A stretch of DNA of 64,000 nucleotides from Phototrophicus methaneseepsis (lineage in GTDB: Bacteria > Chloroflexota > Anaerolineae > Aggregatilineales > Phototrophicaceae): assembly GCF_015500095.1 (NCBI RefSeq), contig NZ_CP062983.1, positions 4,960,001 to 5,024,000 on the forward strand, read 5' to 3'. Position numbers and translations under genes: made by a program. Shown here one piece after another: positions 1 through 64,000 of this stretch (position 1 is the stretch's first letter; every line of letters starts with the position of its first letter). The notes under the pieces were generated by a model, which worked only from the letters and a program-made list of their open reading frames with translations, did no database searches and was not told the origin of the DNA.

Positions 1-1449
1 AATGAGTGTGTTCACGCCAACCTGCCCTGGTTCCCCGTCAGCAAGGCCATAGGGTTGTTTAACGCGGCGTTCCATATTCAGTGTGACAGTTGCTTCTGAG
101 AGGAATTCATATTCACGGATGATGCCCATACCGCCCTGATGCTGTCCGGCCCCGCCAGACCCAGGGCGCAGGCCATAACGCCATACACGCAGCGGATACG
201 TCATTTCCAGCGATTCCGTGGGCGTGTTCATGGTATTGGTCATATGGCTCTGGCGGCCACTCAGGCCATTACCCGCTGGCCCGGCCCCATGCCCACCACC
301 AATCGTCTCGTAGTAGACGAACTGCCGCCCCTGATGCCAGCCACCAACGGTGACATTATTCATCGTGCCCTGGCCCGCCGCTGGGATGCGATCCGGCAAA
401 GCAGCCGCTAATGCGCCCAGAACGACATCCACCACACGCTGGCCTGTCTCCGTATTGCCAACGCTCACCGCTGCCGGGAAGTATGGATTCACGACACTCC
501 CGGCAGGCGTTGTGACGGAAACTGGCGCAAAGCACCCATGATTCACGGGGACATCTTCATCCGCCAACAGTCGCACACAATACCATGTGGCACTGCGCAC
601 GATGGCTTCTACCGCGTTCACGTTCCCCAACACCTGGGCCGCGCTCCCGGCAAAATCGACCTGCATAGCACTGCCGCTGACGTTAATCGTGGCACAAATC
701 GGAATGTCAAATTCGGCCTGTCCATCACTCTCCAGCATATCGACATAACTGTAAGTGCCATCTGGGATGCTGGCGACGATGGCTTCTGTCATACGCTGAG
801 AATAGGCCATCAAAGCCTGGGCATGTTCATGGACGGTAGGCGGCCCATGCTGGACGAGCATATCGCGCAGGCGCATTTCCCCCACACGATGTGCAGCCAA
901 TTGGGCTTCTATATCGCCCATGCGTTCTTCTGGGTTGCGCGTATTAGCAAGAATCATCTGGAAGACGCCATCGTTCATCCAACCGCTAAGCCGCAGCAGC
1001 ACCGGCGGGATAATCAGCCCTTCCTGATAAAGCTCTGTGCTCAGCGGCAGTGACCCCGGCGACATACCCCCCACATCCGCATGATGGGCGCGGCTGGCTA
1101 CATAAAAAGCCACGCCGTCACCATCAAACACTGGCGAAACCATAGTCACATCCGGTAGATGCGTCCCCCCACGATAGGGATCATTTAAGACGATCAGATC
1201 GCCCTCATTCAATTGCTGGAAGGTCTTCACCGCATATTCAACGCTGGCGGGCATACTGCCCAGATGCACCGGAATATGGGCCGCCTGCGCGACCATACGC
1301 GCCTCTTTATCGAAGACGGCACAGCTAAAATCCAGTCGTTCACGGATATTCGGGCTGAAGCTGGCGCGTTGCAGCGTCACGCCCATTTCCTCGGCGACAC
1401 TGGCGAAGAGATTCTTAAAGACTTCCAGACTAATGGCATCAACAGGCAT
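1..1449 (-). CDS. hyuB: Hydantoinase B / oxoprolinase subunit (HyuB), partial
   Basis: I translated the minus strand from the ATG at 1449-1447. The frame stays open for 483 codons and leaves the window at base 1, so the C-terminus is missing. It begins MPVDAISLEVFKNLFASVAE and contains NDPYRGGTHLPD, SRAHHADVGG, a TGQRVVDVVLGAL stretch and a glycine-rich YETIGGGHGAGP loop. All of these are typical of the HyuB family, the partner of HyuA in ATP-dependent opening of hydantoin or 5-oxoproline rings. The cognate hyuA lies at 2817-4841 on the same strand, but two opposite-strand genes sit between them. The substrate cannot be told from sequence. Family assignment is firm; N-methylhydantoinase, oxoprolinase and acetophenone carboxylase-like activities all remain possible. 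Confidence 0.93.
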   Translation of the reverse strand, partial: MPVDAISLEVFKNLFASVAEEMGVTLQRASFSPNIRERLDFSCAVFDKEARMVAQAAHIPVHLGSMPASVEYAVKTFQQLNEGDLIVLNDPYRGGTHLPDVTMVSPVFDGDGVAFYVASRAHHADVGGMSPGSLPLSTELYQEGLIIPPVLLRLSGWMNDGVFQMILANTRNPEERMGDIEAQLAAHRVGEMRLRDMLVQHGPPTVHEHAQALMAYSQRMTEAIVASIPDGTYSYVDMLESDGQAEFDIPICATINVSGSAMQVDFAGSAAQVLGNVNAVEAIVRSATWYCVRLLADEDVPVNHGCFAPVSVTTPAGSVVNPYFPAAVSVGNTETGQRVVDVVLGALAAALPDRIPAAGQGTMNNVTVGGWHQGRQFVYYETIGGGHGAGPAGNGLSGRQSHMTNTMNTPTESLEMTYPLRVWRYGLRPGSGGAGQHQGGMGIIREYEFLSEATVTLNMERRVKQPYGLADGEPGQVGVNTLI

Positions 1450-1549
1450 GGGATTCCTCTAGTCACCGCCTGGGCGCTGACCGTTACAATTCATACGATG
1501 TTACAGGTACAATAATGATAACATGACGTGTCGCTATCGAGGCAACCCG

Positions 1550-2068
1550 ATGGACATCTCTGGCATTACACTCCCCCTCTTCAGCCTGATCACACTGGTT
1601 GTGATGGGTGGCTGCCTGCTGCTCATCCTCATCCCCGCAGTACCTGTCTCCGCATTGGAATGGGCTTTAGCGATGCTGCTCGGCGTGGTGACGGGCTTTA
1701 CACGGCTTACGCCCGCTGCGGCAATCATCGCCACGGGCTTAATGGTACTCGGTTCTACATCACAGTTCTGGATGCCCTTATTAGGCATGCGTGGCGATGG
1801 CCTTTCATGCGTGGGCCTGGTTGCCTTCTTCATCGGGATGGCACTCGGCACTGCACTGATCCCCATCCCGATTATTGGCACCTTGCTGGGTGGGCTTATT
1901 GCCGTCATCATCGTGGAATATGGCCGCGTTCGTGAATTGAGCCAAGCACTCCGCAGCGGCAGCATTGCGATACGGCAGGTTATCTATGGCATGATCGCGG
2001 AGTTTGTGTTCGCGGTGGCGATCTTCGGCGTCACGCTCATCAGCGTTCTCAGCACCCATAGCCCCTAA
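1550..2068 (+). CDS. DUF456-family membrane protein
   Basis: About 172 residues, nearly all hydrophobic, with four or five predicted membrane segments. The pattern IPAVPVSALEWALAMLLGVVTGF near the start, a central small-residue-rich part and the late GTLLGGLIAVIIVEYGRVRELSQAL match my memory of the DUF456 family, whose function is unknown. I place the start at the ATG at 1550, which has GAGG 7 nt upstream. An in-frame ATG at 1523 has no ribosome site and would add nine polar residues. It is divergent from hyuB, with about 100 bp between the two starts, and is followed by the DUF4256 gene on the same strand. Confident as a real gene, moderately confident in the family. Confidence 0.75.
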   Translation: MDISGITLPLFSLITLVVMGGCLLLILIPAVPVSALEWALAMLLGVVTGFTRLTPAAAIIATGLMVLGSTSQFWMPLLGMRGDGLSCVGLVAFFIGMALGTALIPIPIIGTLLGGLIAVIIVEYGRVRELSQALRSGSIAIRQVIYGMIAEFVFAVAIFGVTLISVLSTHSP

Positions 2069-2169
2069 TCCCCACTGCTTGACGGACGATATGCCTTTCT
2101 GTAGGCTGTCGTTGCAAATAGTTCACCGAATACGCAGCAATTTAACCCATAAACAGAGAGGAAGCACAA

Positions 2170-2793
2170 ATGGCGAAATCAAAATCCCAAGGAAAAGGGA
2201 AAGGTGGTGGCACGATTGCAAAAGTCGAAATCAACAAGAAGCCATCCGCAAAACAAGGCGAAGAACTGCTTGACACTTTAAAAACACGCTTTGAGGAGAA
2301 TATGGATCGGCATAAAGGCCTTGAGTGGGAAAAAATACAGGCCAAGCTCGAATCAACGCCTGAAAAGCTGAGGGCACTCTATGCGATGGAAAGCACAGGC
2401 GGTGTACCCGATGTCATTGATTATGATAAAAAGACCGACGAATACATTTTTGTTGATTGTTCAAAAGAAAGTCCTGAAGGTCGTAGAAGTATTTGTTATG
2501 ACGGCCAGGGACAAGCAGAAAGAGAGAAAAAAGGCGTTTACCCGGCAGGTAACGCTACCGATTTAGCAGAGGCTATGGGCATTACGCTTTTAACAGAAGA
2601 AGACTATCGCCAGTTGCAAAAACTTGGTGATTTCGATGCGAAAACCTCAAGTTGGATCGCAACACCAGCTGATATTCGTGACCTTGGCGGCGCTATCTTC
2701 GCCGATTATCGCTTTGGGCATGTGTTTGTCTACCACAACACCGCAGCCAGTTTTTACGGTGCCAGGGGCTTCCGAGGCTTGTTAAGGGTATGA
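2170..2793 (+). CDS. DUF4256 domain protein
   Basis: A 207-residue soluble protein with a lysine-rich N-terminus. From about residue 33 it matches DUF4256 as I know it: LLDTLKTRFEENMDRHKGLEW, MESTGGVPDVIDYDKKTDEY, FVDCSKESPEGRRSICYD, FDAKTSSWIATPADIRDLGG and a closing VYHNTAASFYGARGFRG. No catalytic role is known to me for this family. An AGAGAGGAAG ribosome site lies 6 nt before the ATG. Its codons are clearly more A/T- and Lys-rich than those of its neighbours, and it sits between the two halves of the hyu locus, so recent acquisition by transfer is plausible. It ends 23 bp before the convergent hyuA stop. Confidence 0.85.
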   Translation: MAKSKSQGKGKGGGTIAKVEINKKPSAKQGEELLDTLKTRFEENMDRHKGLEWEKIQAKLESTPEKLRALYAMESTGGVPDVIDYDKKTDEYIFVDCSKESPEGRRSICYDGQGQAEREKKGVYPAGNATDLAEAMGITLLTEEDYRQLQKLGDFDAKTSSWIATPADIRDLGGAIFADYRFGHVFVYHNTAASFYGARGFRGLLRV

Positions 2794-2808
2794 GGCCAGC
2801 CCAGGCTT

Positions 2809-2825
2809 AACGCGTATTACGCGTT
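2809..2825. terminator. Short inverted repeat between convergent genes
   Basis: A perfect 7-bp inverted repeat (AACGCGT / ACGCGTT) with a 3-nt loop lies between the DUF4256 gene and hyuA. The hyuA stop codon falls inside it. Only a very short T run follows, so a role as a weak bidirectional terminator is a guess. Confidence 0.3.
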
Positions 2826-4841
2826 TTGGCTTCGTGTTATGGCTTCAACTTTTGCATCAACAGGTTCGATCACGAGATTACGGTATCCGTCCACCGCAGC
2901 CCGCCAATCCGCAGGGATATACGTCGTGCTATCCAGTTGGAAGATGAGCGCTTCTCCTGTGATTTGTGCGCCAGGATTGAGCTTGTCACGGTCGTACATA
3001 GCGATTTCGTGCTCGCCATAAGGGAGCGGTTTACTGCCCAGATAAGCTTCGTCCAGAGATGTATCGCCAATCGGCTCCGGCTGGAACTGAGGTTTTTCAG
3101 CAACGCCGAGCGCTTGAAGGCGCATATTCACAATCTCTACAGGGCGATCATGCATTGCATGACCATATGCCTGTTCATGGGCCTGATGGAATGCCGCCAC
3201 AACCTGCTTGCCAAATGGCACAGTCAATTCATGAGCCTGTCCTTGATAGCGCATATCGAGCATCATATTGAATGTCATCTGGGCCTCATCGAATCCCTCT
3301 CTTTCCAGTGCATCACGCCCTTCTGCGATGACTTCTGCTTGCATGGCCCGCAGGCGCGCAATCAGCCCACGAGACGCGCGCGCCAATACAGCGCGGCTGC
3401 TTTCAACGACCACATCGGCCACTAGCAGACCCAACGCACACAGAACACCGGGATAACGTGGAACCAGGACACGTGGCATTTGCAGCCGTGCAGCGACTTC
3501 GCAGGCATGGAGCGGCCCCGCCCCGCCAAAGGCCACCAGCGTAAACTGCCGGGGATCGTAACCGCGTGCGACAGAGACGCGCCGCATCGCGCGGTCAATA
3601 TTCACATTCGCAACGTCAATCACACCCTGGGCCATCTGGGCAATTTCGAGATGCATACCACTGCTGAGCTTTGAGAAAGCGCTCAATGCCGCATCAAGGT
3701 CAAGCTGCATGCGCCCACCGAGGAAGTGCTCGCTATCCAGGCGGCCTAACAGGGCGTTCGCGTCGCTGACAGTCACTTCTTTGCCACCGCGCCCATAGAC
3801 AATCGGGCCAGGGTCTGCCCCTGCGCTCTGTGGGCCGACTCGCAGCGCACCGCCTGCATCCACGCGTGCGATACTGCCGCCGCCTGCGCCGATCGTCTCA
3901 ATATCGAGCACACGCACGCGCAACGGCAGATCATCAATCGTCTTATTAGCGGAAAGGGGGAGTTCACCAGGACACAAGGCCACATCTGTCGAAGTGCCGC
4001 CCATATCCAGGGTGATGATCTGGTCGAAACCAGCCAACTGCGCCAAATGAAAAGCACCCAACACACCCGCAGCTGGCCCGCTGAGGGCCGTATTCACAGC
4101 CTGCTGGCTGATCTGAGCAGCGGACATAATGCCACCGTCGGATTTCATGATGCGCAGAGAAGACTTTTTGGGGAGCTTTTTGGTGAGGTTGCTCACATAG
4201 CGCACCATAAGAGGCCGCACATAGGCTTCCAAAGCGACAGTTGAAGCCCGTTCATACTCACGGAATTCCGGCAGTACATCCGACGACAACGCCACCTGCC
4301 AATCCTCAAAGAGCTTGCGTTCCAGGATGCGATCACGCACCATCTGCTCATGCTCAGGATTGACGTAACTATAGAGGAAACACACCGCGACCGCTTCCAC
4401 ATCCTGCTGAGCGATCTCATCCAGCACAACATCGAGCGCGGCCATATCAAGCGACACCAGGACATCCCCGCGATAATCAAGCCGCTCAGGCACTTCATAA
4501 CAGCGTTCCGGTGGGATCAATGCCGGTGGCAAGGATGGCTGTAAAGCATATAGGTCTGGCCGATTTTGGCGGCCAATCGAGAGGACATCTTTAAAGCCCA
4601 TAGAAGAAATCAGGGCCACTCTGGCCCCGTTTCGTTCCAAGATCGCATTGGTCGCAACAGTTGACCCATGTGCGACTTTTTGTAGTTTTTTTAATCCACC
4701 AGGGGTGATGGTTTCAAGGCCATTGAGCATGGCCTCTGCGGGGTTTATTGGCGTGCTGAGTAATTTGTGAACGATTAACTTGCCATCTTGAGCCAGTACC
4801 AGGTCCGTGAACGTTCCGCCAATATCAACACCAACGTGCAT
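2817..4841 (-). CDS. hyuA: Hydantoinase A / oxoprolinase subunit (HyuA)
   Basis: 674 residues, normal for the HyuA family of ASKHA-fold ATPases. Residues 5-12 form the first phosphate-binding motif DIGGTFTD. Residues 281-286 are the second, GGTSTD, followed by the adenosine-side loop GAGGGSIARVD around residue 315. The NAILER segment at 65-70 and LVAFGGAGPLHACEVA near 440 are also family hallmarks. It would couple ATP hydrolysis to opening of a five-membered cyclic amide together with HyuB, in the cytoplasm. Its partner hyuB is 1.3 kb downstream in the same orientation, but two plus-strand genes intervene, so the usual two-gene operon is broken here. The exact substrate is unknown. Confidence 0.95.
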   Translation of the reverse strand: MHVGVDIGGTFTDLVLAQDGKLIVHKLLSTPINPAEAMLNGLETITPGGLKKLQKVAHGSTVATNAILERNGARVALISSMGFKDVLSIGRQNRPDLYALQPSLPPALIPPERCYEVPERLDYRGDVLVSLDMAALDVVLDEIAQQDVEAVAVCFLYSYVNPEHEQMVRDRILERKLFEDWQVALSSDVLPEFREYERASTVALEAYVRPLMVRYVSNLTKKLPKKSSLRIMKSDGGIMSAAQISQQAVNTALSGPAAGVLGAFHLAQLAGFDQIITLDMGGTSTDVALCPGELPLSANKTIDDLPLRVRVLDIETIGAGGGSIARVDAGGALRVGPQSAGADPGPIVYGRGGKEVTVSDANALLGRLDSEHFLGGRMQLDLDAALSAFSKLSSGMHLEIAQMAQGVIDVANVNIDRAMRRVSVARGYDPRQFTLVAFGGAGPLHACEVAARLQMPRVLVPRYPGVLCALGLLVADVVVESSRAVLARASRGLIARLRAMQAEVIAEGRDALEREGFDEAQMTFNMMLDMRYQGQAHELTVPFGKQVVAAFHQAHEQAYGHAMHDRPVEIVNMRLQALGVAEKPQFQPEPIGDTSLDEAYLGSKPLPYGEHEIAMYDRDKLNPGAQITGEALIFQLDSTTYIPADWRAAVDGYRNLVIEPVDAKVEAITRSQNA

Positions 4842-4932
4842 TTACATCTATCCCTGTGTTTCATGTTGTCAGGCTGCGCCATCAAGCGCATCGCTTCTTA
4901 GAAACCGGGATTATAACCTATTTCACCACCAC

Positions 4933-5352
4933 TCAGCGATCCGCCAGGAGCCAGTTCATTGCATCCTGATAAGCATCTTCCTGGAAGAACTCCGCAACCG
5001 TTGGTACGGGGAGCAATGTCGCAAAGAGCTTAAAAACATCCAGCATCGTAAACGAAGCGGGATACAGATAAGCGAGACGTACCTGCGGTGGCACCAGACG
5101 AGGATATTCGCGGTTGTAATCGCCAAGACACTCGAACAAATAACGCAGTGGCAGTTGCCCGCTCTCACGGGTATCCAACATCAGATACACCTTATCACGG
5201 CCATACCACTTGCCATCAAGCTGCAAACGCTCAATGTGATTTGTCCATTCGTTCACTGCCGCATGTCCCTCATCTTTAAACGTAAATTGGAACACGCCGT
5301 TATCTAATTCTTCGCACAGACACAAGGGGGCTGCGCCGACTTCTTTCGTCAT
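4933..5352 (-). CDS. Conserved hypothetical protein, possible SpoIIAA/STAS-like fold
   Basis: About 139 residues, single domain, no signal peptide or membrane segment. A strand-helix pattern runs through VYLMLDTRESGQLPLRYLFECL, then RLAYLYP and a C-terminal helix ending DAMNWLLADR. This resembles the small SpoIIAA-like/STAS proteins seen singly in many Chloroflexota, but I cannot assign a family with certainty. In-frame starts exist at 5364 (GTG), 5358 and 5352. I favour 5352 because GGTGAG lies 7 nt upstream of it. It stands alone between hyuA and hsp20, divergent from hsp20. Confidence 0.65.
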   Translation of the reverse strand: MTKEVGAAPLCLCEELDNGVFQFTFKDEGHAAVNEWTNHIERLQLDGKWYGRDKVYLMLDTRESGQLPLRYLFECLGDYNREYPRLVPPQVRLAYLYPASFTMLDVFKLFATLLPVPTVAEFFQEDAYQDAMNWLLADR

Positions 5353-5513
5353 GTACATACTCACCGTTCATTCTGGTGCTGAACCTTTTCTCGATTATAC
5401 GGTTGAGTTCGATTTTGAAGCCTTAACATTTTTGACTGAGTGTCTACTTCTGTGGCAGAGTGCCTGCTAAAACGGTGTCATAAATCTATGAAAAGGGGCC
5501 GGACTTCATATGA

Positions 5514-5547
5514 AATGTATACGTTTTTCCGAAATTTCTCATACATT
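5514..5547. promoter_or_regulatory. Inverted repeat upstream of hsp20
   Basis: AATGTAT at 5514-5520 and ATACATT at 5541-5547 are perfect 7-bp arms with a 20-nt spacer. They sit just upstream of a TGCTACATT extended -10-like element at 5552-5560 in front of hsp20. They could be a heat-shock repressor site. This is not the CIRCE element, whose arms differ. Confidence 0.35.
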
Positions 5548-5560
5548 CTAGTGCTACATT

Positions 5561-5601
5561 AAATGCATCCGAACGAAGTTTTTGGATGCCATTTAAGGAG
5601 G
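5561..5601 (+). promoter_or_regulatory. Hairpin abutting the hsp20 ribosome binding site
   Basis: AAATGCATCC (5561-5570) pairs with GGATGCCATTT (5584-5594), 10 bp with one bulge. The second arm ends directly at the AAGGAGG ribosome site (5595-5601). If transcription starts upstream of 5561 this could act as a 5'-UTR structure of the RNA-thermometer kind. If it starts near 5567, as the extended -10 suggests, only about 5 bp remain. Confidence 0.35.
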
Positions 5602-5608
5602 AACAAAG

Positions 5609-6049
5609 ATGTTAGTGAGACGTACCCCAACGACTCGTTGGATTGATCGGTTCTTTGACGATATGCGTCGTGAAATGAGCAACTTTGAGCCATCCGATGA
5701 ATTCAACGCAGATTACTCGCTTGCCCTGGATGTTGATGAAGAAGACGATGCTTATGTCGTCAGCACATCTATTCCGGGCGTTAAAGCGGATGACATTCAC
5801 GTCAGCCTGAACGACAACGTGTTAACTATCAGCGCAGAAGTTCAGGATAATCGCGAATCCGAAGATAACAACGGCAAACGCGTCATTCGTGAACGTCACT
5901 ATGGCAAATTCAGCCGGAGCGTGCGCTTCCCGGTACCCGTTAACAGCGAAGCCGTCGAGGCGGATTACGATAACGGGGTCCTGACGCTCAACGTTCCCAA
6001 GTCGGAGAACGTCAAGCCGCGCACGATTTCTGTCAAAGCCAAATCATAA
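5609..6049 (+). CDS. Hsp20 family small heat-shock chaperone
   Basis: 146 residues, standard length for a class A bacterial small heat-shock protein. A short N-terminal arm (WIDRFFDDMRREM) precedes the alpha-crystallin domain at about 38-140, with ADDIHVSLNDNVLTISAE and the conserved DNGVLTLNVPK strand. The C-terminal tail RTISVKAKS supplies the I-x-V oligomerisation motif. It binds unfolding proteins without ATP. A strong AAGGAGG site lies 7 nt before the ATG, the upstream region holds an inverted repeat and a hairpin, and a clean terminator follows at 6114-6150, so it is a monocistronic, regulated unit. Confidence 0.96.
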   Translation: MLVRRTPTTRWIDRFFDDMRREMSNFEPSDEFNADYSLALDVDEEDDAYVVSTSIPGVKADDIHVSLNDNVLTISAEVQDNRESEDNNGKRVIRERHYGKFSRSVRFPVPVNSEAVEADYDNGVLTLNVPKSENVKPRTISVKAKS

Positions 6050-6113
6050 CGCAGCCATCATCCTATAGAGCCCCTTCATGCGATGTGTGAGGGAGTGATC
6101 GCTCCCCCATAAC

Positions 6114-6150
6114 ACAAAAAGCGGCAGGTCGTGTACCTGCCGCTTTTTGT
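6114..6150. terminator. Bidirectional intrinsic terminator after hsp20
   Basis: A perfect 14-bp stem (6116-6129 with 6135-6148), G+C-rich at its core, with a CGTGT loop. It has A and T tracts on its two sides, so it can stop transcription in either direction. It serves hsp20. Confidence 0.93.
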
Positions 6151-6279
6151 TTCATCAAATGCTGTGTCGTCAGCTTTATCTCGCCGACGTGTGGCAACTC
6201 GTCGTGACGACGCCCTTTATGAAAATTTTGGCATATGTTAGTTTGGCAGCCATTTGTTACAATCCGCACAAAATAACAA

Positions 6280-6681
6280 ATGCAAGTGAGTAACCCGATG
6301 ACAAAGCAATTCATCGTTTGGGGCAGCATCGTCATGGCGTTGGGTGTCGCATTAGGGGCTTTTGGGGCACACGGCCTTGAGGCTACCCTTACAGCCAATG
6401 GCCGCGAAGATACCTTCCTGACGGCCAGCCGTTATCATCTGCTGCATGGGCTGGCTCTATTCATCGTGGCCTGGTTAGGCAGTCGCTACAGTGATCGGCG
6501 CATCACCTGGGCAGGTTATCTCATTCTGGCAGGGATCATCCTGTTTAGCGGCAGTTTGTATATTCTAGCGATTTTCAATGTGGGTGTGATGGGGGCCGTT
6601 GCGCCACTGGGGGGCGCAGCCTTTATCATTGGCTGGCTGCTGCTGGCATGGGTAGCGTGGAAAGAACCCGCCAAAGGCTAA
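6280..6681 (+). CDS. DUF423 family membrane protein (YgdD/TMEM256-like)
   Basis: A 133-residue membrane protein of four predicted helices. The family signature GVALGAFGAHGLE follows the first helix, then a YHLLHGLALFIVAWL helix, LFSGSLYILAI and VAPLGGAAFIIGWLLLAWVA. DUF423 proteins are small inner-membrane proteins of unknown function. A start at the second ATG (6298, giving MTKQFIVWGS) fits the usual family N-terminus better, but neither start has a convincing ribosome site. The gene converges with the DtxR-like regulator. Confidence 0.88.
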   Translation: MQVSNPMTKQFIVWGSIVMALGVALGAFGAHGLEATLTANGREDTFLTASRYHLLHGLALFIVAWLGSRYSDRRITWAGYLILAGIILFSGSLYILAIFNVGVMGAVAPLGGAAFIIGWLLLAWVAWKEPAKG

Positions 6682-6710
6682 AATAGCTCAGGTCAAAACA
6701 GATCAAAGCC

Positions 6711-7394
6711 TTAGACGAGTTCGAATTCATCCTGGGAGCAAACGCGTATAACGGTAGAAAGTTCATGGCCGATGAAGCAAGACTTGCCGTTGACTTCCAG
6801 ATGCAGCGGTCCGTTAAACGGTGCACGCTCAATCAGCGTCATATGGACACCTGGCTTGATGCCTAAGGTATCCAGATAGACGAGCTTGTCTTCATCGTGG
6901 GTATTGGCCCGGCTAACGACGTATGTCTCACCAATTTTGACATCCGTCAGCAGATAATCGACCACGCGCGGCATATAGCCATCCGCATGAGGGATGGGCT
7001 CCCCATGCGCACAACGCCGAGGATACTTCGCCATCTCATTCATGCGTTCCGTGACGCGCTCACTGACGACGGGGCCTATTTCATCAGCTAGATCATGGAC
7101 CTGATGCCAGCCAAAGCCCATCACGTCCACTAAAAAACGCTCGACAATACGATGCGTGCGTATATACGCCAGGGCTTCTAACTCACCCTTTTCAGTCAGC
7201 TTGATGCCGCGATATGGCTGGTGATCCAGATAATCGGCCTCTTTAAGGCGCTGTACCATCCTTGTGACCGCCGGGGCGCTCACATGCATGACATCAGCTA
7301 ATGCTGAGGTCGAAATATACTGGTCATCCGGTTGATAGTATTGCAAGCGATAGGCTTCTGCCAAGTATTCTTGCATCGCCACGCTTGGTTCCAT
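6711..7394 (-). CDS. DtxR/MntR-family metal-dependent regulator with FeoA-like C-terminal domain
   Basis: About 227 residues. The N-terminal winged helix (about 5-65, ISTSALADVMHVSAPAVTRMVQRL) is typical of DtxR/MntR. The dimerisation/metal domain follows with RTHRIVERFLVDVMGFGWHQVHDLADEI and the metal-binding HxxxDE-like spacing. The last 75 residues form an SH3-like FeoA domain (YVVSRANTHDEDKLVYLDTLGIKPG). It would repress transport or oxidative-stress genes when loaded with Fe2+ or Mn2+. I use the ATG at 7394; an in-frame TTG at 7403 is also possible. A palindrome at 7425-7442 directly upstream suggests autoregulation. No metal transporter is adjacent, so its targets lie elsewhere. Confidence 0.92.
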   Translation of the reverse strand: MEPSVAMQEYLAEAYRLQYYQPDDQYISTSALADVMHVSAPAVTRMVQRLKEADYLDHQPYRGIKLTEKGELEALAYIRTHRIVERFLVDVMGFGWHQVHDLADEIGPVVSERVTERMNEMAKYPRRCAHGEPIPHADGYMPRVVDYLLTDVKIGETYVVSRANTHDEDKLVYLDTLGIKPGVHMTLIERAPFNGPLHLEVNGKSCFIGHELSTVIRVCSQDEFELV

Positions 7395-7424
7395 TCCGAA
7401 CAACTTTCATACACGCCTGAATAA

Positions 7425-7442
7425 TGATGATAATGATCATCA
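7425..7442. promoter_or_regulatory. Candidate DtxR/MntR-type operator
   Basis: TGATGAT and ATCATCA form a perfect inverted repeat with a 4-nt spacer, about 30 bp before the start of the DtxR-like gene. The size and AT-rich symmetry suit a DtxR/MntR dimer site, so self-repression is likely. Confidence 0.55.
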
Positions 7443-7530
7443 ATATACAAGATTCGTCCATTATTTCGCAAGGGTTAAATTTTAAGTTGTACCCGGTTTA
7501 TATACATCCGCAACTTATTAAGACATGATT

Positions 7531-8940
7531 CTAACGTGATGGTGGCAAGGCTGCCAACTCCTGCAAATAGGCCATTAATGCCTGTGCCTCGATGCTATCC
7601 GCCCCCAGGCCTGTACCACCCTGCATAGCCTGTATATGTGTATCCAGCCACCCGGTATCAACAGATACGGCCTCATCGACAGAGGCGGCCCCCTGCCGCA
7701 GTATAGGCGTTACAGCTCCGCCCCATGTGCGGCCATCACTCAGGCCATCCATATGGCAGTTGGCACAACTGGTGCTATGCTGAGCGCTCAACCGCCGGTC
7801 ATTGGCATCATAAAACAGCCGTGCGCCAACCTGTGATAAAGCATCTGGCACGATGTTAGATGTGCTCATGGTATCCGACAGGCTGCGATAATACGCGTCA
7901 AATTCGGTAATCGTCTGGTCAACGGTGTTGTGAATATAGAGCGTCAGGGCATCCGCACTCAGCACAATATCGCCCGGTGCAGCCCCTGTATTCAAATGCC
8001 TGAAGCCATACAGCGCATAATCAGTATCCATATCCATTGCCGTCAGGGTGGCACTCCCCGCATGTGTGATATACAGCAAATTACGACCGCGATCAATCAA
8101 GGCCATATGGGGCATATTCATCATGCGGTCGACAAGGGGTAAGAAAATCTGCAAATCCTGTCGCAGCATCATCTCACTGAGATCAACCACATTGATGACG
8201 GGCAGCATGCGGGCCTCCGGCGCGGCATTTACAAGCTGTGCATTGGTCACTGTTTGCGGCAAATAAGCCAACCCATTACGGCGATCAATAGCAATACTGG
8301 CAGAAAGTGATACGTCGTCATCCATGGCGAGCGTCGTCATCAGCGTATTGCTGGCGCGATCAATCAAGCTTAATTCGCCGGACCAGTAATGCGTGATATA
8401 CAGCCAACTGCCCCAGATTGCCAACCCTGAAGGCGCATCCGGCACAGCAATACGGGCCTGTTCAGTACCTGTTTCCAGGTCCAGCAGGACGATTTCATCA
8501 TCTCCCTGCACGCTGACGTAAATTGTGCCATCACGGACGAGAGCCGCATAAGGCAACTGCCCCACTTCATAGGTACCTAAGACGCTCTCTTCGAGCAAAT
8601 CCACCACACTGACAGTACCGTCTTCCCGGTTCACGACCGCGGCCCGCACACCATCCTGGGCCAACGCAACGCTGCTGGGAGCCTGCCCGACTTCAATTTC
8701 CGCATCAATGATGCCGCCGCGTGGTGCCAGAATGCTGACTGTATCACTGAGTGCATTAGCGATGAGCAACCGCCTGCTTGGCAATTCCAACATGCTGCCG
8801 CTGGCAATCACTGGCGACCCAATCGGCAGCGGATAAGCCGGGGCCTGGGCGGAAACAACCGCGATGCAGGTTAAAAGCGAAGAAGTGAACAACCAGATAA
8901 ATAACCAGCGGAACAATTTCATAAGCGAGCTAACTCTCAT
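7531..8940 (-). CDS. Secreted YVTN beta-propeller protein with a single c-type haem motif
   Basis: 469 residues. A membrane-spanning signal sequence (LFRWLFIWLFTSSLLTCIAV) is followed by about 300 residues of YVTN-type blades such as IANALSDTVSILAP, AAVVNREDGTVSVVDLLE and IYVSVQGDDEIVLLDLETG. The last 100 residues are a cytochrome c/MauG-like segment: GARLFYDANDRRLSAQHSTS precedes a CANCH haem-binding motif, and DGRTWGGAVTPILRQ follows it. It is therefore probably an exported electron-transfer protein. It overlaps the upstream 880-residue gene by 4 bp, so the two are translationally coupled. A start at the ATG giving MKLFRWL is also possible. The redox partner is unknown. Confidence 0.85.
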   Translation of the reverse strand: MRVSSLMKLFRWLFIWLFTSSLLTCIAVVSAQAPAYPLPIGSPVIASGSMLELPSRRLLIANALSDTVSILAPRGGIIDAEIEVGQAPSSVALAQDGVRAAVVNREDGTVSVVDLLEESVLGTYEVGQLPYAALVRDGTIYVSVQGDDEIVLLDLETGTEQARIAVPDAPSGLAIWGSWLYITHYWSGELSLIDRASNTLMTTLAMDDDVSLSASIAIDRRNGLAYLPQTVTNAQLVNAAPEARMLPVINVVDLSEMMLRQDLQIFLPLVDRMMNMPHMALIDRGRNLLYITHAGSATLTAMDMDTDYALYGFRHLNTGAAPGDIVLSADALTLYIHNTVDQTITEFDAYYRSLSDTMSTSNIVPDALSQVGARLFYDANDRRLSAQHSTSCANCHMDGLSDGRTWGGAVTPILRQGAASVDEAVSVDTGWLDTHIQAMQGGTGLGADSIEAQALMAYLQELAALPPSR

Positions 8941-11579
8941 CGGACGCGGTCATGCAAGATGCTGTAGGTATGCGTAGCCGTCACAGCCTGCCCATCCGCA
9001 TCCAGGCCTGTGATTGCAAACGTCACCATCACCACATCGGCGGCGGCTGGCCCGCTGCCAGTGCCATTCGGCTCCAGATTTGGGGCCTCTGTACGGAAGT
9101 TCGCCGGACTGTAGCTATAGGCTATTCGCTCGCCAGAAACCACCAATTCTGTCATGTCCAGCATCTGGCTAGCCGTTGATACCGTGACGTGAGCGTTTAA
9201 ATCAGTCCAGCCTTCCGGCACATTGACGGAAAGATAAACGGGCTGCCCTGGCGCGACCTGTGGCAGTGGTCCTTGCAAGTCAGGGGCATCCTCTGGCACG
9301 ACATAAACCGCATAGTTTGTTTCCACACCGGGAACGCCCCCCGTGACAGGCGTTGTTATCATACTGGCTGATGTCTGCCCGGTGAAGCTAGCGCTTATAT
9401 TCATTTGCCAAATGCCCACTTCGTCAAACGTCAGAGGCGCATCGAGAGCCGCAACGTGCCCAAAGCGATTGGCATGGGCCTGCACAGTGTATTGGGCACC
9501 TGATGGCGCTGTCGCTGTGAGCATTACATCGGCTGGCAGCGTAGGCGCTACTTGTCCGGCGAAGGCATCCACAGCACCCAGCGTGTAGACCTGCCCCGGT
9601 CGCAAGGTCGTCGGGAGGATAAGCATGGATTCATCATCTATCAGCGGCTGCTGAAAAGGCGGCACGACACGAGCCGTCTCATCGTCATCCGTGATGACCG
9701 CCAACGACGCATAGCCACCCACTGCGCCGCCATCATCGACCACGCCGCCAAACAGGAACACGAGATCGCCCTGTCGGTTACCTGTCATACCAGCCCCCAT
9801 CTGACCATCGAGCAAGTCATCATTGCGCCAGATAAGGCCCGGCAGCGACACACCCGTGCGGGTTACAGCCTGACGCACGCGCACATCGGGCCGCACAGCA
9901 CTAAATAGTGCGAAGGCATCGTCCGCAGGCCCAGGTATGTGGAGCACAGGCTGCATACCCACTTCCGCGTTATCCGGCAGATAAGCCACATCGCCACTGA
10001 AAGCAGGCCAGTTCACGATGGGAGGCAAATAGGGATTGTCATCTGGATAGACGGCCATATCGAACCAGGCTTGCTGTTGACCATATGGATCGCCGGTATA
10101 GCCTGCCACGCCGCGCGCACCTTGTGGCACCATCAGCGAATCACCGGAATCAACGACGCCAGCCGCGCTTAAATCGCCGGACCACATTTGTTCGTCTGCG
10201 TCTACGCCGCGCACAGCATACTCGACAACATAATGACCCGGCACATCGAATGAGAAGGCATCTATATTGAGCGCGACGCCATGCTGAAGAGATAGCGCCC
10301 AGGTGCGCGTCTCAGGCTCCCCTTGCAATGGATAGAACCTCAGGGTCACATCAGCTTGCGCATCTCTGAGGTTGAGAATAGGTTGAATCGTAAAGCCAGG
10401 TAAAAAACCGTTGCCAATTTCATACGGCGTTCCGGGCAGCACATCGGGCAGAATATGCAGTGGCTCTGACGTGGGTTCTTGTAAAGATTGCCCAGGAGAG
10501 TCTCCCAGATAATACGATTCGCCATCCCACATCACGAGATCATCCGCAAACAGCGCCTGCCAATCGGCTAAGAGTCGATTTTCCGGCCAGGGCACGTGCG
10601 ATGTATTGAATTGCACGCCGTTCATAAAGACGACTGTATCAAGATGAAGCGTCGGCACATCACCCACAGGCCCCACAGCCAGGAAGATCGGCAGGGCAAC
10701 CTGTGACGTGCCCGGATCGCCAACGCCATTAAAACGTGTGCCGTTCACGCTCAAGAGACGGTTATCATACCAATCCGCAGCTTCGCTATCCGCAACAGCG
10801 ACACGGCCACTCAAAACGAGTTGATACCAACCTTCACCCAGCGTCTCCGGCACCACACCCTGGAAATCCAGCGTGAATGCGAACAAGCCCGCCTCAGCAT
10901 CAACACAAATATCATCCGTGATAGCCGTCAGCCAGGGGAAAGGCGCGTCAGCCTCGCCCAGGATGGGTAAACCAGACGAAGTCAACGTCGCGGACCAGGT
11001 CTCGCTGGCAGGCATCAGCGGCGCGCCATCGCCATCCAGAATAGGCTGTAAGCTGAGGTCACCCACAATGGTGAGTGGCAATTCGGGGTTGGTATCCGGG
11101 GCGATAAAGACGACTTCAACAGAACCACGCACCTCATCACCCGGCTGCACATCGGATAAATCAAATGTACCGCTCGCCAACCACGTTCCACCGCCATAGG
11201 CGAGCTGACCACCTGCTACAAATGAATCACTCAAGGGGGCCATCATCAGGCGCGCACTCGTATCCGGCACATCGCCAGCCGTGCGCATCGTCTGGGGGAT
11301 GCTGGGGGCCCTGTAGACACGATATGGCATATCCCGCAGGCCCACTGTCTCAATGGCAAAGCCGCCTTCGCTATCAGCGGTGCCATAATCGACACGGCCC
11401 GTATAGATATTCTCAATCGCGACCTGGCTGTTTGCAGGGACTGTCCCCGCCCCTGCTGTAAAAGTGGTCTCCGTCACCACTGAGCACGCATTAGCGGCCT
11501 GCGGCGTCTCATCCTCCTGTGCCAACACAGGCAGGATGAAGCACATCAACAGCACGAGCAGCGAGAGGCAGCGTCTCAT
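8937..11579 (-). CDS. Large secreted beta-rich protein of unknown function
   Basis: 880 residues with a clear type I signal peptide (RRCLSLLVLLMCFILPVLAQ, then EDE). The mature part is Asp/Gly/Pro/Val-rich and nearly cysteine-free, consistent with stacked beta-sandwich or Ig-like domains. Late segments such as TAPSGAQYTVQAH, FDEVGIWQMNISA and VPEGWTDLNAHVTV look like Ig-like repeats. There is no C-terminal membrane anchor or sorting signal. I do not recognise a family. It lies between the P-loop protein (4-nt gap upstream) and the haem propeller (4-bp overlap downstream), so all three are very likely one transcript. It may be a periplasmic or surface partner of the propeller. Confidence 0.75.
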   Translation of the reverse strand: MRRCLSLLVLLMCFILPVLAQEDETPQAANACSVVTETTFTAGAGTVPANSQVAIENIYTGRVDYGTADSEGGFAIETVGLRDMPYRVYRAPSIPQTMRTAGDVPDTSARLMMAPLSDSFVAGGQLAYGGGTWLASGTFDLSDVQPGDEVRGSVEVVFIAPDTNPELPLTIVGDLSLQPILDGDGAPLMPASETWSATLTSSGLPILGEADAPFPWLTAITDDICVDAEAGLFAFTLDFQGVVPETLGEGWYQLVLSGRVAVADSEAADWYDNRLLSVNGTRFNGVGDPGTSQVALPIFLAVGPVGDVPTLHLDTVVFMNGVQFNTSHVPWPENRLLADWQALFADDLVMWDGESYYLGDSPGQSLQEPTSEPLHILPDVLPGTPYEIGNGFLPGFTIQPILNLRDAQADVTLRFYPLQGEPETRTWALSLQHGVALNIDAFSFDVPGHYVVEYAVRGVDADEQMWSGDLSAAGVVDSGDSLMVPQGARGVAGYTGDPYGQQQAWFDMAVYPDDNPYLPPIVNWPAFSGDVAYLPDNAEVGMQPVLHIPGPADDAFALFSAVRPDVRVRQAVTRTGVSLPGLIWRNDDLLDGQMGAGMTGNRQGDLVFLFGGVVDDGGAVGGYASLAVITDDDETARVVPPFQQPLIDDESMLILPTTLRPGQVYTLGAVDAFAGQVAPTLPADVMLTATAPSGAQYTVQAHANRFGHVAALDAPLTFDEVGIWQMNISASFTGQTSASMITTPVTGGVPGVETNYAVYVVPEDAPDLQGPLPQVAPGQPVYLSVNVPEGWTDLNAHVTVSTASQMLDMTELVVSGERIAYSYSPANFRTEAPNLEPNGTGSGPAAADVVMVTFAITGLDADGQAVTATHTYSILHDRVR

Positions 11580-11583
11580 ATGC

Positions 11584-12153
11584 TTATGGCTCCAGGTTTA
11601 ATTCAGCCAGCAGTGCATCTAACTTCGCCAGCAAGTCATCGCTGGTCGTATCATTCAATAGCGTATAATCTGCAATGGCGATGGGGCCGCCCTTCTCGAT
11701 CATCTCGATCTCACGATAATCACGGGCTTCGGCTTCCTCGGCTGTGAGCGGGCGCTCAGGCCGCTGTGCCAACCGCTGATAGCGCAGCGGACGCGATGCC
11801 ACAATAGCGACGACAACCATATCATCGCCCAATTCTCGCCGCAGCGTTTTATACTCCGCAAAGCTGTACAGGCCATCCATGACGATGGTTTCATGGGTCT
11901 CCATGGCAGCCTGTAAATGGGGTAAAGCCCGTTTGGCGATGGCATCCATACCTTCATTGACGCGGAATTCCTCCCGCACGATGCGTTCATTATCCGGCGT
12001 CAGGGGCCAACCCCGGCGATGAACCTCATCAACAACAATGCTGCCAAAACGAAACTGAAAATAACCGCGCTCTTGCAAATGCAGCGCGCACAATGTCTTA
12101 CCAGCGCCCGGCATCCCGACTAATGCCAACGCTCGCGCTTGTTTCTGGTTCAT
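11584..12153 (-). CDS. P-loop nucleotide kinase-like protein (dephospho-CoA kinase/AAA_18 type)
   Basis: About 189 residues when started at the ATG at 12153; an in-frame upstream start at 12189 adds 12 residues. The Walker A motif is GMPGAGKT near the N-terminus. An IVMDGLYSFAEYKTL segment carries the Asp expected at Walker B. A basic lid-like stretch, VASRPLRYQRLAQRPERPLT, follows, then DYTLLNDTTSDDLLAKLDALL, a typical end for dephospho-CoA kinase-like and archaeal-type NMP kinase-like proteins. The substrate is unclear. It is the first gene of the operon with the secreted 880-residue protein and the haem propeller, an odd pairing for a cytoplasmic kinase. Confidence 0.8.
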   Translation of the reverse strand: MNQKQARALALVGMPGAGKTLCALHLQERGYFQFRFGSIVVDEVHRRGWPLTPDNERIVREEFRVNEGMDAIAKRALPHLQAAMETHETIVMDGLYSFAEYKTLRRELGDDMVVVAIVASRPLRYQRLAQRPERPLTAEEAEARDYREIEMIEKGGPIAIADYTLLNDTTSDDLLAKLDALLAELNLEP

Positions 12154-12370
12154 ACTGCGTCTCTCGGCTCCGAGGGTATCGATGAGCAAACACGATTGAT
12201 ATATCGCTGCGTCATATATCCAAAGTTACGTATCTAAAATAGACTTGCGTTCTCATGTCGAATCGGAGGCATTATAGGGCAGTGCGCCACCTCATACCAG
12301 CCACGACCCCTTAATCCATGCTGTTCATCAGCCCACTGGGATAATCCACCGAGCCAAACTCAGGCAGCAA

Positions 12371-13693
12371 ATGACAAGCTCAGGTAAACTATTCATGAGC
12401 CTGTACCAGAAAGTGAACCGAGTCATGATTGACGGCATTGAACCTGGGGAAACGTCCCCGACTGAAAACCTCAGCCATATTCATATTATGGGCCGAGAAG
12501 CCATCTATATGCAGGTGCAGCAGCATATGATGGATACGACTTCGCGGCAGGCACTGGCTTATATTGGCTATCCTGGCACAGGCAAGACAGCCCTCCTGCG
12601 CCAACTGCCTATGTATGTTGATCTGGCGATTATCAGTGTGTTTTTGCCCATCGCTGAACTCACTTTAGAAAATGAAGATGCCCTTCTGACGCGCTTCGTC
12701 ATCCGCACCAATCAGGTCATGTCTCAATACGATTACAGCATGAGCCGCATTCCATCGCTGAGTGACGATGAAGACAGCCCGCCAATGCGTGATTGGCTCA
12801 AAGAGACTTACTTGCCGGAAGTGCTCCACATCATCCGGGGCCAGCGGCGGTTGGTGTGGTTGTTGGATGACTTCGACCTCTTGCTGGATGCCATCGATAA
12901 AAACACGCTGCCCGATGATTTCGTCACCTTCCTACAAGAATTACTGGTAGCGTATCCCCCTTTTGGCATCGTCTTAACTGCCGATACGGATGCCGAATCT
13001 CGGCTGCTGAATCTTGGGACATTTCTCAGCACCAGCAGCATTCATCGTTTACAATCCCTACCGCAAGAAGCCGGCCTCGCGATGCTGCAAGATACAGCCC
13101 CTTACTTTAGCGAAGGTGATCTCAAAAAATTGTATCAGGCCACAGGCGGCCATGCTCTCTGGCTGGCGAGGGCTGCAAATGCCCTCGACCCAACGGCCAC
13201 AATCAGCGAGATCATCGATTACATTTATAAGCACAGCACAAGCGACATCGCTGCAATCTGGGCAAGGCTCAGCCCGAACGAGCAGACAATCCTCCAGGCT
13301 ATCGCAGAACGTTACTATCAGGACCCCTTATCCCCTGTCACACTGGCTGATGTCACACAGTGGGTCATCAACAGCGATGCCAGCATGGATAGCACCGATA
13401 TCCACAGTGCGCTGCGCGGCTTAGAATATCGAGAATTGATTCTGACGGGGGAAAATATTCAGATTCGTTCTGAATTGGTCCGGCGCTGGCTGCTCTCCAA
13501 CCAGCCCCATGACGCCACAGTCAACAAGCGTCAGACGAACGAAGCTCAGCCAAGCAGTATCCAGCTCAATTGGCGTTGGATCGCAGTCATCATCCTGCTA
13601 ATCGTGATTATCCTGGCTGTCGCGGCCTATCTGGGCCAGCCACCCACATTAGATGGCAGTGAAGCGCTGCCAACTGTCACGTTTAGCTCGTAA
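12371..13693 (+). CDS. AAA/STAND-like ATPase with C-terminal membrane anchor
   Basis: 440 residues. An N-terminal P-loop NTPase of the Orc1/STAND type carries Walker A GYPGTGKT at about 70 and Walker B RRLVWLLDDFDLLLD at about 165. A sensor-like segment, FGIVLTADTDAESRL, follows. A helical/winged-helix stretch at about 290-380 (ARLSPNEQTILQAIAERYY, LRGLEYRELILTGENIQIRSE) comes next, and a single membrane helix lies near the C-terminus (WIAVIILLIVIILAVAAYL). The topology suggests a cytoplasmic NTPase switch tethered to the membrane. It converges with the transmembrane Ser/Thr kinase gene; the two stops are 6 bp apart. No partner domain such as TPR, WD40 or a nuclease is fused to it. Function unknown, perhaps part of the surrounding signalling block. 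Confidence 0.8.
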   Translation: MTSSGKLFMSLYQKVNRVMIDGIEPGETSPTENLSHIHIMGREAIYMQVQQHMMDTTSRQALAYIGYPGTGKTALLRQLPMYVDLAIISVFLPIAELTLENEDALLTRFVIRTNQVMSQYDYSMSRIPSLSDDEDSPPMRDWLKETYLPEVLHIIRGQRRLVWLLDDFDLLLDAIDKNTLPDDFVTFLQELLVAYPPFGIVLTADTDAESRLLNLGTFLSTSSIHRLQSLPQEAGLAMLQDTAPYFSEGDLKKLYQATGGHALWLARAANALDPTATISEIIDYIYKHSTSDIAAIWARLSPNEQTILQAIAERYYQDPLSPVTLADVTQWVINSDASMDSTDIHSALRGLEYRELILTGENIQIRSELVRRWLLSNQPHDATVNKRQTNEAQPSSIQLNWRWIAVIILLIVIILAVAAYLGQPPTLDGSEALPTVTFSS

Positions 13694-13699
13694 GCACCG

Positions 13700-15871
13700 C
13701 TAAGGGATATCGACCAGACAGCGCACTTCGTTAAAGGTATCCGGGATCAAAACCGGGCAAATCGTCAGCACGTCAACACGGCCCAGGCGCACTTCGAGGT
13801 AAGAGCGCCGCGGATTGTCGCTGATCCAGAATGGATTGGCAATCTGGCGGAAGTACGAGCGCGTCGCGCACATATCAGCGGGCGGCTCATCCCCTGGCAG
13901 CGTGACAAACCGCAGCGTCCAGACCTGCAAACAATTATGCGATAAGAGCCCCTGGCTGAGGCTGCTCAGGTCAGTGACTGAAAATGTCTGTGTGTGGATG
14001 ATAGGCGCTTCATTGACATCATCATAAATGGGGTCCGGCTCAAAGAGCAGGAACCGCAAATTACGCATCTGATAGTTAGCCTGCGATGTGCGGTTGTAGA
14101 TGACAAAAGTACGGCCATCATAACGCAGCAAAATCTCAGCCTGGTCAAACTGGCTCATTTCGATACGTGGCGTTGCAGAAGGCGCACCATAAGGGGTATT
14201 CGTCGGCGTCGGCGTGGCGGTATCTGTAGGTGTCGGCGTATCGGTTGGGGTCAATGTCGGCGTGGCCGTATCGGTTGCCGTAGCAGTCGGTGTATCCGTC
14301 GCCGTGGCAGTCGGCGTATCGGTTGGGGTAGCCGTATCCGTCGGTGTCGGTGTTTCAGTCGGCGTATTAGAAGGCGTGTAAGTTTCGGTCGGCGTGGCCG
14401 TATCTGTGGGCGTTGGTGTCCCGGTATCGGTCGGCGTCGGCGTCAGGGTATCTGTGGGTGTTGGCGTATTCGATGGCGTCAGAGTATCCGTCGGCGTAGC
14501 CGTATCGGTTGGTGTCGATGTAGCTGTAGCAGTCGGCGTATCCGTCGGAATTGCGGCAAGGGTCGATGCAGCGTTTTCAGTTTCCTGGGCGTTCATAATC
14601 GCCACTTCTGTCCGGCCTGCATCTGTAGCGAGGACAACAGCGGTATCTGTCACATTTGCGGCCACGGCGGTTTGTGTCGCTTCGATCTGCTGTTGGCGAT
14701 CCCGAAATAACAGCACAGCGAACCCAACAATCATGACGAGAAAGAGAATGGCGACCAGCGACCAGCCAATCCCACCGCCGCGTTTCCGCGTATTAGGCTC
14801 AGGTGTAGGAGGCTGCGGTGCCTCTCTGGTTGCATCAATAGGCGGCGGACCAGCCACGCCACCCCCTGCGGGCGAACCCGCTTGAGCGGGTCCCTTTTCC
14901 GACGGGGGGAGCGCATCAAGAGGGGCCATACGTGTATGGGCCGGGGTCGCTGTCAACCCCACTGTAGGGATTTCAGCCTCTTTAAGCGGCTTGCTATCCG
15001 ATGAAAGAGGCAATCCCGATTGCGGTTTGGAAATATCAAAAGCGGTTGCCAACGCATTGATAAAATCCATGCAGGTCGCATAACGATTCTGAGGATTCTT
15101 ATCCAGTGCCTTTAACAATACCGCTTCGGCCAATGGCGAAGCATCCGGCACAATCGACGTTAGCGGCGGCGGTGGATCACTAATATGTTTGAGCGCCACA
15201 CTCATGGCGGAAGCATCATCAAAAGGGACGCGACCGGCAAGCACTTCAAAGGCAATCACAGCGAGCGAATACTGATCTGACTGAGGTACAGCCTGTGCGG
15301 AAGAAACAGCCTGCTCTGGCGCGATGTAATGGACACTACCAAAGGTATTGCCTATCGTGCCTTCAAGGGAATTAAGCGCCAAGCCAAAATCCATCAATAT
15401 GGCGCGGTCATTGGCATTAACGATGATATTCGATGGTTTAACGTCGCGGTGGATGATACTGTGCTGATGCGCATGGTCCAGCGCGCTGGCAATATCCCCC
15501 AGGATATGCACCAATCGCCAGGGTGTGATCGGCTCATCGCCAATCAGCTTCATCATCTGGCGCAGATTGCGGCCTTCGATGTAAGCCATGGCGATATAAT
15601 ATAAGTCTTCGTATTCGCCAAATTGATAAATACTGACGATATTGGGATGATCCAGCCGAGCAATGGACTTGGCCTCCCGTTGGAAGCGTGCTCGATACTC
15701 CGCCTGATCATCACCCGCCATCAGGCGCGGCTCAATGACCTTCACGGCAGCATAGCGCTCTAGTTTCTCATCGTACCCGCGATAGACATGCGCCATGCCC
15801 CCTGTGCCGAGGACTTTTTCAATTTGGTAGTCGCCTAAAACCTTACCAATAAGCGGATCGATGATGGGCAT
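13700..15871 (-). CDS. Transmembrane Ser/Thr protein kinase (PknB-like) with Thr/Pro-rich linker
   Basis: 723 residues. Kinase domain at about 14-275: glycine loop LGTGGMAHVY (21-30), catalytic Lys44, HRDVKPSN at 141-148, DFG at 161-163 and the APEQ motif at about 184. A Pro-rich juxtamembrane region follows, then one membrane helix (WSLVAILFLVMIVGFAVLLF, about 372-391). An outer stretch of about 110 residues of TPTDT-type repeats comes next, and a C-terminal domain of about 160 residues with several cysteines that I do not recognise. By topology the outer domain senses and the inner kinase signals. All catalytic residues are present. The gene is divergent from the ClpC-like gene, with about 460 bp of AT-rich DNA between them. 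Confidence 0.94.
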   Translation of the reverse strand: MPIIDPLIGKVLGDYQIEKVLGTGGMAHVYRGYDEKLERYAAVKVIEPRLMAGDDQAEYRARFQREAKSIARLDHPNIVSIYQFGEYEDLYYIAMAYIEGRNLRQMMKLIGDEPITPWRLVHILGDIASALDHAHQHSIIHRDVKPSNIIVNANDRAILMDFGLALNSLEGTIGNTFGSVHYIAPEQAVSSAQAVPQSDQYSLAVIAFEVLAGRVPFDDASAMSVALKHISDPPPPLTSIVPDASPLAEAVLLKALDKNPQNRYATCMDFINALATAFDISKPQSGLPLSSDSKPLKEAEIPTVGLTATPAHTRMAPLDALPPSEKGPAQAGSPAGGGVAGPPPIDATREAPQPPTPEPNTRKRGGGIGWSLVAILFLVMIVGFAVLLFRDRQQQIEATQTAVAANVTDTAVVLATDAGRTEVAIMNAQETENAASTLAAIPTDTPTATATSTPTDTATPTDTLTPSNTPTPTDTLTPTPTDTGTPTPTDTATPTETYTPSNTPTETPTPTDTATPTDTPTATATDTPTATATDTATPTLTPTDTPTPTDTATPTPTNTPYGAPSATPRIEMSQFDQAEILLRYDGRTFVIYNRTSQANYQMRNLRFLLFEPDPIYDDVNEAPIIHTQTFSVTDLSSLSQGLLSHNCLQVWTLRFVTLPGDEPPADMCATRSYFRQIANPFWISDNPRRSYLEVRLGRVDVLTICPVLIPDTFNEVRCLVDIP
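14195..14550 (-). repeat. Degenerate tandem repeats encoding the TPTDT linker
   Basis: Imperfect 6-18 bp units (read on the plus strand as variants of GTCGGCGTATCGGTT) encode Thr-Pro-Thr-Asp repeats of the outer stalk of the kinase. They are coding, in frame, and keep the Thr/Pro content despite many synonymous changes. Confidence 0.85.
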
Positions 15872-16328
15872 TTAGTATGAACCATAGTCCGTAACGAATA
15901 TCATCATAATTATAACCATGAACAACCTAATCCCAAACTAGACTTGTTAAGAGTTCAGAACGAATATCGTAAAGAATAACATTTAAGTCCTTAAAATTCC
16001 TTGCTATAACCCTTTTGAAGGGTCTTCTTCAGCATATTTTTCGATATATCTTTCTGTATCAGTCTCTAGCACCAACTGAATAATCCAACTCATTTTCTGA
16101 TAAAGCATCAGATTCTCATTTTGGAAGCAGCATTTTCTCAATATAAGTATTTGTTGCACATAAGATGTCAGAAGACTTATTAACGGTCCAGAAATCTGTT
16201 TTAGGAGCCATATCTATGCCTACAAAATCAGGAAAAACTCATAAATAACAGCTGACTACCGAAGTCTTGAGGCCAGCTTTACGGTATAATAGAGTACTCT
16301 TAAAGAAAATACATAGCGGGCATGACCT
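15872..16328. promoter_or_regulatory. AT-rich divergent promoter region, kinase / ClpC-like ATPase
   Basis: 457 bp with no convincing gene. A perfect TATAAT lies at 16285-16290, about 40 bp before the ClpC-like start, without an obvious -35. On the minus strand, TATAAT at 15914-15909 with a TTGGGA 16 bp upstream could drive the kinase gene. A small inverted repeat, ACCCTTTTGAAGGGT, lies at 16009-16023. The segment is much AT-richer than the surrounding genes. Confidence 0.45.
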
Positions 16329-18704
16329 TTGACACCATCACCCGATATTCCGGAAATTGAAATTCGTGAGCGGTGTGCCACACTGCTCAGCACGGCCACA
16401 GAAGAAGCAAGACGCTTAGGGCATAACTTCGTGGGTACGGAGCATCTTTTCATTGCCGCCACACGTACGGAGGATGGCCCCACATGTCGCTTGCTCAGAC
16501 GTGCCAATCTCAGCCCACGTCACGTGCGCAATGAGATTCGGCGTGAGGTCGGCACATCCGATGATCCTATCGGTGAAGTGCTGCCCATGACGCCACGAAC
16601 AGAAATCGTGCTCTCATTGGCGATCTTCCTGGCACAACAAGAAGACCAGCATGATGTCAGTGAACTGCACATGCTCATGGCGCTGCTGCAAGAAGGCGAA
16701 GGCGTCCCCGTGCGCAAGTTGATCGACCTGGGCTTCGACCTGAATTTTTGGCTGCAAAAGCTCATCCTGGACCAGCAGGAAAAAATACCTTATGACCTTC
16801 CTGCACAGGAAGAAATGCCCTGGGATGATGATAGTGACTTTAACCTGTCATTCTCCGATGATGACTTACTCTCGCCCCGCTCGCCCCTGGATAGCGACCC
16901 GGATATGCTGCCGACGCCCCTGCTCAACCGGTATGGACGTGATCTCACTGCTCAGGCGGCTGAAGGCAAAATCGGCCCGGCTTATGCGCGCGATAAAGAA
17001 ATCCGCGCATTGGCGCGCACATTGGCACGCAGCAAGAAAAACAATCCGCTGCTACTAGGTGATGCTGGCGTCGGCAAGACAGCGATTGTCGAAGGGTTGG
17101 CCTTTGCTATCTTCGATAAAACGGCCCCGATGCCGATGCAGGATTATCGGATCGTCCAGATTGAAATTGGCACCCTCGTCGCAGGCACCAGCTTGCGCGG
17201 CCAATTTGAAGAGCGCTTAATCGGCATCGTAGAAGAAATCAAGCGCGCTCAAAATATCATCCTATTCATTGATGAAATCCATACGATTGTTGGCGCGGGT
17301 GATACCATCGACAGCAACCTCGATGCAGCCAATATCCTCAAGCCAGCGCTTGCACGCGGTGAGATTAAATGCATCGGCGCGACAACGCACGAAGAATATC
17401 GTCGCGCTATTGCACAGGACCCTGCCCTTGCGCGGCGCTTCCGTACAATAGATGTAGAAGAACCGACCGAAGCTGATGCTGTCGTCATCCTGGATGCACA
17501 GCGTAAACGATTAGAACAACATCACGATGTGCGCATCAGCCAGGATGCCCTAGAAGCGGCTGTGAAGATGTCCGTGCGTTACCTGGCGGATCGCCGTTTG
17601 CCGGATAAAGCGCTCGACCTATTGGACGAAGCCTGCACACGCGTCACGATTCAGACGATTCACCCTGATCTACTCGACGGCGAAGACAATCGCCGTGATG
17701 TGCGCGTGGCTGATATTGCCGCCGTCCTCTCTGAATGGACGGGTATCCCAGCGACAGAACTCACCACAGATGATAAGCGCCGCCTCGCCAACCTGGAAGA
17801 CGCCCTGAAAGAACGCGTCATCGGACAGGACCGGGCCGTGCGTATGGTCGCGGAAGCCATCAAGACAGCACGAGCCGGCCTCAATGACCCGAACCGCCCT
17901 ATCGGCGTATTCCTCTTCCTGGGGACTTCCGGCGTGGGTAAAACGGAGCTTGCACGGGCACTGGCGGATTTCATGTTCGGCAGTGAAGATGCCATGCTGC
18001 GGCTGGATATGTCCGAGTTTCATGATTCGCACACGGTAGCACGCTTGATCGGGTCACCACCGGGCTATAAAGAATCCAACCAGGGCGGACAATTGACAGA
18101 TGGCCTGCGTCGTCGCCCCTATAGCGTCGTGCTGTTGGATGAAATTGAGAAAGCCGCGCCGGAGGTGTTCGACATCTTCCTACAAATCTTCGATGAAGGC
18201 CGCTTGAGCGATGCCCATGGTCGCCGCGTCGATGCACGGCATTCTGTGTTCATCATGACGAGCAACATCGGCACCCAGGAAAGTAGTAAAGTGCTGGGCT
18301 TTGGGGGGCATCAACCCGACGAAACACCGAACTTCCAACCCTTCCTGAAGCAGCGCTTCCGGGTGGAGTTCCTCAATCGCATTGATGAGGTCGTCACCTT
18401 CAACATGCTCTCGCGCGATGTCCTGAGCCGTATTCTGGATGTGCAGATGGTCGAGTTAGAGGAACGGTTAAAACATCAGCACCTTAAGCTGAGCATGACT
18501 GAAGAAGCCCGTCAGTTCATCCTGGATGAGAGCTACGACCCGGTTAATGGGGCCCGCCCACTGCGCAGGACAATTGAGCGCCTGCTGACACGACCGCTCA
18601 GTAATAAGATCGTAGAAAACAACCTGGAACCTGGCGCGACCATCGTCATCGCCCTCAATGGGGACCAATTGGAGTTCCGTGAGCGCGCCACAACGGATGG
18701 ATAA
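16329..18704 (+). CDS. ClpC-like AAA+ unfoldase lacking the usual M-domain
   Basis: 791 residues from a TTG start. The N-terminal Clp repeat domain spans about 1-150 ([15 protein letters not shown]). An acidic linker rich in Asp and Pro precedes the first AAA domain, with Walker A GDAGVGKT at about 244, [12 protein letters not shown], and the arginine-finger region ALARRF. The second AAA domain has GTSGVGKT at about 532 and [20 protein letters not shown]. An LGF tripeptide at about 657, where ClpC carries its ClpP-docking loop, suggests it feeds a ClpP protease. Between the two ATPase domains only about 25 residues replace the coiled-coil M-domain of ClpC/ClpB. It is flanked by kinase genes and no clpP is nearby. 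Confidence 0.9.
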
Positions 18705-18900
18705 TAGCAGCAACGTATTATGCAGCCTACGGCACAACGGCTAAACAAGCGGGTACCCACACCGGGTATCCGCATAGAAATACGAACAGAACGACCCGTA
18801 AATCTAACTAAAAATATAACAGTAACGCGCAAAACGCGTTACAATCCATCAGCGAGCCAGAGATGCCGTTACATGCTGTATCGTCGTACAGTCATGTATT

Positions 18901-21900
18901 TTGCATGCCACAACAGGAGATTGTAAGATCAATACCAATCCGCCGCTGACGAACCGTAAACCTGATCCATTGAGCGCCACGGACATTCGGCGACTGCTGA
19001 GGCAAGACCACCCGGCAGACGCGAATGATACGTTCGCAACGGATCCTCAGTCAGATATTCAGCAGGCTGGGCGGCTGGCCCTGCGCATCGCGAAGCCTGT
19101 TGATTATTACTTCTTGCTGGGGGATCTGTGTGCACAGATGGTGATGGGAGATCGTCACAAATTACGCATCTTCTATGCCGGTAAAACACTTATCGCCTAT
19201 CAAAAGGCGCTGGCTGCCGCCAACAGTGATGTCGACCGCTCCATGGCTAAGAACGCACTGGATAACTTCGTCCAGTGGCTGCTCGATATCAGCACAGCAT
19301 TTCCATCTGCCCGTAATATCGCTGTTGCGATGTGGGCCATTGCAGAAGACGCTGATGACAATGCCCTCCAACCAGCATTCAATCGCATTCAGGCGACGCA
19401 CCTCATCGAGCTCTACCGCCAGTATCTACAGGGCGAAAATGCCACCATCATGGCGCTGGATGGCGTGACGGTTCAGAGTGACTTCCAGGATGAAACCGCC
19501 CTTGGCGATCCGGAAGACCTGCCAGAAGAATACTATTCCAGCGAGATCAGCGGTACACAACTGGCTGACCTGGACCCCCCTGTTTCGGAATCGATTGATA
19601 TTAAAGTCGCGCCGATCCAGGATGAAACGCGTCTCGCAGAACAAGAAGACATCCTGACTGCTGTGACGTCCCAGGTCCACGAGGCAGAAGCCGTACACGA
19701 AAAGCCAAGGTCGCGCGTCGTCCTGGATGACATGTACGATTTCGAGATTGGCAGCCGGATGCTCTCCCGCTATGAAGTCGCGGATGTGAGGCTGGGTGGC
19801 ATGGGCATCGTCTATCTGTGTTATGACCATGAGCAGCGTCTGCCTGTGGCGATTAAATCCTTCCAACCGCGCTTCCTTGAAAATGCAAAAGCGGTGGCTC
19901 GCTTCGAACAAGAGGCTTATACGTGGGTCAAGCTGGAAAAGCACACCCATATCGTTCAGGCGCGGCTGGTCCAGAACATCAACAATCGCCCTCACATCAT
20001 CCTGGAGCATATCAGCGGGCCGGAAGGTCTGGGCGTCGATCTCAGCAGTTGGATCGGTCATCCCATGCTCACAATTGAGCAGGCCCTCCTGTTCGGCATC
20101 CATATCACATTGGGCATGCAGCACGCCGTCAACAAAATCCCTGGCCTCGTCCATCGAGACCTGAAGCCAGCCAATATCCTCGTCACATATGATGGCATTG
20201 CCAAGGTCACGGATTTTGGCCTGGTACGCTCGGTTGAGCTCGATAAAGACGAAGGCGACGACGAAGACGCCAGCGACCCCGGCGACCGCCTGACGCGATT
20301 AAATGCAGTCGTGGGCACGCCGCCTTATATGTCCCCGGAACAGTGTGAATCACGCGATGTCGATATGCGCGCCGATATTTATGCCTTCGGCTGCTTGATG
20401 TACGAAATGATCACCGGGCATCATCTGTTTAAGGTCAAAGGGACAAAAGCATGGCGGATAGCGCATATTCAGGAGATACCTCATTTTGACGATGATGTCC
20501 CCGGCGATACGCCGCCTCAACTGCTCGAACTCACGCTGAGCTGCTTACAAAAACAGCCCGAAGATCGCCCGCAGACATGGCAGGCACTCTATGATGCGCT
20601 GGTCACGCTGTATGAAGTCAACTTTGGCGAGCTGCCAACCCTGGAATTCGATGGCCCAACGCTAGAAGCGCGTGAGCTGATGGATAAGGGCTATTCCCTG
20701 ACCGAATTGGGCCGCCTGGAAGAATCCGTCGCCGCCTATGATCAGGCTATTGCTTTGCAGCCGGATTACTGGTGGGCATGGGCGCGCAAGGGGCGCACCC
20801 TGCGCCTGTTGGAGCGTTATAAAGAATCACTCGCCTGTTACGACCGCGCGCTGGAATTAAAGCCCGATTATGCCTGGGCACATAATGGCAAGGGCATCAT
20901 CCTGGACCGCATGGGCGACCTGGAAGGCGCGCTGGCATCCTTCGAGACAGCAACTCGGCTCAACCCGCATGACGTGTGGATCTGGTATAACCGGGGCGAC
21001 ATCCTGCAAAAATTGGGGCGCTATGAAGAAGCGACTGAAATTGTCCAATATGGCCTGAGTATCGATCCACGTCATCCCAATAGTTGGGCCAAGCTGGGCC
21101 AGATCTACCGGATGCAGCAGCAGTACCCAGAAGCCGTCAGCGCTTACGAGAAAGCCACTGATTTACAGCCCGATTATGCCTGGGCACACAATGGCTATGG
21201 CCTATCGTTGAAGGCGCTCGGCAAAGCACGAGAAGCGATCATCGCATTTAAGCGTGCCGCCCAATATGAGCCTGAAGTCGTATGGCACTGGTATAACCTG
21301 GCAGAAACGCTCGTGAGCATTGGCCGCTACGAAGAAGCCCTCGAGCCGATTGAACAAGCGGCCCGTATCGACCCCAATCATGCCCCGACATGGAGCAAAA
21401 AGGCGCAAATTCTACGCTATATGAAGCGCCTTGAAGAAGCACTGAATGCTTACGAACGGGCGATCAGGCTGGACCCAGAATTTGATTGGGCTATCAATGG
21501 CAAGGGTATCGTCCTGGAGCAGCTTGAACGCTATGAAGACGCCCTCGCCTGCTATGAGCGAGCCACAGAACTGGCGCCAGAGCGCGAATGGTATTGGTAC
21601 AACCAGGGCAAGGTGCTCGCACTCATCGACAGACTGAATGAGGCGCTTTTTGTACTGAACAAAGCACTGGAAATTAACGATCAGCACAGTGGCAGTTGGG
21701 CCCTGCTCGGTAATGTGTACCGCCAACAGGGCGAGCTGCAAAAATCCGCACAGGCAATACGTAAGGCGACGGAAATCGCACCAGATTATGCCTGGGCCTG
21801 GAATGAACTGGGTATCACGCTGGAAATGCTCAATGATTACCCTGGCGCGCTAGAAGCGTACCGTAATGCGAGCCTCTATGCACCGGATCAGGCCAGCTAC

Positions 21901-22965
21901 ATCTATAAGCAGGCTGATATTCTGGTGCTGTTGGACCATAATGAAGAAGCGCTCGGATTGCTCAATAGAGCCCTGGAATTAAGCAATCGCAGCGCTTATA
22001 TCTGGGCGAAACATGGGCAGGTCCTGCGCAAGCTCAACCGGCTGGAAGAAGCCCTGATGAGTTATACGCGCGCTGTGGAGCTTGAGCCAGAATATAGCTG
22101 GGCCTGGAGTGGTCGTGGCCTGACGCTCAGCCAATTGCGCCGCCATGATCAGGCGATTATCTCCTTTAAACAAGCGTTGGAGCTCGATGAGAGCGACATC
22201 TGGTCCTGGTATAACTACGCGGAAGAATTGCTCATCCATCAGGAGCCACAAAAAGCGCTAGAAGCCCTTGACGAAGCACTCGCCATAGACCCCACGCACG
22301 CCGAAAGTTGGTCTAAGTGTGGGCAGGCATTGCGCTTGCTGCGCCGCTACGACGAGTCACTATCTGCCTATAATAAAGCTGTCGAAAATCGGCCAGATTA
22401 TGCCTGGGCCTGGAGTGGGCGCGGCCTGACACTCAAGAGCATGGGCCGGCTGGAGGAAGCCATCGAGAGCTATACGCACGCCATTGAAGTCGAACCAACG
22501 AGCATCTGGTACTATATCAACAAGATGTCTACCCAGTTGGAAATGGGCCGACGCGAAGAAGCGCTGACCACCATCGAGCAGGCAGCACAAGCTCAGCCGA
22601 ACAATGCCCAGGTCTGGGCGCGTAAAGGCCAGGTCGAGCGTCGTATGAATATGATGGACCAGGCGCTAATCAGCTATACACGCGCGCTGGAACTTGATAC
22701 CACTTATGCATGGGCCTGGAATGGTAAGGGGCTGTGCCTGGGTGAACTCAAGCGGTGGGATGATGCACTTGTCTGCTATGAGCAGGCTGTTCACTATGAT
22801 AAGACGGACGTCTGGTTCTGGCATAATTATGGCGAAGCGTTATGTCGCACAGGCCGCAAGGCAGAAGCGCGCGATGCCTTTAAGAAAGCACTCAAGCTGG
22901 ATCCGCAGCACATCCCCACGCGGGAAAAGCTGCGTAAGCTGGATAACCTGGGTAGTTGCGAGTAA
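18901..22965 (+). CDS. Giant Ser/Thr protein kinase fused to 22 tetratricopeptide repeats
   Basis: 1354 residues counted from the TTG at 18901. Residues 1-285 are an acidic region I do not recognise. The kinase domain is at about 290-580 with a glycine loop RLGGMGIVYL, AIKSF with the catalytic Lys, HRDLKPAN at about 418, DFGLV, an acidic insertion in the activation loop, and MSPEQ. From residue 590 to 1337, exactly 22 gap-free 34-residue TPRs follow, then a 17-residue basic tail. The TPRs fall into a repeating set of three types. No membrane segment is seen, so this is a cytoplasmic kinase with a very long protein-binding superhelix. The start is uncertain: an AGGAG site lies 8 nt before an in-frame ATC at 18928. 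The FHA gene lies 66 bp downstream. Confidence 0.94.
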   Translation: MHATTGDCKINTNPPLTNRKPDPLSATDIRRLLRQDHPADANDTFATDPQSDIQQAGRLALRIAKPVDYYFLLGDLCAQMVMGDRHKLRIFYAGKTLIAYQKALAAANSDVDRSMAKNALDNFVQWLLDISTAFPSARNIAVAMWAIAEDADDNALQPAFNRIQATHLIELYRQYLQGENATIMALDGVTVQSDFQDETALGDPEDLPEEYYSSEISGTQLADLDPPVSESIDIKVAPIQDETRLAEQEDILTAVTSQVHEAEAVHEKPRSRVVLDDMYDFEIGSRMLSRYEVADVRLGGMGIVYLCYDHEQRLPVAIKSFQPRFLENAKAVARFEQEAYTWVKLEKHTHIVQARLVQNINNRPHIILEHISGPEGLGVDLSSWIGHPMLTIEQALLFGIHITLGMQHAVNKIPGLVHRDLKPANILVTYDGIAKVTDFGLVRSVELDKDEGDDEDASDPGDRLTRLNAVVGTPPYMSPEQCESRDVDMRADIYAFGCLMYEMITGHHLFKVKGTKAWRIAHIQEIPHFDDDVPGDTPPQLLELTLSCLQKQPEDRPQTWQALYDALVTLYEVNFGELPTLEFDGPTLEARELMDKGYSLTELGRLEESVAAYDQAIALQPDYWWAWARKGRTLRLLERYKESLACYDRALELKPDYAWAHNGKGIILDRMGDLEGALASFETATRLNPHDVWIWYNRGDILQKLGRYEEATEIVQYGLSIDPRHPNSWAKLGQIYRMQQQYPEAVSAYEKATDLQPDYAWAHNGYGLSLKALGKAREAIIAFKRAAQYEPEVVWHWYNLAETLVSIGRYEEALEPIEQAARIDPNHAPTWSKKAQILRYMKRLEEALNAYERAIRLDPEFDWAINGKGIVLEQLERYEDALACYERATELAPEREWYWYNQGKVLALIDRLNEALFVLNKALEINDQHSGSWALLGNVYRQQGELQKSAQAIRKATEIAPDYAWAWNELGITLEMLNDYPGALEAYRNASLYAPDQASYIYKQADILVLLDHNEEALGLLNRALELSNRSAYIWAKHGQVLRKLNRLEEALMSYTRAVELEPEYSWAWSGRGLTLSQLRRHDQAIISFKQALELDESDIWSWYNYAEELLIHQEPQKALEALDEALAIDPTHAESWSKCGQALRLLRRYDESLSAYNKAVENRPDYAWAWSGRGLTLKSMGRLEEAIESYTHAIEVEPTSIWYYINKMSTQLEMGRREEALTTIEQAAQAQPNNAQVWARKGQVERRMNMMDQALISYTRALELDTTYAWAWNGKGLCLGELKRWDDALVCYEQAVHYDKTDVWFWHNYGEALCRTGRKAEARDAFKKALKLDPQHIPTREKLRKLDNLGSCE
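20668..22911 (+). repeat. 22 tandem TPR-coding units of 102 bp, arranged as 306-bp super-repeats
   Basis: Every unit is exactly 34 codons. Units 3, 6, 9, 12, 15, 18 and 21 mostly open AWAWNGKG or close variants. Units 4, 7, 10, 16 and 22 open with a VWxWYN-type start, and 13 and 19 are weaker. Units 5, 8, 11, 14, 17 and 20 open with an xxSWAKxGQ-type start. So three TPRs (102 residues) form the true repeat. Confidence 0.9.
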
Positions 22966-23031
22966 CCACCTGACCGACTAAGCGTGTGCACTCGCACATT
23001 GGATTAATCATCATCTTTTGAGGATAGCAGT

Positions 23032-23418
23032 ATGCCTGGACGAGGTGAAATTAGCATCACATTCATGAGCGGTCCGATGGACGGCAAGATTCTTAATTTT
23101 GAGCAGCCGCGTGCCGGTGATGAGCGCATCATCACCATTGGCCGCCGCGATACCTGTGATGTGCATATGCCTTTTGACAATCAGGTTTCACGCATTCATG
23201 CGCGGGTTGGCTGTGTCGCCAAACACATCACCGATACAGATATTACATCACTCCCCTCGCTGCTTCACTTCTGGCTGGAAGACGGTGGCAGCCGTAACGG
23301 GACCTTCCTGGAGAAAATGTCTGAGCCGATTATCAAGCGCGTTGATCTACGCCCCGGCACGCTTTTCCGTATTGGTCGCACATGGCTGCGCCTCGATGTC
23401 CCCATGACCTACGGATAA
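23032..23418 (+). CDS. FHA domain protein
   Basis: 128 residues, essentially one forkhead-associated domain, which binds phosphothreonine peptides. Family landmarks are present: the GR pair in [14 protein letters not shown], the S-x-x-H motif in [10 protein letters not shown], and a late [11 protein letters not shown]. It therefore looks able to bind phosphopeptide. An insertion of about 20 residues ([18 protein letters not shown]) sits between beta strands. It starts with AGGATAG upstream of the ATG, 66 bp after the TPR kinase gene on the same strand. It is a natural adaptor for that kinase or its autophosphorylated form. Confidence 0.95.
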
Positions 23419-23496
23419 AAGTTATCTTCAGTAAAATAGTCTAAATGATCCTGTTCAATCATCAGCATGAACCATGCTGATTGCCTCTAAGAGCGA

Positions 23497-24354
23497 ATGT
23501 TTATGAAGCACTACACGAATATGTTTTATAACAAAGACGAGCAGCGCATTCACACGGAAATCTGGCTGCCAGAAGCCCCACCAACAGCCATCATCCTTGT
23601 GGTACATGGCTATGCGGAGCATATCGGGCGCTATACCCCCGTTATTGAGCAAATGGTGCAAGAAGGTTACGCAGTCTATGGGCTGGATCATCGCGGGCAT
23701 GGCAAAAGCCAGGGCAAGCGCGTCTATATGGAGACGATTAATGATCTGGTCGATGATTTGCGGCAATATTTTGAATGGGTACGAGAACAGCATCCGGGCC
23801 TGCCCATCATCATACTCAGTCACAGCATGGGGACGCTCATCAGCCTGACCTTTGCCCTGCGCTACCAACAGGATTTACATGGCCTGATTATCAGCGGAAC
23901 AGCCACCAACAGCGATGAAATTTTGCCGAGTCCCCTGGTAACAGCGATGAGATGGTTAAGCCAAGTCATACCCACAGTACGGCTCGCTAGCCCCGGCGGC
24001 AATGATATCCTGACAAGGGACCAGGCCATCATCCAGGCTGTCGAAGCGGACCCACTGATTGATAAAGGCCCCTGGCGGGTCGGCATGGCCTATCGGATGA
24101 TCGAAGCGGGGCGCTATATACGTGCCCATGCCCACGAGCTGACGCTGCCCCTGCTGATCTTACATGGTGAGGCCGATAAGCTGACGCCTATCTCCGGCGC
24201 TCAGATGATCTTCGACAAAGCCAGCAGTACAGATAAAACGATCAAGATGTATCCTGGCATGCGCCACGAAGTCATGAATGAAATAGGCCGCGAAGAGGTC
24301 TTTGATGACATCAAACTCTGGCTAAAGGGCCATCTCAGTAATGTTACTCCCTGA
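23497..24354 (+). CDS. Alpha/beta hydrolase, monoacylglycerol lipase type
   Basis: 285 residues, one alpha/beta-hydrolase domain. The signature VVHGYAEHIGRY lies at the oxyanion hole, followed by GLDHRGHGKSQGKR. The nucleophile serine is in LSHSMGTL (about 109-112). The acid lies in LLILHGEADKLTP and the histidine in GMRHEVMNE near the end. This pattern is that of bacterial monoglyceride lipases and lysophospholipases. No signal peptide, so cytoplasmic or membrane-associated. It follows the FHA gene by about 80 bp but has no evident functional tie to it. Confidence 0.92.
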   Translation: MFMKHYTNMFYNKDEQRIHTEIWLPEAPPTAIILVVHGYAEHIGRYTPVIEQMVQEGYAVYGLDHRGHGKSQGKRVYMETINDLVDDLRQYFEWVREQHPGLPIIILSHSMGTLISLTFALRYQQDLHGLIISGTATNSDEILPSPLVTAMRWLSQVIPTVRLASPGGNDILTRDQAIIQAVEADPLIDKGPWRVGMAYRMIEAGRYIRAHAHELTLPLLILHGEADKLTPISGAQMIFDKASSTDKTIKMYPGMRHEVMNEIGREEVFDDIKLWLKGHLSNVTP

Positions 24355-24371
24355 GCGGTTCTATAGCCCCT

Positions 24372-24401
24372 TTGACACCGAGGCTAAAAAACTCATACAC
24401 T
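24372..24401 (+). promoter_or_regulatory. Sigma-70-type promoter for the EamA gene
   Basis: TTGACA at 24372-24377 and TACACT at 24396-24401 are separated by 18 bp. This would give a leader of about 180 nt before the EamA start. Confidence 0.5.
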
Positions 24402-24485
24402 ACATTATCGTGCGAACATCTGTACAACCGCAAGAAACAGGATGCTCGCAAACCCGCAGTCTGATATAACAAGAGTGCATTGCAA

Positions 24486-24508
24486 CGGGGGCGTCCTGCC
24501 CTCGTTTT
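24486..24508 (+). terminator. Terminator-like hairpin in the EamA leader
   Basis: CGGGGGC (24486-24492) pairs with GCCCTCG (24498-24504), one G-T pair, 5-nt loop, followed by TTTT. It lies inside the presumed leader between the promoter and the EamA start, so it could be an attenuator. I do not recognise an aptamer in front of it. Confidence 0.4.
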
Positions 24509-24589
24509 ATGTACTCGGCTTATGCAGATTGTGTATTGATTATGATCTGGATGGCAATATGAGCAGCCATCTATCAGAAGGGATTCGCT

Positions 24590-25525
24590 GTGGGCGCATG
24601 GATTATGTTTTGGGTGCTGGGCTTGATCTGGGGGTCATCCTTCATGCTGATCCGTATTGGCGTGGAGAACGTGCATCCACTACAGGTTATGTTCATACGG
24701 CTGGGGATTGCAGCCGTTGGGTTGTGGACTGTCGTCCTGCTGAGCCGCCGTCCACTGCCTAAAAACTGGCGCACGTGGCGCACAGCGATCATCATTGGCA
24801 TTGGCAATAATGCCATCCCATTTACGTTAATCGCCTTTGGCGAGACGCAAATTCCGAGCAGCCTCGCCAGTATCTTGCAATCAACAACGGCATTGTTTGG
24901 CCTTATCTTCGCTCATTTTGTCTTCGCAGATGAGCGTATGACACCACAAAAAGTCGTTGGCCTGCTTGTGGGTTTCCTTGGGGTGATCGTCCTGGCCTCG
25001 CACAGCCTGCAAGGCGGCGATGTTTTCACTGCGGGTTTATTAGGCCAATTGGCGATGATCGGCTCTTCGATCTTCTACGCCACATTCACAATCTACAGTA
25101 AAAAGGCCATCCAAGAGAAGATCGACCCTGTTGTGCTGGCCGCTACAACTATGCTCAGTGCAGCCATTGCAGAAATGCTGCTCTTGCTGGGTGGTGTAGC
25201 CTTCCTGGATGTACCGCTTTCCGTCAGCGCAAGCCTGGGCACCAATGCCCTGTTCGCGATTGTGATGCTTGGCTTCGTCAATACCTTCATCGCCTATCTG
25301 CTGTACTATCAAATCATCGGCGTATTAGGTGCATCGCGCACGACCATGGTCACTTATGTGGTGCCAGCCGTGGGGCTGCTGCTCGGCGTGTGGCTGCTGG
25401 ACGAACCGCTGGACCTCTATATTATCAGTGGCGCGGCGCTCATCTTTATCGGCATTGGCATCGTCAACCTGCGGCTGTTTTCGCGCTTGAATACGATGCG
25501 AGCGCGTCCTCAAGCTGGGGATTAG
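24590..25525 (+). CDS. EamA (drug/metabolite) family transporter
   Basis: 311 residues with ten predicted membrane helices in two EamA repeats. The first opens with WVLGLIWGSSFMLIRIG, and the second with GQLAMIGSSIFYATFTIYSKKA after residue 150. The LAT/LST-like segment PSSLASILQSTTALFGLIFAHFVFADE matches the family. Substrates of this family range from amino acids and metabolites to drugs, and none can be assigned. The start is a GTG with AAGGGA upstream. A strong terminator follows at 25553-25586. Confidence 0.93.
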   Translation: MGAWIMFWVLGLIWGSSFMLIRIGVENVHPLQVMFIRLGIAAVGLWTVVLLSRRPLPKNWRTWRTAIIIGIGNNAIPFTLIAFGETQIPSSLASILQSTTALFGLIFAHFVFADERMTPQKVVGLLVGFLGVIVLASHSLQGGDVFTAGLLGQLAMIGSSIFYATFTIYSKKAIQEKIDPVVLAATTMLSAAIAEMLLLLGGVAFLDVPLSVSASLGTNALFAIVMLGFVNTFIAYLLYYQIIGVLGASRTTMVTYVVPAVGLLLGVWLLDEPLDLYIISGAALIFIGIGIVNLRLFSRLNTMRARPQAGD

Positions 25526-25552
25526 CGCATTCAATCCCTATAGATAGCCACA

Positions 25553-25586
25553 AAAAAGCCCGGTTGTGTGTGCAACCGGGCTTTTT
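25553..25586. terminator. Bidirectional intrinsic terminator
   Basis: AAAAAGCCCGGTTG pairs with CAACCGGGCTTTTT around a TGTGTG loop, 14 bp. It lies between the convergent EamA and Nudix genes and has A and T tracts on its two sides. Confidence 0.95.
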
Positions 25587-25606
25587 ATATCAGTCACCAT
25601 AGATTA

Positions 25607-26110
25607 TCAATCACCCTGTGTAAGGCGTTTGGTTAGCGCTGCCTGCAAAGCAGCCCAACCAATGGTCAGGCTCGTCTCATAGAGCGTGGTCGGATCAATC
25701 CAATGCGGATTCGTAGCGGATTCATCCTCCAGGATGGGATTGCGCAGTGTGCCGCCTGTGATCGTCGCGAAGAAATAATGCTGTAAAACGTGCCACTGTT
25801 TGCCGCTTGGAGTGACAAAAAAGGCTTCCTGCATGTGGATCATCTCGCCCACCTGGGCCGTAAAGCCCGTTTCTTCCCAGATTTCACGCGCTACCGCGTC
25901 ACTCAGCGACTCCCAAATTTCCACACCGCCACCAGGGAATTCAAGCCGCCCGTTATAGATGTTATCGAGCACCAGCACATAACCAGCCTCGTTGAATATC
26001 AACCCATAAGCAGAGGGACGCCACGTCAGGCGGGCGACTTCCAATTCAGCAGGTGTGCCATCAATCGCACGGCCTTTGACCCATTCCGAAGGGGGTTGCG
26101 GTTCACTCAT
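25607..26110 (-). CDS. Nudix hydrolase
   Basis: 167 residues with a complete Nudix box (G-x5-E-x7-R-E-x2-E-E-x-G): GGGVEIWESLSDAVAREIWE followed by ETGF. It would hydrolyse a nucleoside diphosphate linked to another group; the substrate is unknown. The N-terminal PPSEWVKGRAIDGTPAELEV stretch is not diagnostic. Monocistronic, convergent with EamA. Confidence 0.93.
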   Translation of the reverse strand: MSEPQPPSEWVKGRAIDGTPAELEVARLTWRPSAYGLIFNEAGYVLVLDNIYNGRLEFPGGGVEIWESLSDAVAREIWEETGFTAQVGEMIHMQEAFFVTPSGKQWHVLQHYFFATITGGTLRNPILEDESATNPHWIDPTTLYETSLTIGWAALQAALTKRLTQGD

Positions 26111-26188
26111 GAGCCATCTCCTATCCTGGCACCCACAAAACTGTCACAAAAAAGTGCTATCGAACAGTGCTACCAAAATCACTGCCAC

Positions 26189-26216
26189 AAAAAGAGGCGC
26201 TTTACAGCGCCCCTCT
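26189..26216 (-). terminator. Intrinsic terminator for the S41 peptidase gene
   Basis: Read on the minus strand, AGAGGGGCGCT pairs with AGCGCCTCT (two-base bulge) around a short GTAA loop and is followed by TTTTT. It lies about 65 bp past the S41 stop codon. Confidence 0.8.
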
Positions 26217-26279
26217 GTTATAGATCATTTTGTGGTCGATCATCGCAGATCGTACCCAAACCGTAGAGAAAGTATGGCT

Positions 26280-28694
26280 TTACTGCGATGCTTCCGGCAC
26301 GGATTCAATCGTTAAAGTCAGATCACCCGCTTCCTGGCCTTCTTTGAGGCGCATCTCCACCACAACCGGGAAGGAAGTATCACCTACGCTGAGTTCGACC
26401 AATGCGGAATTGGGGCTGCCATCTTCCATATCGTCGTTATCTGCCAGCAGAACCGTGTTGGTCTCATCGTAGATCGCCAGATAGGTATCTTTTGTCCCAT
26501 CGGCATCTTCCACAAAGAAGCTGACCAAAGCACCAGCCGGTAAATTCACGGTATATTGAACGCCTGTATCCGGCTGAACATTGGCAGTAGCGGAAATCGT
26601 CCCGTAAGAACTACCAAATGAGAGGGAACCACCATCGACCGTGACGCCACGAACCATCTCCGTCAGGGCATCTTCAGCGGCTGTCAGTAAGACATCAGCC
26701 TCGCTGAACAGGTTCTCTTCTGTGACGGGCACAGTCACCGTCGGCGCGACGCCCTGGCCTTCGATATGGATGTTATCTTCAGGATCAACAGCACGAGACA
26801 CGGTAAAGCGGATGGAGATACCTTCTGGCATGTAGAAGTCTTCCACACCGCCACCAAGGCCGCCCGTCGGGTAGAAGCCAACAATCGCGGCATCGTCACG
26901 CAGGGTGAAGTTGTAGCTGAAGAATTCACACGCGCTGAAGCAAGCCGGAGAGACGATCACAGCGACCGGGCCTGGGTAAATCAGTTCTTCTGGCGGCAGG
27001 TAGAGCTTATCTTCGCCGCGTTCGTCAAAGTAGAAATCGCCATAGTCTTCGTTATAGACGCCGGAGTTACCGACAACAATCGGCTCTTCGAAGAAATAAG
27101 CGGACATCTGATCTGCCAGGAAACCACTGCCACCGCCGTTATTACGCATATCAATGATGATACCCGGCACACCACTGGCCTTGAATGTTTCAATCATGCG
27201 TTCCCACAATTGCACAGTCAGGTATTCATCATCGCTAAAGCTGTAAATGCTCACGAGGCCATAGCCACTAGGTAGGATTTCAAACTCAACGGGTAATTCG
27301 ATACCCGTCACACCAGCGTTGAAGGAGCTAAAGCTGAAGCTATCACTTTCCGGTACCACATCCATGGAGACAGTTTGTTCTTCTTCCCCAGGGTTGATGA
27401 AGGTCACTTCAACCGTCGTACCCATTTCAAAACGGGTCGCATAACGCAGCTGCTGGAGCCGCTTCGCGTGCTCTGTCGCCAGGGCTTGATGCGCCCAGAT
27501 AAAGGTATTATCCAGGTATTCATCAATCGGCGTGCCATCAATGGCGACGATTTCCGTACCCAGTTCCATACCCACTTCTTCAGCTGGCGTCCCCGGTACG
27601 AGATAGTTGACGATCACACGGCCATCATCCAGTTCGCGGATGGCAATACCAAGGCCGCCGGCTGTCTCGCCCTGGAAGTCCTCAATCAGCAGATCAAGCG
27701 ACATGCTCACATGACCATCCGGGATTTCCCACAAGAGATCGCGAATCGCCATGGCGAATAAATACGCATCATGGCTGGCATCGGCTGCCTGCACCTGTGG
27801 ACGATATGTCTCTGAAAGCTCGTCCCAGTCCAGGTCATAATATTCGCTAAACGCATACTCAACGCGCATCTTTTCAACCATCGCATCGAAGGCTTCGACA
27901 TAATCCATGCCAGAGAAATCATCCACAGCGGAGACTTCCGGCTCGTATAGATCGAGCACTTGTTCACGAGAGCGATCAAAGGTGAAAGGATCTGTATCCA
28001 TATTGACGACGGTATAGCCCTGGGGCAGCGTGACAATAGGATCATCGTCTGTAAAGAGCAAGCCATCATCACCAAACCCACTTGGGAAGCCCTGCTCATC
28101 ATCCGGCGCATATACCAGAATTTGCCCGCCGACGTATTCACCTTGTAGATCCGGGTTGGTACTGGTCCGTGTAGAAGCATAAGCCCCCGACCAACCACCA
28201 CCGTACATATCGCGCTCTTCTAGAAGCGGGTCGCCAAAGGTGTTGGACCAATACGCCACAGCGAAGACCATCACGCCCGTATCCTGCTCGTCGTCATTAT
28301 CAACATCGCGCAGGCTGCCCTGTGGCTCAATCGGCAGCGCCAAGGAATAGCCGAAGGGCGAATCATAGAAGTTTGTGGTGATCTGCCCCAATACCTGGCT
28401 TTCCGGCGGGAACAGGAAGTACTCATTGCGGTCGACAAACCCAGCCTGGTCTTCCAGGATAATCAGAGGTTGAGAAACGCCGCTTGTAAAGAAAGGGTTC
28501 GTATAGGTGACAGTGCCATGCAGCACGACAGGGCCACCCTCATCATCGACGATGGGGGCCATCTCACCCGGTGCCACTTCATCATCTGATGGCGGTGTGG
28601 TCGCGTCATCCTCGCCAATGGCGGAGACAACTGTCACACTAACTGCCAAAACGAACATCAAGAGGACAAGAATCAAGTGCTTGCGATAAGCCAT
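26280..28694 (-). CDS. Secreted S41 family peptidase (Ctp-like) with PDZ and C-terminal PPC-like domain
   Basis: About 804 residues from the ATG at 28694 (GGAG 9 nt upstream). A signal peptide (LILVLLMFVLAVSVTVVSA) leads to about 240 residues of unknown N-terminal region, a tail-protease helical part, a PDZ-like segment (GLGIAIRELDDGRVIVNYLV, AEEVGMELGTEIVAIDGTP), and the S41 core. The core has IIIDMRNNGGGSG and VIVSPACFSACEFFSYNF, where the nucleophile serine of the SACEF motif is expected. A pre-peptidase C-terminal (PPC-like) domain ends the protein (VQYTVNLPAGALVSFFV, DTYLAIYD). It acts outside the membrane on protein C-termini. A terminator follows. Confidence 0.9.
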   Translation of the reverse strand: MAYRKHLILVLLMFVLAVSVTVVSAIGEDDATTPPSDDEVAPGEMAPIVDDEGGPVVLHGTVTYTNPFFTSGVSQPLIILEDQAGFVDRNEYFLFPPESQVLGQITTNFYDSPFGYSLALPIEPQGSLRDVDNDDEQDTGVMVFAVAYWSNTFGDPLLEERDMYGGGWSGAYASTRTSTNPDLQGEYVGGQILVYAPDDEQGFPSGFGDDGLLFTDDDPIVTLPQGYTVVNMDTDPFTFDRSREQVLDLYEPEVSAVDDFSGMDYVEAFDAMVEKMRVEYAFSEYYDLDWDELSETYRPQVQAADASHDAYLFAMAIRDLLWEIPDGHVSMSLDLLIEDFQGETAGGLGIAIRELDDGRVIVNYLVPGTPAEEVGMELGTEIVAIDGTPIDEYLDNTFIWAHQALATEHAKRLQQLRYATRFEMGTTVEVTFINPGEEEQTVSMDVVPESDSFSFSSFNAGVTGIELPVEFEILPSGYGLVSIYSFSDDEYLTVQLWERMIETFKASGVPGIIIDMRNNGGGSGFLADQMSAYFFEEPIVVGNSGVYNEDYGDFYFDERGEDKLYLPPEELIYPGPVAVIVSPACFSACEFFSYNFTLRDDAAIVGFYPTGGLGGGVEDFYMPEGISIRFTVSRAVDPEDNIHIEGQGVAPTVTVPVTEENLFSEADVLLTAAEDALTEMVRGVTVDGGSLSFGSSYGTISATANVQPDTGVQYTVNLPAGALVSFFVEDADGTKDTYLAIYDETNTVLLADNDDMEDGSPNSALVELSVGDTSFPVVVEMRLKEGQEAGDLTLTIESVPEASQ

Positions 28695-28709
28695 ATTGAC
28701 GAGCTCCAA

Positions 28710-28992
28710 CTCTTACTGGTCTATCGGTATTGTAGTGGTAAGGGACGAGCCATGCATCTCTCACCCGTAGAATAACTGTAAAAATAGGTTATGGAAAAGA
28801 CATTGATCTAGAGATTAGATGCCTGCTAAGAAGCATATCTACCTTAAAATCATTATACACGAGATTGTTACAATTCCTGAAACAGGCGCTTAGCCTACTG
28901 CGACAGCTAAACTGCCGTATGGTACTGGTCAATTGTGACGTGCCTATGCCATACTACACGCGAATCGATGTATTTCCTGATGGTAACGTTCA
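28710..28992. other. Divergent intergenic region without a gene
   Basis: 283 bp between the S41 and M23 genes, AT-richer than its neighbours. I see no ORF, RNA gene or strong inverted repeat. It must hold both promoters, but no convincing -35/-10 pair stands out. Confidence 0.5.
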
Positions 28993-30690
28993 ATGCACCC
29001 TGTTTTGCGCCTTATGCCTATTTTGATGATCACGCTCGTCATGCTGTTACTTTCTTTAACGTCTGTGCAGGGGCAAACAGATTCAAAGCCGCTGATATTG
29101 CCCTTTGAAGAAGGTCCTAGCCTGAATACATGGCTGTTAGGGCAGGGCTATGGCAACACAACCGGCGCTTATAATAATGCGGATCGCTGGTATAGTGCAG
29201 GCCAGGGCATGCACTTCGGGCTGGATTTCAGCGCAGCCTGTGGCACACCACTCGTCGCTGTCGCTGATGCCACAGTCGCTTTTGTGGATGACCTGAGCTT
29301 TGGTTCAGCACCACACAACCTCATTTTGCGACACGAATCATTAGGGCTTACAACGCTGTACGGCCATCTACTCAATACGCCGCCTCTGATACAAGGCCAA
29401 TTCGTGGAACAGGGCCAACTCGTGGGCTACAGCGGTGACCCGGATGGAACGTGTGATTCCAGGCCCCATCTGCATCTAGAAATTCGCAGCCTGGATTACC
29501 GGACGACCTATAACCCCGTGGACTATATGGACGCCAATTGGCATAGTCTGGCGCTGATCGGCAGTTTTTCAAATCGCTTCTTTCAGATTGACTTGGACAA
29601 TGCGCGCCAATGGCAGACGCTGGGCGATCAACCGGATGTGGCCTTCGGCGGCAGGCGTTTAAATGCGTATGCTGCGACATGGCCCCCTGCATTCGATCGG
29701 ACGCCCCCCGCCAGCGTCCCGCCAGCCATTACCAGCATGCCTATCCCCGAAGATGTGACGGTCACGCTACAGCCTTTAGAAACCACAGGGTGCTGTGCGG
29801 ATTTCTGGTGGCACCCTATCAATAGCAATCAGCTCTTCACAATCGACGGCGCAATCAACAGCCGAGCGTCGCTCTTTAGCTGGGATGTCAGCGTGCCAGA
29901 GCTGCAAGGCATCGTCAGCACCACGCCACCCCCCTATTATTCACCGGATTTCGCGCTGTCGCTGACGGCAACTGAAGAAGGCGCGCAAATTCAAAATATC
30001 GCCACAGGGGAAACATGGCAGGTGAACACGGGCGGCAATCCGCCAGCAGTGAATGCTGATAATACGCTGCTGATGTGGATGGAACGTGGCGGCGCAACCG
30101 TACCCGGTCAGGAATCGCCTACCAATGCGGTCTATCTAAGCAATATCCGGGGTGAGGATACGCGTCTCTTTATGGCAGAAGAAGGCATTGACGCCACCTG
30201 GCTTGACGATCATCGCCTGCTGCTGACGCTGCGCGAACAGCCTAATACGCGCGTCGATGTGGTCGACATCATCACAGGCGAACGCTATACCCTTGGTAGC
30301 TGGTACCGTCCGCGCGCCTTTAGTATCTCGCCTGGTGGCACACGGTTGGCCTTTTATCTATCAACACAGCCCAATGAAACCGATAACGGCATCTACTGGA
30401 TCGACATCAAAGAAGGTGCCCAAACGCAAAAAGTCTCCTGGATAGGAGCTTATCGCTGGCGGGATGGCAACAGCTTGTTCGTAGTGCCCTTCACGCCGCA
30501 AAGTACGGTTCATCAATTGTGGTTGTATGATATAGAAGAAGATCGCCTGCGCCCGCTAACCAATCCAACCGAACAGCCCTTTGCGATCATGGATGGTCGC
30601 TGGCTGGTCAACAGCGATGGCAGCCGGATCGTCTTCCGCAATGCGGTCAATGGTGGCAGTTTTTCGCTGTTATCGATAAGGGATAATTAG
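28993..30690 (+). CDS. Secreted M23 (LytM-type) metallopeptidase with C-terminal propeller-like domain
   Basis: 565 residues. A signal peptide (LMPILMITLVMLLLSLTSV, then QGQTD) is followed by an M23 domain at about 70-165. The zinc ligands are visible as HFGLD (first His and Asp) and HLHLE (second His), with TLYGHLL and GTCDSRPHLHL in family positions, so it looks active. The C-terminal 330 residues contain WD40/TolB-like strands (YSPDFALSLTA, PRAFSISPGGTRLAFYLST), likely a beta-propeller. The expected role is peptidoglycan peptide cleavage outside the membrane. Monocistronic. Confidence 0.92.
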   Translation: MHPVLRLMPILMITLVMLLLSLTSVQGQTDSKPLILPFEEGPSLNTWLLGQGYGNTTGAYNNADRWYSAGQGMHFGLDFSAACGTPLVAVADATVAFVDDLSFGSAPHNLILRHESLGLTTLYGHLLNTPPLIQGQFVEQGQLVGYSGDPDGTCDSRPHLHLEIRSLDYRTTYNPVDYMDANWHSLALIGSFSNRFFQIDLDNARQWQTLGDQPDVAFGGRRLNAYAATWPPAFDRTPPASVPPAITSMPIPEDVTVTLQPLETTGCCADFWWHPINSNQLFTIDGAINSRASLFSWDVSVPELQGIVSTTPPPYYSPDFALSLTATEEGAQIQNIATGETWQVNTGGNPPAVNADNTLLMWMERGGATVPGQESPTNAVYLSNIRGEDTRLFMAEEGIDATWLDDHRLLLTLREQPNTRVDVVDIITGERYTLGSWYRPRAFSISPGGTRLAFYLSTQPNETDNGIYWIDIKEGAQTQKVSWIGAYRWRDGNSLFVVPFTPQSTVHQLWLYDIEEDRLRPLTNPTEQPFAIMDGRWLVNSDGSRIVFRNAVNGGSFSLLSIRDN

Positions 30691-30705
30691 GCGGGATACC
30701 GCTAG

Positions 30706-30732
30706 GAAAACGCAGCACTCAGAACTGCGCTA
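30706..30732 (-). terminator. Weak terminator downstream of the 5S rRNA gene
   Basis: On the minus strand CGCAG pairs with CTGCG and is followed by TTTTCC, about 225 bp past the 5S 3' end. The stem is only 5-6 bp, so support is modest. Confidence 0.4.
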
Positions 30733-30957
30733 CATGATCTAAATGATGTGCTGGTGTCTGTTTTATGGGAACTACGAAAGTAGCGGCTTACTATCGCTTG
30801 CGCCATATGGCTAAAAGGCAATAGGCCATCAAACTGGGCCATTAAATGCAAAGAAGACAGATGGGTTGGGGGATGTTCGGTCCACATTCACTCACTCTCA
30901 CACGCTCAAAGCATGCTCTGCAAGGTCGCCTATGGTCCATATGAAGTGTTTTCTTAA

Positions 30958-31075
30958 GGTTGGCAACGGCCTACTCTCCCACACAGTCTCCCGTGCAGTA
31001 CCATCGGCGCTTGCGGACTTAACGACCGGGTTCGGTATGGAGCCGGGTGTACCCCCGCAGCTCTAGTCACCAACA
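30958..31075 (-). rRNA. rrf: 5S ribosomal RNA
   Basis: About 117 nt. On the minus strand it opens GTTGGTGAC and closes with the complementary GTTGCCAAC. Inside it carries CCGAACCCGGTCGTTAAG and GGGAGAGTAGGCC, which are 5S hallmarks. Ends are estimated to within a few bases from the terminal stem. Confidence 0.95.
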
Positions 31076-31286
31076 CACTTCTTGTCCATCCCCTCCCACC
31101 TGCCTTCTCTCATTTCTCAGAAGTCAGTTAAGAGGTCTATTTAGAGGAAATCTCTCTACTCGCGCGCACTTCCCAAAGTTCTCTCTCTCAGAAAGTTCTC
31201 TCTCAGAGAACACACTACTCCTGTTGACCGTCGCTCTCGCAACTTCCGCTTGCTTCAGCCAGAGTGCCTGCACCCCCGCATCACAC
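31076..31286 (-). other. 23S-5S spacer with a short tandem repeat
   Basis: About 210 nt, no tRNA. Two tandem copies of AAGTTCTCTCTCAGA-like sequence at about 31174-31208 also form a small hairpin with AGAGAAC. The part next to 23S (31271-31286) pairs with the 23S 5' flank. Confidence 0.6.
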
Positions 31287-34103
<2,817 letters not shown>

Positions 34104-34494
34104 CCGTGTGATACGGAGATGCTGACACTCTCGCTTCTTCGCTCTTCCATGAAGAGCTTTTTCTCTCTTTTTTCTAGAGAGATACCAAGCGTTCCGTCAT
34201 CTTTTTCCAAAATGACGATTATTGCCAACAGTATGCGTTCTCTTCCGAGGTTTCAACCGATCTCTCAGTTGCTCCCTCTTCTTTTCGTGAGCCTCTCTGT
34301 ACAGCCTCGATCCCACAGGATCGCCTGTCCAGCGGCTCAACGCGCATATTTCCTCTATTCGACTCTTAATCTGCACGTCATCCTTGCGGGATGACTCTGC
34401 TCGGACAGCTTGTTTCATCTGCCCATCACAATATGCTAACGCGTGCTAGCACATCCTGATCGACCCATGAAACCAAGCCATGACCTATAGCCAT

Positions 34495-34521
34495 GAAAAA
34501 AGCCCGACTTCCGCCGAGCTT
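34495..34521 (-). terminator. Terminator-like hairpin in the 16S-23S spacer
   Basis: On the minus strand AGCTCGGC pairs with GTCGGGCT (8 bp including G-T pairs) around a GGAA tetraloop and is followed by TTTTTT. It lies between the spacer promoter and the 23S gene. Confidence 0.5.
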
Positions 34522-34646
34522 CATCCGCACTTCAACAAACAGCATCCCAGTCGCCTATCTTTAATAAGATATTCGCCTTGTCCCGCCGCTTGTCGCTCGT
34601 GTCAAATGAATCTCGTCCTTAGATGTTAACGTATTGCGTGTTGATC

Positions 34647-34675
34647 AGGATACAGAATTGCGCCCTTATTGTCAA
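34647..34675 (-). promoter_or_regulatory. Promoter inside the 16S-23S spacer
   Basis: On the minus strand TTGACA (34675-34670), 17-bp spacer, TATCCT (34652-34647). The sequence GCGTTGACAA around the -35 is the same as in the promoter in front of 16S. It could drive 23S-5S separately from 16S. Confidence 0.6.
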
Positions 34676-34816
34676 CGCACAATTTTGCAACCTTAAACAA
34701 CAGGATAGTGGGGGAGACGGATGCTTGAGTAGATTTGGTCGGGGAGGTCAACTTGTGGTCAACTTCTCACCCTCTCGGTCCAGTGAACTCTCGTCCACCA
34801 AACTTGTTTCTCTTAG

Positions 34817-36318
<1,502 letters not shown>

Positions 36319-36664
36319 AAGGGGTTTTAACTTGCTCTATGGCAAGTTGTTTCCTTAGTTTTTTTTCGAGCATTCTCTCGAACGCTCTTGAGCTTGTTCT
36401 ACTCTGGCTGATCTAGTTACCACTCAGTAACCGCTATCTCTAGCGGACCTTTCAATAACTAAACCATCGCCTCAGTCTCAACAGTGCTCTCTGTTCCTTC
36501 TTACAGGAACGTCTTCAAGCCCCGTCTCGACCCACTATCCTGTTGTTAAGGTTCTGCCGGATGATCTCTCATCCTCTAGGGGTTTCCCCCGCGCTGAGGT
36601 CTCGCCTCAAGCTTCTTCACTGACTGCCTTTCACTTTCGCTTCCGGCCGCCCGTGATAGAGACA
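36319..36664 (-). other. 16S rRNA leader
   Basis: About 345 nt from the main rRNA promoter to the 16S 5' end, rich in short hairpins. One example is GTTCCTGTAAGAAGGAAC. No ORF is supported. Confidence 0.6.
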
Positions 36665-36694
36665 AGCATACCAACCCCTCCCCAACTTTGTCAA
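36665..36694 (-). promoter_or_regulatory. Main rRNA promoter
   Basis: On the minus strand TTGACA (36694-36689), 18-bp spacer, TATGCT (36670-36665). Two A-tracts directly upstream (GAAAAAC, GGAAAACGC) could act as an UP element. Confidence 0.75.
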
Positions 36695-36785
36695 CGCTCA
36701 ACTTCTGCGTTTTCCGACGAGTTTTTCGCTTCCGCTCTAAACTCGTTTGGGTTATCTCGCTTTATCCCAAGCTCTTTTCCCAAGT

Positions 36786-36977
36786 GCACACTTCAAGTGT
36801 GCCCTGGCTCCAAGACCCCGGCATACGCGGATATCTCCATCAGGGAGTGCTGGTCCCCATATCGCCTCCCATCTGCTCACTGCAGATGTCGTCGATATGG
36901 CTGCTATGAGGTTGTGAACGTCGCCGTCCAGCATCCTCCTTACATCTCTTGTTAAGCTTGCTGCGTCCCCCGCAGCG
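36786..36977 (-). ncRNA. Highly structured noncoding segment between recR and 16S
   Basis: Directly downstream of a strong promoter. It holds a GCTGCG/CGCAGC hairpin at the 5' end. A 96-nt structure follows (36844-36939) of three stacked stems: GGAG-GA-TGCTGG with CCAGCACTCC, CCATATCG with CGATATGG, and CATCTGC with GCAGATG. A perfect 8-1-8 palindrome, GCACACTT/AAGTGTGC, lies at 36786-36802. No ORF or known RNA family (SRP, 6S, RNase P, tmRNA motifs absent). It may be a stand-alone RNA or just the upstream leader of the rRNA operon. Confidence 0.45.
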
Positions 36978-36983
36978 GTGAAA

Positions 36984-37012
36984 AATATATCATGCCACTC
37001 CCCACTGGTCAA
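36984..37012 (-). promoter_or_regulatory. Second, upstream promoter of the rRNA locus
   Basis: On the minus strand TTGACC (37012-37007), exactly 17 bp, TATATT (36989-36984). Transcription would start near 36977, at the first hairpin of the structured segment, and only about 60 bp past the recR stop. Confidence 0.65.
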
Positions 37013-37073
37013 GAGCAACTTGTGAGGAATTTGGGGGAATTTCTTGTTTCTAATGTATTTAAGATAATAAACC

Positions 37074-37685
37074 CTATCCTAACTCACTGCGGCCTTGCAA
37101 AGCGCGCATCAAAGTCACGGAATCGACGTATTCCAGGTCGCCACCTGTGGGCAAGCCACGTGCTGGCCGCGTAATGCGGACGCCCTTGCCTTCCAACGCG
37201 CGCTGGATATACATCGCAGTTGCGTCACCTTCCAGGCCGGGGTTAGTCGCAATGATGATCTCAGTGATGGTATTTTCTTCCACACGCTTGACCAATTCGG
37301 CAATCTTCAGGTCATCCGGGCCAACGCCATTCACCGGGGAGATGACCCCATGCAGCACATGATACTGCCCAGAATAACCACCGGTACGTTCGACAGCCTG
37401 CACATCGAGTGGTTCTTCTACAACAACAATCGTCGTCTGGTCCCGGTTGCTATCCTGGCAGATCGCGCACGGGTCCACATCTTGTGTGGTGATGTTAAAG
37501 CAATTGCTGCAAAATCGGGTCTTGGTCTTCATATCCGTGAGGGCTTGCGCCAGTACGAGGGCTGTATCATCCTGCTCTCGCAGCAGATAGTATGTCAGGC
37601 GGGCCGCCGTCTTGGGGCCGATACTTGGCAGCCGCGAAAAAGCTTCAATCAATTTGGTTACAGGCTCAGGAATGGCTTTACTCAT
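37074..37685 (-). CDS. recR: Recombination protein RecR
   Basis: 203 residues, standard RecR length. A helix-hairpin-helix (LIEAFSRLPSIGPKTAARLTYYLL) is followed by the four-cysteine zinc finger CSNC...CAIC at about 58-75. Then comes the Toprim domain with VVVEEPLDVQAVERTGGYSG and IIIATNPGLEGDATAMYIQR, and the C-terminal ITRPARGLPTGGDLEYVD. It loads RecA at gaps with RecF/RecO. AAGGAACGAG precedes the ATG. Last gene of the dnaX-ybaB-recR cluster. Confidence 0.98.
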   Translation of the reverse strand: MSKAIPEPVTKLIEAFSRLPSIGPKTAARLTYYLLREQDDTALVLAQALTDMKTKTRFCSNCFNITTQDVDPCAICQDSNRDQTTIVVVEEPLDVQAVERTGGYSGQYHVLHGVISPVNGVGPDDLKIAELVKRVEENTITEIIIATNPGLEGDATAMYIQRALEGKGVRITRPARGLPTGGDLEYVDSVTLMRALQGRSELG

Positions 37686-37851
37686 CTCGTTCCTTCATGG
37701 CCTCACTATATAAGGTACGCGATAGGATACGCGTATTCGTTGGATGGTTGAATATTTTGAAACTGTATCCGACACGATAACTGTATCTGACACGATATAT
37801 GAAAAGAGGACACGCGACGGTGCCCTCTTCAAAGTTCGCGTAATGGGGGTT

Positions 37852-38241
37852 TTAGCCCATCAAGCCACCCATACCAGGCGGGAGCATATCACCCAGGCCA
37901 CCTGTGATCTTTTCCATCCGTTCAGCCGCCATGGTCTGGCTCTGTTCAATAGCCTGGTTCACAGCGCTGACCAGCAGGTCTTGCAGGTCTGTGGTCCATT
38001 CTTCATCTTCAAAGTCGATGACATCAGGATTGATATTGATCGACTGGACGCGCTGATGGCCGGTAATCACAATGGTCAGGGCACCGCCACCGACTGAAAC
38101 TTCGACAGTTTCGTGTTCCAGGGCTTCCTGGGCTTCAGCCATATCGGCTTGCATCTTCTGCAGTTGTGCCATCATGCCGCCCATACCAGCACCACCACCA
38201 CCGGGCATGCCGCCTGGAACACCGCGACGTTTCTTACTCAT
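37852..38241 (-). CDS. ybaB: YbaB/EbfC family nucleoid-associated protein
   Basis: About 129 residues. A Gly/Met-rich N-terminus (GVPGGMPGGGGAGMGGMMAQ) precedes the YbaB fold: LQKMQADMAEAQEALEHETVEV, the GGGALTIVITGHQRVQSINI strands and the C-terminal helix LVSAVNQAIEQSQTMAAERM. Binds DNA as a dimer. The ATG at 38241 has GAGGAG 7 nt upstream; the in-frame GTG six bases earlier is too close. It lies between dnaX and recR, as in many bacteria. Confidence 0.95.
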   Translation of the reverse strand: MSKKRRGVPGGMPGGGGAGMGGMMAQLQKMQADMAEAQEALEHETVEVSVGGGALTIVITGHQRVQSININPDVIDFEDEEWTTDLQDLLVSAVNQAIEQSQTMAAERMEKITGGLGDMLPPGMGGLMG

Positions 38242-38325
38242 AATCACACTCCTCGTTGCTTGCCTGTTTGCTTACCTAATGATGTCTCTACTATAACACG
38301 GATGATTACGCCCTGTGCAGGTTTT

Positions 38326-39945
38326 CTACACTTGCTCATCCCCAGCATATTCATCTTCTTGAATCTGCCCACCCAGCTCATTCACGGCGAAATCCACAAG
38401 TGGGTCGTCTTCTATATCCGGCGAAGGGGAAGGCTCTCGGTTCGCATCATCAGCCAGCACATACCGCACCAACAGCTCGACACCATTCACCCTGGAAAGA
38501 GCACGTTGGATCCAGCTTGTGCGCGTCGCATCCCGTAGCTTCTCCAGATAGAAGCGATTCGTCACTGCCAGCACAACCCGGTTACCTTCTACGGTCTGCA
38601 CCTGTACATGTTCCATCAAGTTCGGCAGGTTGTTTACTTGTTCGCCGCCCTGACTTGCATGCTGATGAATCAACCGCTGTGCATTAACCCAGTTCTGCCG
38701 CACCTTAGATACCGGGATAACCGGAGGCGCACCGGGTTCGGTTGCTTCTGGGGGTGTATACGCTGGCGCTTCCTGTTTCGGTGCACTACCACCAGCCAGG
38801 CCACCCATTTGGGGTCGCTGTTGTGGCATTTGCATCGCTGCGGCAGGGACCATCGGCTCAGCCGGAGCCTGCAAGCTCTCGATGAGCGCCAGTTCTAAAG
38901 AAAGCTGGGGCTGCCAACCACCCGTATCACTATTCACAGCATCGTTAAACGCACGGATCGCACGCAGTAAATCGCTGCGGCTGATCGCTGCAGCCTGTTG
39001 TGTGAAAAGCTGTTGGTCATCAACAGATACCTGTAACAAATCAGCAGATGCCGTCTGAGCCAGCAAAACCGAACGAAGATGCTCAACGACCTGCTGACCA
39101 AACTGATGCGGATCGCTACCACCATCAATTGCGGCGTTGATAATATGCAGGCCACGAGCGACATCTTGCTCAATCAGCGCGACAACGAGGTCTCGTACAG
39201 CGCGCGCGCTGCCCGTCCCCAGGATACGTTGTGTCAACTCCAACGTAATCGTCTCATCAGGGTCAGCGACGATCTGGTCCAACAAGCTGATGCTGTCGCG
39301 CATAATTCCCGTACCTTCGCGCGCAATCAGCTCCAACGCAGCCCGCTCGACATGCAAACCTTCATTTTCCACAATGAATGCCAAGCGATCCGCCACTTCC
39401 TGCAAGGTAAAGCGCCGGAACTCAAACGGCAAACAACGACTTTTAATCGTCGCAGGCACCTTATCAATTTCCGTCGTCGCCAGGATGAAGATCGCGTGAT
39501 CGGGGGGTTCTTCCAGCGTTTTCAGCAGTGCATCGAAGGCATTACCACTGAAGCGATGGACCTCATCTATAATGTAGACCTTATAAGCGCCTTCGTTGGG
39601 CAAAAAGGCGATCCGGTCGCGCAGTTCTCGCACATCATCAACACCCGTGTGAGAAGCCGCATCAATCTCGATTAAATCCAGGAAGCGTCCCTCATTAACC
39701 GCGAGGCAATTCGCGCATTGGTTGCAAGGGCGCATCTGTGGATCTTCATGCGTACAGTTGACGGCTTTCGCCAGCAAACGCGCGCTGGTCGTTTTCCCCG
39801 TCCCGCGTGGGCCACTGAACAAATAAGCATGCCGGATGCGCCCTGTCTTGAGCGAATTCCGCAGCGTACGATTGATGTGTTCTTGGCCAACCACATCTTC
39901 AAAAGCAAGTGGACGATATTTTAAATAGAGGGCTTGTTCAGGCAC
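38326..39945 (-). CDS. dnaX: DNA polymerase III subunit gamma/tau
   Basis: About 539 residues from a GTG at 39945 that has AAGGAG 8 nt upstream. This gives VPEQALYLKYRPLAFEDVVG, the usual N-terminus. The longer frame to 40002 lacks support. Walker A GPRGTGKT, zinc-binding cysteines in RPCNQCANC, the DEVHRFSGNAFDALLKTLEE Walker B region and ATTEIDKVPATIKSRCLPFE are all present. The C-terminal 190 residues are Pro/Ala-rich then a DnaX C-terminal domain. It is the clamp-loader motor of the replisome. I saw no obvious slippery A-run for a programmed gamma frameshift. Confidence 0.97.
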   Translation of the reverse strand: MPEQALYLKYRPLAFEDVVGQEHINRTLRNSLKTGRIRHAYLFSGPRGTGKTTSARLLAKAVNCTHEDPQMRPCNQCANCLAVNEGRFLDLIEIDAASHTGVDDVRELRDRIAFLPNEGAYKVYIIDEVHRFSGNAFDALLKTLEEPPDHAIFILATTEIDKVPATIKSRCLPFEFRRFTLQEVADRLAFIVENEGLHVERAALELIAREGTGIMRDSISLLDQIVADPDETITLELTQRILGTGSARAVRDLVVALIEQDVARGLHIINAAIDGGSDPHQFGQQVVEHLRSVLLAQTASADLLQVSVDDQQLFTQQAAAISRSDLLRAIRAFNDAVNSDTGGWQPQLSLELALIESLQAPAEPMVPAAAMQMPQQRPQMGGLAGGSAPKQEAPAYTPPEATEPGAPPVIPVSKVRQNWVNAQRLIHQHASQGGEQVNNLPNLMEHVQVQTVEGNRVVLAVTNRFYLEKLRDATRTSWIQRALSRVNGVELLVRYVLADDANREPSPSPDIEDDPLVDFAVNELGGQIQEDEYAGDEQV

Positions 39946-40203
39946 AGGAGGTACTCCTTGTAACTTGCCTGTCAGTCTAGCATTATCGCCCTTTAGCAGC
40001 AACCGACAAGTCTGTACTTCTGGTTTGTAAATTTATAAATTTGTAAATTGAAAAACAACCAAGCATTTCGCAGCTTTAGCAAGCTAAATGGTACACCTTA
40101 AAAGCGTGACAATGCTCATCATAATGAAGGTGCCAGTTCACCAATAATTTACATTGACACCTTATACTCATGACAGATACTGGTAGAATCTCCATTATTC
40201 GGT

Positions 40204-40211
40204 GTTATAAT
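40204..40211 (+). promoter_or_regulatory. Extended -10 promoter for tatA
   Basis: TG at 40203-40204, one base, then a perfect TATAAT at 40206-40211, 33 bp before the TatA start. There is no good -35, which is typical for extended -10 promoters. Confidence 0.55.
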
Positions 40212-40243
40212 GCTGTCAACACTTTAAGTAAAAGAGGTAGATT

Positions 40244-40447
40244 ATGGGCCTGGGTGTTCCTGAGCTATTAATTATTCTAGTCATCGTTGTTGTTCTGTTC
40301 GGCGTCGGGCGCGTGGCTCGCATCGGTGGTGAACTTGGTCAGGCTGTCGGTAACTTCCGCAAGGGCGTCCGCGAAACTGAAGACCAAGCCAAAGCCGATG
40401 AATTGGCAGATGAAGAAGCCAGTTCACGTCTTTCAGCTTCAAAATAA
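40244..40447 (+). CDS. tatA: TatA/E-family twin-arginine translocase subunit
   Basis: 67 residues. One N-terminal membrane helix (PELLIILVIVVVLFGVGRVA) is followed by the hinge and the amphipathic helix RIGGELGQAVGNFRKGVRE, then a charged tail. This is the TatA/TatE pattern. It forms the pore-like part of the Tat protein exporter. AGAGGTAG precedes the ATG. No tatB or tatC is next to it. Confidence 0.94.
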   Translation: MGLGVPELLIILVIVVVLFGVGRVARIGGELGQAVGNFRKGVRETEDQAKADELADEEASSRLSASK

Positions 40448-40467
40448 ATAATCTGGATAAACAATCT

Positions 40468-40494
40468 GGCAGTCTGTGCTCGTGGCAGGCTGCC
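40468..40494. terminator. Hairpin after tatA
   Basis: GGCAGTCTG pairs with CAGGCTGCC (9 bp, one G-T) with a 9-nt loop, 20 bp past the tatA stop. No T tract follows, so it may stabilise the mRNA end rather than terminate. Confidence 0.4.
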
Positions 40495-40554
40495 TCATCG
40501 TCTCTCTATCCAATTTTAGAGACATCCACTTAGACAACAATCTCAACAGCATCC

Positions 40555-41028
40555 CTAAGCTAAAGCCCTGCGGATCAATATTTCTGCATCCAGCGGTTTG
40601 CGTTGTTGTACCTGCGGCGGGACGCTGATATTGTAGTCCAGCACTTTCTTGTTATAGGCTTCCACATCTTTACGGATGCGATCACAGGCCGTTTCCCAGC
40701 GTTCATCTGCTTCGCGCATCAGGATGTAGCTCGCCACGCGCTGTGCATCAGCCATACGCCCCCGGTAACTTTTCACATAAGCTCTCAGGCGCTTATCAAT
40801 CAATTCGAGGTCAGCGATCAGCTCTTGCCCAAGCATAATCCACGCAGGGGCAACATCATTGTCCTTCATGATTTTATAAGCGATACGCAACTCATCGGAA
40901 AGATTGACGTTATCGTCATCCAGGTGCAGGGGCGCACCAGCCCCCGGCAGATGGTGTGTATCACCATCCCCAATGACACGCTTGACCTGCTCATCAATGA
41001 ATGATTCCCAACGTTTCATCTGGTCCAT
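40555..41028 (-). CDS. DUF1992 domain protein (DnaJC28-like)
   Basis: 157 residues. The N-terminal 75 residues match DUF1992, the conserved region of DnaJ homolog subfamily C member 28: WESFIDEQVKRVIGDGDTHH, LPGAGAPLHLDDDNVNL, ELRIAYKIMKDNDVAPAWIM. The rest is helical and charged. There is no J domain. Function is unknown. Monocistronic, convergent with tatA. Confidence 0.85.
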   Translation of the reverse strand: MDQMKRWESFIDEQVKRVIGDGDTHHLPGAGAPLHLDDDNVNLSDELRIAYKIMKDNDVAPAWIMLGQELIADLELIDKRLRAYVKSYRGRMADAQRVASYILMREADERWETACDRIRKDVEAYNKKVLDYNISVPPQVQQRKPLDAEILIRRALA

Positions 41029-41178
41029 AGCGGAATGCCCCTCTCAGACAACAGCAAATAGACGTTCACCAACAACTAGATTTCCGTCTAGCAACCCGCA
41101 AATCAATTGTGCATATTTTCACATACAGAGAGGCGTTTTGTCAAATGAATATCTATTCATGAACTATCTATGGATTTG

Positions 41179-42141
41179 CTACAGTTGCGCTTTGGGCTGA
41201 GCTGCGACGATGGCAAAATCACTCTGAATATCACCAACACCAATGAGCGTATCTTCAATATTGAAGAGCATCTTCAGAACCTGCATCGATTCGGGGTCAT
41301 CCGCACGGAAGTTACCAGCAATACCAGATAGCAAGAAATGCAATAACGTTCCACCCGCTTTGTTAAATTCAACCACATCAAAGTATTGATGCAAGAGCGG
41401 CATAATCTCTGATGACCGGACAGATTCAGAAGGATCCAGGCGATGCACTTCGTTAGGGTCCGGGATACTCACAGATTGGTAAAAGGCATGCGGATAATTC
41501 ACATTGAAGGAGCGCCTGAACCGCTGAGGGATCAATGTAAAAGCAGCAGACATGACTTCTTTTTGGCGCTTTGTAAAATCAAAGCGATCAGGGCCAATAT
41601 ACTCATTGAAGAAAACATATCCACCGGGTTTAAGTGTGCGCGTCAACTGCTCATAAAGCCCTTCCAGGTTTTTTATGTGATGCAGTGAGTGGCTAAACCA
41701 GACAACATCATAATGATTCTCTGGCCAGATATAGGTGTTCATATCCTGGATTGCGTAATTAAGATTTTCGATGCCAGCTTCGGCAGCTAACTTGCGCGCA
41801 ATATCGAGCGCACCCGGCGCAATATCGAACCCATCGCATTGATCAAAAGCGTTCCAGGAAGCCAGGTTACGCTCGAGGTGCCCGACACCACAGCCAACAC
41901 TGGCCATCGTTACATTTTCTTGGCGTATGGGTAGATATTTTTGGAAAAAGTAAAACACCCATCCCTTACCGCTGTTCTGCGTTCCATTAGCGAGATAATG
42001 TTCCTGAACTTCTGGCACAGCCAGCCAGAACATATTCGATGAAAAGGTATCCGTATCAGGGGTTGATTCAGACCAGTGATCAGCCGCGCGTTTGTTATCA
42101 TCTTCCTCAGATGTTTGAATCAACTTATCTGCATCAGTCAT
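41179..42141 (-). CDS. Class I SAM-dependent methyltransferase
   Basis: About 320 residues from the ATG at 42141, preceded by AAGGGACCGAG. The open frame continues to 42267, but that part is Cys-rich and has no ribosome site. Motif I is VGCGVGHLERNL, an acidic GFDIAPGALDIARKLA follows, then NYAIQDMNTYIWPENHYDVVWFSHSLHHI and LKPGGYVFFNEYIGP. This is the classic methyltransferase 11/25 layout. The C-terminal 120 residues are family-specific. The acceptor is unknown. Next to it, in opposite orientation, is an orphan response regulator. Confidence 0.9.
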   Translation of the reverse strand: MTDADKLIQTSEEDDNKRAADHWSESTPDTDTFSSNMFWLAVPEVQEHYLANGTQNSGKGWVFYFFQKYLPIRQENVTMASVGCGVGHLERNLASWNAFDQCDGFDIAPGALDIARKLAAEAGIENLNYAIQDMNTYIWPENHYDVVWFSHSLHHIKNLEGLYEQLTRTLKPGGYVFFNEYIGPDRFDFTKRQKEVMSAAFTLIPQRFRRSFNVNYPHAFYQSVSIPDPNEVHRLDPSESVRSSEIMPLLHQYFDVVEFNKAGGTLLHFLLSGIAGNFRADDPESMQVLKMLFNIEDTLIGVGDIQSDFAIVAAQPKAQL

Positions 42142-42328
42142 ACTCGGTCCCTTTGCAAACAGATTTTTTAAGTGTCGCACTTCCAGCTTAGCCTTCCACC
42201 CGAAGTTACCAGAGAGCAACGCATCTTGACAAGATTTATAGCAAGTTACATGACAGCATCGGTGCAAATTTCTTCTAAGAATAGCCTATTTATCTTGAAA
42301 AGGCGCATCATAAAGCTTCTTCTTAAAT

Positions 42329-42348
42329 AACTCATGTTATGATGAGTT
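42329..42348. promoter_or_regulatory. Inverted repeat upstream of the response regulator gene
   Basis: AACTCAT and ATGAGTT, perfect 7-bp arms with a 6-bp spacer, lie 36 bp before the start. Operator-like. Confidence 0.4.
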
Positions 42349-42383
42349 AATTAGCAGTGTATCACATATCAGGCTGAACCAAC

Positions 42384-42788
42384 TTGAACCAGGACGCCCC
42401 TAAAAAGTTCGCTCTCATCATTGAAGATAATGAGAGTATCTCCATGCTCTATCGAGAAACGCTCGAAATGGTGGGGTTCGCCACGCAGATTGTCCACGAT
42501 GGACAAGAAGCCATCGACACACTGGATAAGCTTCAGCCGGATATTATCTTGCTAGATGTGAATTTACCTCACGTCTCTGGTCACTATATTTTGCGCCATA
42601 TCCGTGGCGCTGAAGCACACCATAACACACCTGTGATTATCTCTACAGCGAATACAGTTATTGCAAATGCAATGCAGGAAGACCTCGCAGAAAAAGACAT
42701 TCTCATGATTAAGCCTATCGACATCCGCGATTTGCAACAGCTTTCACTGCGGCTGACGAACAGCAATCCTCGCACCGATTCTCATTAG
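42384..42788 (+). CDS. Stand-alone response-regulator receiver protein
   Basis: 134 residues from a TTG start, a single receiver domain with no output domain. The acidic pair EDN, the phosphorylated Asp in IILLDVNLP (about 56), the Ser/Thr in VIISTANT and the Lys in MIKPIDIRDLQQL are all present. It should accept phosphate from a histidine kinase, but none is encoded in the window. It could act by protein contact. A hairpin at 42798-42832 follows. Confidence 0.93.
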   Translation: MNQDAPKKFALIIEDNESISMLYRETLEMVGFATQIVHDGQEAIDTLDKLQPDIILLDVNLPHVSGHYILRHIRGAEAHHNTPVIISTANTVIANAMQEDLAEKDILMIKPIDIRDLQQLSLRLTNSNPRTDSH

Positions 42789-42795
42789 TAGGTAC

Positions 42796-42832
42796 CTAAA
42801 AACAATAAGGACGCCCAGACGAGCATCCTTAT
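42796..42832 (-). terminator. Terminator for the LysM/lamin-tail gene
   Basis: On the minus strand ATAAGGATGC pairs with GCGTCCTTAT (9 of 10 pairs) and is followed by TGTTTTTAGG. It lies about 57 bp past the minus-strand LysM gene and may also limit read-through from the response regulator. Confidence 0.65.
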
Positions 42833-42888
42833 GATACCTTCGTGATCTTTGCTTCATGATTGCACTAGAAACATCAACCGGGACGTGC

Positions 42889-43938
42889 TTATTCCAGGTC
42901 AATAGCAGGCCCAACCCTGAGCGTCGCTTGAACTTCACCATCTGCATTCGCCAAAGTCAGTACATCACCTTCCTGCCAGACGGCTTCATCCAGGCCCCAG
43001 AACAAGGCAATGGGTGTATTCTGCCCTTCCCGCGTCGAGACGGTCAGCGGCGACTGTGAGAAGAAAAGCAGCTCCGGGAAGACAAATTCATTGCCATCCA
43101 GGTCAGATAGCGTCCACCCTGTCATATCAACAGTACCGCTCTCATTGTGAAATTCGACCATTTCAGCCGTGACATCACCCATATTTTCAATACCCACCAC
43201 CGTAATTTGAGCGTCGGTCGCTGTTGGCACCAGGGTAATCGTCGGCGTGACGGTCGGCGTTGGCGAAACACCAGGCGTTGGCGAAGCCAGAGCGACCTGT
43301 GTTTCTGTCTGGGCGATACTTGCTGTTGCCGTCTGGGTCGCCTGATCTTCATCCGGCGTTGCAGAAGGCTCTGGCGTTGCGGAAGGCTCCGGCGTCGAAG
43401 TAGGGATTTGCGCCGCATCACAACCTTCTAAGGGCACAATCAACTCGTCACCGATGTTTAAGAGCGTGTCTTCACCCAGATTGTTAACTTCCAGCATCAC
43501 GAAATAATCAACTTCATAATCCGCTGATAAGCTGGAAACGGTATCGCCAGATTGCACGACATGCACAAGGCAGTTATCTGGCAATGAAGAAGCCCCCTGC
43601 CCGACGACTTCAGCAGGGTCTAAGCCCTGCGCCCCCAGTTCATCGGGATTCACTGTTGCCCCCGCGACCTGGGTCGTATTCGTCAGAATCGTTTCAGGGA
43701 CAGCCAGCTGCGTGCGGTCTGGTGTGGTCGTCACAATCATGACTTCAGGCGTGGCATTAGGGTCCCTTGTCGCTGTATAAATGACTTCTACGGTCACAAG
43801 CACCTGGCGAGGATCAGAGACGAGGCTGCCTTCCCCAGGCACAATCTCATAGCCCAGTTGCTGAATGCCAAAAATCGTCCCTGCGACAGCCAGGACAATG
43901 ACAACTAATAATAATGGAATAATGGAACGAGCCGACAT
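42889..43938 (-). CDS. Membrane-anchored LysM and lamin-tail domain protein
   Basis: 349 residues. An N-terminal membrane helix (IIPLLLVVIVLAVAGTIFGI) is followed by an outer region. A LysM peptidoglycan-binding domain at about 122-170 has HVVQSGDTVSSLSADYEV and LLNIGDELIVPLEGC. A Pro/Thr/Ala-rich stalk of about 65 residues follows, with PEPSATPEPSATP repeats. The last 110 residues look like a lamin-tail domain (VEFHNESGTVDMTGWTLSDL, WQEGDVLTLANADGEVQATL). It probably lies in the cell envelope. The partner or ligand is unknown. Confidence 0.87.
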   Translation of the reverse strand: MSARSIIPLLLVVIVLAVAGTIFGIQQLGYEIVPGEGSLVSDPRQVLVTVEVIYTATRDPNATPEVMIVTTTPDRTQLAVPETILTNTTQVAGATVNPDELGAQGLDPAEVVGQGASSLPDNCLVHVVQSGDTVSSLSADYEVDYFVMLEVNNLGEDTLLNIGDELIVPLEGCDAAQIPTSTPEPSATPEPSATPDEDQATQTATASIAQTETQVALASPTPGVSPTPTVTPTITLVPTATDAQITVVGIENMGDVTAEMVEFHNESGTVDMTGWTLSDLDGNEFVFPELLFFSQSPLTVSTREGQNTPIALFWGLDEAVWQEGDVLTLANADGEVQATLRVGPAIDLE

Positions 43939-44222
43939 CTCCTAGCCCTTCTGTTGCAGCCTGCGCGCTGTGGCACCAATAAGCCTGAGCGCGCATCAAC
44001 CCACACGTGAATATATAAAGTGATGCTGCCGAGTTTGACTATAGCACACCCCCTGCATGCCAGCAATTGATATAGCCTACGGAAAGCCGCCGTCAACGTA
44101 TTCCGACTCCGTCATTGTTTAAAAGTCAGCGTTTCTTAGCAATATGTATGATTTCCCACGCTACAAAGATAAATATGGTACCCTTGTCCCAATCTGCCCA
44201 ATCATACAAAACAAATCGACTT

Positions 44223-45140
44223 ATGCCTTACCTGATTGATGGTCACAACCTCATCTCTTACCTGGATGACCTGGACCTGGATGATCCTAATGACGAAGCC
44301 AAGCTCGTCATCAAATTGCGTGGTTACACAGCCCGGACACAGAAAAAATGCGTGGTCGTCTTTGACCATGGTTTGCCTGGTGGGTCTTCTCGGCTTTCGA
44401 CAACTTCTGTGAAAGTGATATTCGCATCAGCAGGCGCAACCAACGCAGACCGCATCATTATGGAACGCATCCGAGAAACGCGCGACCGCAAAGGATGGTT
44501 TGTCGTTTCATCAGATAATGAGGTGCTGGCTGCCGCAGAACAACATGGGTTGCGCGGTATCCGCAGCGTTGAATTCGCAGAAATGCTTAAACAGCCCCAA
44601 AAGCCGGGTGTCGATACCGCTGCTAATGCTTATGTCTCACCCAAGGAAGTCAATGAATGGCTGGAAGTCTTCGGCGATGATGATCCAGACTACAAGCGCA
44701 GCACCTTCTTAGATGGATTGCCACCGCCGAGCAGCACCACCAGGCAGCCCAAGCAGCAAATGCCTCAGCCAGAGGAAACGCCTATAGAACCGGAGCCTGC
44801 GCCAGAACCCCCGAAGCCCAAACATGAGCCCAAACATGAACAACCGAAGAGCGTCGGCAAGTATGCGCGGCGCAGCCCGAAGACAGAGGATAAAACCTAT
44901 AATCTCTCTGATGATGATCTCGATTTATGGAAGCGCACCTATGGCAGTTATAAGCGTTCGCTCAAAGAAGAGAGCAATGGTCCCAGCATCGCGGACCTGA
45001 CAGCCAAGCCAGCCCCCAAAGCGCCTGATAAAAAGCGCAAAAAATCACGCGGGGATGATATTCATCGCAAAGGCGACCCCCATCTTTCTCAGGATGAAAT
45101 TAGCGATTGGTTGTCTATGTTCGGCGAAGATGAAGATTAA
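44223..45140 (+). CDS. NYN-domain (YacP-like) putative nuclease with acidic C-terminal region
   Basis: About 305 residues from the ATG at 44223, giving MPYLIDGHNLISYL, the standard start of YacP-like NYN proteins. The open frame runs upstream to 44115 without support. Acidic residues of the PIN/NYN active site are seen in LIDGHN, VVFDHG, ATNADRIIMERI and FVVSSDNEV. After about residue 130 the protein is a disordered Pro/Glu/Lys-rich region. A motif EVNEWLEVFGDDD at about 142 is echoed at the extreme C-terminus as EISDWLSMFGEDE. The family is linked to RNA processing. Upstream of the tRNA cluster. Confidence 0.88.
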   Translation: MPYLIDGHNLISYLDDLDLDDPNDEAKLVIKLRGYTARTQKKCVVVFDHGLPGGSSRLSTTSVKVIFASAGATNADRIIMERIRETRDRKGWFVVSSDNEVLAAAEQHGLRGIRSVEFAEMLKQPQKPGVDTAANAYVSPKEVNEWLEVFGDDDPDYKRSTFLDGLPPPSSTTRQPKQQMPQPEETPIEPEPAPEPPKPKHEPKHEQPKSVGKYARRSPKTEDKTYNLSDDDLDLWKRTYGSYKRSLKEESNGPSIADLTAKPAPKAPDKKRKKSRGDDIHRKGDPHLSQDEISDWLSMFGEDED

Positions 45141-45208
45141 TCGCTGCAACAACCATAGCCAAAGTCAAAGTCATCTGGGAAGATGAGCAAGCTGGTCACA
45201 AAATTGGC

Positions 45209-45237
45209 TAGACTTCGCAAACGACTAGTGGTATGAT
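45209..45237 (+). promoter_or_regulatory. Promoter of the tRNA cluster
   Basis: TAGACT at 45209-45214, 17 bp, TATGAT at 45232-45237 with an extended TG one base before. Transcription would start about 4 nt before tRNA-Pro. Confidence 0.65.
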
Positions 45238-45247
45238 GCCTGATATT

Positions 45248-45324
45248 CGGGGTGTAGCGCAGCTCGGTAGCGCGCTTGTTTTGGGTACAAGAGGCCATCG
45301 GTTCGAATCCGGTCACCCCGACCA
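45248..45324 (+). tRNA. tRNA-Pro (anticodon TGG)
   Basis: CGGGGTG acceptor pairs with CACCCCG. Anticodon arm CTTGT-TTTGGGT-ACAAG, T-arm CGGTTCGAATCCG. CCA is encoded. Confidence 0.97.
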
Positions 45325-45327
45325 CCT

Positions 45328-45398
45328 GCGGGTATGGTGTAATGGTAGCACGCGACCCTTCCAAGGTCTCAGTACGAGTTCGAATCTCGTTACCCGCT
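45328..45398 (+). tRNA. tRNA-Gly (anticodon TCC)
   Basis: GCGGGTA acceptor pairs with TACCCGC. Anticodon arm GACC-CTTCCAA-GGTC, T-arm CGAGTTCGAATCTCG. No encoded CCA. Starts 3 bp after the CCA of tRNA-Pro. Confidence 0.97.
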
Positions 45399-45414
45399 TT
45401 CACCCTTAACCCAC

Positions 45415-45486
45415 GGGCCTATAGCTCAACGGCAGAGCGCGCGGCTCATAACCGCTCGGTTCTAGGTTCGAATCCTAGTGGGCCCA
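45415..45486 (+). tRNA. tRNA-Met or tRNA-Ile2 (anticodon CAT)
   Basis: GGGCCTA acceptor pairs with TGGGCCC. Anticodon loop CTCATAA, T-arm CTAGGTTCGAATCCTAG. G1-C72 rules out the initiator. The outer anticodon-stem pair is a C-T mismatch. Elongator Met or lysidine-modified Ile cannot be separated by eye. Confidence 0.95.
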
Positions 45487-45533
45487 TCTCACCAGCCTAT
45501 GCTGAACAACATAACGATGATTTTATAGGCAGC

Positions 45534-45557
45534 AAAATGACCAACGAGTCATTTTTT
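45534..45557 (+). terminator. Terminator of the tRNA cluster
   Basis: AAAATGAC pairs with GTCATTTT (8 bp) around CAACGA and is extended by TT. 48 bp past tRNA-Met. Confidence 0.75.
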
Positions 45558-45587
45558 GTTGCCTATTTTCATTCAATTGATTTCCTC

Positions 45588-46040
45588 TTAGTTATCGAGT
45601 TGTTGGGATAACCCCACGATGATGCCTTCAGGTCCACGGATATAGGCGAGCCGATTCGTGTCCTCGTATTGCATTTCACCGATAAGCTCAGCCCCATGAG
45701 CGCGCAGACGCGTGACAACCTCGTCAATGTCATCAACAGCGAACATGACGCGACGGTAGCCCATCGTGTTCACCGGCTCATCGACGGGCCCAAACCGGAC
45801 CGGGTTGGGCGTGTGGAACTTGTCTAGCTCAATGCCACAGTGACCATCAGCAGTTCGCATCATTGCCAGTGTGGCTCGAACATCCTTAAGCCCGATTAGG
45901 CTCCCCACTAAAGGCCCTTCGACTGTTGCCTCGCCTTCCAGTTCCATACCAAGTTCGGTGAAGAACGCTTTGACAGCCTCAAGATCATCAACAACGATGA
46001 GAATATTGTCCATCCGTAGCAATTTACCTTTTGCAGCCAT
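45588..46040 (-). CDS. VOC family (glyoxalase/dioxygenase-fold) protein
   Basis: 150 residues, two beta-alpha-beta-beta-beta modules. RMDNILIVVDDLEAVKAFFT starts the first, and MGYRRVMFAVDDIDEVVTRL the second. The metal-ligand positions look like His/Glu at HCGIEL and Glu late in the chain. The family covers resistance proteins, lyases and dioxygenases, and none can be assigned. AAAGGATAAC precedes the ATG. Confidence 0.9.
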   Translation of the reverse strand: MAAKGKLLRMDNILIVVDDLEAVKAFFTELGMELEGEATVEGPLVGSLIGLKDVRATLAMMRTADGHCGIELDKFHTPNPVRFGPVDEPVNTMGYRRVMFAVDDIDEVVTRLRAHGAELIGEMQYEDTNRLAYIRGPEGIIVGLSQQLDN

Positions 46041-46217
46041 ATGTTATCCTTTTGGGGCTATCTGTGTTTTGCCATGCATAATCCATCGCGTCTACGTCAT
46101 AAAATCCATCAAGGATGACCAACGCACTTACCCATAGCTTTCTCGTAGGAGACTCACTTTCTACTTCTCACTATATTTTTGTAAATAGGCGGCATCCTTA
46201 TCACTTGTCAGCAATCC

Positions 46218-46796
46218 TCATGCCCCACCCGGCGGTCCGTCAAGCACGCGGGGAACATATTCCAGCAGTTGGATTCTGCCATCGAAGGTCCGGCTGGTAA
46301 CCATATCAAGGGCGACATCGGGATAACCATCATAGATTCGATCAGAGCCAGTGCTGCCCGTGATCACGGGGAAGACGACCACCCGGAACCGATCTACAAG
46401 ACCCGCCTTGAGGAGTGACCGACACAAGCTGAGGCTACCAATAGTACGCATGGAGTGATCACCTTCTTGCTTCATCTGTCGCACAGCCTCAATCGCATCT
46501 GTGCTGATTAGCCTGGTATTCGCCCACGATAATGGGAGCTGCAAAGTCGAGGAGAATACTACCTTGGAGGCGTTAGTAAGCTCACTTATCGAATCTTCCT
46601 CGTCGGAACCCACGTCGCCAAACCCAGAGAAGAGGCGATATGTGCTCGCTCCCATAAGTAGGGTATAGTCGCGCTCAGGTAGTTCATTGAGCCAGCCTAG
46701 ATATTCAGGGCCTTGCAGCCCCCACCATCCGGGCCACCCTTCCGCAGCTCCGTAGCCGTCCAATGAAGTGATGAAGTCTACTAATAACTCCTGCAT
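46218..46796 (-). CDS. DHFR-like (RibD C-terminal family) protein, copy 2
   Basis: 192 residues. The N-terminal VDFITSLDGYGA strand and LLMGASTYRLFSGF match the RibD-C/dihydrofolate-reductase-like family, as does the late IGSLSLCRSLLKAGLVDRFRVVVFPVI. These are NAD(P)H-dependent reductases of unknown substrate, usually regulatory or stress genes. GAGAGGAAG precedes the ATG. About 90 bp upstream is the 3' remnant of an AraC gene, mirroring the intact araC-dhfr pair at 47399-48871. Confidence 0.9.
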   Translation of the reverse strand: MQELLVDFITSLDGYGAAEGWPGWWGLQGPEYLGWLNELPERDYTLLMGASTYRLFSGFGDVGSDEEDSISELTNASKVVFSSTLQLPLSWANTRLISTDAIEAVRQMKQEGDHSMRTIGSLSLCRSLLKAGLVDRFRVVVFPVITGSTGSDRIYDGYPDVALDMVTSRTFDGRIQLLEYVPRVLDGPPGGA

Positions 46797-46884
46797 AAGA
46801 ATTCTTCCTCTCTCAAAATTGCATTTGTTCTATAACAAACATCCACAATCGTAAGCTATTCGTGGCAGCGTGCCTTGTAAAAAA

Positions 46885-46941
46885 TCAATCAGTTGGTAGG
46901 TTGCGGAGGGAGAGTTGATCGACCAGCGCATCTTCAGTAAC
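46885..46941 (-). pseudogene. C-terminal remnant of an AraC-type regulator gene
   Basis: Nineteen codons (VTEDALVDQLSLRNLPTD and stop) match the end of the intact AraC gene at 48029 (FTEGALVDQLSLRILPTD and stop). The 3' flank TTTTTTACAAG is shared too. Nothing upstream of this matches; the cupin stop codon lies 3 bp before it, in the same frame. Confidence 0.8.
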
Positions 46942-46944
46942 TGC

Positions 46945-47286
46945 TCAGCCTTCTAACCAAGTGGTGATCATACGCGGGCTAACATGAACATCCACATGGC
47001 GTGCTGGTTCAGGTCCAGCATTGATGAATTTATGGGGCGTTTCTGGCGGCACCACAACAATCTGCCCCGCAACAGCATCAAACGTGGTATGACCAACCGT
47101 AAATGTCAGGCATCCATCCTGCACGATAAAGACTTCCTCATAGGGGTGTTGGTGCAGGGATGGCCCCTTGCCAGGCGGCGTATCGTTGATGAAAAAGGAG
47201 ATATTGGCATCCCCATGCAGGTAGCCTTCAAATTGCCGCGAGGTTTCTCCTCCTGGAAGATCGACTTTCTTTATGACGGTTGCCAA
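46945..47286 (-). CDS. Cupin domain protein
   Basis: About 113 residues from a TTG at 47286, preceded by AGAGGAAA. The frame opens further to 47439, but that part overlaps the next gene and looks noncoding. The cupin motif 1 is intact (LHQHPYEEVFIVQDG with both His and Glu), and motif 2 is PPETPHKFINAGPEPARH. The metal site is therefore probably functional. The fold serves many reactions and no substrate can be named. Its stop codon abuts the AraC remnant, so it sits at a recombination junction. Confidence 0.88.
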   Translation of the reverse strand: MATVIKKVDLPGGETSRQFEGYLHGDANISFFINDTPPGKGPSLHQHPYEEVFIVQDGCLTFTVGHTTFDAVAGQIVVVPPETPHKFINAGPEPARHVDVHVSPRMITTWLEG

Positions 47287-47398
47287 GTCATTTTTTCCTC
47301 TGCCACATGTGCACATGTAAAGTGACTGCCATCGTATCCATACTTGGTTCCACTTCGCCTTCGCACATTCTGACCATGACAACCTGACGACATCACCC

Positions 47399-47953
47399 TC
47401 ACGCGGGACCTTGTGGCTGATAGCGGTGTACCATAGCACCTGAAGTGAACGTCCTGGTATCCAGCAGCTTCAGCGTATGGATCCCCATATGCTCGAAGGC
47501 GCGCGTCCCTTCTCCGAAAGTAAATGGATACACCAGAATGCGCAATTCATCTACTAAGCCTTCCTTGAGCATCGTATGCGTTAGCTCGCCCACGCCATAT
47601 TGCAATAAGCCCTCGCCCGGCTCTTGCTTGAGCTTTTTGATACTCTCAGCGACATCGCCTTTTATTAGCGTCGCATTCCATTCAAGTGGCTCTTTCAGCG
47701 TGCGGGATGCGACATACTTGGGCATACTGTTGATCTTGTCTGCCGACTTCCCTTCCATGGTCGGCCAGATTTGAGCAAAGCTTTCGTAGGTCTCTCTCCC
47801 CAATAGGAGCGCATCTGGCATAAGCAGCAAATCATCGAGATATGCCGTGACATCTGCGCTATGGAATTGAAAAATCAAATTCCAAAAATTTTCATTATCT
47901 GCCCCCATGATGCCGTCGAGCGACACTTCAGCCTCTACAATGACTTTTCTCAT
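47399..47953 (-). CDS. DHFR-like (RibD C-terminal family) protein, copy 1
   Basis: About 184 residues from the ATG at 47953, with AAAGGAGG 7 nt upstream; an upstream in-frame ATG at 47995 is less likely. KVIVEAEVSLDGIMG opens the fold. ALLLGRETYESFAQIWP and LLQYGVGELTHTMLKEGLVD are family hallmarks. A diverged paralogue of the gene at 46218. It follows the AraC gene on the same strand by 75 bp and is its likely target. Confidence 0.92.
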   Translation of the reverse strand: MRKVIVEAEVSLDGIMGADNENFWNLIFQFHSADVTAYLDDLLLMPDALLLGRETYESFAQIWPTMEGKSADKINSMPKYVASRTLKEPLEWNATLIKGDVAESIKKLKQEPGEGLLQYGVGELTHTMLKEGLVDELRILVYPFTFGEGTRAFEHMGIHTLKLLDTRTFTSGAMVHRYQPQGPA

Positions 47954-48028
47954 GTTAAGCCTCCTTTTGACCGTAATTATTGATAGAGGCATCATAACGT
48001 ACCAAAGAGAGAATCGACTTGTAAAAAA

Positions 48029-48871
48029 TCAATCAGTTGGCAGGATACGGAGTGAAAGTTGATCGACAAGTGCGCCTTCAGTAAAGACACGCCGTCGCAA
48101 TTGCAAGTAGCCTGTAGGGTTGTACCCAGTGAACGTTGCAAAATCCTTGTTGAAGTGGGACTGGTCATAGTAACCGCATTGATGTGCGATGGTTGTCCAG
48201 TCAACGGGTCGAACCGGATTAATAGAGTGCAGCACATGTTCAAAGCGGTAAAGTCGTGCTAATTCCTTGGTTGACGCCCCGACGACGCGCTTAAACTGCG
48301 TTCCAAGATGGTTCTGGCTGATGCCAATATGGTCGCTTAGTGACTTAATAGAAAGCGCGCCACAATGTCGGCTAATCTGATCAATGCCATATTCTACGAC
48401 AGCCTGATCGGCAGATTCTTCACATAGGCGCGCAAGGAGCAATCTCTCAAAGAGGGCAAAACCGGCTTCTATAGTCGCGGCAGCAGCCAACCGCTCGCGG
48501 ATTTCCGAGGCAAAACAACCCCAAAGTGATTCCAGCGGGACGACTTGGTTATAAAGTTCAGACATGGGAAGACCTGCAAGGGGATAGGCCCCACCCGGCT
48601 TAAAGCGCACACCATACAGGCACAGATCCGACGGCCATTCAATACGATGCGATACGCCATATAATCCCACTAACCAGCTTTCGGTCAACGTCTGGCAGCC
48701 CGCTCGTTCTTCATCATACATACGAAAAGCGCCCCCCAGATTAATCTTCAGGTCGAGAAGGGGCACTGGCAAAATATGCTCTTGAGGAAAGGGCATTTGC
48801 CCATCAAGGTAATAGAGATGCTCGATATATCGATTGAGGGGAGGCAGGGGGATATATCGGATGTAAGTCAT
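48029..48871 (-). CDS. AraC family transcriptional regulator
   Basis: 280 residues. The N-terminal ligand-binding part (YIPLPPLNRYIEHLYYLDGQ, FKPGGAYPLAGLPMSELYNQ) is of the DUF6597 type. The C-terminal 100 residues hold two helix-turn-helix motifs: IKSLSDHIGISQNHLGTQFK and TIAHQCGYYDQSHFNKDF, followed by TGYNPTGYLQLRR. Divergent from the hydrolase gene at 49044 and upstream of the DHFR-like gene. Inducer unknown. Confidence 0.94.
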   Translation of the reverse strand: MTYIRYIPLPPLNRYIEHLYYLDGQMPFPQEHILPVPLLDLKINLGGAFRMYDEERAGCQTLTESWLVGLYGVSHRIEWPSDLCLYGVRFKPGGAYPLAGLPMSELYNQVVPLESLWGCFASEIRERLAAAATIEAGFALFERLLLARLCEESADQAVVEYGIDQISRHCGALSIKSLSDHIGISQNHLGTQFKRVVGASTKELARLYRFEHVLHSINPVRPVDWTTIAHQCGYYDQSHFNKDFATFTGYNPTGYLQLRRRVFTEGALVDQLSLRILPTD

Positions 48872-49043
48872 ATCATCAATCCCGTGAACATGTTATATAC
48901 CACCTCCTGGATCGGACCAGACAATCCGCGTCAACCGATACTGGATCCATATGCAAGATACTGAACACATGTTAATTTATGATGAAAATACACATGAAAC
49001 GGACGCCCGATACAAGGCACTACACGTTACAAGGTCCTATTTG

Positions 49044-49940
49044 ATGAACACATACGTCTTCAAGAAAATTGGCAACCAAGAAATTAAAGCCGACATCTAC
49101 TTTGCAGAGCAAACAAAGGATGAACAAAAACGGCCTGCTGTGATCTTCATTCACGGAGGCGGCTTAATCATGGGCCATCGTAAGGCCATTCTTCCAGAAC
49201 ATATACAAGCATTTCATGATGGTGGGTTTCACTTCGTTTCGATCAACTATCGGCTGGCACCAGAGACAAAATTGCCGGAAATCCTGGATGATATACGCGA
49301 CGCATGGGCCTGGTTACACGATAAAGCGGATTCCCTCGGCATTAATCGCGATCGTATGGCCATTCTTGGGCATTCCGCAGGTGCGTATCTCACCTTATTG
49401 AGTGGCTACCAGCTCAATCCTCGGCCTGCTGCAGTTGTATCCATGGCTGGTTATTGCAAGTTAACGAGCGAATCGTTTACGGCACCTGCCCCATACTATG
49501 TGAGGGAATATGCATCAGTAGACGAAAGTGAAGCTCGAAAAACAATCGGTCAGCACATGATTTCTGAAAGTGGACCGAATGATTCCATGCAACGCTATCT
49601 GGGGCGTGGTCTCTTTTATCTTTTCTGTCGCCAAAAAGGAATCTGGTTATATGAGGTAACCGGCCATGACCCCGATGACCGGGCATGGTTCGCAAAATAC
49701 GAACCGATCCAAAATGTATCAGCATCCTATCCGCCGACGATGTTGCTTCATGGCGAACCAGATACGGACATTCCCTTTGAACAATCCTTATTGATGCAGC
49801 AGGAACTCGCCCGTTATGGGGTTACGCACAAATTCTTGCGAGATCCGAACTGGGGACACACTTTTCTCTATATGCCCAACGATGAGTCGGTTGATGAAGC
49901 CTTTAGACAGATTGTTTCGTTCCTTCAACAGCATGTCTGA
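49044..49940 (+). CDS. Alpha/beta hydrolase (esterase/carboxylesterase-like)
   Basis: About 298 residues from the ATG at 49044 (AAGG 8 nt upstream). The frame is open from 48951 as well. The oxyanion motif is FIHGGGLIMG, the nucleophile sits in ILGHSAGAYL, and the Asp in LLHGEPDTDIPFEQ. The His lies in NWGHTFLY. Catalytic triad complete. Cytoplasmic, no signal. Divergent from AraC, which may control it. Confidence 0.9.
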   Translation: MNTYVFKKIGNQEIKADIYFAEQTKDEQKRPAVIFIHGGGLIMGHRKAILPEHIQAFHDGGFHFVSINYRLAPETKLPEILDDIRDAWAWLHDKADSLGINRDRMAILGHSAGAYLTLLSGYQLNPRPAAVVSMAGYCKLTSESFTAPAPYYVREYASVDESEARKTIGQHMISESGPNDSMQRYLGRGLFYLFCRQKGIWLYEVTGHDPDDRAWFAKYEPIQNVSASYPPTMLLHGEPDTDIPFEQSLLMQQELARYGVTHKFLRDPNWGHTFLYMPNDESVDEAFRQIVSFLQQHV

Positions 49941-49975
49941 AAGACAATGACTTCTCAGTAATGGCTTCCTTGATC

Positions 49976-50004
49976 TTGTAGACTTCCCAATCTGGAACTA
50001 TACT
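49976..50004 (+). promoter_or_regulatory. Promoter of the fluoride riboswitch operon
   Basis: TTGTAG (49976-49981), 17 bp, TATACT (49999-50004). Transcription would start at about 50011, the first base of the GGGTG/CACCC stem that precedes the aptamer. Confidence 0.65.
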
Positions 50005-50010
50005 GGCTGT

Positions 50011-50097
50011 GGGTGTGCAAGCACCCCGCGATGAGGCTCGCGTAACACCGAACAGGTTAATGGCTTCTACTCAGCAGTTTGAGTAGGAGCCATTTTT
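50011..50097 (+). promoter_or_regulatory. Fluoride riboswitch (crcB motif) with overlapping terminator
   Basis: GCGATGAGGCTCGC followed by AACACCGAACAGGTTAATGG and CTTCTACT reproduces the conserved core of the crcB fluoride aptamer (GATGAGGC...TGATGGCCTCTAC in the well-known Thermotoga example). The 3' part of the aptamer, GGCTTCTACTC at 50062-50072, is also the left arm of an 11-bp terminator with GAGTAGGAGCC (50081-50091) and a T tract to 50097. So fluoride binding would hold the aptamer and let transcription run into the CLC gene. Confidence 0.92.
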
Positions 50098-50116
50098 CGT
50101 TAATGCAAAGGGTGAA

Positions 50117-52513
50117 TTGATGCTGAAAAAGCTAAGAGAACAGTGGGCATACCATTTTAAGACATGGTTTGATGCGGATCATCCACAGCCAGTTGGGGAA
50201 TCCAGAGCACAACAGGCAGCGAATCGGGCAAGGCGACATGCATTCTGGCAACGTAGCTACGGCACAATCAACGAGCTTTTCAACTTCAATATCCCGGAAT
50301 TTTTGTCCTTCTTACGGACAGCATCGAAGTGGCTGGTACTTGGGACGATCGTCGGCATTCTCGCAGGCACAGCCTCGGCGATCTTCCTCATCTCCCTGGC
50401 ATGGGCTACTGAGATACGTATCGCCAATCCTCAACTTCTCTTCTTGCTGCCTGTGGCGGGGTTCATCGCAGGATGGTTCTACTGGCGCTTTGGCGGGACA
50501 GCCAGCAAGGGCAACAACCTGGTTATTGATGAAGTCAACAATAATCAGTCGCGCATCCCCCTGAGGATGGCACCCTTTGTCCTTATTGGCACCATTATGA
50601 CGCACTTCTTCGGGGGTTCTGCTGGGCGCGAAGGCACGGCGATCCAGATGGGGGCCAGCCTCGCAGATAGCCTGCAACGACTGCTGAGATTAAACTCGGT
50701 GGATCGGCGTCTAATGATTATGGCGGGCATCGCGGGTGGCTTTGGCTCGGTCTTTGGCGTACCCGCTGCCGGGTTCATCTTCGGCATGGAAGTACAGAAT
50801 GTTGGGCGTATTCGCTATGAGGGCATTATCCCGTGCATGGTAGCATCTTTTGTCGGCGATTTTGTCACACGCGCCCTAGGTGCACATCATTCTCACTATC
50901 CAGCAATGGCAGAAATGGGCGTTGACCCTGCGCTTATGCTCAAAGTCGCTATCGCGGGGATTGCCTTTGGCCTGACGAGTATGCTCTTCATCGAACTCGT
51001 GCATGGCATCAAGCATCTGCTACAGCGCATCACAAAACTACCGCCCCTTTATCCCGTCATCGGCGGCTTTGCTATTATTGTGATGACGCTGCTGGTGGGC
51101 ACAACGGATTACAACGGCCTGAGCCTGCCGCTCATCAGTAACAGCGTCTCTGGTGCGGGCGTCGTTACCTTTGCTTTTTTGCTAAAGCTCCTGTTCACCA
51201 CCGTCACCCTGGGCAGCGGCTATTATGGGGGTGAGGTGACACCGCTGCTTGTCATTGGTTCGACGCTCGGCTTCACAATGGGGCGTTTGCTAGGCGTTGA
51301 TCCGGCTTTTATGGCGTCTATTGGTCTGGTTGCAGTGTTTGCAGGGGCCAGCAATACGCCGCTTGCTTCGGCTGTCATGGGTATTGAACTGGTTGGTGGC
51401 GGCGCGCCCTTATATCTTTTCCTGGGATGTGTGGTTGCCTATCTGGCATCAGGGCATCGGGGCATCTATGCGACACAACAGGTGGCTTTCCCCAAGTCCT
51501 TCGGCTTCGACGTCCAGCAAGGTGATAACCTGCAAGCCATCGCAGCACGCCAGCATGGATGGCTGCCACCGCTGCCCGGAATCAGCAGTGAGTTTGGCTC
51601 CAGGCTCGTTCGTTCCATCATGTCTCGGCAGCCTGTCACCGTTCGTGAGACCACACCCTTACCGGAAATTGTCGCAATCGCCGTCCGAGAAGGTGTGCGG
51701 TCTATGCCTGTATTAAATCCTGAGAAAGCCCTGGTGGGCATTATTACAGACGAAGACCTCTATCGTGCTGGGGTCAAGGCCAATTTCACCCTGTTGCAAC
51801 AAATGACGATGGCAGAACGCTTACGCGAGGTTGAAAGCTATGAAGCCGTTACCGCGGGAATGATCATGACGCCTGACCCCATAACCGTCTTACACACGGA
51901 TGTGATTGCAGTCGCGGTAGACATGATAAATAGGCACAGGCTCAAACGCTTGCCCGTCGTTGATAAAGGCGGCCACTTGATGGGCATCATCACCCGCTCA
52001 GACATCCTCCGTGAGATTGTCGTGCTCGACCTGCCTGAAGCAGTTGACGCGGGGTCTGAATTGAATTGGCAAGCCACGCTTGAAGATGTTGAACTTGAGC
52101 CAGCCTATACGGTGACAAAGGACGCTTCTGTAGCCGAAGCCATCCAAGTCATGCTGGAAAATGACATCAGACGTGTGATCGTCATGCACGATCATGAAGT
52201 TGTCGGTATCGTCACGGAAAGTGACATGATCCATCGCATGGTCAATGAGGAACGAGACAAGTTGATGAATGTCCTCCAGGGCGGCACGTTGTTAGGAGAT
52301 GTCACATTTTCGCAGACAGTCAGTGAGGTGATGACAACCCCTGTGATCGTACTCAATAACAGCACCCTGGCTTATCTCGCGTTGCGCTCATTGATGGAAA
52401 ATCAAATCAAGCGCATTCCAGTCCTCGGAAATCATGGCGAGGTTCAAGGGCTGGTTGGTCGAGCAGGGATCATGGATGTATTATCTCATTTTGGCAATGC
52501 CGAAAGAAGCTAA
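50117..52513 (+). CDS. CLC-type anion transporter (probable fluoride exporter) with four CBS domains
   Basis: 798 residues. Membrane part at about 55-455 with the CLC motif GGSAGREGTAIQMG at about 165, including the gating glutamate. The usual selectivity motif GSGIP is absent; SRIPLRMAP lies in that region, as I recall for the fluoride-exporting CLC-F clade. The soluble C-terminal part holds four CBS motifs: IMSRQPVTV, MIMTPDPITV, EPAYTVTKDASVAEA and VMTTPVIVLNNSTLA, i.e. two Bateman modules. Preceded by a fluoride riboswitch, which fits fluoride export. Known CLC-F proteins are, as I recall, short and lack CBS domains, so the fusion is unusual. Confidence 0.93.
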   Translation: MMLKKLREQWAYHFKTWFDADHPQPVGESRAQQAANRARRHAFWQRSYGTINELFNFNIPEFLSFLRTASKWLVLGTIVGILAGTASAIFLISLAWATEIRIANPQLLFLLPVAGFIAGWFYWRFGGTASKGNNLVIDEVNNNQSRIPLRMAPFVLIGTIMTHFFGGSAGREGTAIQMGASLADSLQRLLRLNSVDRRLMIMAGIAGGFGSVFGVPAAGFIFGMEVQNVGRIRYEGIIPCMVASFVGDFVTRALGAHHSHYPAMAEMGVDPALMLKVAIAGIAFGLTSMLFIELVHGIKHLLQRITKLPPLYPVIGGFAIIVMTLLVGTTDYNGLSLPLISNSVSGAGVVTFAFLLKLLFTTVTLGSGYYGGEVTPLLVIGSTLGFTMGRLLGVDPAFMASIGLVAVFAGASNTPLASAVMGIELVGGGAPLYLFLGCVVAYLASGHRGIYATQQVAFPKSFGFDVQQGDNLQAIAARQHGWLPPLPGISSEFGSRLVRSIMSRQPVTVRETTPLPEIVAIAVREGVRSMPVLNPEKALVGIITDEDLYRAGVKANFTLLQQMTMAERLREVESYEAVTAGMIMTPDPITVLHTDVIAVAVDMINRHRLKRLPVVDKGGHLMGIITRSDILREIVVLDLPEAVDAGSELNWQATLEDVELEPAYTVTKDASVAEAIQVMLENDIRRVIVMHDHEVVGIVTESDMIHRMVNEERDKLMNVLQGGTLLGDVTFSQTVSEVMTTPVIVLNNSTLAYLALRSLMENQIKRIPVLGNHGEVQGLVGRAGIMDVLSHFGNAERS

Positions 52514-52635
52514 GCTATACGCTCATGGAACAACACAATGCCCGTGTTTGAGTGGGTTTCATCATCGCCATGGGGCCGACCTTAAGGCAGCCAAAGCCCT
52601 ATCGAAGAAATGACTTATCATCTAAGATTTGCCTA

Positions 52636-52673
52636 AGGGTATCGTTCCCTGCTAGCTGCGGAGGCGATACCCT
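52636..52673 (+). promoter_or_regulatory. Hairpin upstream of the GH32 gene
   Basis: AGGGTATCG pairs with CGATACCCT (9 bp) around a 20-nt loop, 36 bp before the fructosidase start. No T tract. A protein-binding or leader structure is possible. I see no known aptamer. Confidence 0.35.
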
Positions 52674-52709
52674 CTTAAAAAATGGATTGATACAGAAAGA
52701 CTTTTTACG

Positions 52710-54143
52710 ATGTCAGAACAGCCAGGTTCTATAACAGCACCCCGGCGTGTTGCGCCGGATGATATACATCGGCCCTTGTATCACTTTACGCCACCACAAA
52801 ATTGGATGAATGACCCCAATGGCTTGATTTTCTGGCGCGGGCAGTATCACCTCTTTTATCAACATAACCCCGACGCCCCCTATTGGGGGAATATGCACTG
52901 GGGGCATGCCGTTAGCGAAGACCTCACTCATTGGCGAGATTTGCCTATCGCCCTGGCACCCCAACCGGATAGCCCGGATAGCGCCGGGTGTTTTTCAGGA
53001 TGTGCCATTGTTGCAGATGGCACGCCAACGATAGTCTACACAGGCACGCAGGGTGCTCATTGCGAAATTCAGACGCAGTGTATCGCCACTGCCGTAGATG
53101 ATGGGCTGGTCAAGTGGACAAAGCACCCTCGGAATCCGCTTTTAAGCGATATACCCGCTTTCTTAAAACAGACCCGTGATTTCCGGGACCCATTTGTGTG
53201 GCGCATGAACGACCGTTGGTATATGGTCCTGGGGTCGCACATCATAGATGAAGGTGGCGTCATCCTCCTCTATCAATCAAATGACCTCGAACATTGGGCG
53301 TTTAAGAGCATCCTACTCCAGGGACACCAGGAAGAGACGGGCACACCTTGGGAATGCCCGAACTTCTTCCCACTTGGAGATAAATGGGTCCTCATTCTCT
53401 CTTCGATTGGGCCTGAAATGCGCGTCTATGCATTTGTAGGCACGTTTGAAGATGAACAATTTCACGTTGAATCACAAAATAGGCTCAATTGGGGCAGCTT
53501 TTATGCACCGCTCTCATTTGCTGATGCAGACAACCGCCGCATCCTGTTCGGTTGGATTGTCGAAGATCGTAATCGTGAGTCGCAGATTGCTGCCGGATGG
53601 TCAGGCGCGCAGTCGCTACCCAGAGAACTCACATTGGCTGAAGATGGCCGCCTTCTGCAAAAACCAGTCATAGAAGCTCAAAAGTTACGGGGCCAGGTTC
53701 TCATCAGCACAGAGCGCGGCGACAGCAGTGAGCTACATCTGCAAGACACACATGATTGCTACGAAATTCTAGCGAAGATGCAGCCACGGGGTCGTATGAC
53801 GCTGCGCCTTTGCTGTGCGCCGGATCATAGTGAATTCACAGATTTGATTGTCGATGTTGAGAAGCTATCTGCCATTATCGACAGGACTCATTCTTCACGG
53901 AATACGCACGTTGATACATCGACATTAAAAGTCGATCTGGAATCAGTAGCAGATGGCGAGATAACGCTACACATTTTCGTTGATCGTTCGATCATCGAGG
54001 TTTTCATCAACGATACAGTGTGCCTGACATCTCGCATTTATCCAACGCAGTCAAATAGTACTGGTGTGCAACTCATCGAAGGGCACACACTGATCGAAGA
54101 GCTAACGATCTGGGAGCTTCAATCAATCTGGGAGCGTGCATAG
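52710..54143 (+). CDS. Glycoside hydrolase family 32 beta-fructosidase
   Basis: 477 residues. WMNDPNG near 32-38 carries the nucleophile Asp35. FRDPFVW at about 158-164 is the transition-state stabilising RDP. WECPNFF at about 214 has the acid/base Glu215. The C-terminal beta-sandwich includes LHIFVDRSIIEVFINDTVCL. All three catalytic residues are present, so it should hydrolyse sucrose or fructans (invertase/levanase type). No signal peptide, so it acts in the cytoplasm on imported sugar. No transporter or regulator next to it. Confidence 0.95.
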   Translation: MSEQPGSITAPRRVAPDDIHRPLYHFTPPQNWMNDPNGLIFWRGQYHLFYQHNPDAPYWGNMHWGHAVSEDLTHWRDLPIALAPQPDSPDSAGCFSGCAIVADGTPTIVYTGTQGAHCEIQTQCIATAVDDGLVKWTKHPRNPLLSDIPAFLKQTRDFRDPFVWRMNDRWYMVLGSHIIDEGGVILLYQSNDLEHWAFKSILLQGHQEETGTPWECPNFFPLGDKWVLILSSIGPEMRVYAFVGTFEDEQFHVESQNRLNWGSFYAPLSFADADNRRILFGWIVEDRNRESQIAAGWSGAQSLPRELTLAEDGRLLQKPVIEAQKLRGQVLISTERGDSSELHLQDTHDCYEILAKMQPRGRMTLRLCCAPDHSEFTDLIVDVEKLSAIIDRTHSSRNTHVDTSTLKVDLESVADGEITLHIFVDRSIIEVFINDTVCLTSRIYPTQSNSTGVQLIEGHTLIEELTIWELQSIWERA

Positions 54144-54268
54144 ACTGAGCAGCAGCAGGACATAATCGCTCAAACAGGAGCCAATCGCAGGCGTTCTTAA
54201 CAGGCTATTAGCACCATATCACTTATAATGAAAATAGTTTGGGTATTCAGATACACAGAAGGCAAAAC

Positions 54269-55024
54269 ATGCCTCAAGAACGTCTCTTCTTGTTCGACCC
54301 TAAAAATCGCGATTATCTCAAAACACGATCTGGTAAACCCCATCTTGGGCGCAGTGCCTCCGCTGCGATGCTGCCCATGTTCGTCATCTTCCTCCTCATC
54401 TCCGGATTCGGCGCGATGATTATGAACAGCGCGCTCAATGTGCATATGACGCTTGCGGAGTCTTCTGCAAAGACAACAGGCCATATCACAGATAGACGAA
54501 GTGAGTATGATGCCGTAGCCGGGTCCACAGACTACTGGCTGGATTTTCGCTATACCGTAGGCAGCGTTTCTTACAATGGCAGGGACCTCGTTACGGAAGA
54601 TCGTTTTAATACGGCGACTGTGGGTGATACGGTTGAAGTCACCTATTCACCGAATCAACCGGATATCGCCCTTCTGGAATGGGAACCCATGGGTTTGTTC
54701 GCAGCAATTGCCATTGAGGCTGTGGTTACGATCATCGTGGTAGCAGTGTTATTGATGTTGCTCTTGAATATCTACAGCCGCAATCAGCTCATCAAACATG
54801 GCAAAGTGCTAAAAGGCCGGATCCTCAAGAGCCAACTTACGGAAGACTCTGATAAAGACAAATGGGTCTCTCTAAAATACGAGTTCAAGCCACCAGCGAG
54901 CGGGAAAACTTTAACACGCTCTGTACGCCGCCAGCCGATTGATTATCCGGCTGGGGGCAGGCCCACTGAGGGTGATATTGTGGCGGTCTTGTACCTCAAA
55001 GACAGCAACCTACAGGTCCTGTAG
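54269..55024 (+). CDS. DUF3592 domain membrane protein
   Basis: About 251 residues from the ATG at 54269 with GAAGG upstream. Two membrane segments (MLPMFVIFLLISGFGAMIM and LFAAIAIEAVVTIIVVAVLL) flank a beta-rich domain. That domain has RRSEYDAVAGSTDYWLDFRY, VGDTVEVTYSPNQPDIAL, typical of DUF3592. A second such domain seems to follow after the second helix (KVLKGRILKSQL, GDIVAVLYLKD). Function unknown. Converges with the PadR gene, whose stop lies 24 bp away. Confidence 0.8.
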   Translation: MPQERLFLFDPKNRDYLKTRSGKPHLGRSASAAMLPMFVIFLLISGFGAMIMNSALNVHMTLAESSAKTTGHITDRRSEYDAVAGSTDYWLDFRYTVGSVSYNGRDLVTEDRFNTATVGDTVEVTYSPNQPDIALLEWEPMGLFAAIAIEAVVTIIVVAVLLMLLLNIYSRNQLIKHGKVLKGRILKSQLTEDSDKDKWVSLKYEFKPPASGKTLTRSVRRQPIDYPAGGRPTEGDIVAVLYLKDSNLQVL

Positions 55025-55048
55025 CCACAGGCCACTAAAAAAGTAGCG

Positions 55049-55588
55049 TCAGGGCAACTTGCGAATCACGTCTTCGCACTGATCGAGCCAATCGAGATAC
55101 ATTTGCTCCATCGCAAGGCCCATTTCCAGAGTTAATCGCCAGAAGGTGCGCCTGCGGTCCAGGCCTGTCTCATTTAGCCCAGGCATAGGGATGTCCTCGT
55201 AACGCGCAATGTTCGCCTCATGGGCTTCTCGTTGACGGGCTATTTGTGCCAGAATAATCTCATCGTCCAACTGGTCAGCAAAGAACATCTGCACCAGGAA
55301 CGGCTCACGATGTACAGCCAGCGGTTGCTCCGTATGGAGCCAATCGCGCAGTGCTGCACGCCCCGCCTCTGTGATGTGATAGACCTTCCGATTAGGCCGC
55401 TCTTCCTGCACTTCGACTTCACTGGTGACAAGTCCATCATCCGCCAGCTTACTCAGCGTACGATAAATCTGCGCCTGATCCGCCTGCCAGAAGTGTGCAA
55501 CGGTACTGTCAAAAGCTTGATGTTTGAGGTCATACCCCGTCATAGGAGCAATATCGAGTAAGCCAAGGATAGCATGTGGTAAGGACAT
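55049..55588 (-). CDS. PadR family transcriptional regulator
   Basis: 179 residues. The N-terminal winged helix has ILGLLDIAPMTGYDLKHQAF and QIYRTLSKLADDGLVTSEVE. The C-terminal Vir-like helical domain (FLVQMFFADQLDDEIILAQI, TLEMGLAMEQMYLDWLDQCE) mediates dimerisation. Represses genes in response to small molecules. Divergent from the nitroreductase-like gene, with a good palindrome between them. AAGAGGCG precedes the ATG. Confidence 0.94.
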   Translation of the reverse strand: MSLPHAILGLLDIAPMTGYDLKHQAFDSTVAHFWQADQAQIYRTLSKLADDGLVTSEVEVQEERPNRKVYHITEAGRAALRDWLHTEQPLAVHREPFLVQMFFADQLDDEIILAQIARQREAHEANIARYEDIPMPGLNETGLDRRRTFWRLTLEMGLAMEQMYLDWLDQCEDVIRKLP

Positions 55589-55696
55589 AACGCCTCTTTT
55601 CGTTCCGGTTCGTTTCCGTCAATGCGTTTCAGTATGACATTCGTCTGATCACAAGGTCACAAATAACAGCGACAACAATCATATGTGACTCGTATT

Positions 55697-55716
55697 ATAT
55701 ATGTAAAGTCATATAT
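55697..55716. promoter_or_regulatory. Candidate PadR operator
   Basis: ATATATG and CATATAT, perfect 7-bp arms with a 6-bp spacer, 16 bp before the oxidoreductase start and between the two divergent genes. The ATG-N6-CAT core resembles PadR-type sites. Confidence 0.5.
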
Positions 55717-55731
55717 CAGTGAGAGCCAACC

Positions 55732-56166
55732 ATGACCACAACGACTGTTCAAAACCAACCACCTCGCTTTTTCAGGAGGTTGATTCGATCAATCAATCCA
55801 TTTATGAAGTGGATGCTCCAATCGCCGCTTCATGGCATCGTCAGCAGAAGCTATATGCTCGTCACAGTGACGGGGCGTAAAAGCGGTAAACAGTATATGC
55901 TGCCAGTGAAATACAAACAGGAAGGCGATGTCCTCCACGTCATCACCAGCGCAGGCTATACCTGGTGGAAGAATATCCGTGAAGGCGCTCCTGTACAAAT
56001 CTATCTCCGTGGTAAGGCCTACCCCGCCCAGGCGACAGCATCACGCAACCCGGAGACGATTAACGCCACTATTCAAAAGATGTATCCTATGTTCCGCGCA
56101 GAACAGCGCGCCAATATGGTCCCTAGCGTCGCTGCACTCAAATTTACGTTGCAAGATGCATCATAA
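55732..56166 (+). CDS. Deazaflavin-dependent nitroreductase (DDN-like) family protein
   Basis: 144 residues. The split-barrel signature MLVTVTGRKSGKQYMLPVKY and VITSAGYTWWKNIREGAPVQ match the F420/FMN-dependent nitroreductase family. It is slightly shorter than the mycobacterial Ddn and lacks its membrane anchor. The cofactor (F420 or flavin) cannot be decided. Likely regulated by the divergent PadR gene. Confidence 0.9.
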   Translation: MTTTTVQNQPPRFFRRLIRSINPFMKWMLQSPLHGIVSRSYMLVTVTGRKSGKQYMLPVKYKQEGDVLHVITSAGYTWWKNIREGAPVQIYLRGKAYPAQATASRNPETINATIQKMYPMFRAEQRANMVPSVAALKFTLQDAS

Positions 56167-56270
56167 CCCAAGGCACGTCTTGCCCCATCCGATAAAGCAA
56201 CGGATCAATTGGCTGATTGACAAAGCCCGTACACAATGCTATCCTCACCCGCAATGACCAACACAAACTA

Positions 56271-56390
56271 AGACAAAGGTGTACGGGCATACAAGCCCAA
56301 CACACCAGGGGAAGACCGGTGAAAATCCGGCGCTGTCGCGCAACGGTAACTGGCCCAAGAGCCAGAAGCCCGATTACCTGACTTTGTTCT
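56271..56390 (+). promoter_or_regulatory. Cobalamin riboswitch
   Basis: The closing stem pairs ACAAAG (56273-56278) with CTTTGT (56382-56387). Inside lie GGGGAAGACCGGTGAAAATC and CGGCGCTGTCGCGCAACGGT, which match the conserved core, then AGAGCCAGAAGCCCGATTAC, which is the distal part. A second, weaker hairpin, ATTTGC/GCAAAT at 56482-56497 followed within 8 nt by TTTTT, may be the switch. It precedes the cobalamin importer genes by about 300 nt. Confidence 0.95.
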
Positions 56391-56684
56391 TAGCTCGTGA
56401 CCGACCTTCGCGTAAAAGGGAGACGAGCGTGATCAATACGATCCTCCAAACCATACCATCTCATACAAAATACACAGCGATATTTGCCGGGGCAAATGCG
56501 CGCTTTTTGCGTTCTGTCTGTCCCTACTGTCAGAGCGTTTGATCGCCCTTAGCTTCTTGTGAGCCGCACCACTGAAGTGCACCAACAGCAACCATAGTTC
56601 ACAGTAAAAGCTCAGGGATTGTTTTGCTCGTTTTTACCTGTACGCGCTGGTCAGACGCTTACTCAGTTTTAAGGAGACAGATCG

Positions 56685-57899
56685 ATGTACCGACCGTTAT
56701 TCGCCATTCTTCTCATTGCAGCCCTGGCCCTGCCGACCTTCGCGCAGGAAGCCACAACCGAACTCGAAGCCAATCTGACGGAAGAATGCGTCACAGAATA
56801 TGATGCATCCGTCGATTACTTCCCGGAAAAGGTAGAAATCACAGAAGCAGAAAACCTGACAGTGACGTATTTCAACAATTACAAGCACGTCACCGTAGCA
56901 GACGCCTTCTTTGATGCCCCCGTCTTTGACTATGTCCTGGTGCAATGTGGCACACCTGCGCCGGATGCTGAGGACTTCCCGGAAGGCACGCAGTTTATCG
57001 AAGTGCCTACTGGCAACCTCATCAGCCTGACGACGACCGAACTACCCTTCGTCACAGAGCTGGGCCTGCTGGATCATCTCGTCGGTGTGGATAGCATTAT
57101 GTTCGTCAGCACGCCAGAAGTCATTGAGCGCTATGACGAAGGCGAGATTGTCGAAGTCGGCAGCGGCTCAACAATCAACCTGGAACAAGTGTTGAATACC
57201 GACCCGGATCTGGTCATCACAAATGGCTATAACCCAGATACCGATGCACACCCCGTCCTGTTGGAAGCAGGTATTTTTACGGCCCTGCTGGCAGAATACC
57301 GCGAAGCCACACCGCTGGGCCAGGCTGAGTGGATTAAGTACACCGCCCTTTTCTATAACGAAGAAGCACGCGCCAACGAAGTCTACGACGAGGTAACGGC
57401 ATCTTACAATGAAGCGCGTGAACTGGCAGCTTCCGTACCCGAAGATGAACGCCCAACAGTCCTGTGGAATGCGCTCTCCACGTACGATAACACCTGGAGC
57501 ATCCCTGGCGCAGAAACTTTCCCTGGGCACCTGATCCAGGATGCGGGCGGCCAGATCGCCATGGGCGAAGAAGCACAATCCGACAGTGCCTACCTGGGCT
57601 TTGAAGCCGTCTATGAAGGCGCGCTGGAAGCTGATGTGTGGATTGCCAATCTGTTTGGCATCAATACCCTGGACGAAGTGCTCGCTATTGACCCGCGTTA
57701 TGCTGATTTTGCCCCGGTCATCAACGGCAATACATGGAATAACGACCTGGATACCAATATCAATGGTGGCAATAACTATTATGAACTGGGCGTTATCCAT
57801 CCTGATCTCGTCCTGAAAGACTTGGTCGCCATCTTCCACCCGGACCTGATGCCCGACCACGAATTCACCTTCTATCGTCAGATACCTGCTGGCGAATAA
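56685..57899 (+). CDS. Cobalamin/siderophore ABC transporter substrate-binding protein (BtuF-like)
   Basis: 404 residues. A type I signal peptide (LFAILLIAALALPTFA, then QEA) without lipobox cysteine, so free or anchored otherwise. The first 100 residues are an unusual extra region. The periplasmic-binding fold follows: LSLTTTELPFVTELGLLDHL is close, then GVDSIMFVST, SGSTINLEQVLNTDPDLVIT and the long hinge helix with YNEARELAASVPEDERPTVL. Expected ligand is cobalamin because of the upstream riboswitch. A GGAG site precedes the ATG. Confidence 0.92.
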   Translation: MYRPLFAILLIAALALPTFAQEATTELEANLTEECVTEYDASVDYFPEKVEITEAENLTVTYFNNYKHVTVADAFFDAPVFDYVLVQCGTPAPDAEDFPEGTQFIEVPTGNLISLTTTELPFVTELGLLDHLVGVDSIMFVSTPEVIERYDEGEIVEVGSGSTINLEQVLNTDPDLVITNGYNPDTDAHPVLLEAGIFTALLAEYREATPLGQAEWIKYTALFYNEEARANEVYDEVTASYNEARELAASVPEDERPTVLWNALSTYDNTWSIPGAETFPGHLIQDAGGQIAMGEEAQSDSAYLGFEAVYEGALEADVWIANLFGINTLDEVLAIDPRYADFAPVINGNTWNNDLDTNINGGNNYYELGVIHPDLVLKDLVAIFHPDLMPDHEFTFYRQIPAGE

Positions 57900-57951
57900 C
57901 CGGCAATTGGGCAGCGTATCCCACCGCTGCCCTGCCTTAATGGACGGAACC

Positions 57952-59064
57952 ATGACCGATTTCATGATGAACAACACAAAAGCCAAGCCGGAACAACAAG
58001 CACGTGCAGCCAAGCGCAGCGATATGGGAGTGCGTCCCTGGCTGCTGACCGGCCTGGTCGCGTTGACGATAGGAGTCTTTTTGCTCGTCGTGGCGATTGG
58101 CTCCGTCCAAATTCCTCTCGACCAAGTCATACGCGTGCTGCTCGGCGGCGAAGCCGACAGCCGCGCATGGACAAATATCATCCTTAAAATACGCTTGCCC
58201 AAAGCACTGACTGCCCTACTGGCAGGGGCAGCGCTCAGCGTCAGCGGCTTGATGATGCAAACCTTCTTCCGCAATCCGCTAGCAGGGCCCTTCGTACTCG
58301 GGATTAGCTCTGGCGCGAGCCTGGGCGTAGCGCTGGTGGTGCTCTCTGTTGGGACGGTGGGCAGCGCTTTGATGGCAGGTTTTGGCTTTACAGGTGACCT
58401 GATGCTAACCGTCGCGGCCACGCTGGGGGCCGCTGGTACGATGCTGTGCGTTCTAATAGTGGCTCGCCGTGTAGAAAGTGGCACGACGCTGCTCATCCTG
58501 GGCATGATGTTTGGCTATATGACCAGCGCACTCGTCAGCCTGCTGCTGTATTTCGCTGTGCCGGAGCGCATTCAAGCTTATATCAACTGGACCTTCGGCA
58601 CCTTTGGCGGCGTTACATGGGATCAGATGCCCATCTTAGCCGGGGGCATCCTCATTGCCCTGGGGCTGGCCTTCACACAGGCTAAATCGCTGAATGCGCT
58701 GCTGCTCGGAGAGAGCTATGCGCGCAGCCTGGGGCTGAATCTGCGTATGGCACGCATTGCTATCATCAGTGCAACGGGCATACTGGCAGGCATCGTGACC
58801 GCGTTTTGTGGGCCGATTGGCTTCGTCGGTATTGCTGTGCCGCATCTGTGCCGCGCCCTCTTTAACACATCAGATCATCGCCTGCTGGTGCCAGCTAGCG
58901 CCTTCATGGGCGGCATTGTCGCGATGCTGGCAGCACTCATCGCGGAAGTACCAGGCAATAACTTAGTGCTGCCGCTCAATGCGGTGACGGCTTTCATAGG
59001 TGCGCCTGTGGTGATGGTCGTCATTTTACGGCAGCGGAATATGGCGCGCAGCTTTGGCGCATGA
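57952..59064 (+). CDS. FecCD/BtuC-type ABC permease
   Basis: About 371 residues from the ATG at 57952 (GGACGG upstream). In-frame starts at 57907 and 57940 exist. About ten membrane helices. Family signatures include IRLPKALTALLAGAALSVSG, MQTFFRNPLAGPFVLGISSG, and GILAGIVTAFCGPIGFVGIA followed by VPHLCRALF. It forms the channel for vitamin B12 or an iron chelate. The gene lies 53 bp after btuF-like and overlaps nothing. Confidence 0.95.
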   Translation: MTDFMMNNTKAKPEQQARAAKRSDMGVRPWLLTGLVALTIGVFLLVVAIGSVQIPLDQVIRVLLGGEADSRAWTNIILKIRLPKALTALLAGAALSVSGLMMQTFFRNPLAGPFVLGISSGASLGVALVVLSVGTVGSALMAGFGFTGDLMLTVAATLGAAGTMLCVLIVARRVESGTTLLILGMMFGYMTSALVSLLLYFAVPERIQAYINWTFGTFGGVTWDQMPILAGGILIALGLAFTQAKSLNALLLGESYARSLGLNLRMARIAIISATGILAGIVTAFCGPIGFVGIAVPHLCRALFNTSDHRLLVPASAFMGGIVAMLAALIAEVPGNNLVLPLNAVTAFIGAPVVMVVILRQRNMARSFGA

Positions 59065-59071
59065 GGCCCCG

Positions 59072-60109
59072 ATGAAACGCACCCAAACCCCGATCCTACA
59101 AACCCACGCCCTGGCAATCGGCTACAAAGCCTCTCGTCAGCCAGCCATCACCATTGCACAGGACTTATCGCTCCATATGCAGCGCGGGCAACTCGTCGGC
59201 CTACTCGGCCCCAATGGCGCAGGTAAATCGACCCTGATGCGCACCATTGCCGGCATGCAAAAGCCACTACAGGGGCAAATCCTGCTCAACGGCGCTGACG
59301 TGCACCAAATACCAGCCCACGACCTGGCGCAACACATGAGCATCGTCCTGACAGACCGCCCGAACCTGGGCCTGCTCAATGGTTATGCTCTTGTCGCGCT
59401 GGGACGCCATCCTTATACCAACTGGATGGGACAACTCAGCGAACATGATGAAGATGTGGTGCGATGGGCTGTAGAAGCTGTTGGCGCTGAAGACCTGGCA
59501 GATAAGCCCGTTATGGAGCTAAGTGACGGTCAACGACAGAAGTTAATGATTGCGCGCGCCCTGGCCCAGGAAACAGAGCTTATTCTGCTGGATGAACCTA
59601 CCGCCTATCTCGACCTGCCGCGCCGTGTGGAAATTATGGCGTTACTGCGTCATTTAGCGCATGATACCGGGCGCGCCATCCTCATCTCGACCCATGATCT
59701 GGACCTGGCATTACGCTCTGCGGATAGGCTCTGGTTGATGTCCGGTGGCACCATCCACACCGGAACGCCGGAAGATCTCGTCCTCAATGGCGCTTTCGAA
59801 GCAGCTTTCCAGAGTGAAGGCATCGCCTTCGACCGCCAGACAGGCACCTTTAGCCTGGGCACTGCCCCCCATACAGCGGTCTATGTCGGCGGTGACGGGA
59901 TTGCAGCAACATGGACGCGACGCGCTCTCGAACGGGCAGGCTACCAACTAGCTACTGAAAGCAGTGCATCCCAGGCAATTATCACCGTCACAGATACACT
60001 TACAGACGGACCATGCTGGCACCTGCATCTAGCCGACGAAACATATGATGTCACCTCGATTGACGCCCTGCTAAACACCCTGCAAGCACACATTTCATCT
60101 GATAGATGA
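59072..60109 (+). CDS. ABC transporter ATPase (BtuD/FhuC-like) with C-terminal extension
   Basis: About 345 residues from the ATG at 59072 (GAGG 6 nt upstream), 7 bp after the permease stop. Walker A GPNGAGKST, signature LSDGQRQK (a variant of LSGGQ with Asp for the first Gly), Walker B LILLDEPTAYLD and the switch His in STHDLD. After about residue 240 an extra region of about 100 residues (TAPHTAVYVGGDGIAATWTR, ERAGYQLATESSASQAIITV) is not found in BtuD; its role is unknown. Confidence 0.94.
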   Translation: MKRTQTPILQTHALAIGYKASRQPAITIAQDLSLHMQRGQLVGLLGPNGAGKSTLMRTIAGMQKPLQGQILLNGADVHQIPAHDLAQHMSIVLTDRPNLGLLNGYALVALGRHPYTNWMGQLSEHDEDVVRWAVEAVGAEDLADKPVMELSDGQRQKLMIARALAQETELILLDEPTAYLDLPRRVEIMALLRHLAHDTGRAILISTHDLDLALRSADRLWLMSGGTIHTGTPEDLVLNGAFEAAFQSEGIAFDRQTGTFSLGTAPHTAVYVGGDGIAATWTRRALERAGYQLATESSASQAIITVTDTLTDGPCWHLHLADETYDVTSIDALLNTLQAHISSDR

Positions 60110-60271
60110 GTGCTCCCTGAGAACATCTCTTAATTTCTAACAAAATTATCAAACCTACTCTCATTATATTGGCAGGCCATACTGCCTAATATATTGTCAT
60201 TTGTAATTCAACTTCATTAAATCTCGGGTCAAGTCATTATTTATTTCTTGTATGGTGATAGGGGAAGCTTC

Positions 60272-60781
60272 ATGGTTGATACAGTACCATCTAAACGCAC
60301 CTTGAGGATGCGTCAGGTTGTGGACTGGAGTGCTGCATTCTGGGCAGGCCTGATCGCAGGAACGATCTTCTTACTTTTGAACGTCTTCGCCGTGCCAGCT
60401 ATCATTGGCGGGAGCCCAGCCGTTGTCCTGAATTATTTCGCCTCACTTATCATGGGTGACAGCGTCCTGGCTAACCCTGATACACTCACTGCGACAACGG
60501 CCATCGTTGCAATTATCCTCAACTTCGTCCTTTCGATACCGTTTGCGCTGCTACTAGCCGTCATCATCCACCGCTGGGGCATCATTGTTGGGATTATCCT
60601 GGGAGCCTTATTCGGCTTCGGCCTCTATATCATCAACTTCTTCATTTCAGAGCAGATATTTCCCTGGTTCTTTGCCATGGATACCAACTGGTTCATCGTG
60701 ACACATGTCATCTTTGGTGCGCTGGCCGGGGGCATCTACGAAGCCCTTGAAGTTGAGCGTTTCGTACCGGATGAAGACTAG
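60272..60781 (+). CDS. Hypothetical membrane protein with four predicted helices
   Basis: About 169 residues from the ATG at 60272 (AGGGGAAG upstream). Helices at about 20-45, 80-105, 105-130 and 140-160, with short charged ends (EVERFVPDED at the C-terminus). I recognise no family. It has similar spacing to small membrane proteins common in Chloroflexota. 28 bp before the M48 gene and on the same strand, so possibly co-transcribed. Confidence 0.75.
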   Translation: MVDTVPSKRTLRMRQVVDWSAAFWAGLIAGTIFLLLNVFAVPAIIGGSPAVVLNYFASLIMGDSVLANPDTLTATTAIVAIILNFVLSIPFALLLAVIIHRWGIIVGIILGALFGFGLYIINFFISEQIFPWFFAMDTNWFIVTHVIFGALAGGIYEALEVERFVPDED

Positions 60782-60809
60782 CGCATTCGCTTAAGGAAGG
60801 ACAAAAATA

Positions 60810-61622
60810 ATGATACGCATTGGTAGCAATAGTGCTCGCTCTCGCAGCGGTGGGGGCATCCGCATCATTCTCGCGATTGGTATGGCCATTTTTGCCATCA
60901 TCTCTTATATGTCCAGCCAGTCGACAAATGAAGTCACGGGCGAAAACCAGCACATCAGCCTTTCAAAAGAACAAGAAATCGTGCTCGGTTATCAATCCGC
61001 CCCACAGATGGAAGCCGAATTTGGCGGTGAATACCCGGATAATCAGGTACAGGCTCGCATTGATGAAATCGGTGAGCGCCTTGTCAGCCAGAGTGTCGCG
61101 GCAAGCCAGGGTTGGGAGTTTGAATTCACGGTATTAGATGATGAACAGACGGTGAATGCATTCGCCCTACCGGGTGGCCCCGTTTATATTACTGCTGGCC
61201 TCTTGGAACAGCTTTCTACAGAAGACCAGGTCGCTGGCGTGTTAGGCCACGAAATCGGCCATGTACTGGCTCGTCACAGCGCCGCCCAGATGGCCCAATC
61301 TGAGCTCACCAACGGCCTGATTGGGGCTGTATTGGTCGCCAGCGATACCAATACAGCAGCGACCGCCCAGATGGTCGCACAGCTCATCACCATGAGCTAT
61401 GGGCGTGATGATGAACTTCAATCGGATTGGCTGGGTGTCTGCATTATGGATCAAGCTGGGTATGATCCCAGTGAGATGGTCGGCGTGATGCAAGTGCTGC
61501 AGGCAGCGAGCGGCGGCTCAAGCATGCCAGAATTCGCAAGCACGCACCCCAACCCTGAGAACCGTATTGCACGCATCGAGGAAGCGCTCAACAACCTGGA
61601 CCAATGCCCAGGGCGAGGCTAA
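60810..61622 (+). CDS. Membrane-anchored M48 family metalloprotease
   Basis: 270 residues. One N-terminal membrane helix (IRIILAIGMAIFAIISYM), then the peptidase domain. VLGHEIGHVLARHSAAQMAQ contains the zinc HEXXH. A distal acidic ligand is expected in DDELQSDWLGVCIMDQAGYD. FALPGGPVYITAGLLEQLST is a family hallmark. The layout resembles BepA/YfgC-like M48 proteases (envelope quality control). AAGGAAGGA precedes the ATG. A terminator follows. Confidence 0.94.
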   Translation: MIRIGSNSARSRSGGGIRIILAIGMAIFAIISYMSSQSTNEVTGENQHISLSKEQEIVLGYQSAPQMEAEFGGEYPDNQVQARIDEIGERLVSQSVAASQGWEFEFTVLDDEQTVNAFALPGGPVYITAGLLEQLSTEDQVAGVLGHEIGHVLARHSAAQMAQSELTNGLIGAVLVASDTNTAATAQMVAQLITMSYGRDDELQSDWLGVCIMDQAGYDPSEMVGVMQVLQAASGGSSMPEFASTHPNPENRIARIEEALNNLDQCPGRG

Positions 61623-61656
61623 CCGACCCCAGCAACCGACTTCGTATAAAAACAGA

Positions 61657-61680
61657 AGGCGCCTATCTTGGCGCCTTTTT
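61657..61680. terminator. Bidirectional intrinsic terminator
   Basis: AGGCGCC pairs with GGCGCCT (7 bp, 6-nt loop) followed by TTTTT, with an A tract nearby on the other side. Between the convergent M48 and J-domain genes. Confidence 0.9.
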
Positions 61681-61706
61681 GCTACGCTTGATTCCTGAGA
61701 GGGTTG

Positions 61707-62525
61707 TTACCCCCACCCGTGATAATCTTTGATGTATTCATAAGCTTCATTGAGCAGCTTGATGCGCCGTTCTGCTTCGCTGCGCGGTAAAGCACTTACA
61801 TCCGGGTGCACGTTCATGGCCTGCCGACGAAAAGCCGCTTTGACTTCCGCCTCTGTGGCATTATGAGCCACTCCGACCATCTCATAATAGCGTGCGAGTA
61901 AATCCGACGAGCCATTCTTTGGGGCCCGGTCACGTGGGATATTTTGAGTAGACTTGGTTTTATAGTGAAAGCGCTGGTTCACACGCTCATAATTGACCTT
62001 GCGCTTATATGACGGTGAGGCAATATCCGCAACGGAAAACGATCCCTTAATACCGCCGCTGATCTCCCGCTTGCGCACAGAAACATGCTCGATCTTAAAA
62101 TCGCCGATATACCAGCAGTAGTATTCATGTGCGATAGCAGTCTCGTTAAAGTTAACCTGTACCAGCGAAAGGCCGTCTTCATTGATGCGGTAGCTATAAA
62201 CCCAGTTATCAGCCAGCGACAGCAGCGCCTCTAACCAATCCGGCACCCGCACTGTCTCACCATCACCTGGCACCAGGGCACTGTTCAGAACAAACAACGT
62301 CCCGATGCCGCTGCGACTGTTATTCCGCAGCATAGACCGAATATCACGCAGACGCGGCTCGGACTCTATGAGATAAACGTAAAACCGCGATCCCATCCAG
62401 GTCGCGACGACAAGATCCGCCTCATGAGAGACATAAATCACGCTTGAATCTGGCTCACGAGTGGCGGACTTGACTTCAGCAACGTTCTTAAACGATTCGC
62501 TCAGCCAATCAGCAACAGCGTTCAC
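61707..62525 (-). CDS. Protein with C-terminal J domain
   Basis: 272 residues from a GTG start (GAGGGTAGGG upstream). Residues about 213-272 form a J domain, ARYYEMVGVAHNATEAEVKA, with an intact HPD (NVHPDVSALP) and the helix IKLLNEAYEYIKDYHG. It lacks the glycine-rich and zinc-finger parts of DnaJ. The first 200 residues (IYVSHEADLVVATWMGSRFY, RLRDIRSMLRNNSRSGIGTL) are unrecognised. J domains bring Hsp70 (DnaK) to a partner; here the N-terminal domain probably chooses it. No dnaK nearby. Confidence 0.9.
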   Translation of the reverse strand: MNAVADWLSESFKNVAEVKSATREPDSSVIYVSHEADLVVATWMGSRFYVYLIESEPRLRDIRSMLRNNSRSGIGTLFVLNSALVPGDGETVRVPDWLEALLSLADNWVYSYRINEDGLSLVQVNFNETAIAHEYYCWYIGDFKIEHVSVRKREISGGIKGSFSVADIASPSYKRKVNYERVNQRFHYKTKSTQNIPRDRAPKNGSSDLLARYYEMVGVAHNATEAEVKAAFRRQAMNVHPDVSALPRSEAERRIKLLNEAYEYIKDYHGWG

Positions 62526-62834
62526 ACCCTACCCTCAGTAAGATTCAATTTGCGGCTGTAGATTTGTTTCAGACGTGGTCCCAGACATATTCGCATAAAG
62601 GCGGATGCATGCCGACAGGCTCAGACCACGTACAGACATCATCTCACCATAACCAACGACTTATTGCAATAATACGGCTATCATACCGCAACATGGCGCA
62701 CTTGCACCCCCGTGAAATCCCACGCTGTGCCATGATGAATACGATACCACTGGAATTCAAAAGGGGCGTGACATGCCACACCCCATCTTATAAGCAACCT
62801 TGACCTGACGAAAATAGCAAGCAACCGGGTAAAA
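62526..62834. other. Intergenic region with inverted repeats
   Basis: 309 bp, no gene. ACGTGGTC (62573-62580) and GACCACGT (62624-62631) are perfect arms 43 bp apart. TTATTGCAATAA at 62661-62672 is a perfect palindrome. A GGGGCGTG/CACACCCC hairpin lies near 62763-62784. Confidence 0.5.
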
Positions 62835-63872
62835 TTAGGTTTCAGCACCTGCCGATGTTTCGGGGTCACTTTCTGTATTAGGGCTCGTTTCAGGCGTACT
62901 GATTTCTGTGTCAACGCTGTTTTCTGTCTCTGTGGTGCTTTCCGTAGCTGCATCACTCTCAACAGTTGTATCACTCTCAGCGCTAGCATCTGCTTCTGTT
63001 TCTACAGGAGCGGGAGCTCGTTCGACTTCAATACCGGCACTCGCCAATTCACGCAGAATCAGACGCTCGAACAATTCATAAGGCTGGGCACCACTGATGA
63101 AGTTGCCATTTACGAGGAAGCCCGGCGTGCCTGTGATGTTCAGAATCTGCCCATCGACGTAATCGCCATTGATTTCGTCGCTGTAGCGGCCTTCTTGATA
63201 ACAGGTGTGGAATTCTTCCGTATCCAGGTTCATATCTTCTGCGAGTTGGAAGAAAAGGTCTTCCGTCAGGTTATCCTGATTATTGAATAACGCAGCATGA
63301 TAATCCCAGAAAGCACCCTGCTCTTGCGCACAGTTGGCCGCCATCGAGGCCGCATAAGAGGCCTGCGGGTTAATGATGGGATAGTCACGGAAGACATAGC
63401 GAATATACTGACCATAATTTTCCAGCAATGGCTCAAACGTCTGCTGGAAGTGCCGCCCACAATACGGGCAAGCATAAGCGCTAAACTCAACGATGACGAT
63501 TGGCGCTTCTTCATTGCCCAGGTACGGGTCATCATCGACATATTCATACGGGTCATTTTCGGGTGCTGCTAAACCGCTCTCACCGACCACATCCCGCACC
63601 ACATCTTCGAGATCAGTGCGCGTCAGACCAACAGCAGATTCACCTACGACATCTCGCACAATGCGCTCGACATCATCTTCAGTCAATGGCGACTGTGTGC
63701 GCTGAACAACAACAACCCCCATGACCATACCCACAATCAAAAACGTGATCGCAACAATCACATAATTCAAAGTCGTACGGGGTACCACAGCAATCGCTTC
63801 ATCGCGTTTATTTGGGGAAGTCATATTGTTAGGTTCTTCCACAGGCATTTCAGGTGGCAAATCAGAAGACAC
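62835..63872 (-). CDS. Membrane-anchored DsbA-like thioredoxin-fold oxidoreductase
   Basis: 345 residues from a GTG start (AAAGG upstream). A membrane helix at about 34-55 (LNYVIVAITFLIVGMVMGVV) precedes a short duplicated segment (DVERIVRDVVGES and DLEDVVRDVVGES). The DsbA/BdbD domain at about 125-285 has CPYC in FSAYACPYCGRHFQ and the cis-Pro loop ITGTPGFLVNG. The tail of about 60 residues is Thr/Glu/Ser-rich. It would form or isomerise disulfides outside the membrane. The last gene in the window. Confidence 0.94.
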   Translation of the reverse strand: MSSDLPPEMPVEEPNNMTSPNKRDEAIAVVPRTTLNYVIVAITFLIVGMVMGVVVVQRTQSPLTEDDVERIVRDVVGESAVGLTRTDLEDVVRDVVGESGLAAPENDPYEYVDDDPYLGNEEAPIVIVEFSAYACPYCGRHFQQTFEPLLENYGQYIRYVFRDYPIINPQASYAASMAANCAQEQGAFWDYHAALFNNQDNLTEDLFFQLAEDMNLDTEEFHTCYQEGRYSDEINGDYVDGQILNITGTPGFLVNGNFISGAQPYELFERLILRELASAGIEVERAPAPVETEADASAESDTTVESDAATESTTETENSVDTEISTPETSPNTESDPETSAGAET

Positions 63873-64000
63873 GGGGCTGCCTTTCGTAGTTCTTCAAGCA
63901 AGTCACAACACAATTAGGAATTGAATGTAGCACACATCATCACCAAAAATCAGTGTGATCTATCTTAGGATTCAGCGTGGCGTGCAATTCTTACAGAAAC

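Follow-up and report, generated by a model that had tools for sequence, protein, structure and literature searches.

The window analysed here, 64,000 nucleotides of the Phototrophicus methaneseepsis genome (contig NZ_CP062983.1, forward strand, positions 4,960,001 to 5,024,000), contains a conserved cluster of a ClpA-like ATPase, a kinase/TPR and an FHA gene. The genes, and the regions of the kinase/TPR gene outside its TPR array, are given below, numbered from the first letter of the window.

16329..18704, + strand: ClpA-like double AAA+ unfoldase, upstream partner (Pfam/NCBIfam, loop, spacing)
18901..22965, + strand: kinase/TPR gene (open reading frame list; 1354 aa from the listed TTG, start uncertain; orthologues over the full length)
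18928..19458, + strand: all-helical N-terminal domain, approximately residues 10-186 (AlphaFold; conserved in the orthologue alignment)
19459..19734, + strand: disordered linker; conserved Thr at residue 219, ETR motif (pLDDT mostly <50)
19747..20613, + strand: PknB-like Ser/Thr kinase domain, approximately residues 283-571 (Pfam, structure match, motifs)
22912..22962, + strand: C-terminal capping helix (AlphaFold, helix 1060-1072 of the model)
23032..23418, + strand: FHA-domain protein, downstream partner (PF00498, 2e-12)
23497..24354, + strand: alpha/beta hydrolase, looser neighbour (PF12146)

The kinase/TPR protein matched PF00069 (4e-35) and TPR_1 (1e-131) in Pfam, and its AlphaFold model (mean pLDDT 90.6) consists of a PknB-like kinase and an uninterrupted TPR superhelix, with helix pairs throughout the whole array. 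The kinase domain matched PknB (5u94) with a Z score of 29.0 and an rmsd of 1.7 over 256 residues, and the motifs GGMG, VAIK, HRDLKPAN, DFG and SPE were read from the sequence, their columns being conserved in the orthologues; with Gly loop, catalytic Lys, HRD, DFG, APE-type motif and fold all present, this is a eukaryotic-like, PknB-like kinase of the Hanks type. The N-terminal domain was modelled with pLDDT >90 for most of residues 10-150, and a structure search with it returned weak matches, the best of them (Z 10.0) a TPR protein. In the linker, T219 was invariant in the 16 proteins aligned, and TxxD/E was enriched over 40 orthologues (103 observed vs 57 +/- 6.5 in shuffles); these sites are candidates for docking of the FHA protein on phospho-Thr. 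TxxD/E is absent from the window's own linker, which does have the Thr and the ETR motif.

The FHA gene adjoins the kinase gene in 26 of 28 genomes and the ClpA-like gene lies upstream of it in 21, while the alpha/beta hydrolase is nearby in eight; in the seven genomes where the Clp gene does not adjoin the kinase gene, two of the kinase genes are at contig ends. The phospho-Thr pocket of the FHA protein is intact (GRR, SRxHA, SRNGT), with its residues conserved. The ClpA-like protein has 66 aa between the D1 lid and D2 and no M-domain, and its LGF loop is typical of ClpP partners; an [LIVM]GF loop was found in D2 of every cluster orthologue that allowed extraction of the loop, and the genome contains two strong ClpP-family genes. 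Among 17 genomes that lack the kinase, 15 carried generic Clps only, or none at the threshold used, and the remaining two had a Clp orthologue on short contigs. Pfam named no Tss component of type VI secretion among 18 window proteins, and a role in anti-phage defence was rejected, the PADLOC matches being to generic kinase and TPR models only.

Between the kinase domain and the capping helix lie 22 TPRs of exactly 34 codons each, without an indel, from 20668 to 22911, just as an earlier note on the sequence had described them.

20668..20769, + strand: TPR unit 1, a capping unit of none of the types A, B or C (array analysis, orthologues)
20770..21075, + strand: block 1, units 2-4, C-A-B (autocorrelation, unit permutation)
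21076..21381, + strand: block 2, units 5-7, C-A-B (autocorrelation, unit permutation)
21382..21687, + strand: block 3, units 8-10, C-A-B (autocorrelation, unit permutation)
21688..21993, + strand: block 4, units 11-13, C-A-B (autocorrelation, unit permutation)
21994..22299, + strand: block 5, units 14-16, C-A-B (autocorrelation, unit permutation)
22300..22605, + strand: block 6, units 17-19, C-A-B (autocorrelation, unit permutation)
22606..22911, + strand: block 7, units 20-22, C-A-B (autocorrelation, unit permutation)

The units have the 34-residue helix-turn-helix form and the W4-L7-G8-Y11-A20-F24-A27-P32 pattern of TPRs, and the best structural match of the arm was the TPR region of OGT (6eou, Z 33.1). 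The recurrence of unit types with period three, also proposed in that note, was borne out, with same-type pairs 37% identical and other pairs 26%, and when the units of the window were placed in a tree, the types A, B and C each formed one clade. The proposed seven copies of a three-TPR unit hold for units 2-22 (7 x 3); unit 1, which is the best conserved unit across orthologues, fits no type. Permutation of units 2-22 gave z = 10.4 for period 3 (0/5000 shuffles) and no positive signal for periods 2, 4, 5, 7 or 8. Identity autocorrelation along the array was 0.270 at lag 34, 0.241 at 68, 0.345 at 102, 0.271 at 136, 0.289 at 170, 0.373 at 204 and 0.319 at 306, against 0.04-0.13 at off-register lags, and the BLOSUM62 score per residue was 1.03 at lag 34 and 1.80 at lag 102; a lag-34 signal as strong as that at lag 102, named beforehand as the result that would count against a three-TPR unit, was thus not found. 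Similarity that peaks, beyond chance, at a multiple of the repeat length is a mark of multi-domain super-repeat arrays, and the array shows it. The slightly higher value at lag 204 than at lag 102 (mod-6 contrast, p 0.029 over all block orders) is no more than suggestive of a six-TPR period, and pairing of block 2 with block 6 may account for it.

The seven blocks are most simply explained by block duplication, because each unit type is monophyletic, the second and sixth blocks pair in the A tree (A2/A6) and again in the B tree (B2/B6), and two relatives lack exactly one three-unit block. Block 4 is the most divergent, at 26-35% identity to the others. Since the block matrices of types A, B and C agreed only weakly (Mantel r 0.22-0.50, p 0.05-0.26), co-duplication of the three TPRs is considered likely but not proven. 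The higher-order unit is one of protein (three TPRs, 102 aa); the 306-bp repeat expected at the DNA level has not survived. The period was weak in DNA identity (0.475 vs 0.422), and Tandem Repeats Finder reported no array at the locus; with third codon positions near background (0.36 vs 0.335), recent DNA-level duplication is ruled out. The duplication is ancient, older than the split of the sampled families.

Among the genomes searched, the kinase/TPR gene occurred in a single Chloroflexota order (Anaerolineae) only, and in about 30 orthologues from several families the 22 units, taken from the alignment, were kept one-to-one, a few orthologues carrying one-residue insertions. Shorter arrays of 19 (one block fewer than 22), 18, 15 and 13 units occur in one family, of which the 18- and 15-unit arrays rule out length change always in threes. 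With distant Clps as the root, the tree of the Clp gene placed the short forms basally, which would mean array growth within the order, and the kinase-domain tree did not discriminate between growth and contraction. In the RpoB tree, the short-form family formed one clade, in which G763, with 22 units, and a genome with 19 units fell outside the remaining short forms, and because of this topology contraction from 22 units within the order appears the better reading and growth is disfavoured. Growth by three-TPR blocks, as the earlier note had it, may be kept as the simplest origin of the array; it is not visible in the DNA, and the length change observed is shortening. In the arms of 13-19 units the periodicity is largely lost and the Clp-kinase-FHA cluster is kept in most, so the module does not depend on a seven-fold groove.

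When TPR families are pooled, variability is highest in the concave groove; in this arm its residues are conserved, not hypervariable. We defined the groove by published TPR positions (2, 5, 9, 12, 13, 33, 34), an unbiased set; one alternative set was picked after viewing the position scan and hence was not unbiased. Within-type similarity at groove positions was 0.387 vs 0.082 (39% vs 8%), and 42% vs 34% elsewhere; outside the groove the period-3 signal was weak but present (0.395 vs 0.354, z 8.3). The best conserved sites across orthologues include 2, 3, 5, 6, 9, 12 and 34 (0.76-0.92), and in the unit tree of the window types A and C dissolved once groove positions were left out. The C units carry K/R6, Q9 and an invariant R12 (7/7 in the window, 100% of orthologue C units), the A units W2 and N5 (N5 in 5/7, and 83% over orthologues), and the B units W2, Y5, N6 and D/E9 (N6 in 6/7, and 87% over orthologues). 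By position, the N5/N6 series corresponds to an asparagine ladder like that of OGT and SPINDLY. As a TPR superhelix has 7-8 TPRs per turn (PMC4191447), three TPRs turn approximately 135-154 degrees, and the equivalent units would wind along the inner surface as a spiral ladder instead of giving the distinct face at every third repeat that had been suggested.

As concave-groove residues account for most of the periodicity, the period is probably maintained by selection on the groove, history alone being insufficient. A purely historical account, in which duplication raised a three-TPR block to seven copies and the similarity reflects ancestry, the groove having no special periodic ligand, agrees with the monophyly of the types, the residual period outside the groove and the frequency of multi-domain duplication (PMC1553488), but it predicts that within-type similarity is the same inside and outside the groove. 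The similarity is instead concentrated in the groove, most groove positions are among the best conserved orthologue sites, and neutral decay would not dissolve the A and C types away from it; we regard this account as improbable. We think it equally improbable that the TPRs multiplied singly and that selection for a ligand spaced at three TPRs imposed period 3 on them afterwards. The location of the signal, the weak Mantel congruence and the one-unit differences between some relatives (18 vs 19) are in keeping with such convergence; three single-clade types in exact C-A-B order over seven blocks, the agreement of A2/A6 with B2/B6, and the two relatives missing exactly one block argue against it, and follow directly from block duplication.

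Selection on the groove leaves the nature of the ligand to be considered. We suggest, with about even confidence, that the arm is a polypeptide clamp serving a phospho-circuit of kinase, FHA protein and Clp. By analogy with OGT, which has an asparagine ladder in its TPR groove (PMC5967971), and SPINDLY, in which ladder Asn are at TPR positions 5 and 6 and an N-terminal loop wraps along the concave surface (PMC9715652), the groove would clamp the backbone of an extended polypeptide, largely independently of sequence, and present it to the fused Ser/Thr kinase. Alternatively, the arm could be a scaffold binding several separate partners, or copies of one (one per block); one near-identical site per three TPRs would suit this, as would the three-TPR domains known as peptide-binding units (HOP TPR1/TPR2A, PMC1261162), but Asn 5/6 in two of three units resembles a backbone-binding ladder, and OGT and SPINDLY hold one continuous chain, which makes a scaffold unlikely. 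In the clamp reading, the kinase would phosphorylate Thr either in the disordered N-terminal linker of the same protein or in a neighbour, and the FHA protein would dock on the phosphorylated Thr, as in the PknG/GarA-OdhI circuit, a precedent for kinase, TPR and FHA together (PMC8546545). Most speculatively, the ClpA-like unfoldase may be the output, switched or targeted by phosphorylation or FHA docking to clients held on the arm, and possibly working with ClpP. In favour of the whole reading are the gene cluster, the near absence of the Clp orthologue from genomes without the kinase, the LGF loop and the two ClpP-family genes, the intact FHA pocket and the TxxD/E enrichment in orthologues; the genomes in which Clp and kinase genes are apart (7 of 28), the window's own linker with no TxxD/E, and the short arms that largely lost their period while most kept the cluster count against it. 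A specific form, in which the clamp passes phosphorylated or tagged clients via the FHA adaptor to the unfoldase, is rather doubtful; if true, this phosphorylation-gated unfolding would parallel, in bacteria, the kinase-gated targeting of proteins to the proteasome.

Block duplication as such is already known; the architecture and the cluster appear undescribed, no prior description having been found in the open-licence literature. In nebulin-type arrays several domains are copied at a time (Bjorklund et al. 2006, PMC1553488), and the autocorrelation likewise peaks at several times the unit length (7-fold for nebulin, 3-fold here), whereas the present arm is bacterial, TPR, three-unit, ancient and DNA-saturated, with periodicity concentrated in the ligand groove. 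OGT and SPINDLY share a catalytic domain with a long TPR superhelix and Asn 5/6 along the concave surface; here, however, the enzyme is a kinase, not a glycosyltransferase, the array is C-terminal to it and has 22 TPRs (11 in SPINDLY, 13-14 in OGT), and Asn is confined to two units of every three, the remaining one having an invariant Arg12. The actinobacterial PknG - GarA/OdhI system is similar in its flexible N-terminal region, Ser/Thr kinase, C-terminal TPRs and FHA partner (here a putative substrate), but differs in that the protein described here has a 22-TPR arm, a directly adjacent FHA gene, a ClpA-like ATPase in the cluster and no rubredoxin family among the best 25 of 34 Pfam matches; the rubredoxin-like domain, which precedes the kinase in PknG, is absent in corynebacteria and so not universal (PMC8546545). 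The unfoldase resembles ClpA/ClpC in its two AAA+ modules, [LMIV]GF loop for ClpP and Clp_N match, and departs from them in its very short D1-D2 linker, scores below the NCBIfam cut-offs for ClpA and ClpB, and linkage to kinase and FHA genes. TPR-kinases of Ktedonobacteraceae (Chloroflexota, e.g. L075/L076) also have a kinase followed by 19-20 detected TPRs, but the two tested had no period 3 (z about 0), their kinase domains lie beyond a long branch in the kinase tree, and no Clp or FHA neighbour was detected where flanks were present.

With its groove among the best conserved parts and its three-TPR period, the arm may offer a natural example of how an array is fitted to a ligand that is regular and probably extended, and R12 - N5 - N6 a testable code for peptide-binding superhelices. 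The contraction series 22-19-18-15-13 would show the decay of such an array in stages, and the conserved Clp-kinase/TPR-FHA cluster suggests that Chloroflexota link signalling to protein unfolding by an undescribed route.

The kinase/TPR protein joins a Ser/Thr kinase domain to a C-terminal TPR arm, encoded as follows:

18901-22965, + strand: kinase/TPR gene, 1354 residues, encoding both the Ser/Thr kinase domain and the TPRs
20668-22911, + strand: TPR array, 22 gap-free units of exactly 34 codons each

The 22 gap-free TPRs described in the earlier note were thereby confirmed. Unit 1 serves as a cap, unit 22 leads into a capping helix, and units 2-22 comprise seven blocks of three unit types in the order C-A-B. 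Identity autocorrelation along the array was weaker at lag 34 (0.270) than at lag 102 (0.345) or lag 204 (0.373), and was 0.04-0.13 at out-of-register lags; the equal strength at 34 and 102 that would have counted against the earlier note was not seen. Unit identity was 0.368 within types versus 0.261 between types (z = 10.4; 0/5000 unit permutations), periods of 2, 4 and 5 units gave no signal in the same test, and each type formed a single clade when the 21 units of the window were placed in a tree, all in agreement with the period-three arrangement proposed earlier. The AlphaFold2 model of the kinase and arm (mean pLDDT 90.6, pTM 0.61) shows helix pairs along all of the array; VIA-align matches included the OGT TPR domain 6eou (Z 33.1, 343 residues, rmsd 6.3) and PknB 5u94 (Z 29.0, 256 residues, rmsd 1.7). 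Residues ~10-150 form a confidently predicted helical domain without assigned kin, with an extra helix up to 186, and a predicted disordered linker follows this N-terminal region.

Orthologues were found in 44/61 related genomes (E <= 1e-100), and in 396 genomes of the class (Anaerolineae) and 400 of the phylum (Chloroflexota) no strong full-length match fell outside this order. One orthologue (L026, G008:C39) has an in-frame TGA in the matched region, either a sequencing error or early decay, and the plasmid collection gave a single relative at E <= 1e-60, a kinase of 27% identity (H1, NZ_CP128402.1 31268-33349) from Candidatus Chlorohelix allophototropha, where it lies on a 241-kb replicon. 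The 22 units were kept one-to-one in aligned orthologues with small indels at most, the array at locus L030 being 22 units and gap-free. Similarity was 0.485 to the identical-position unit in another genome, 0.360 to same-type units and 0.256 to different types; since the same unit is more alike across genomes than same-type units are, the blocks had already diverged before the families separated. Repeat arrays are known to grow by the copying of several domains together (PMC1553488). The earlier proposal of a ~306-bp unit copied about seven times probably holds for the protein, with its seven three-TPR blocks, but no DNA-level repeat is left: matching at third codon positions was 0.361 at a 306-bp lag versus 0.335 at 102 bp, and TRF reported no tandem array over this region.

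The published concave, hypervariable ligand positions of the TPR are 2, 5, 9, 12, 13, 33 and 34, and position 6 contacts ligand backbones (PMC1261162). At this predefined groove set, same-type units matched at 0.387 versus 0.082 in other pairs; at all non-groove positions the values were 0.417 versus 0.336. Whereas groove positions are usually hypervariable, positions 2, 3, 5, 6, 9 and 12 were conserved among orthologues (0.79-0.92), and positions 13 and 33 were variable, as in the usual TPR. C units carry K/R6, mostly Q9 and an invariant R12, A units W2 and N5, and B units W2, Y5, N6 and D/E9. In OGT and SPINDLY, Asn at TPR positions 5/6 grips the backbone of the extended substrate (PMC9715652, PMC5967971), and by analogy the arm probably clamps a polypeptide at seven equivalent sub-sites. 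Consensus TPRs form 7-8 units per superhelical turn (PMC4191447), so that 22 TPRs would make ~3 turns with equal units 135-154 degrees apart. Of the distinct face at every third repeat suggested in the earlier note, the recurrence of groove residues by type stands, but equal units would form a spiral ladder rather than a flat face.

Unit number has changed in family f7 (L183-L187, L068-L070), where we counted 22 (G763), 19 (G760, G762), 18 (G758, G048, G053), 15 (G764) and 13 (G042) TPRs. Both 19-unit forms aligned best without units 12-14, equal to one block; for the most divergent forms the gaps are placed only tentatively. Contraction, with one block lost first, is the parsimonious reading: in the RpoB tree f7 was one clade (100/99), its 22-unit member and one 19-unit member fell outside the remaining short forms, and sampled f1, f3, f4 and f8 members had 22-unit arrays or nearly so. 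One genome (G016) had a degenerate unit, and an f8 genome absent from the tree (G403) two low-scoring stretches. A Clp tree with distant outgroups was instead rooted at the short-array end, as expansion would have it, but was given less weight because the outgroup branch is long. Period 3 was largely gone from the short forms (z -0.1 to 2.6, longest gap-free runs) and lacking in two related Ktedonobacteraceae TPR-kinases tested. As the periodic groove decays in f7, the Clp-kinase cluster nevertheless stays in most members; a 29-residue truncated TPR is common to the 18-unit forms.

In 21/28 genomes the kinase gene has a ClpA-like ATPase gene upstream, with two others lying at contig ends; in 26/28 an FHA gene is found downstream. 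Among the 17 relatives that lack a strong kinase match, 15 had generic Clps only, or none at threshold, and two had an orthologous Clp on 4-5 kb contigs. In the Clp of the cluster a short linker joins D1 and D2, and there is an [LMIV]GF loop, which in ClpA/ClpC serves for docking to ClpP; the genome has two strong ClpP-family genes. The FHA pocket residues are intact, and in the kinase linker the Thr at residue 219 is invariant and an ETR motif is present. The FHA-like consensus TxxD/E occurred 103 times in the linkers of 40 orthologues versus 57 in shuffles (sd 6.5), an enrichment inflated by kinship of the sequences, and zero times in the window's own linker. Adjoining the cluster is a divergently oriented second PknB-like kinase (13700-15871, - strand), retained in many relatives, with short 24-bp and 18-bp tandem repeats at 14267-14497 inside its gene. 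A 440-aa protein (12371-13693, + strand) with only marginal AAA/NACHT matches recurs near the cluster across several genomes of this order (26-60% identity) and may belong to the neighbourhood as well. An 880-aa ORF (8937-11579, - strand) without Pfam or NCBIfam match is partly conserved beside the same cluster in a sister genome (L054, 47% over the covered part), and three tRNA genes (Pro-TGG, Gly-TCC, Met-CAT) cluster at 45248-45486 (+ strand).

A search of open-licence papers turned up no account of a three-TPR super-repeat whose periodic groove is conserved and whose gene belongs to a Clp-kinase-FHA cluster. PknG comes closest, with an autophosphorylated N-terminal region, kinase, TPRs and the FHA substrate GarA/OdhI (PMC8546545), although the putative substrate clamp is here far longer and periodic. 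To the domain order, period, groove conservation and gene cluster observed here we would add that the arm probably binds an extended chain and that the FHA protein probably docks on the kinase linker. The system would then follow a PknG-like logic, a kinase with a long periodic TPR substrate clamp, and, more speculatively, the kinase/FHA circuit may control Clp, the unfoldase being its likely output.
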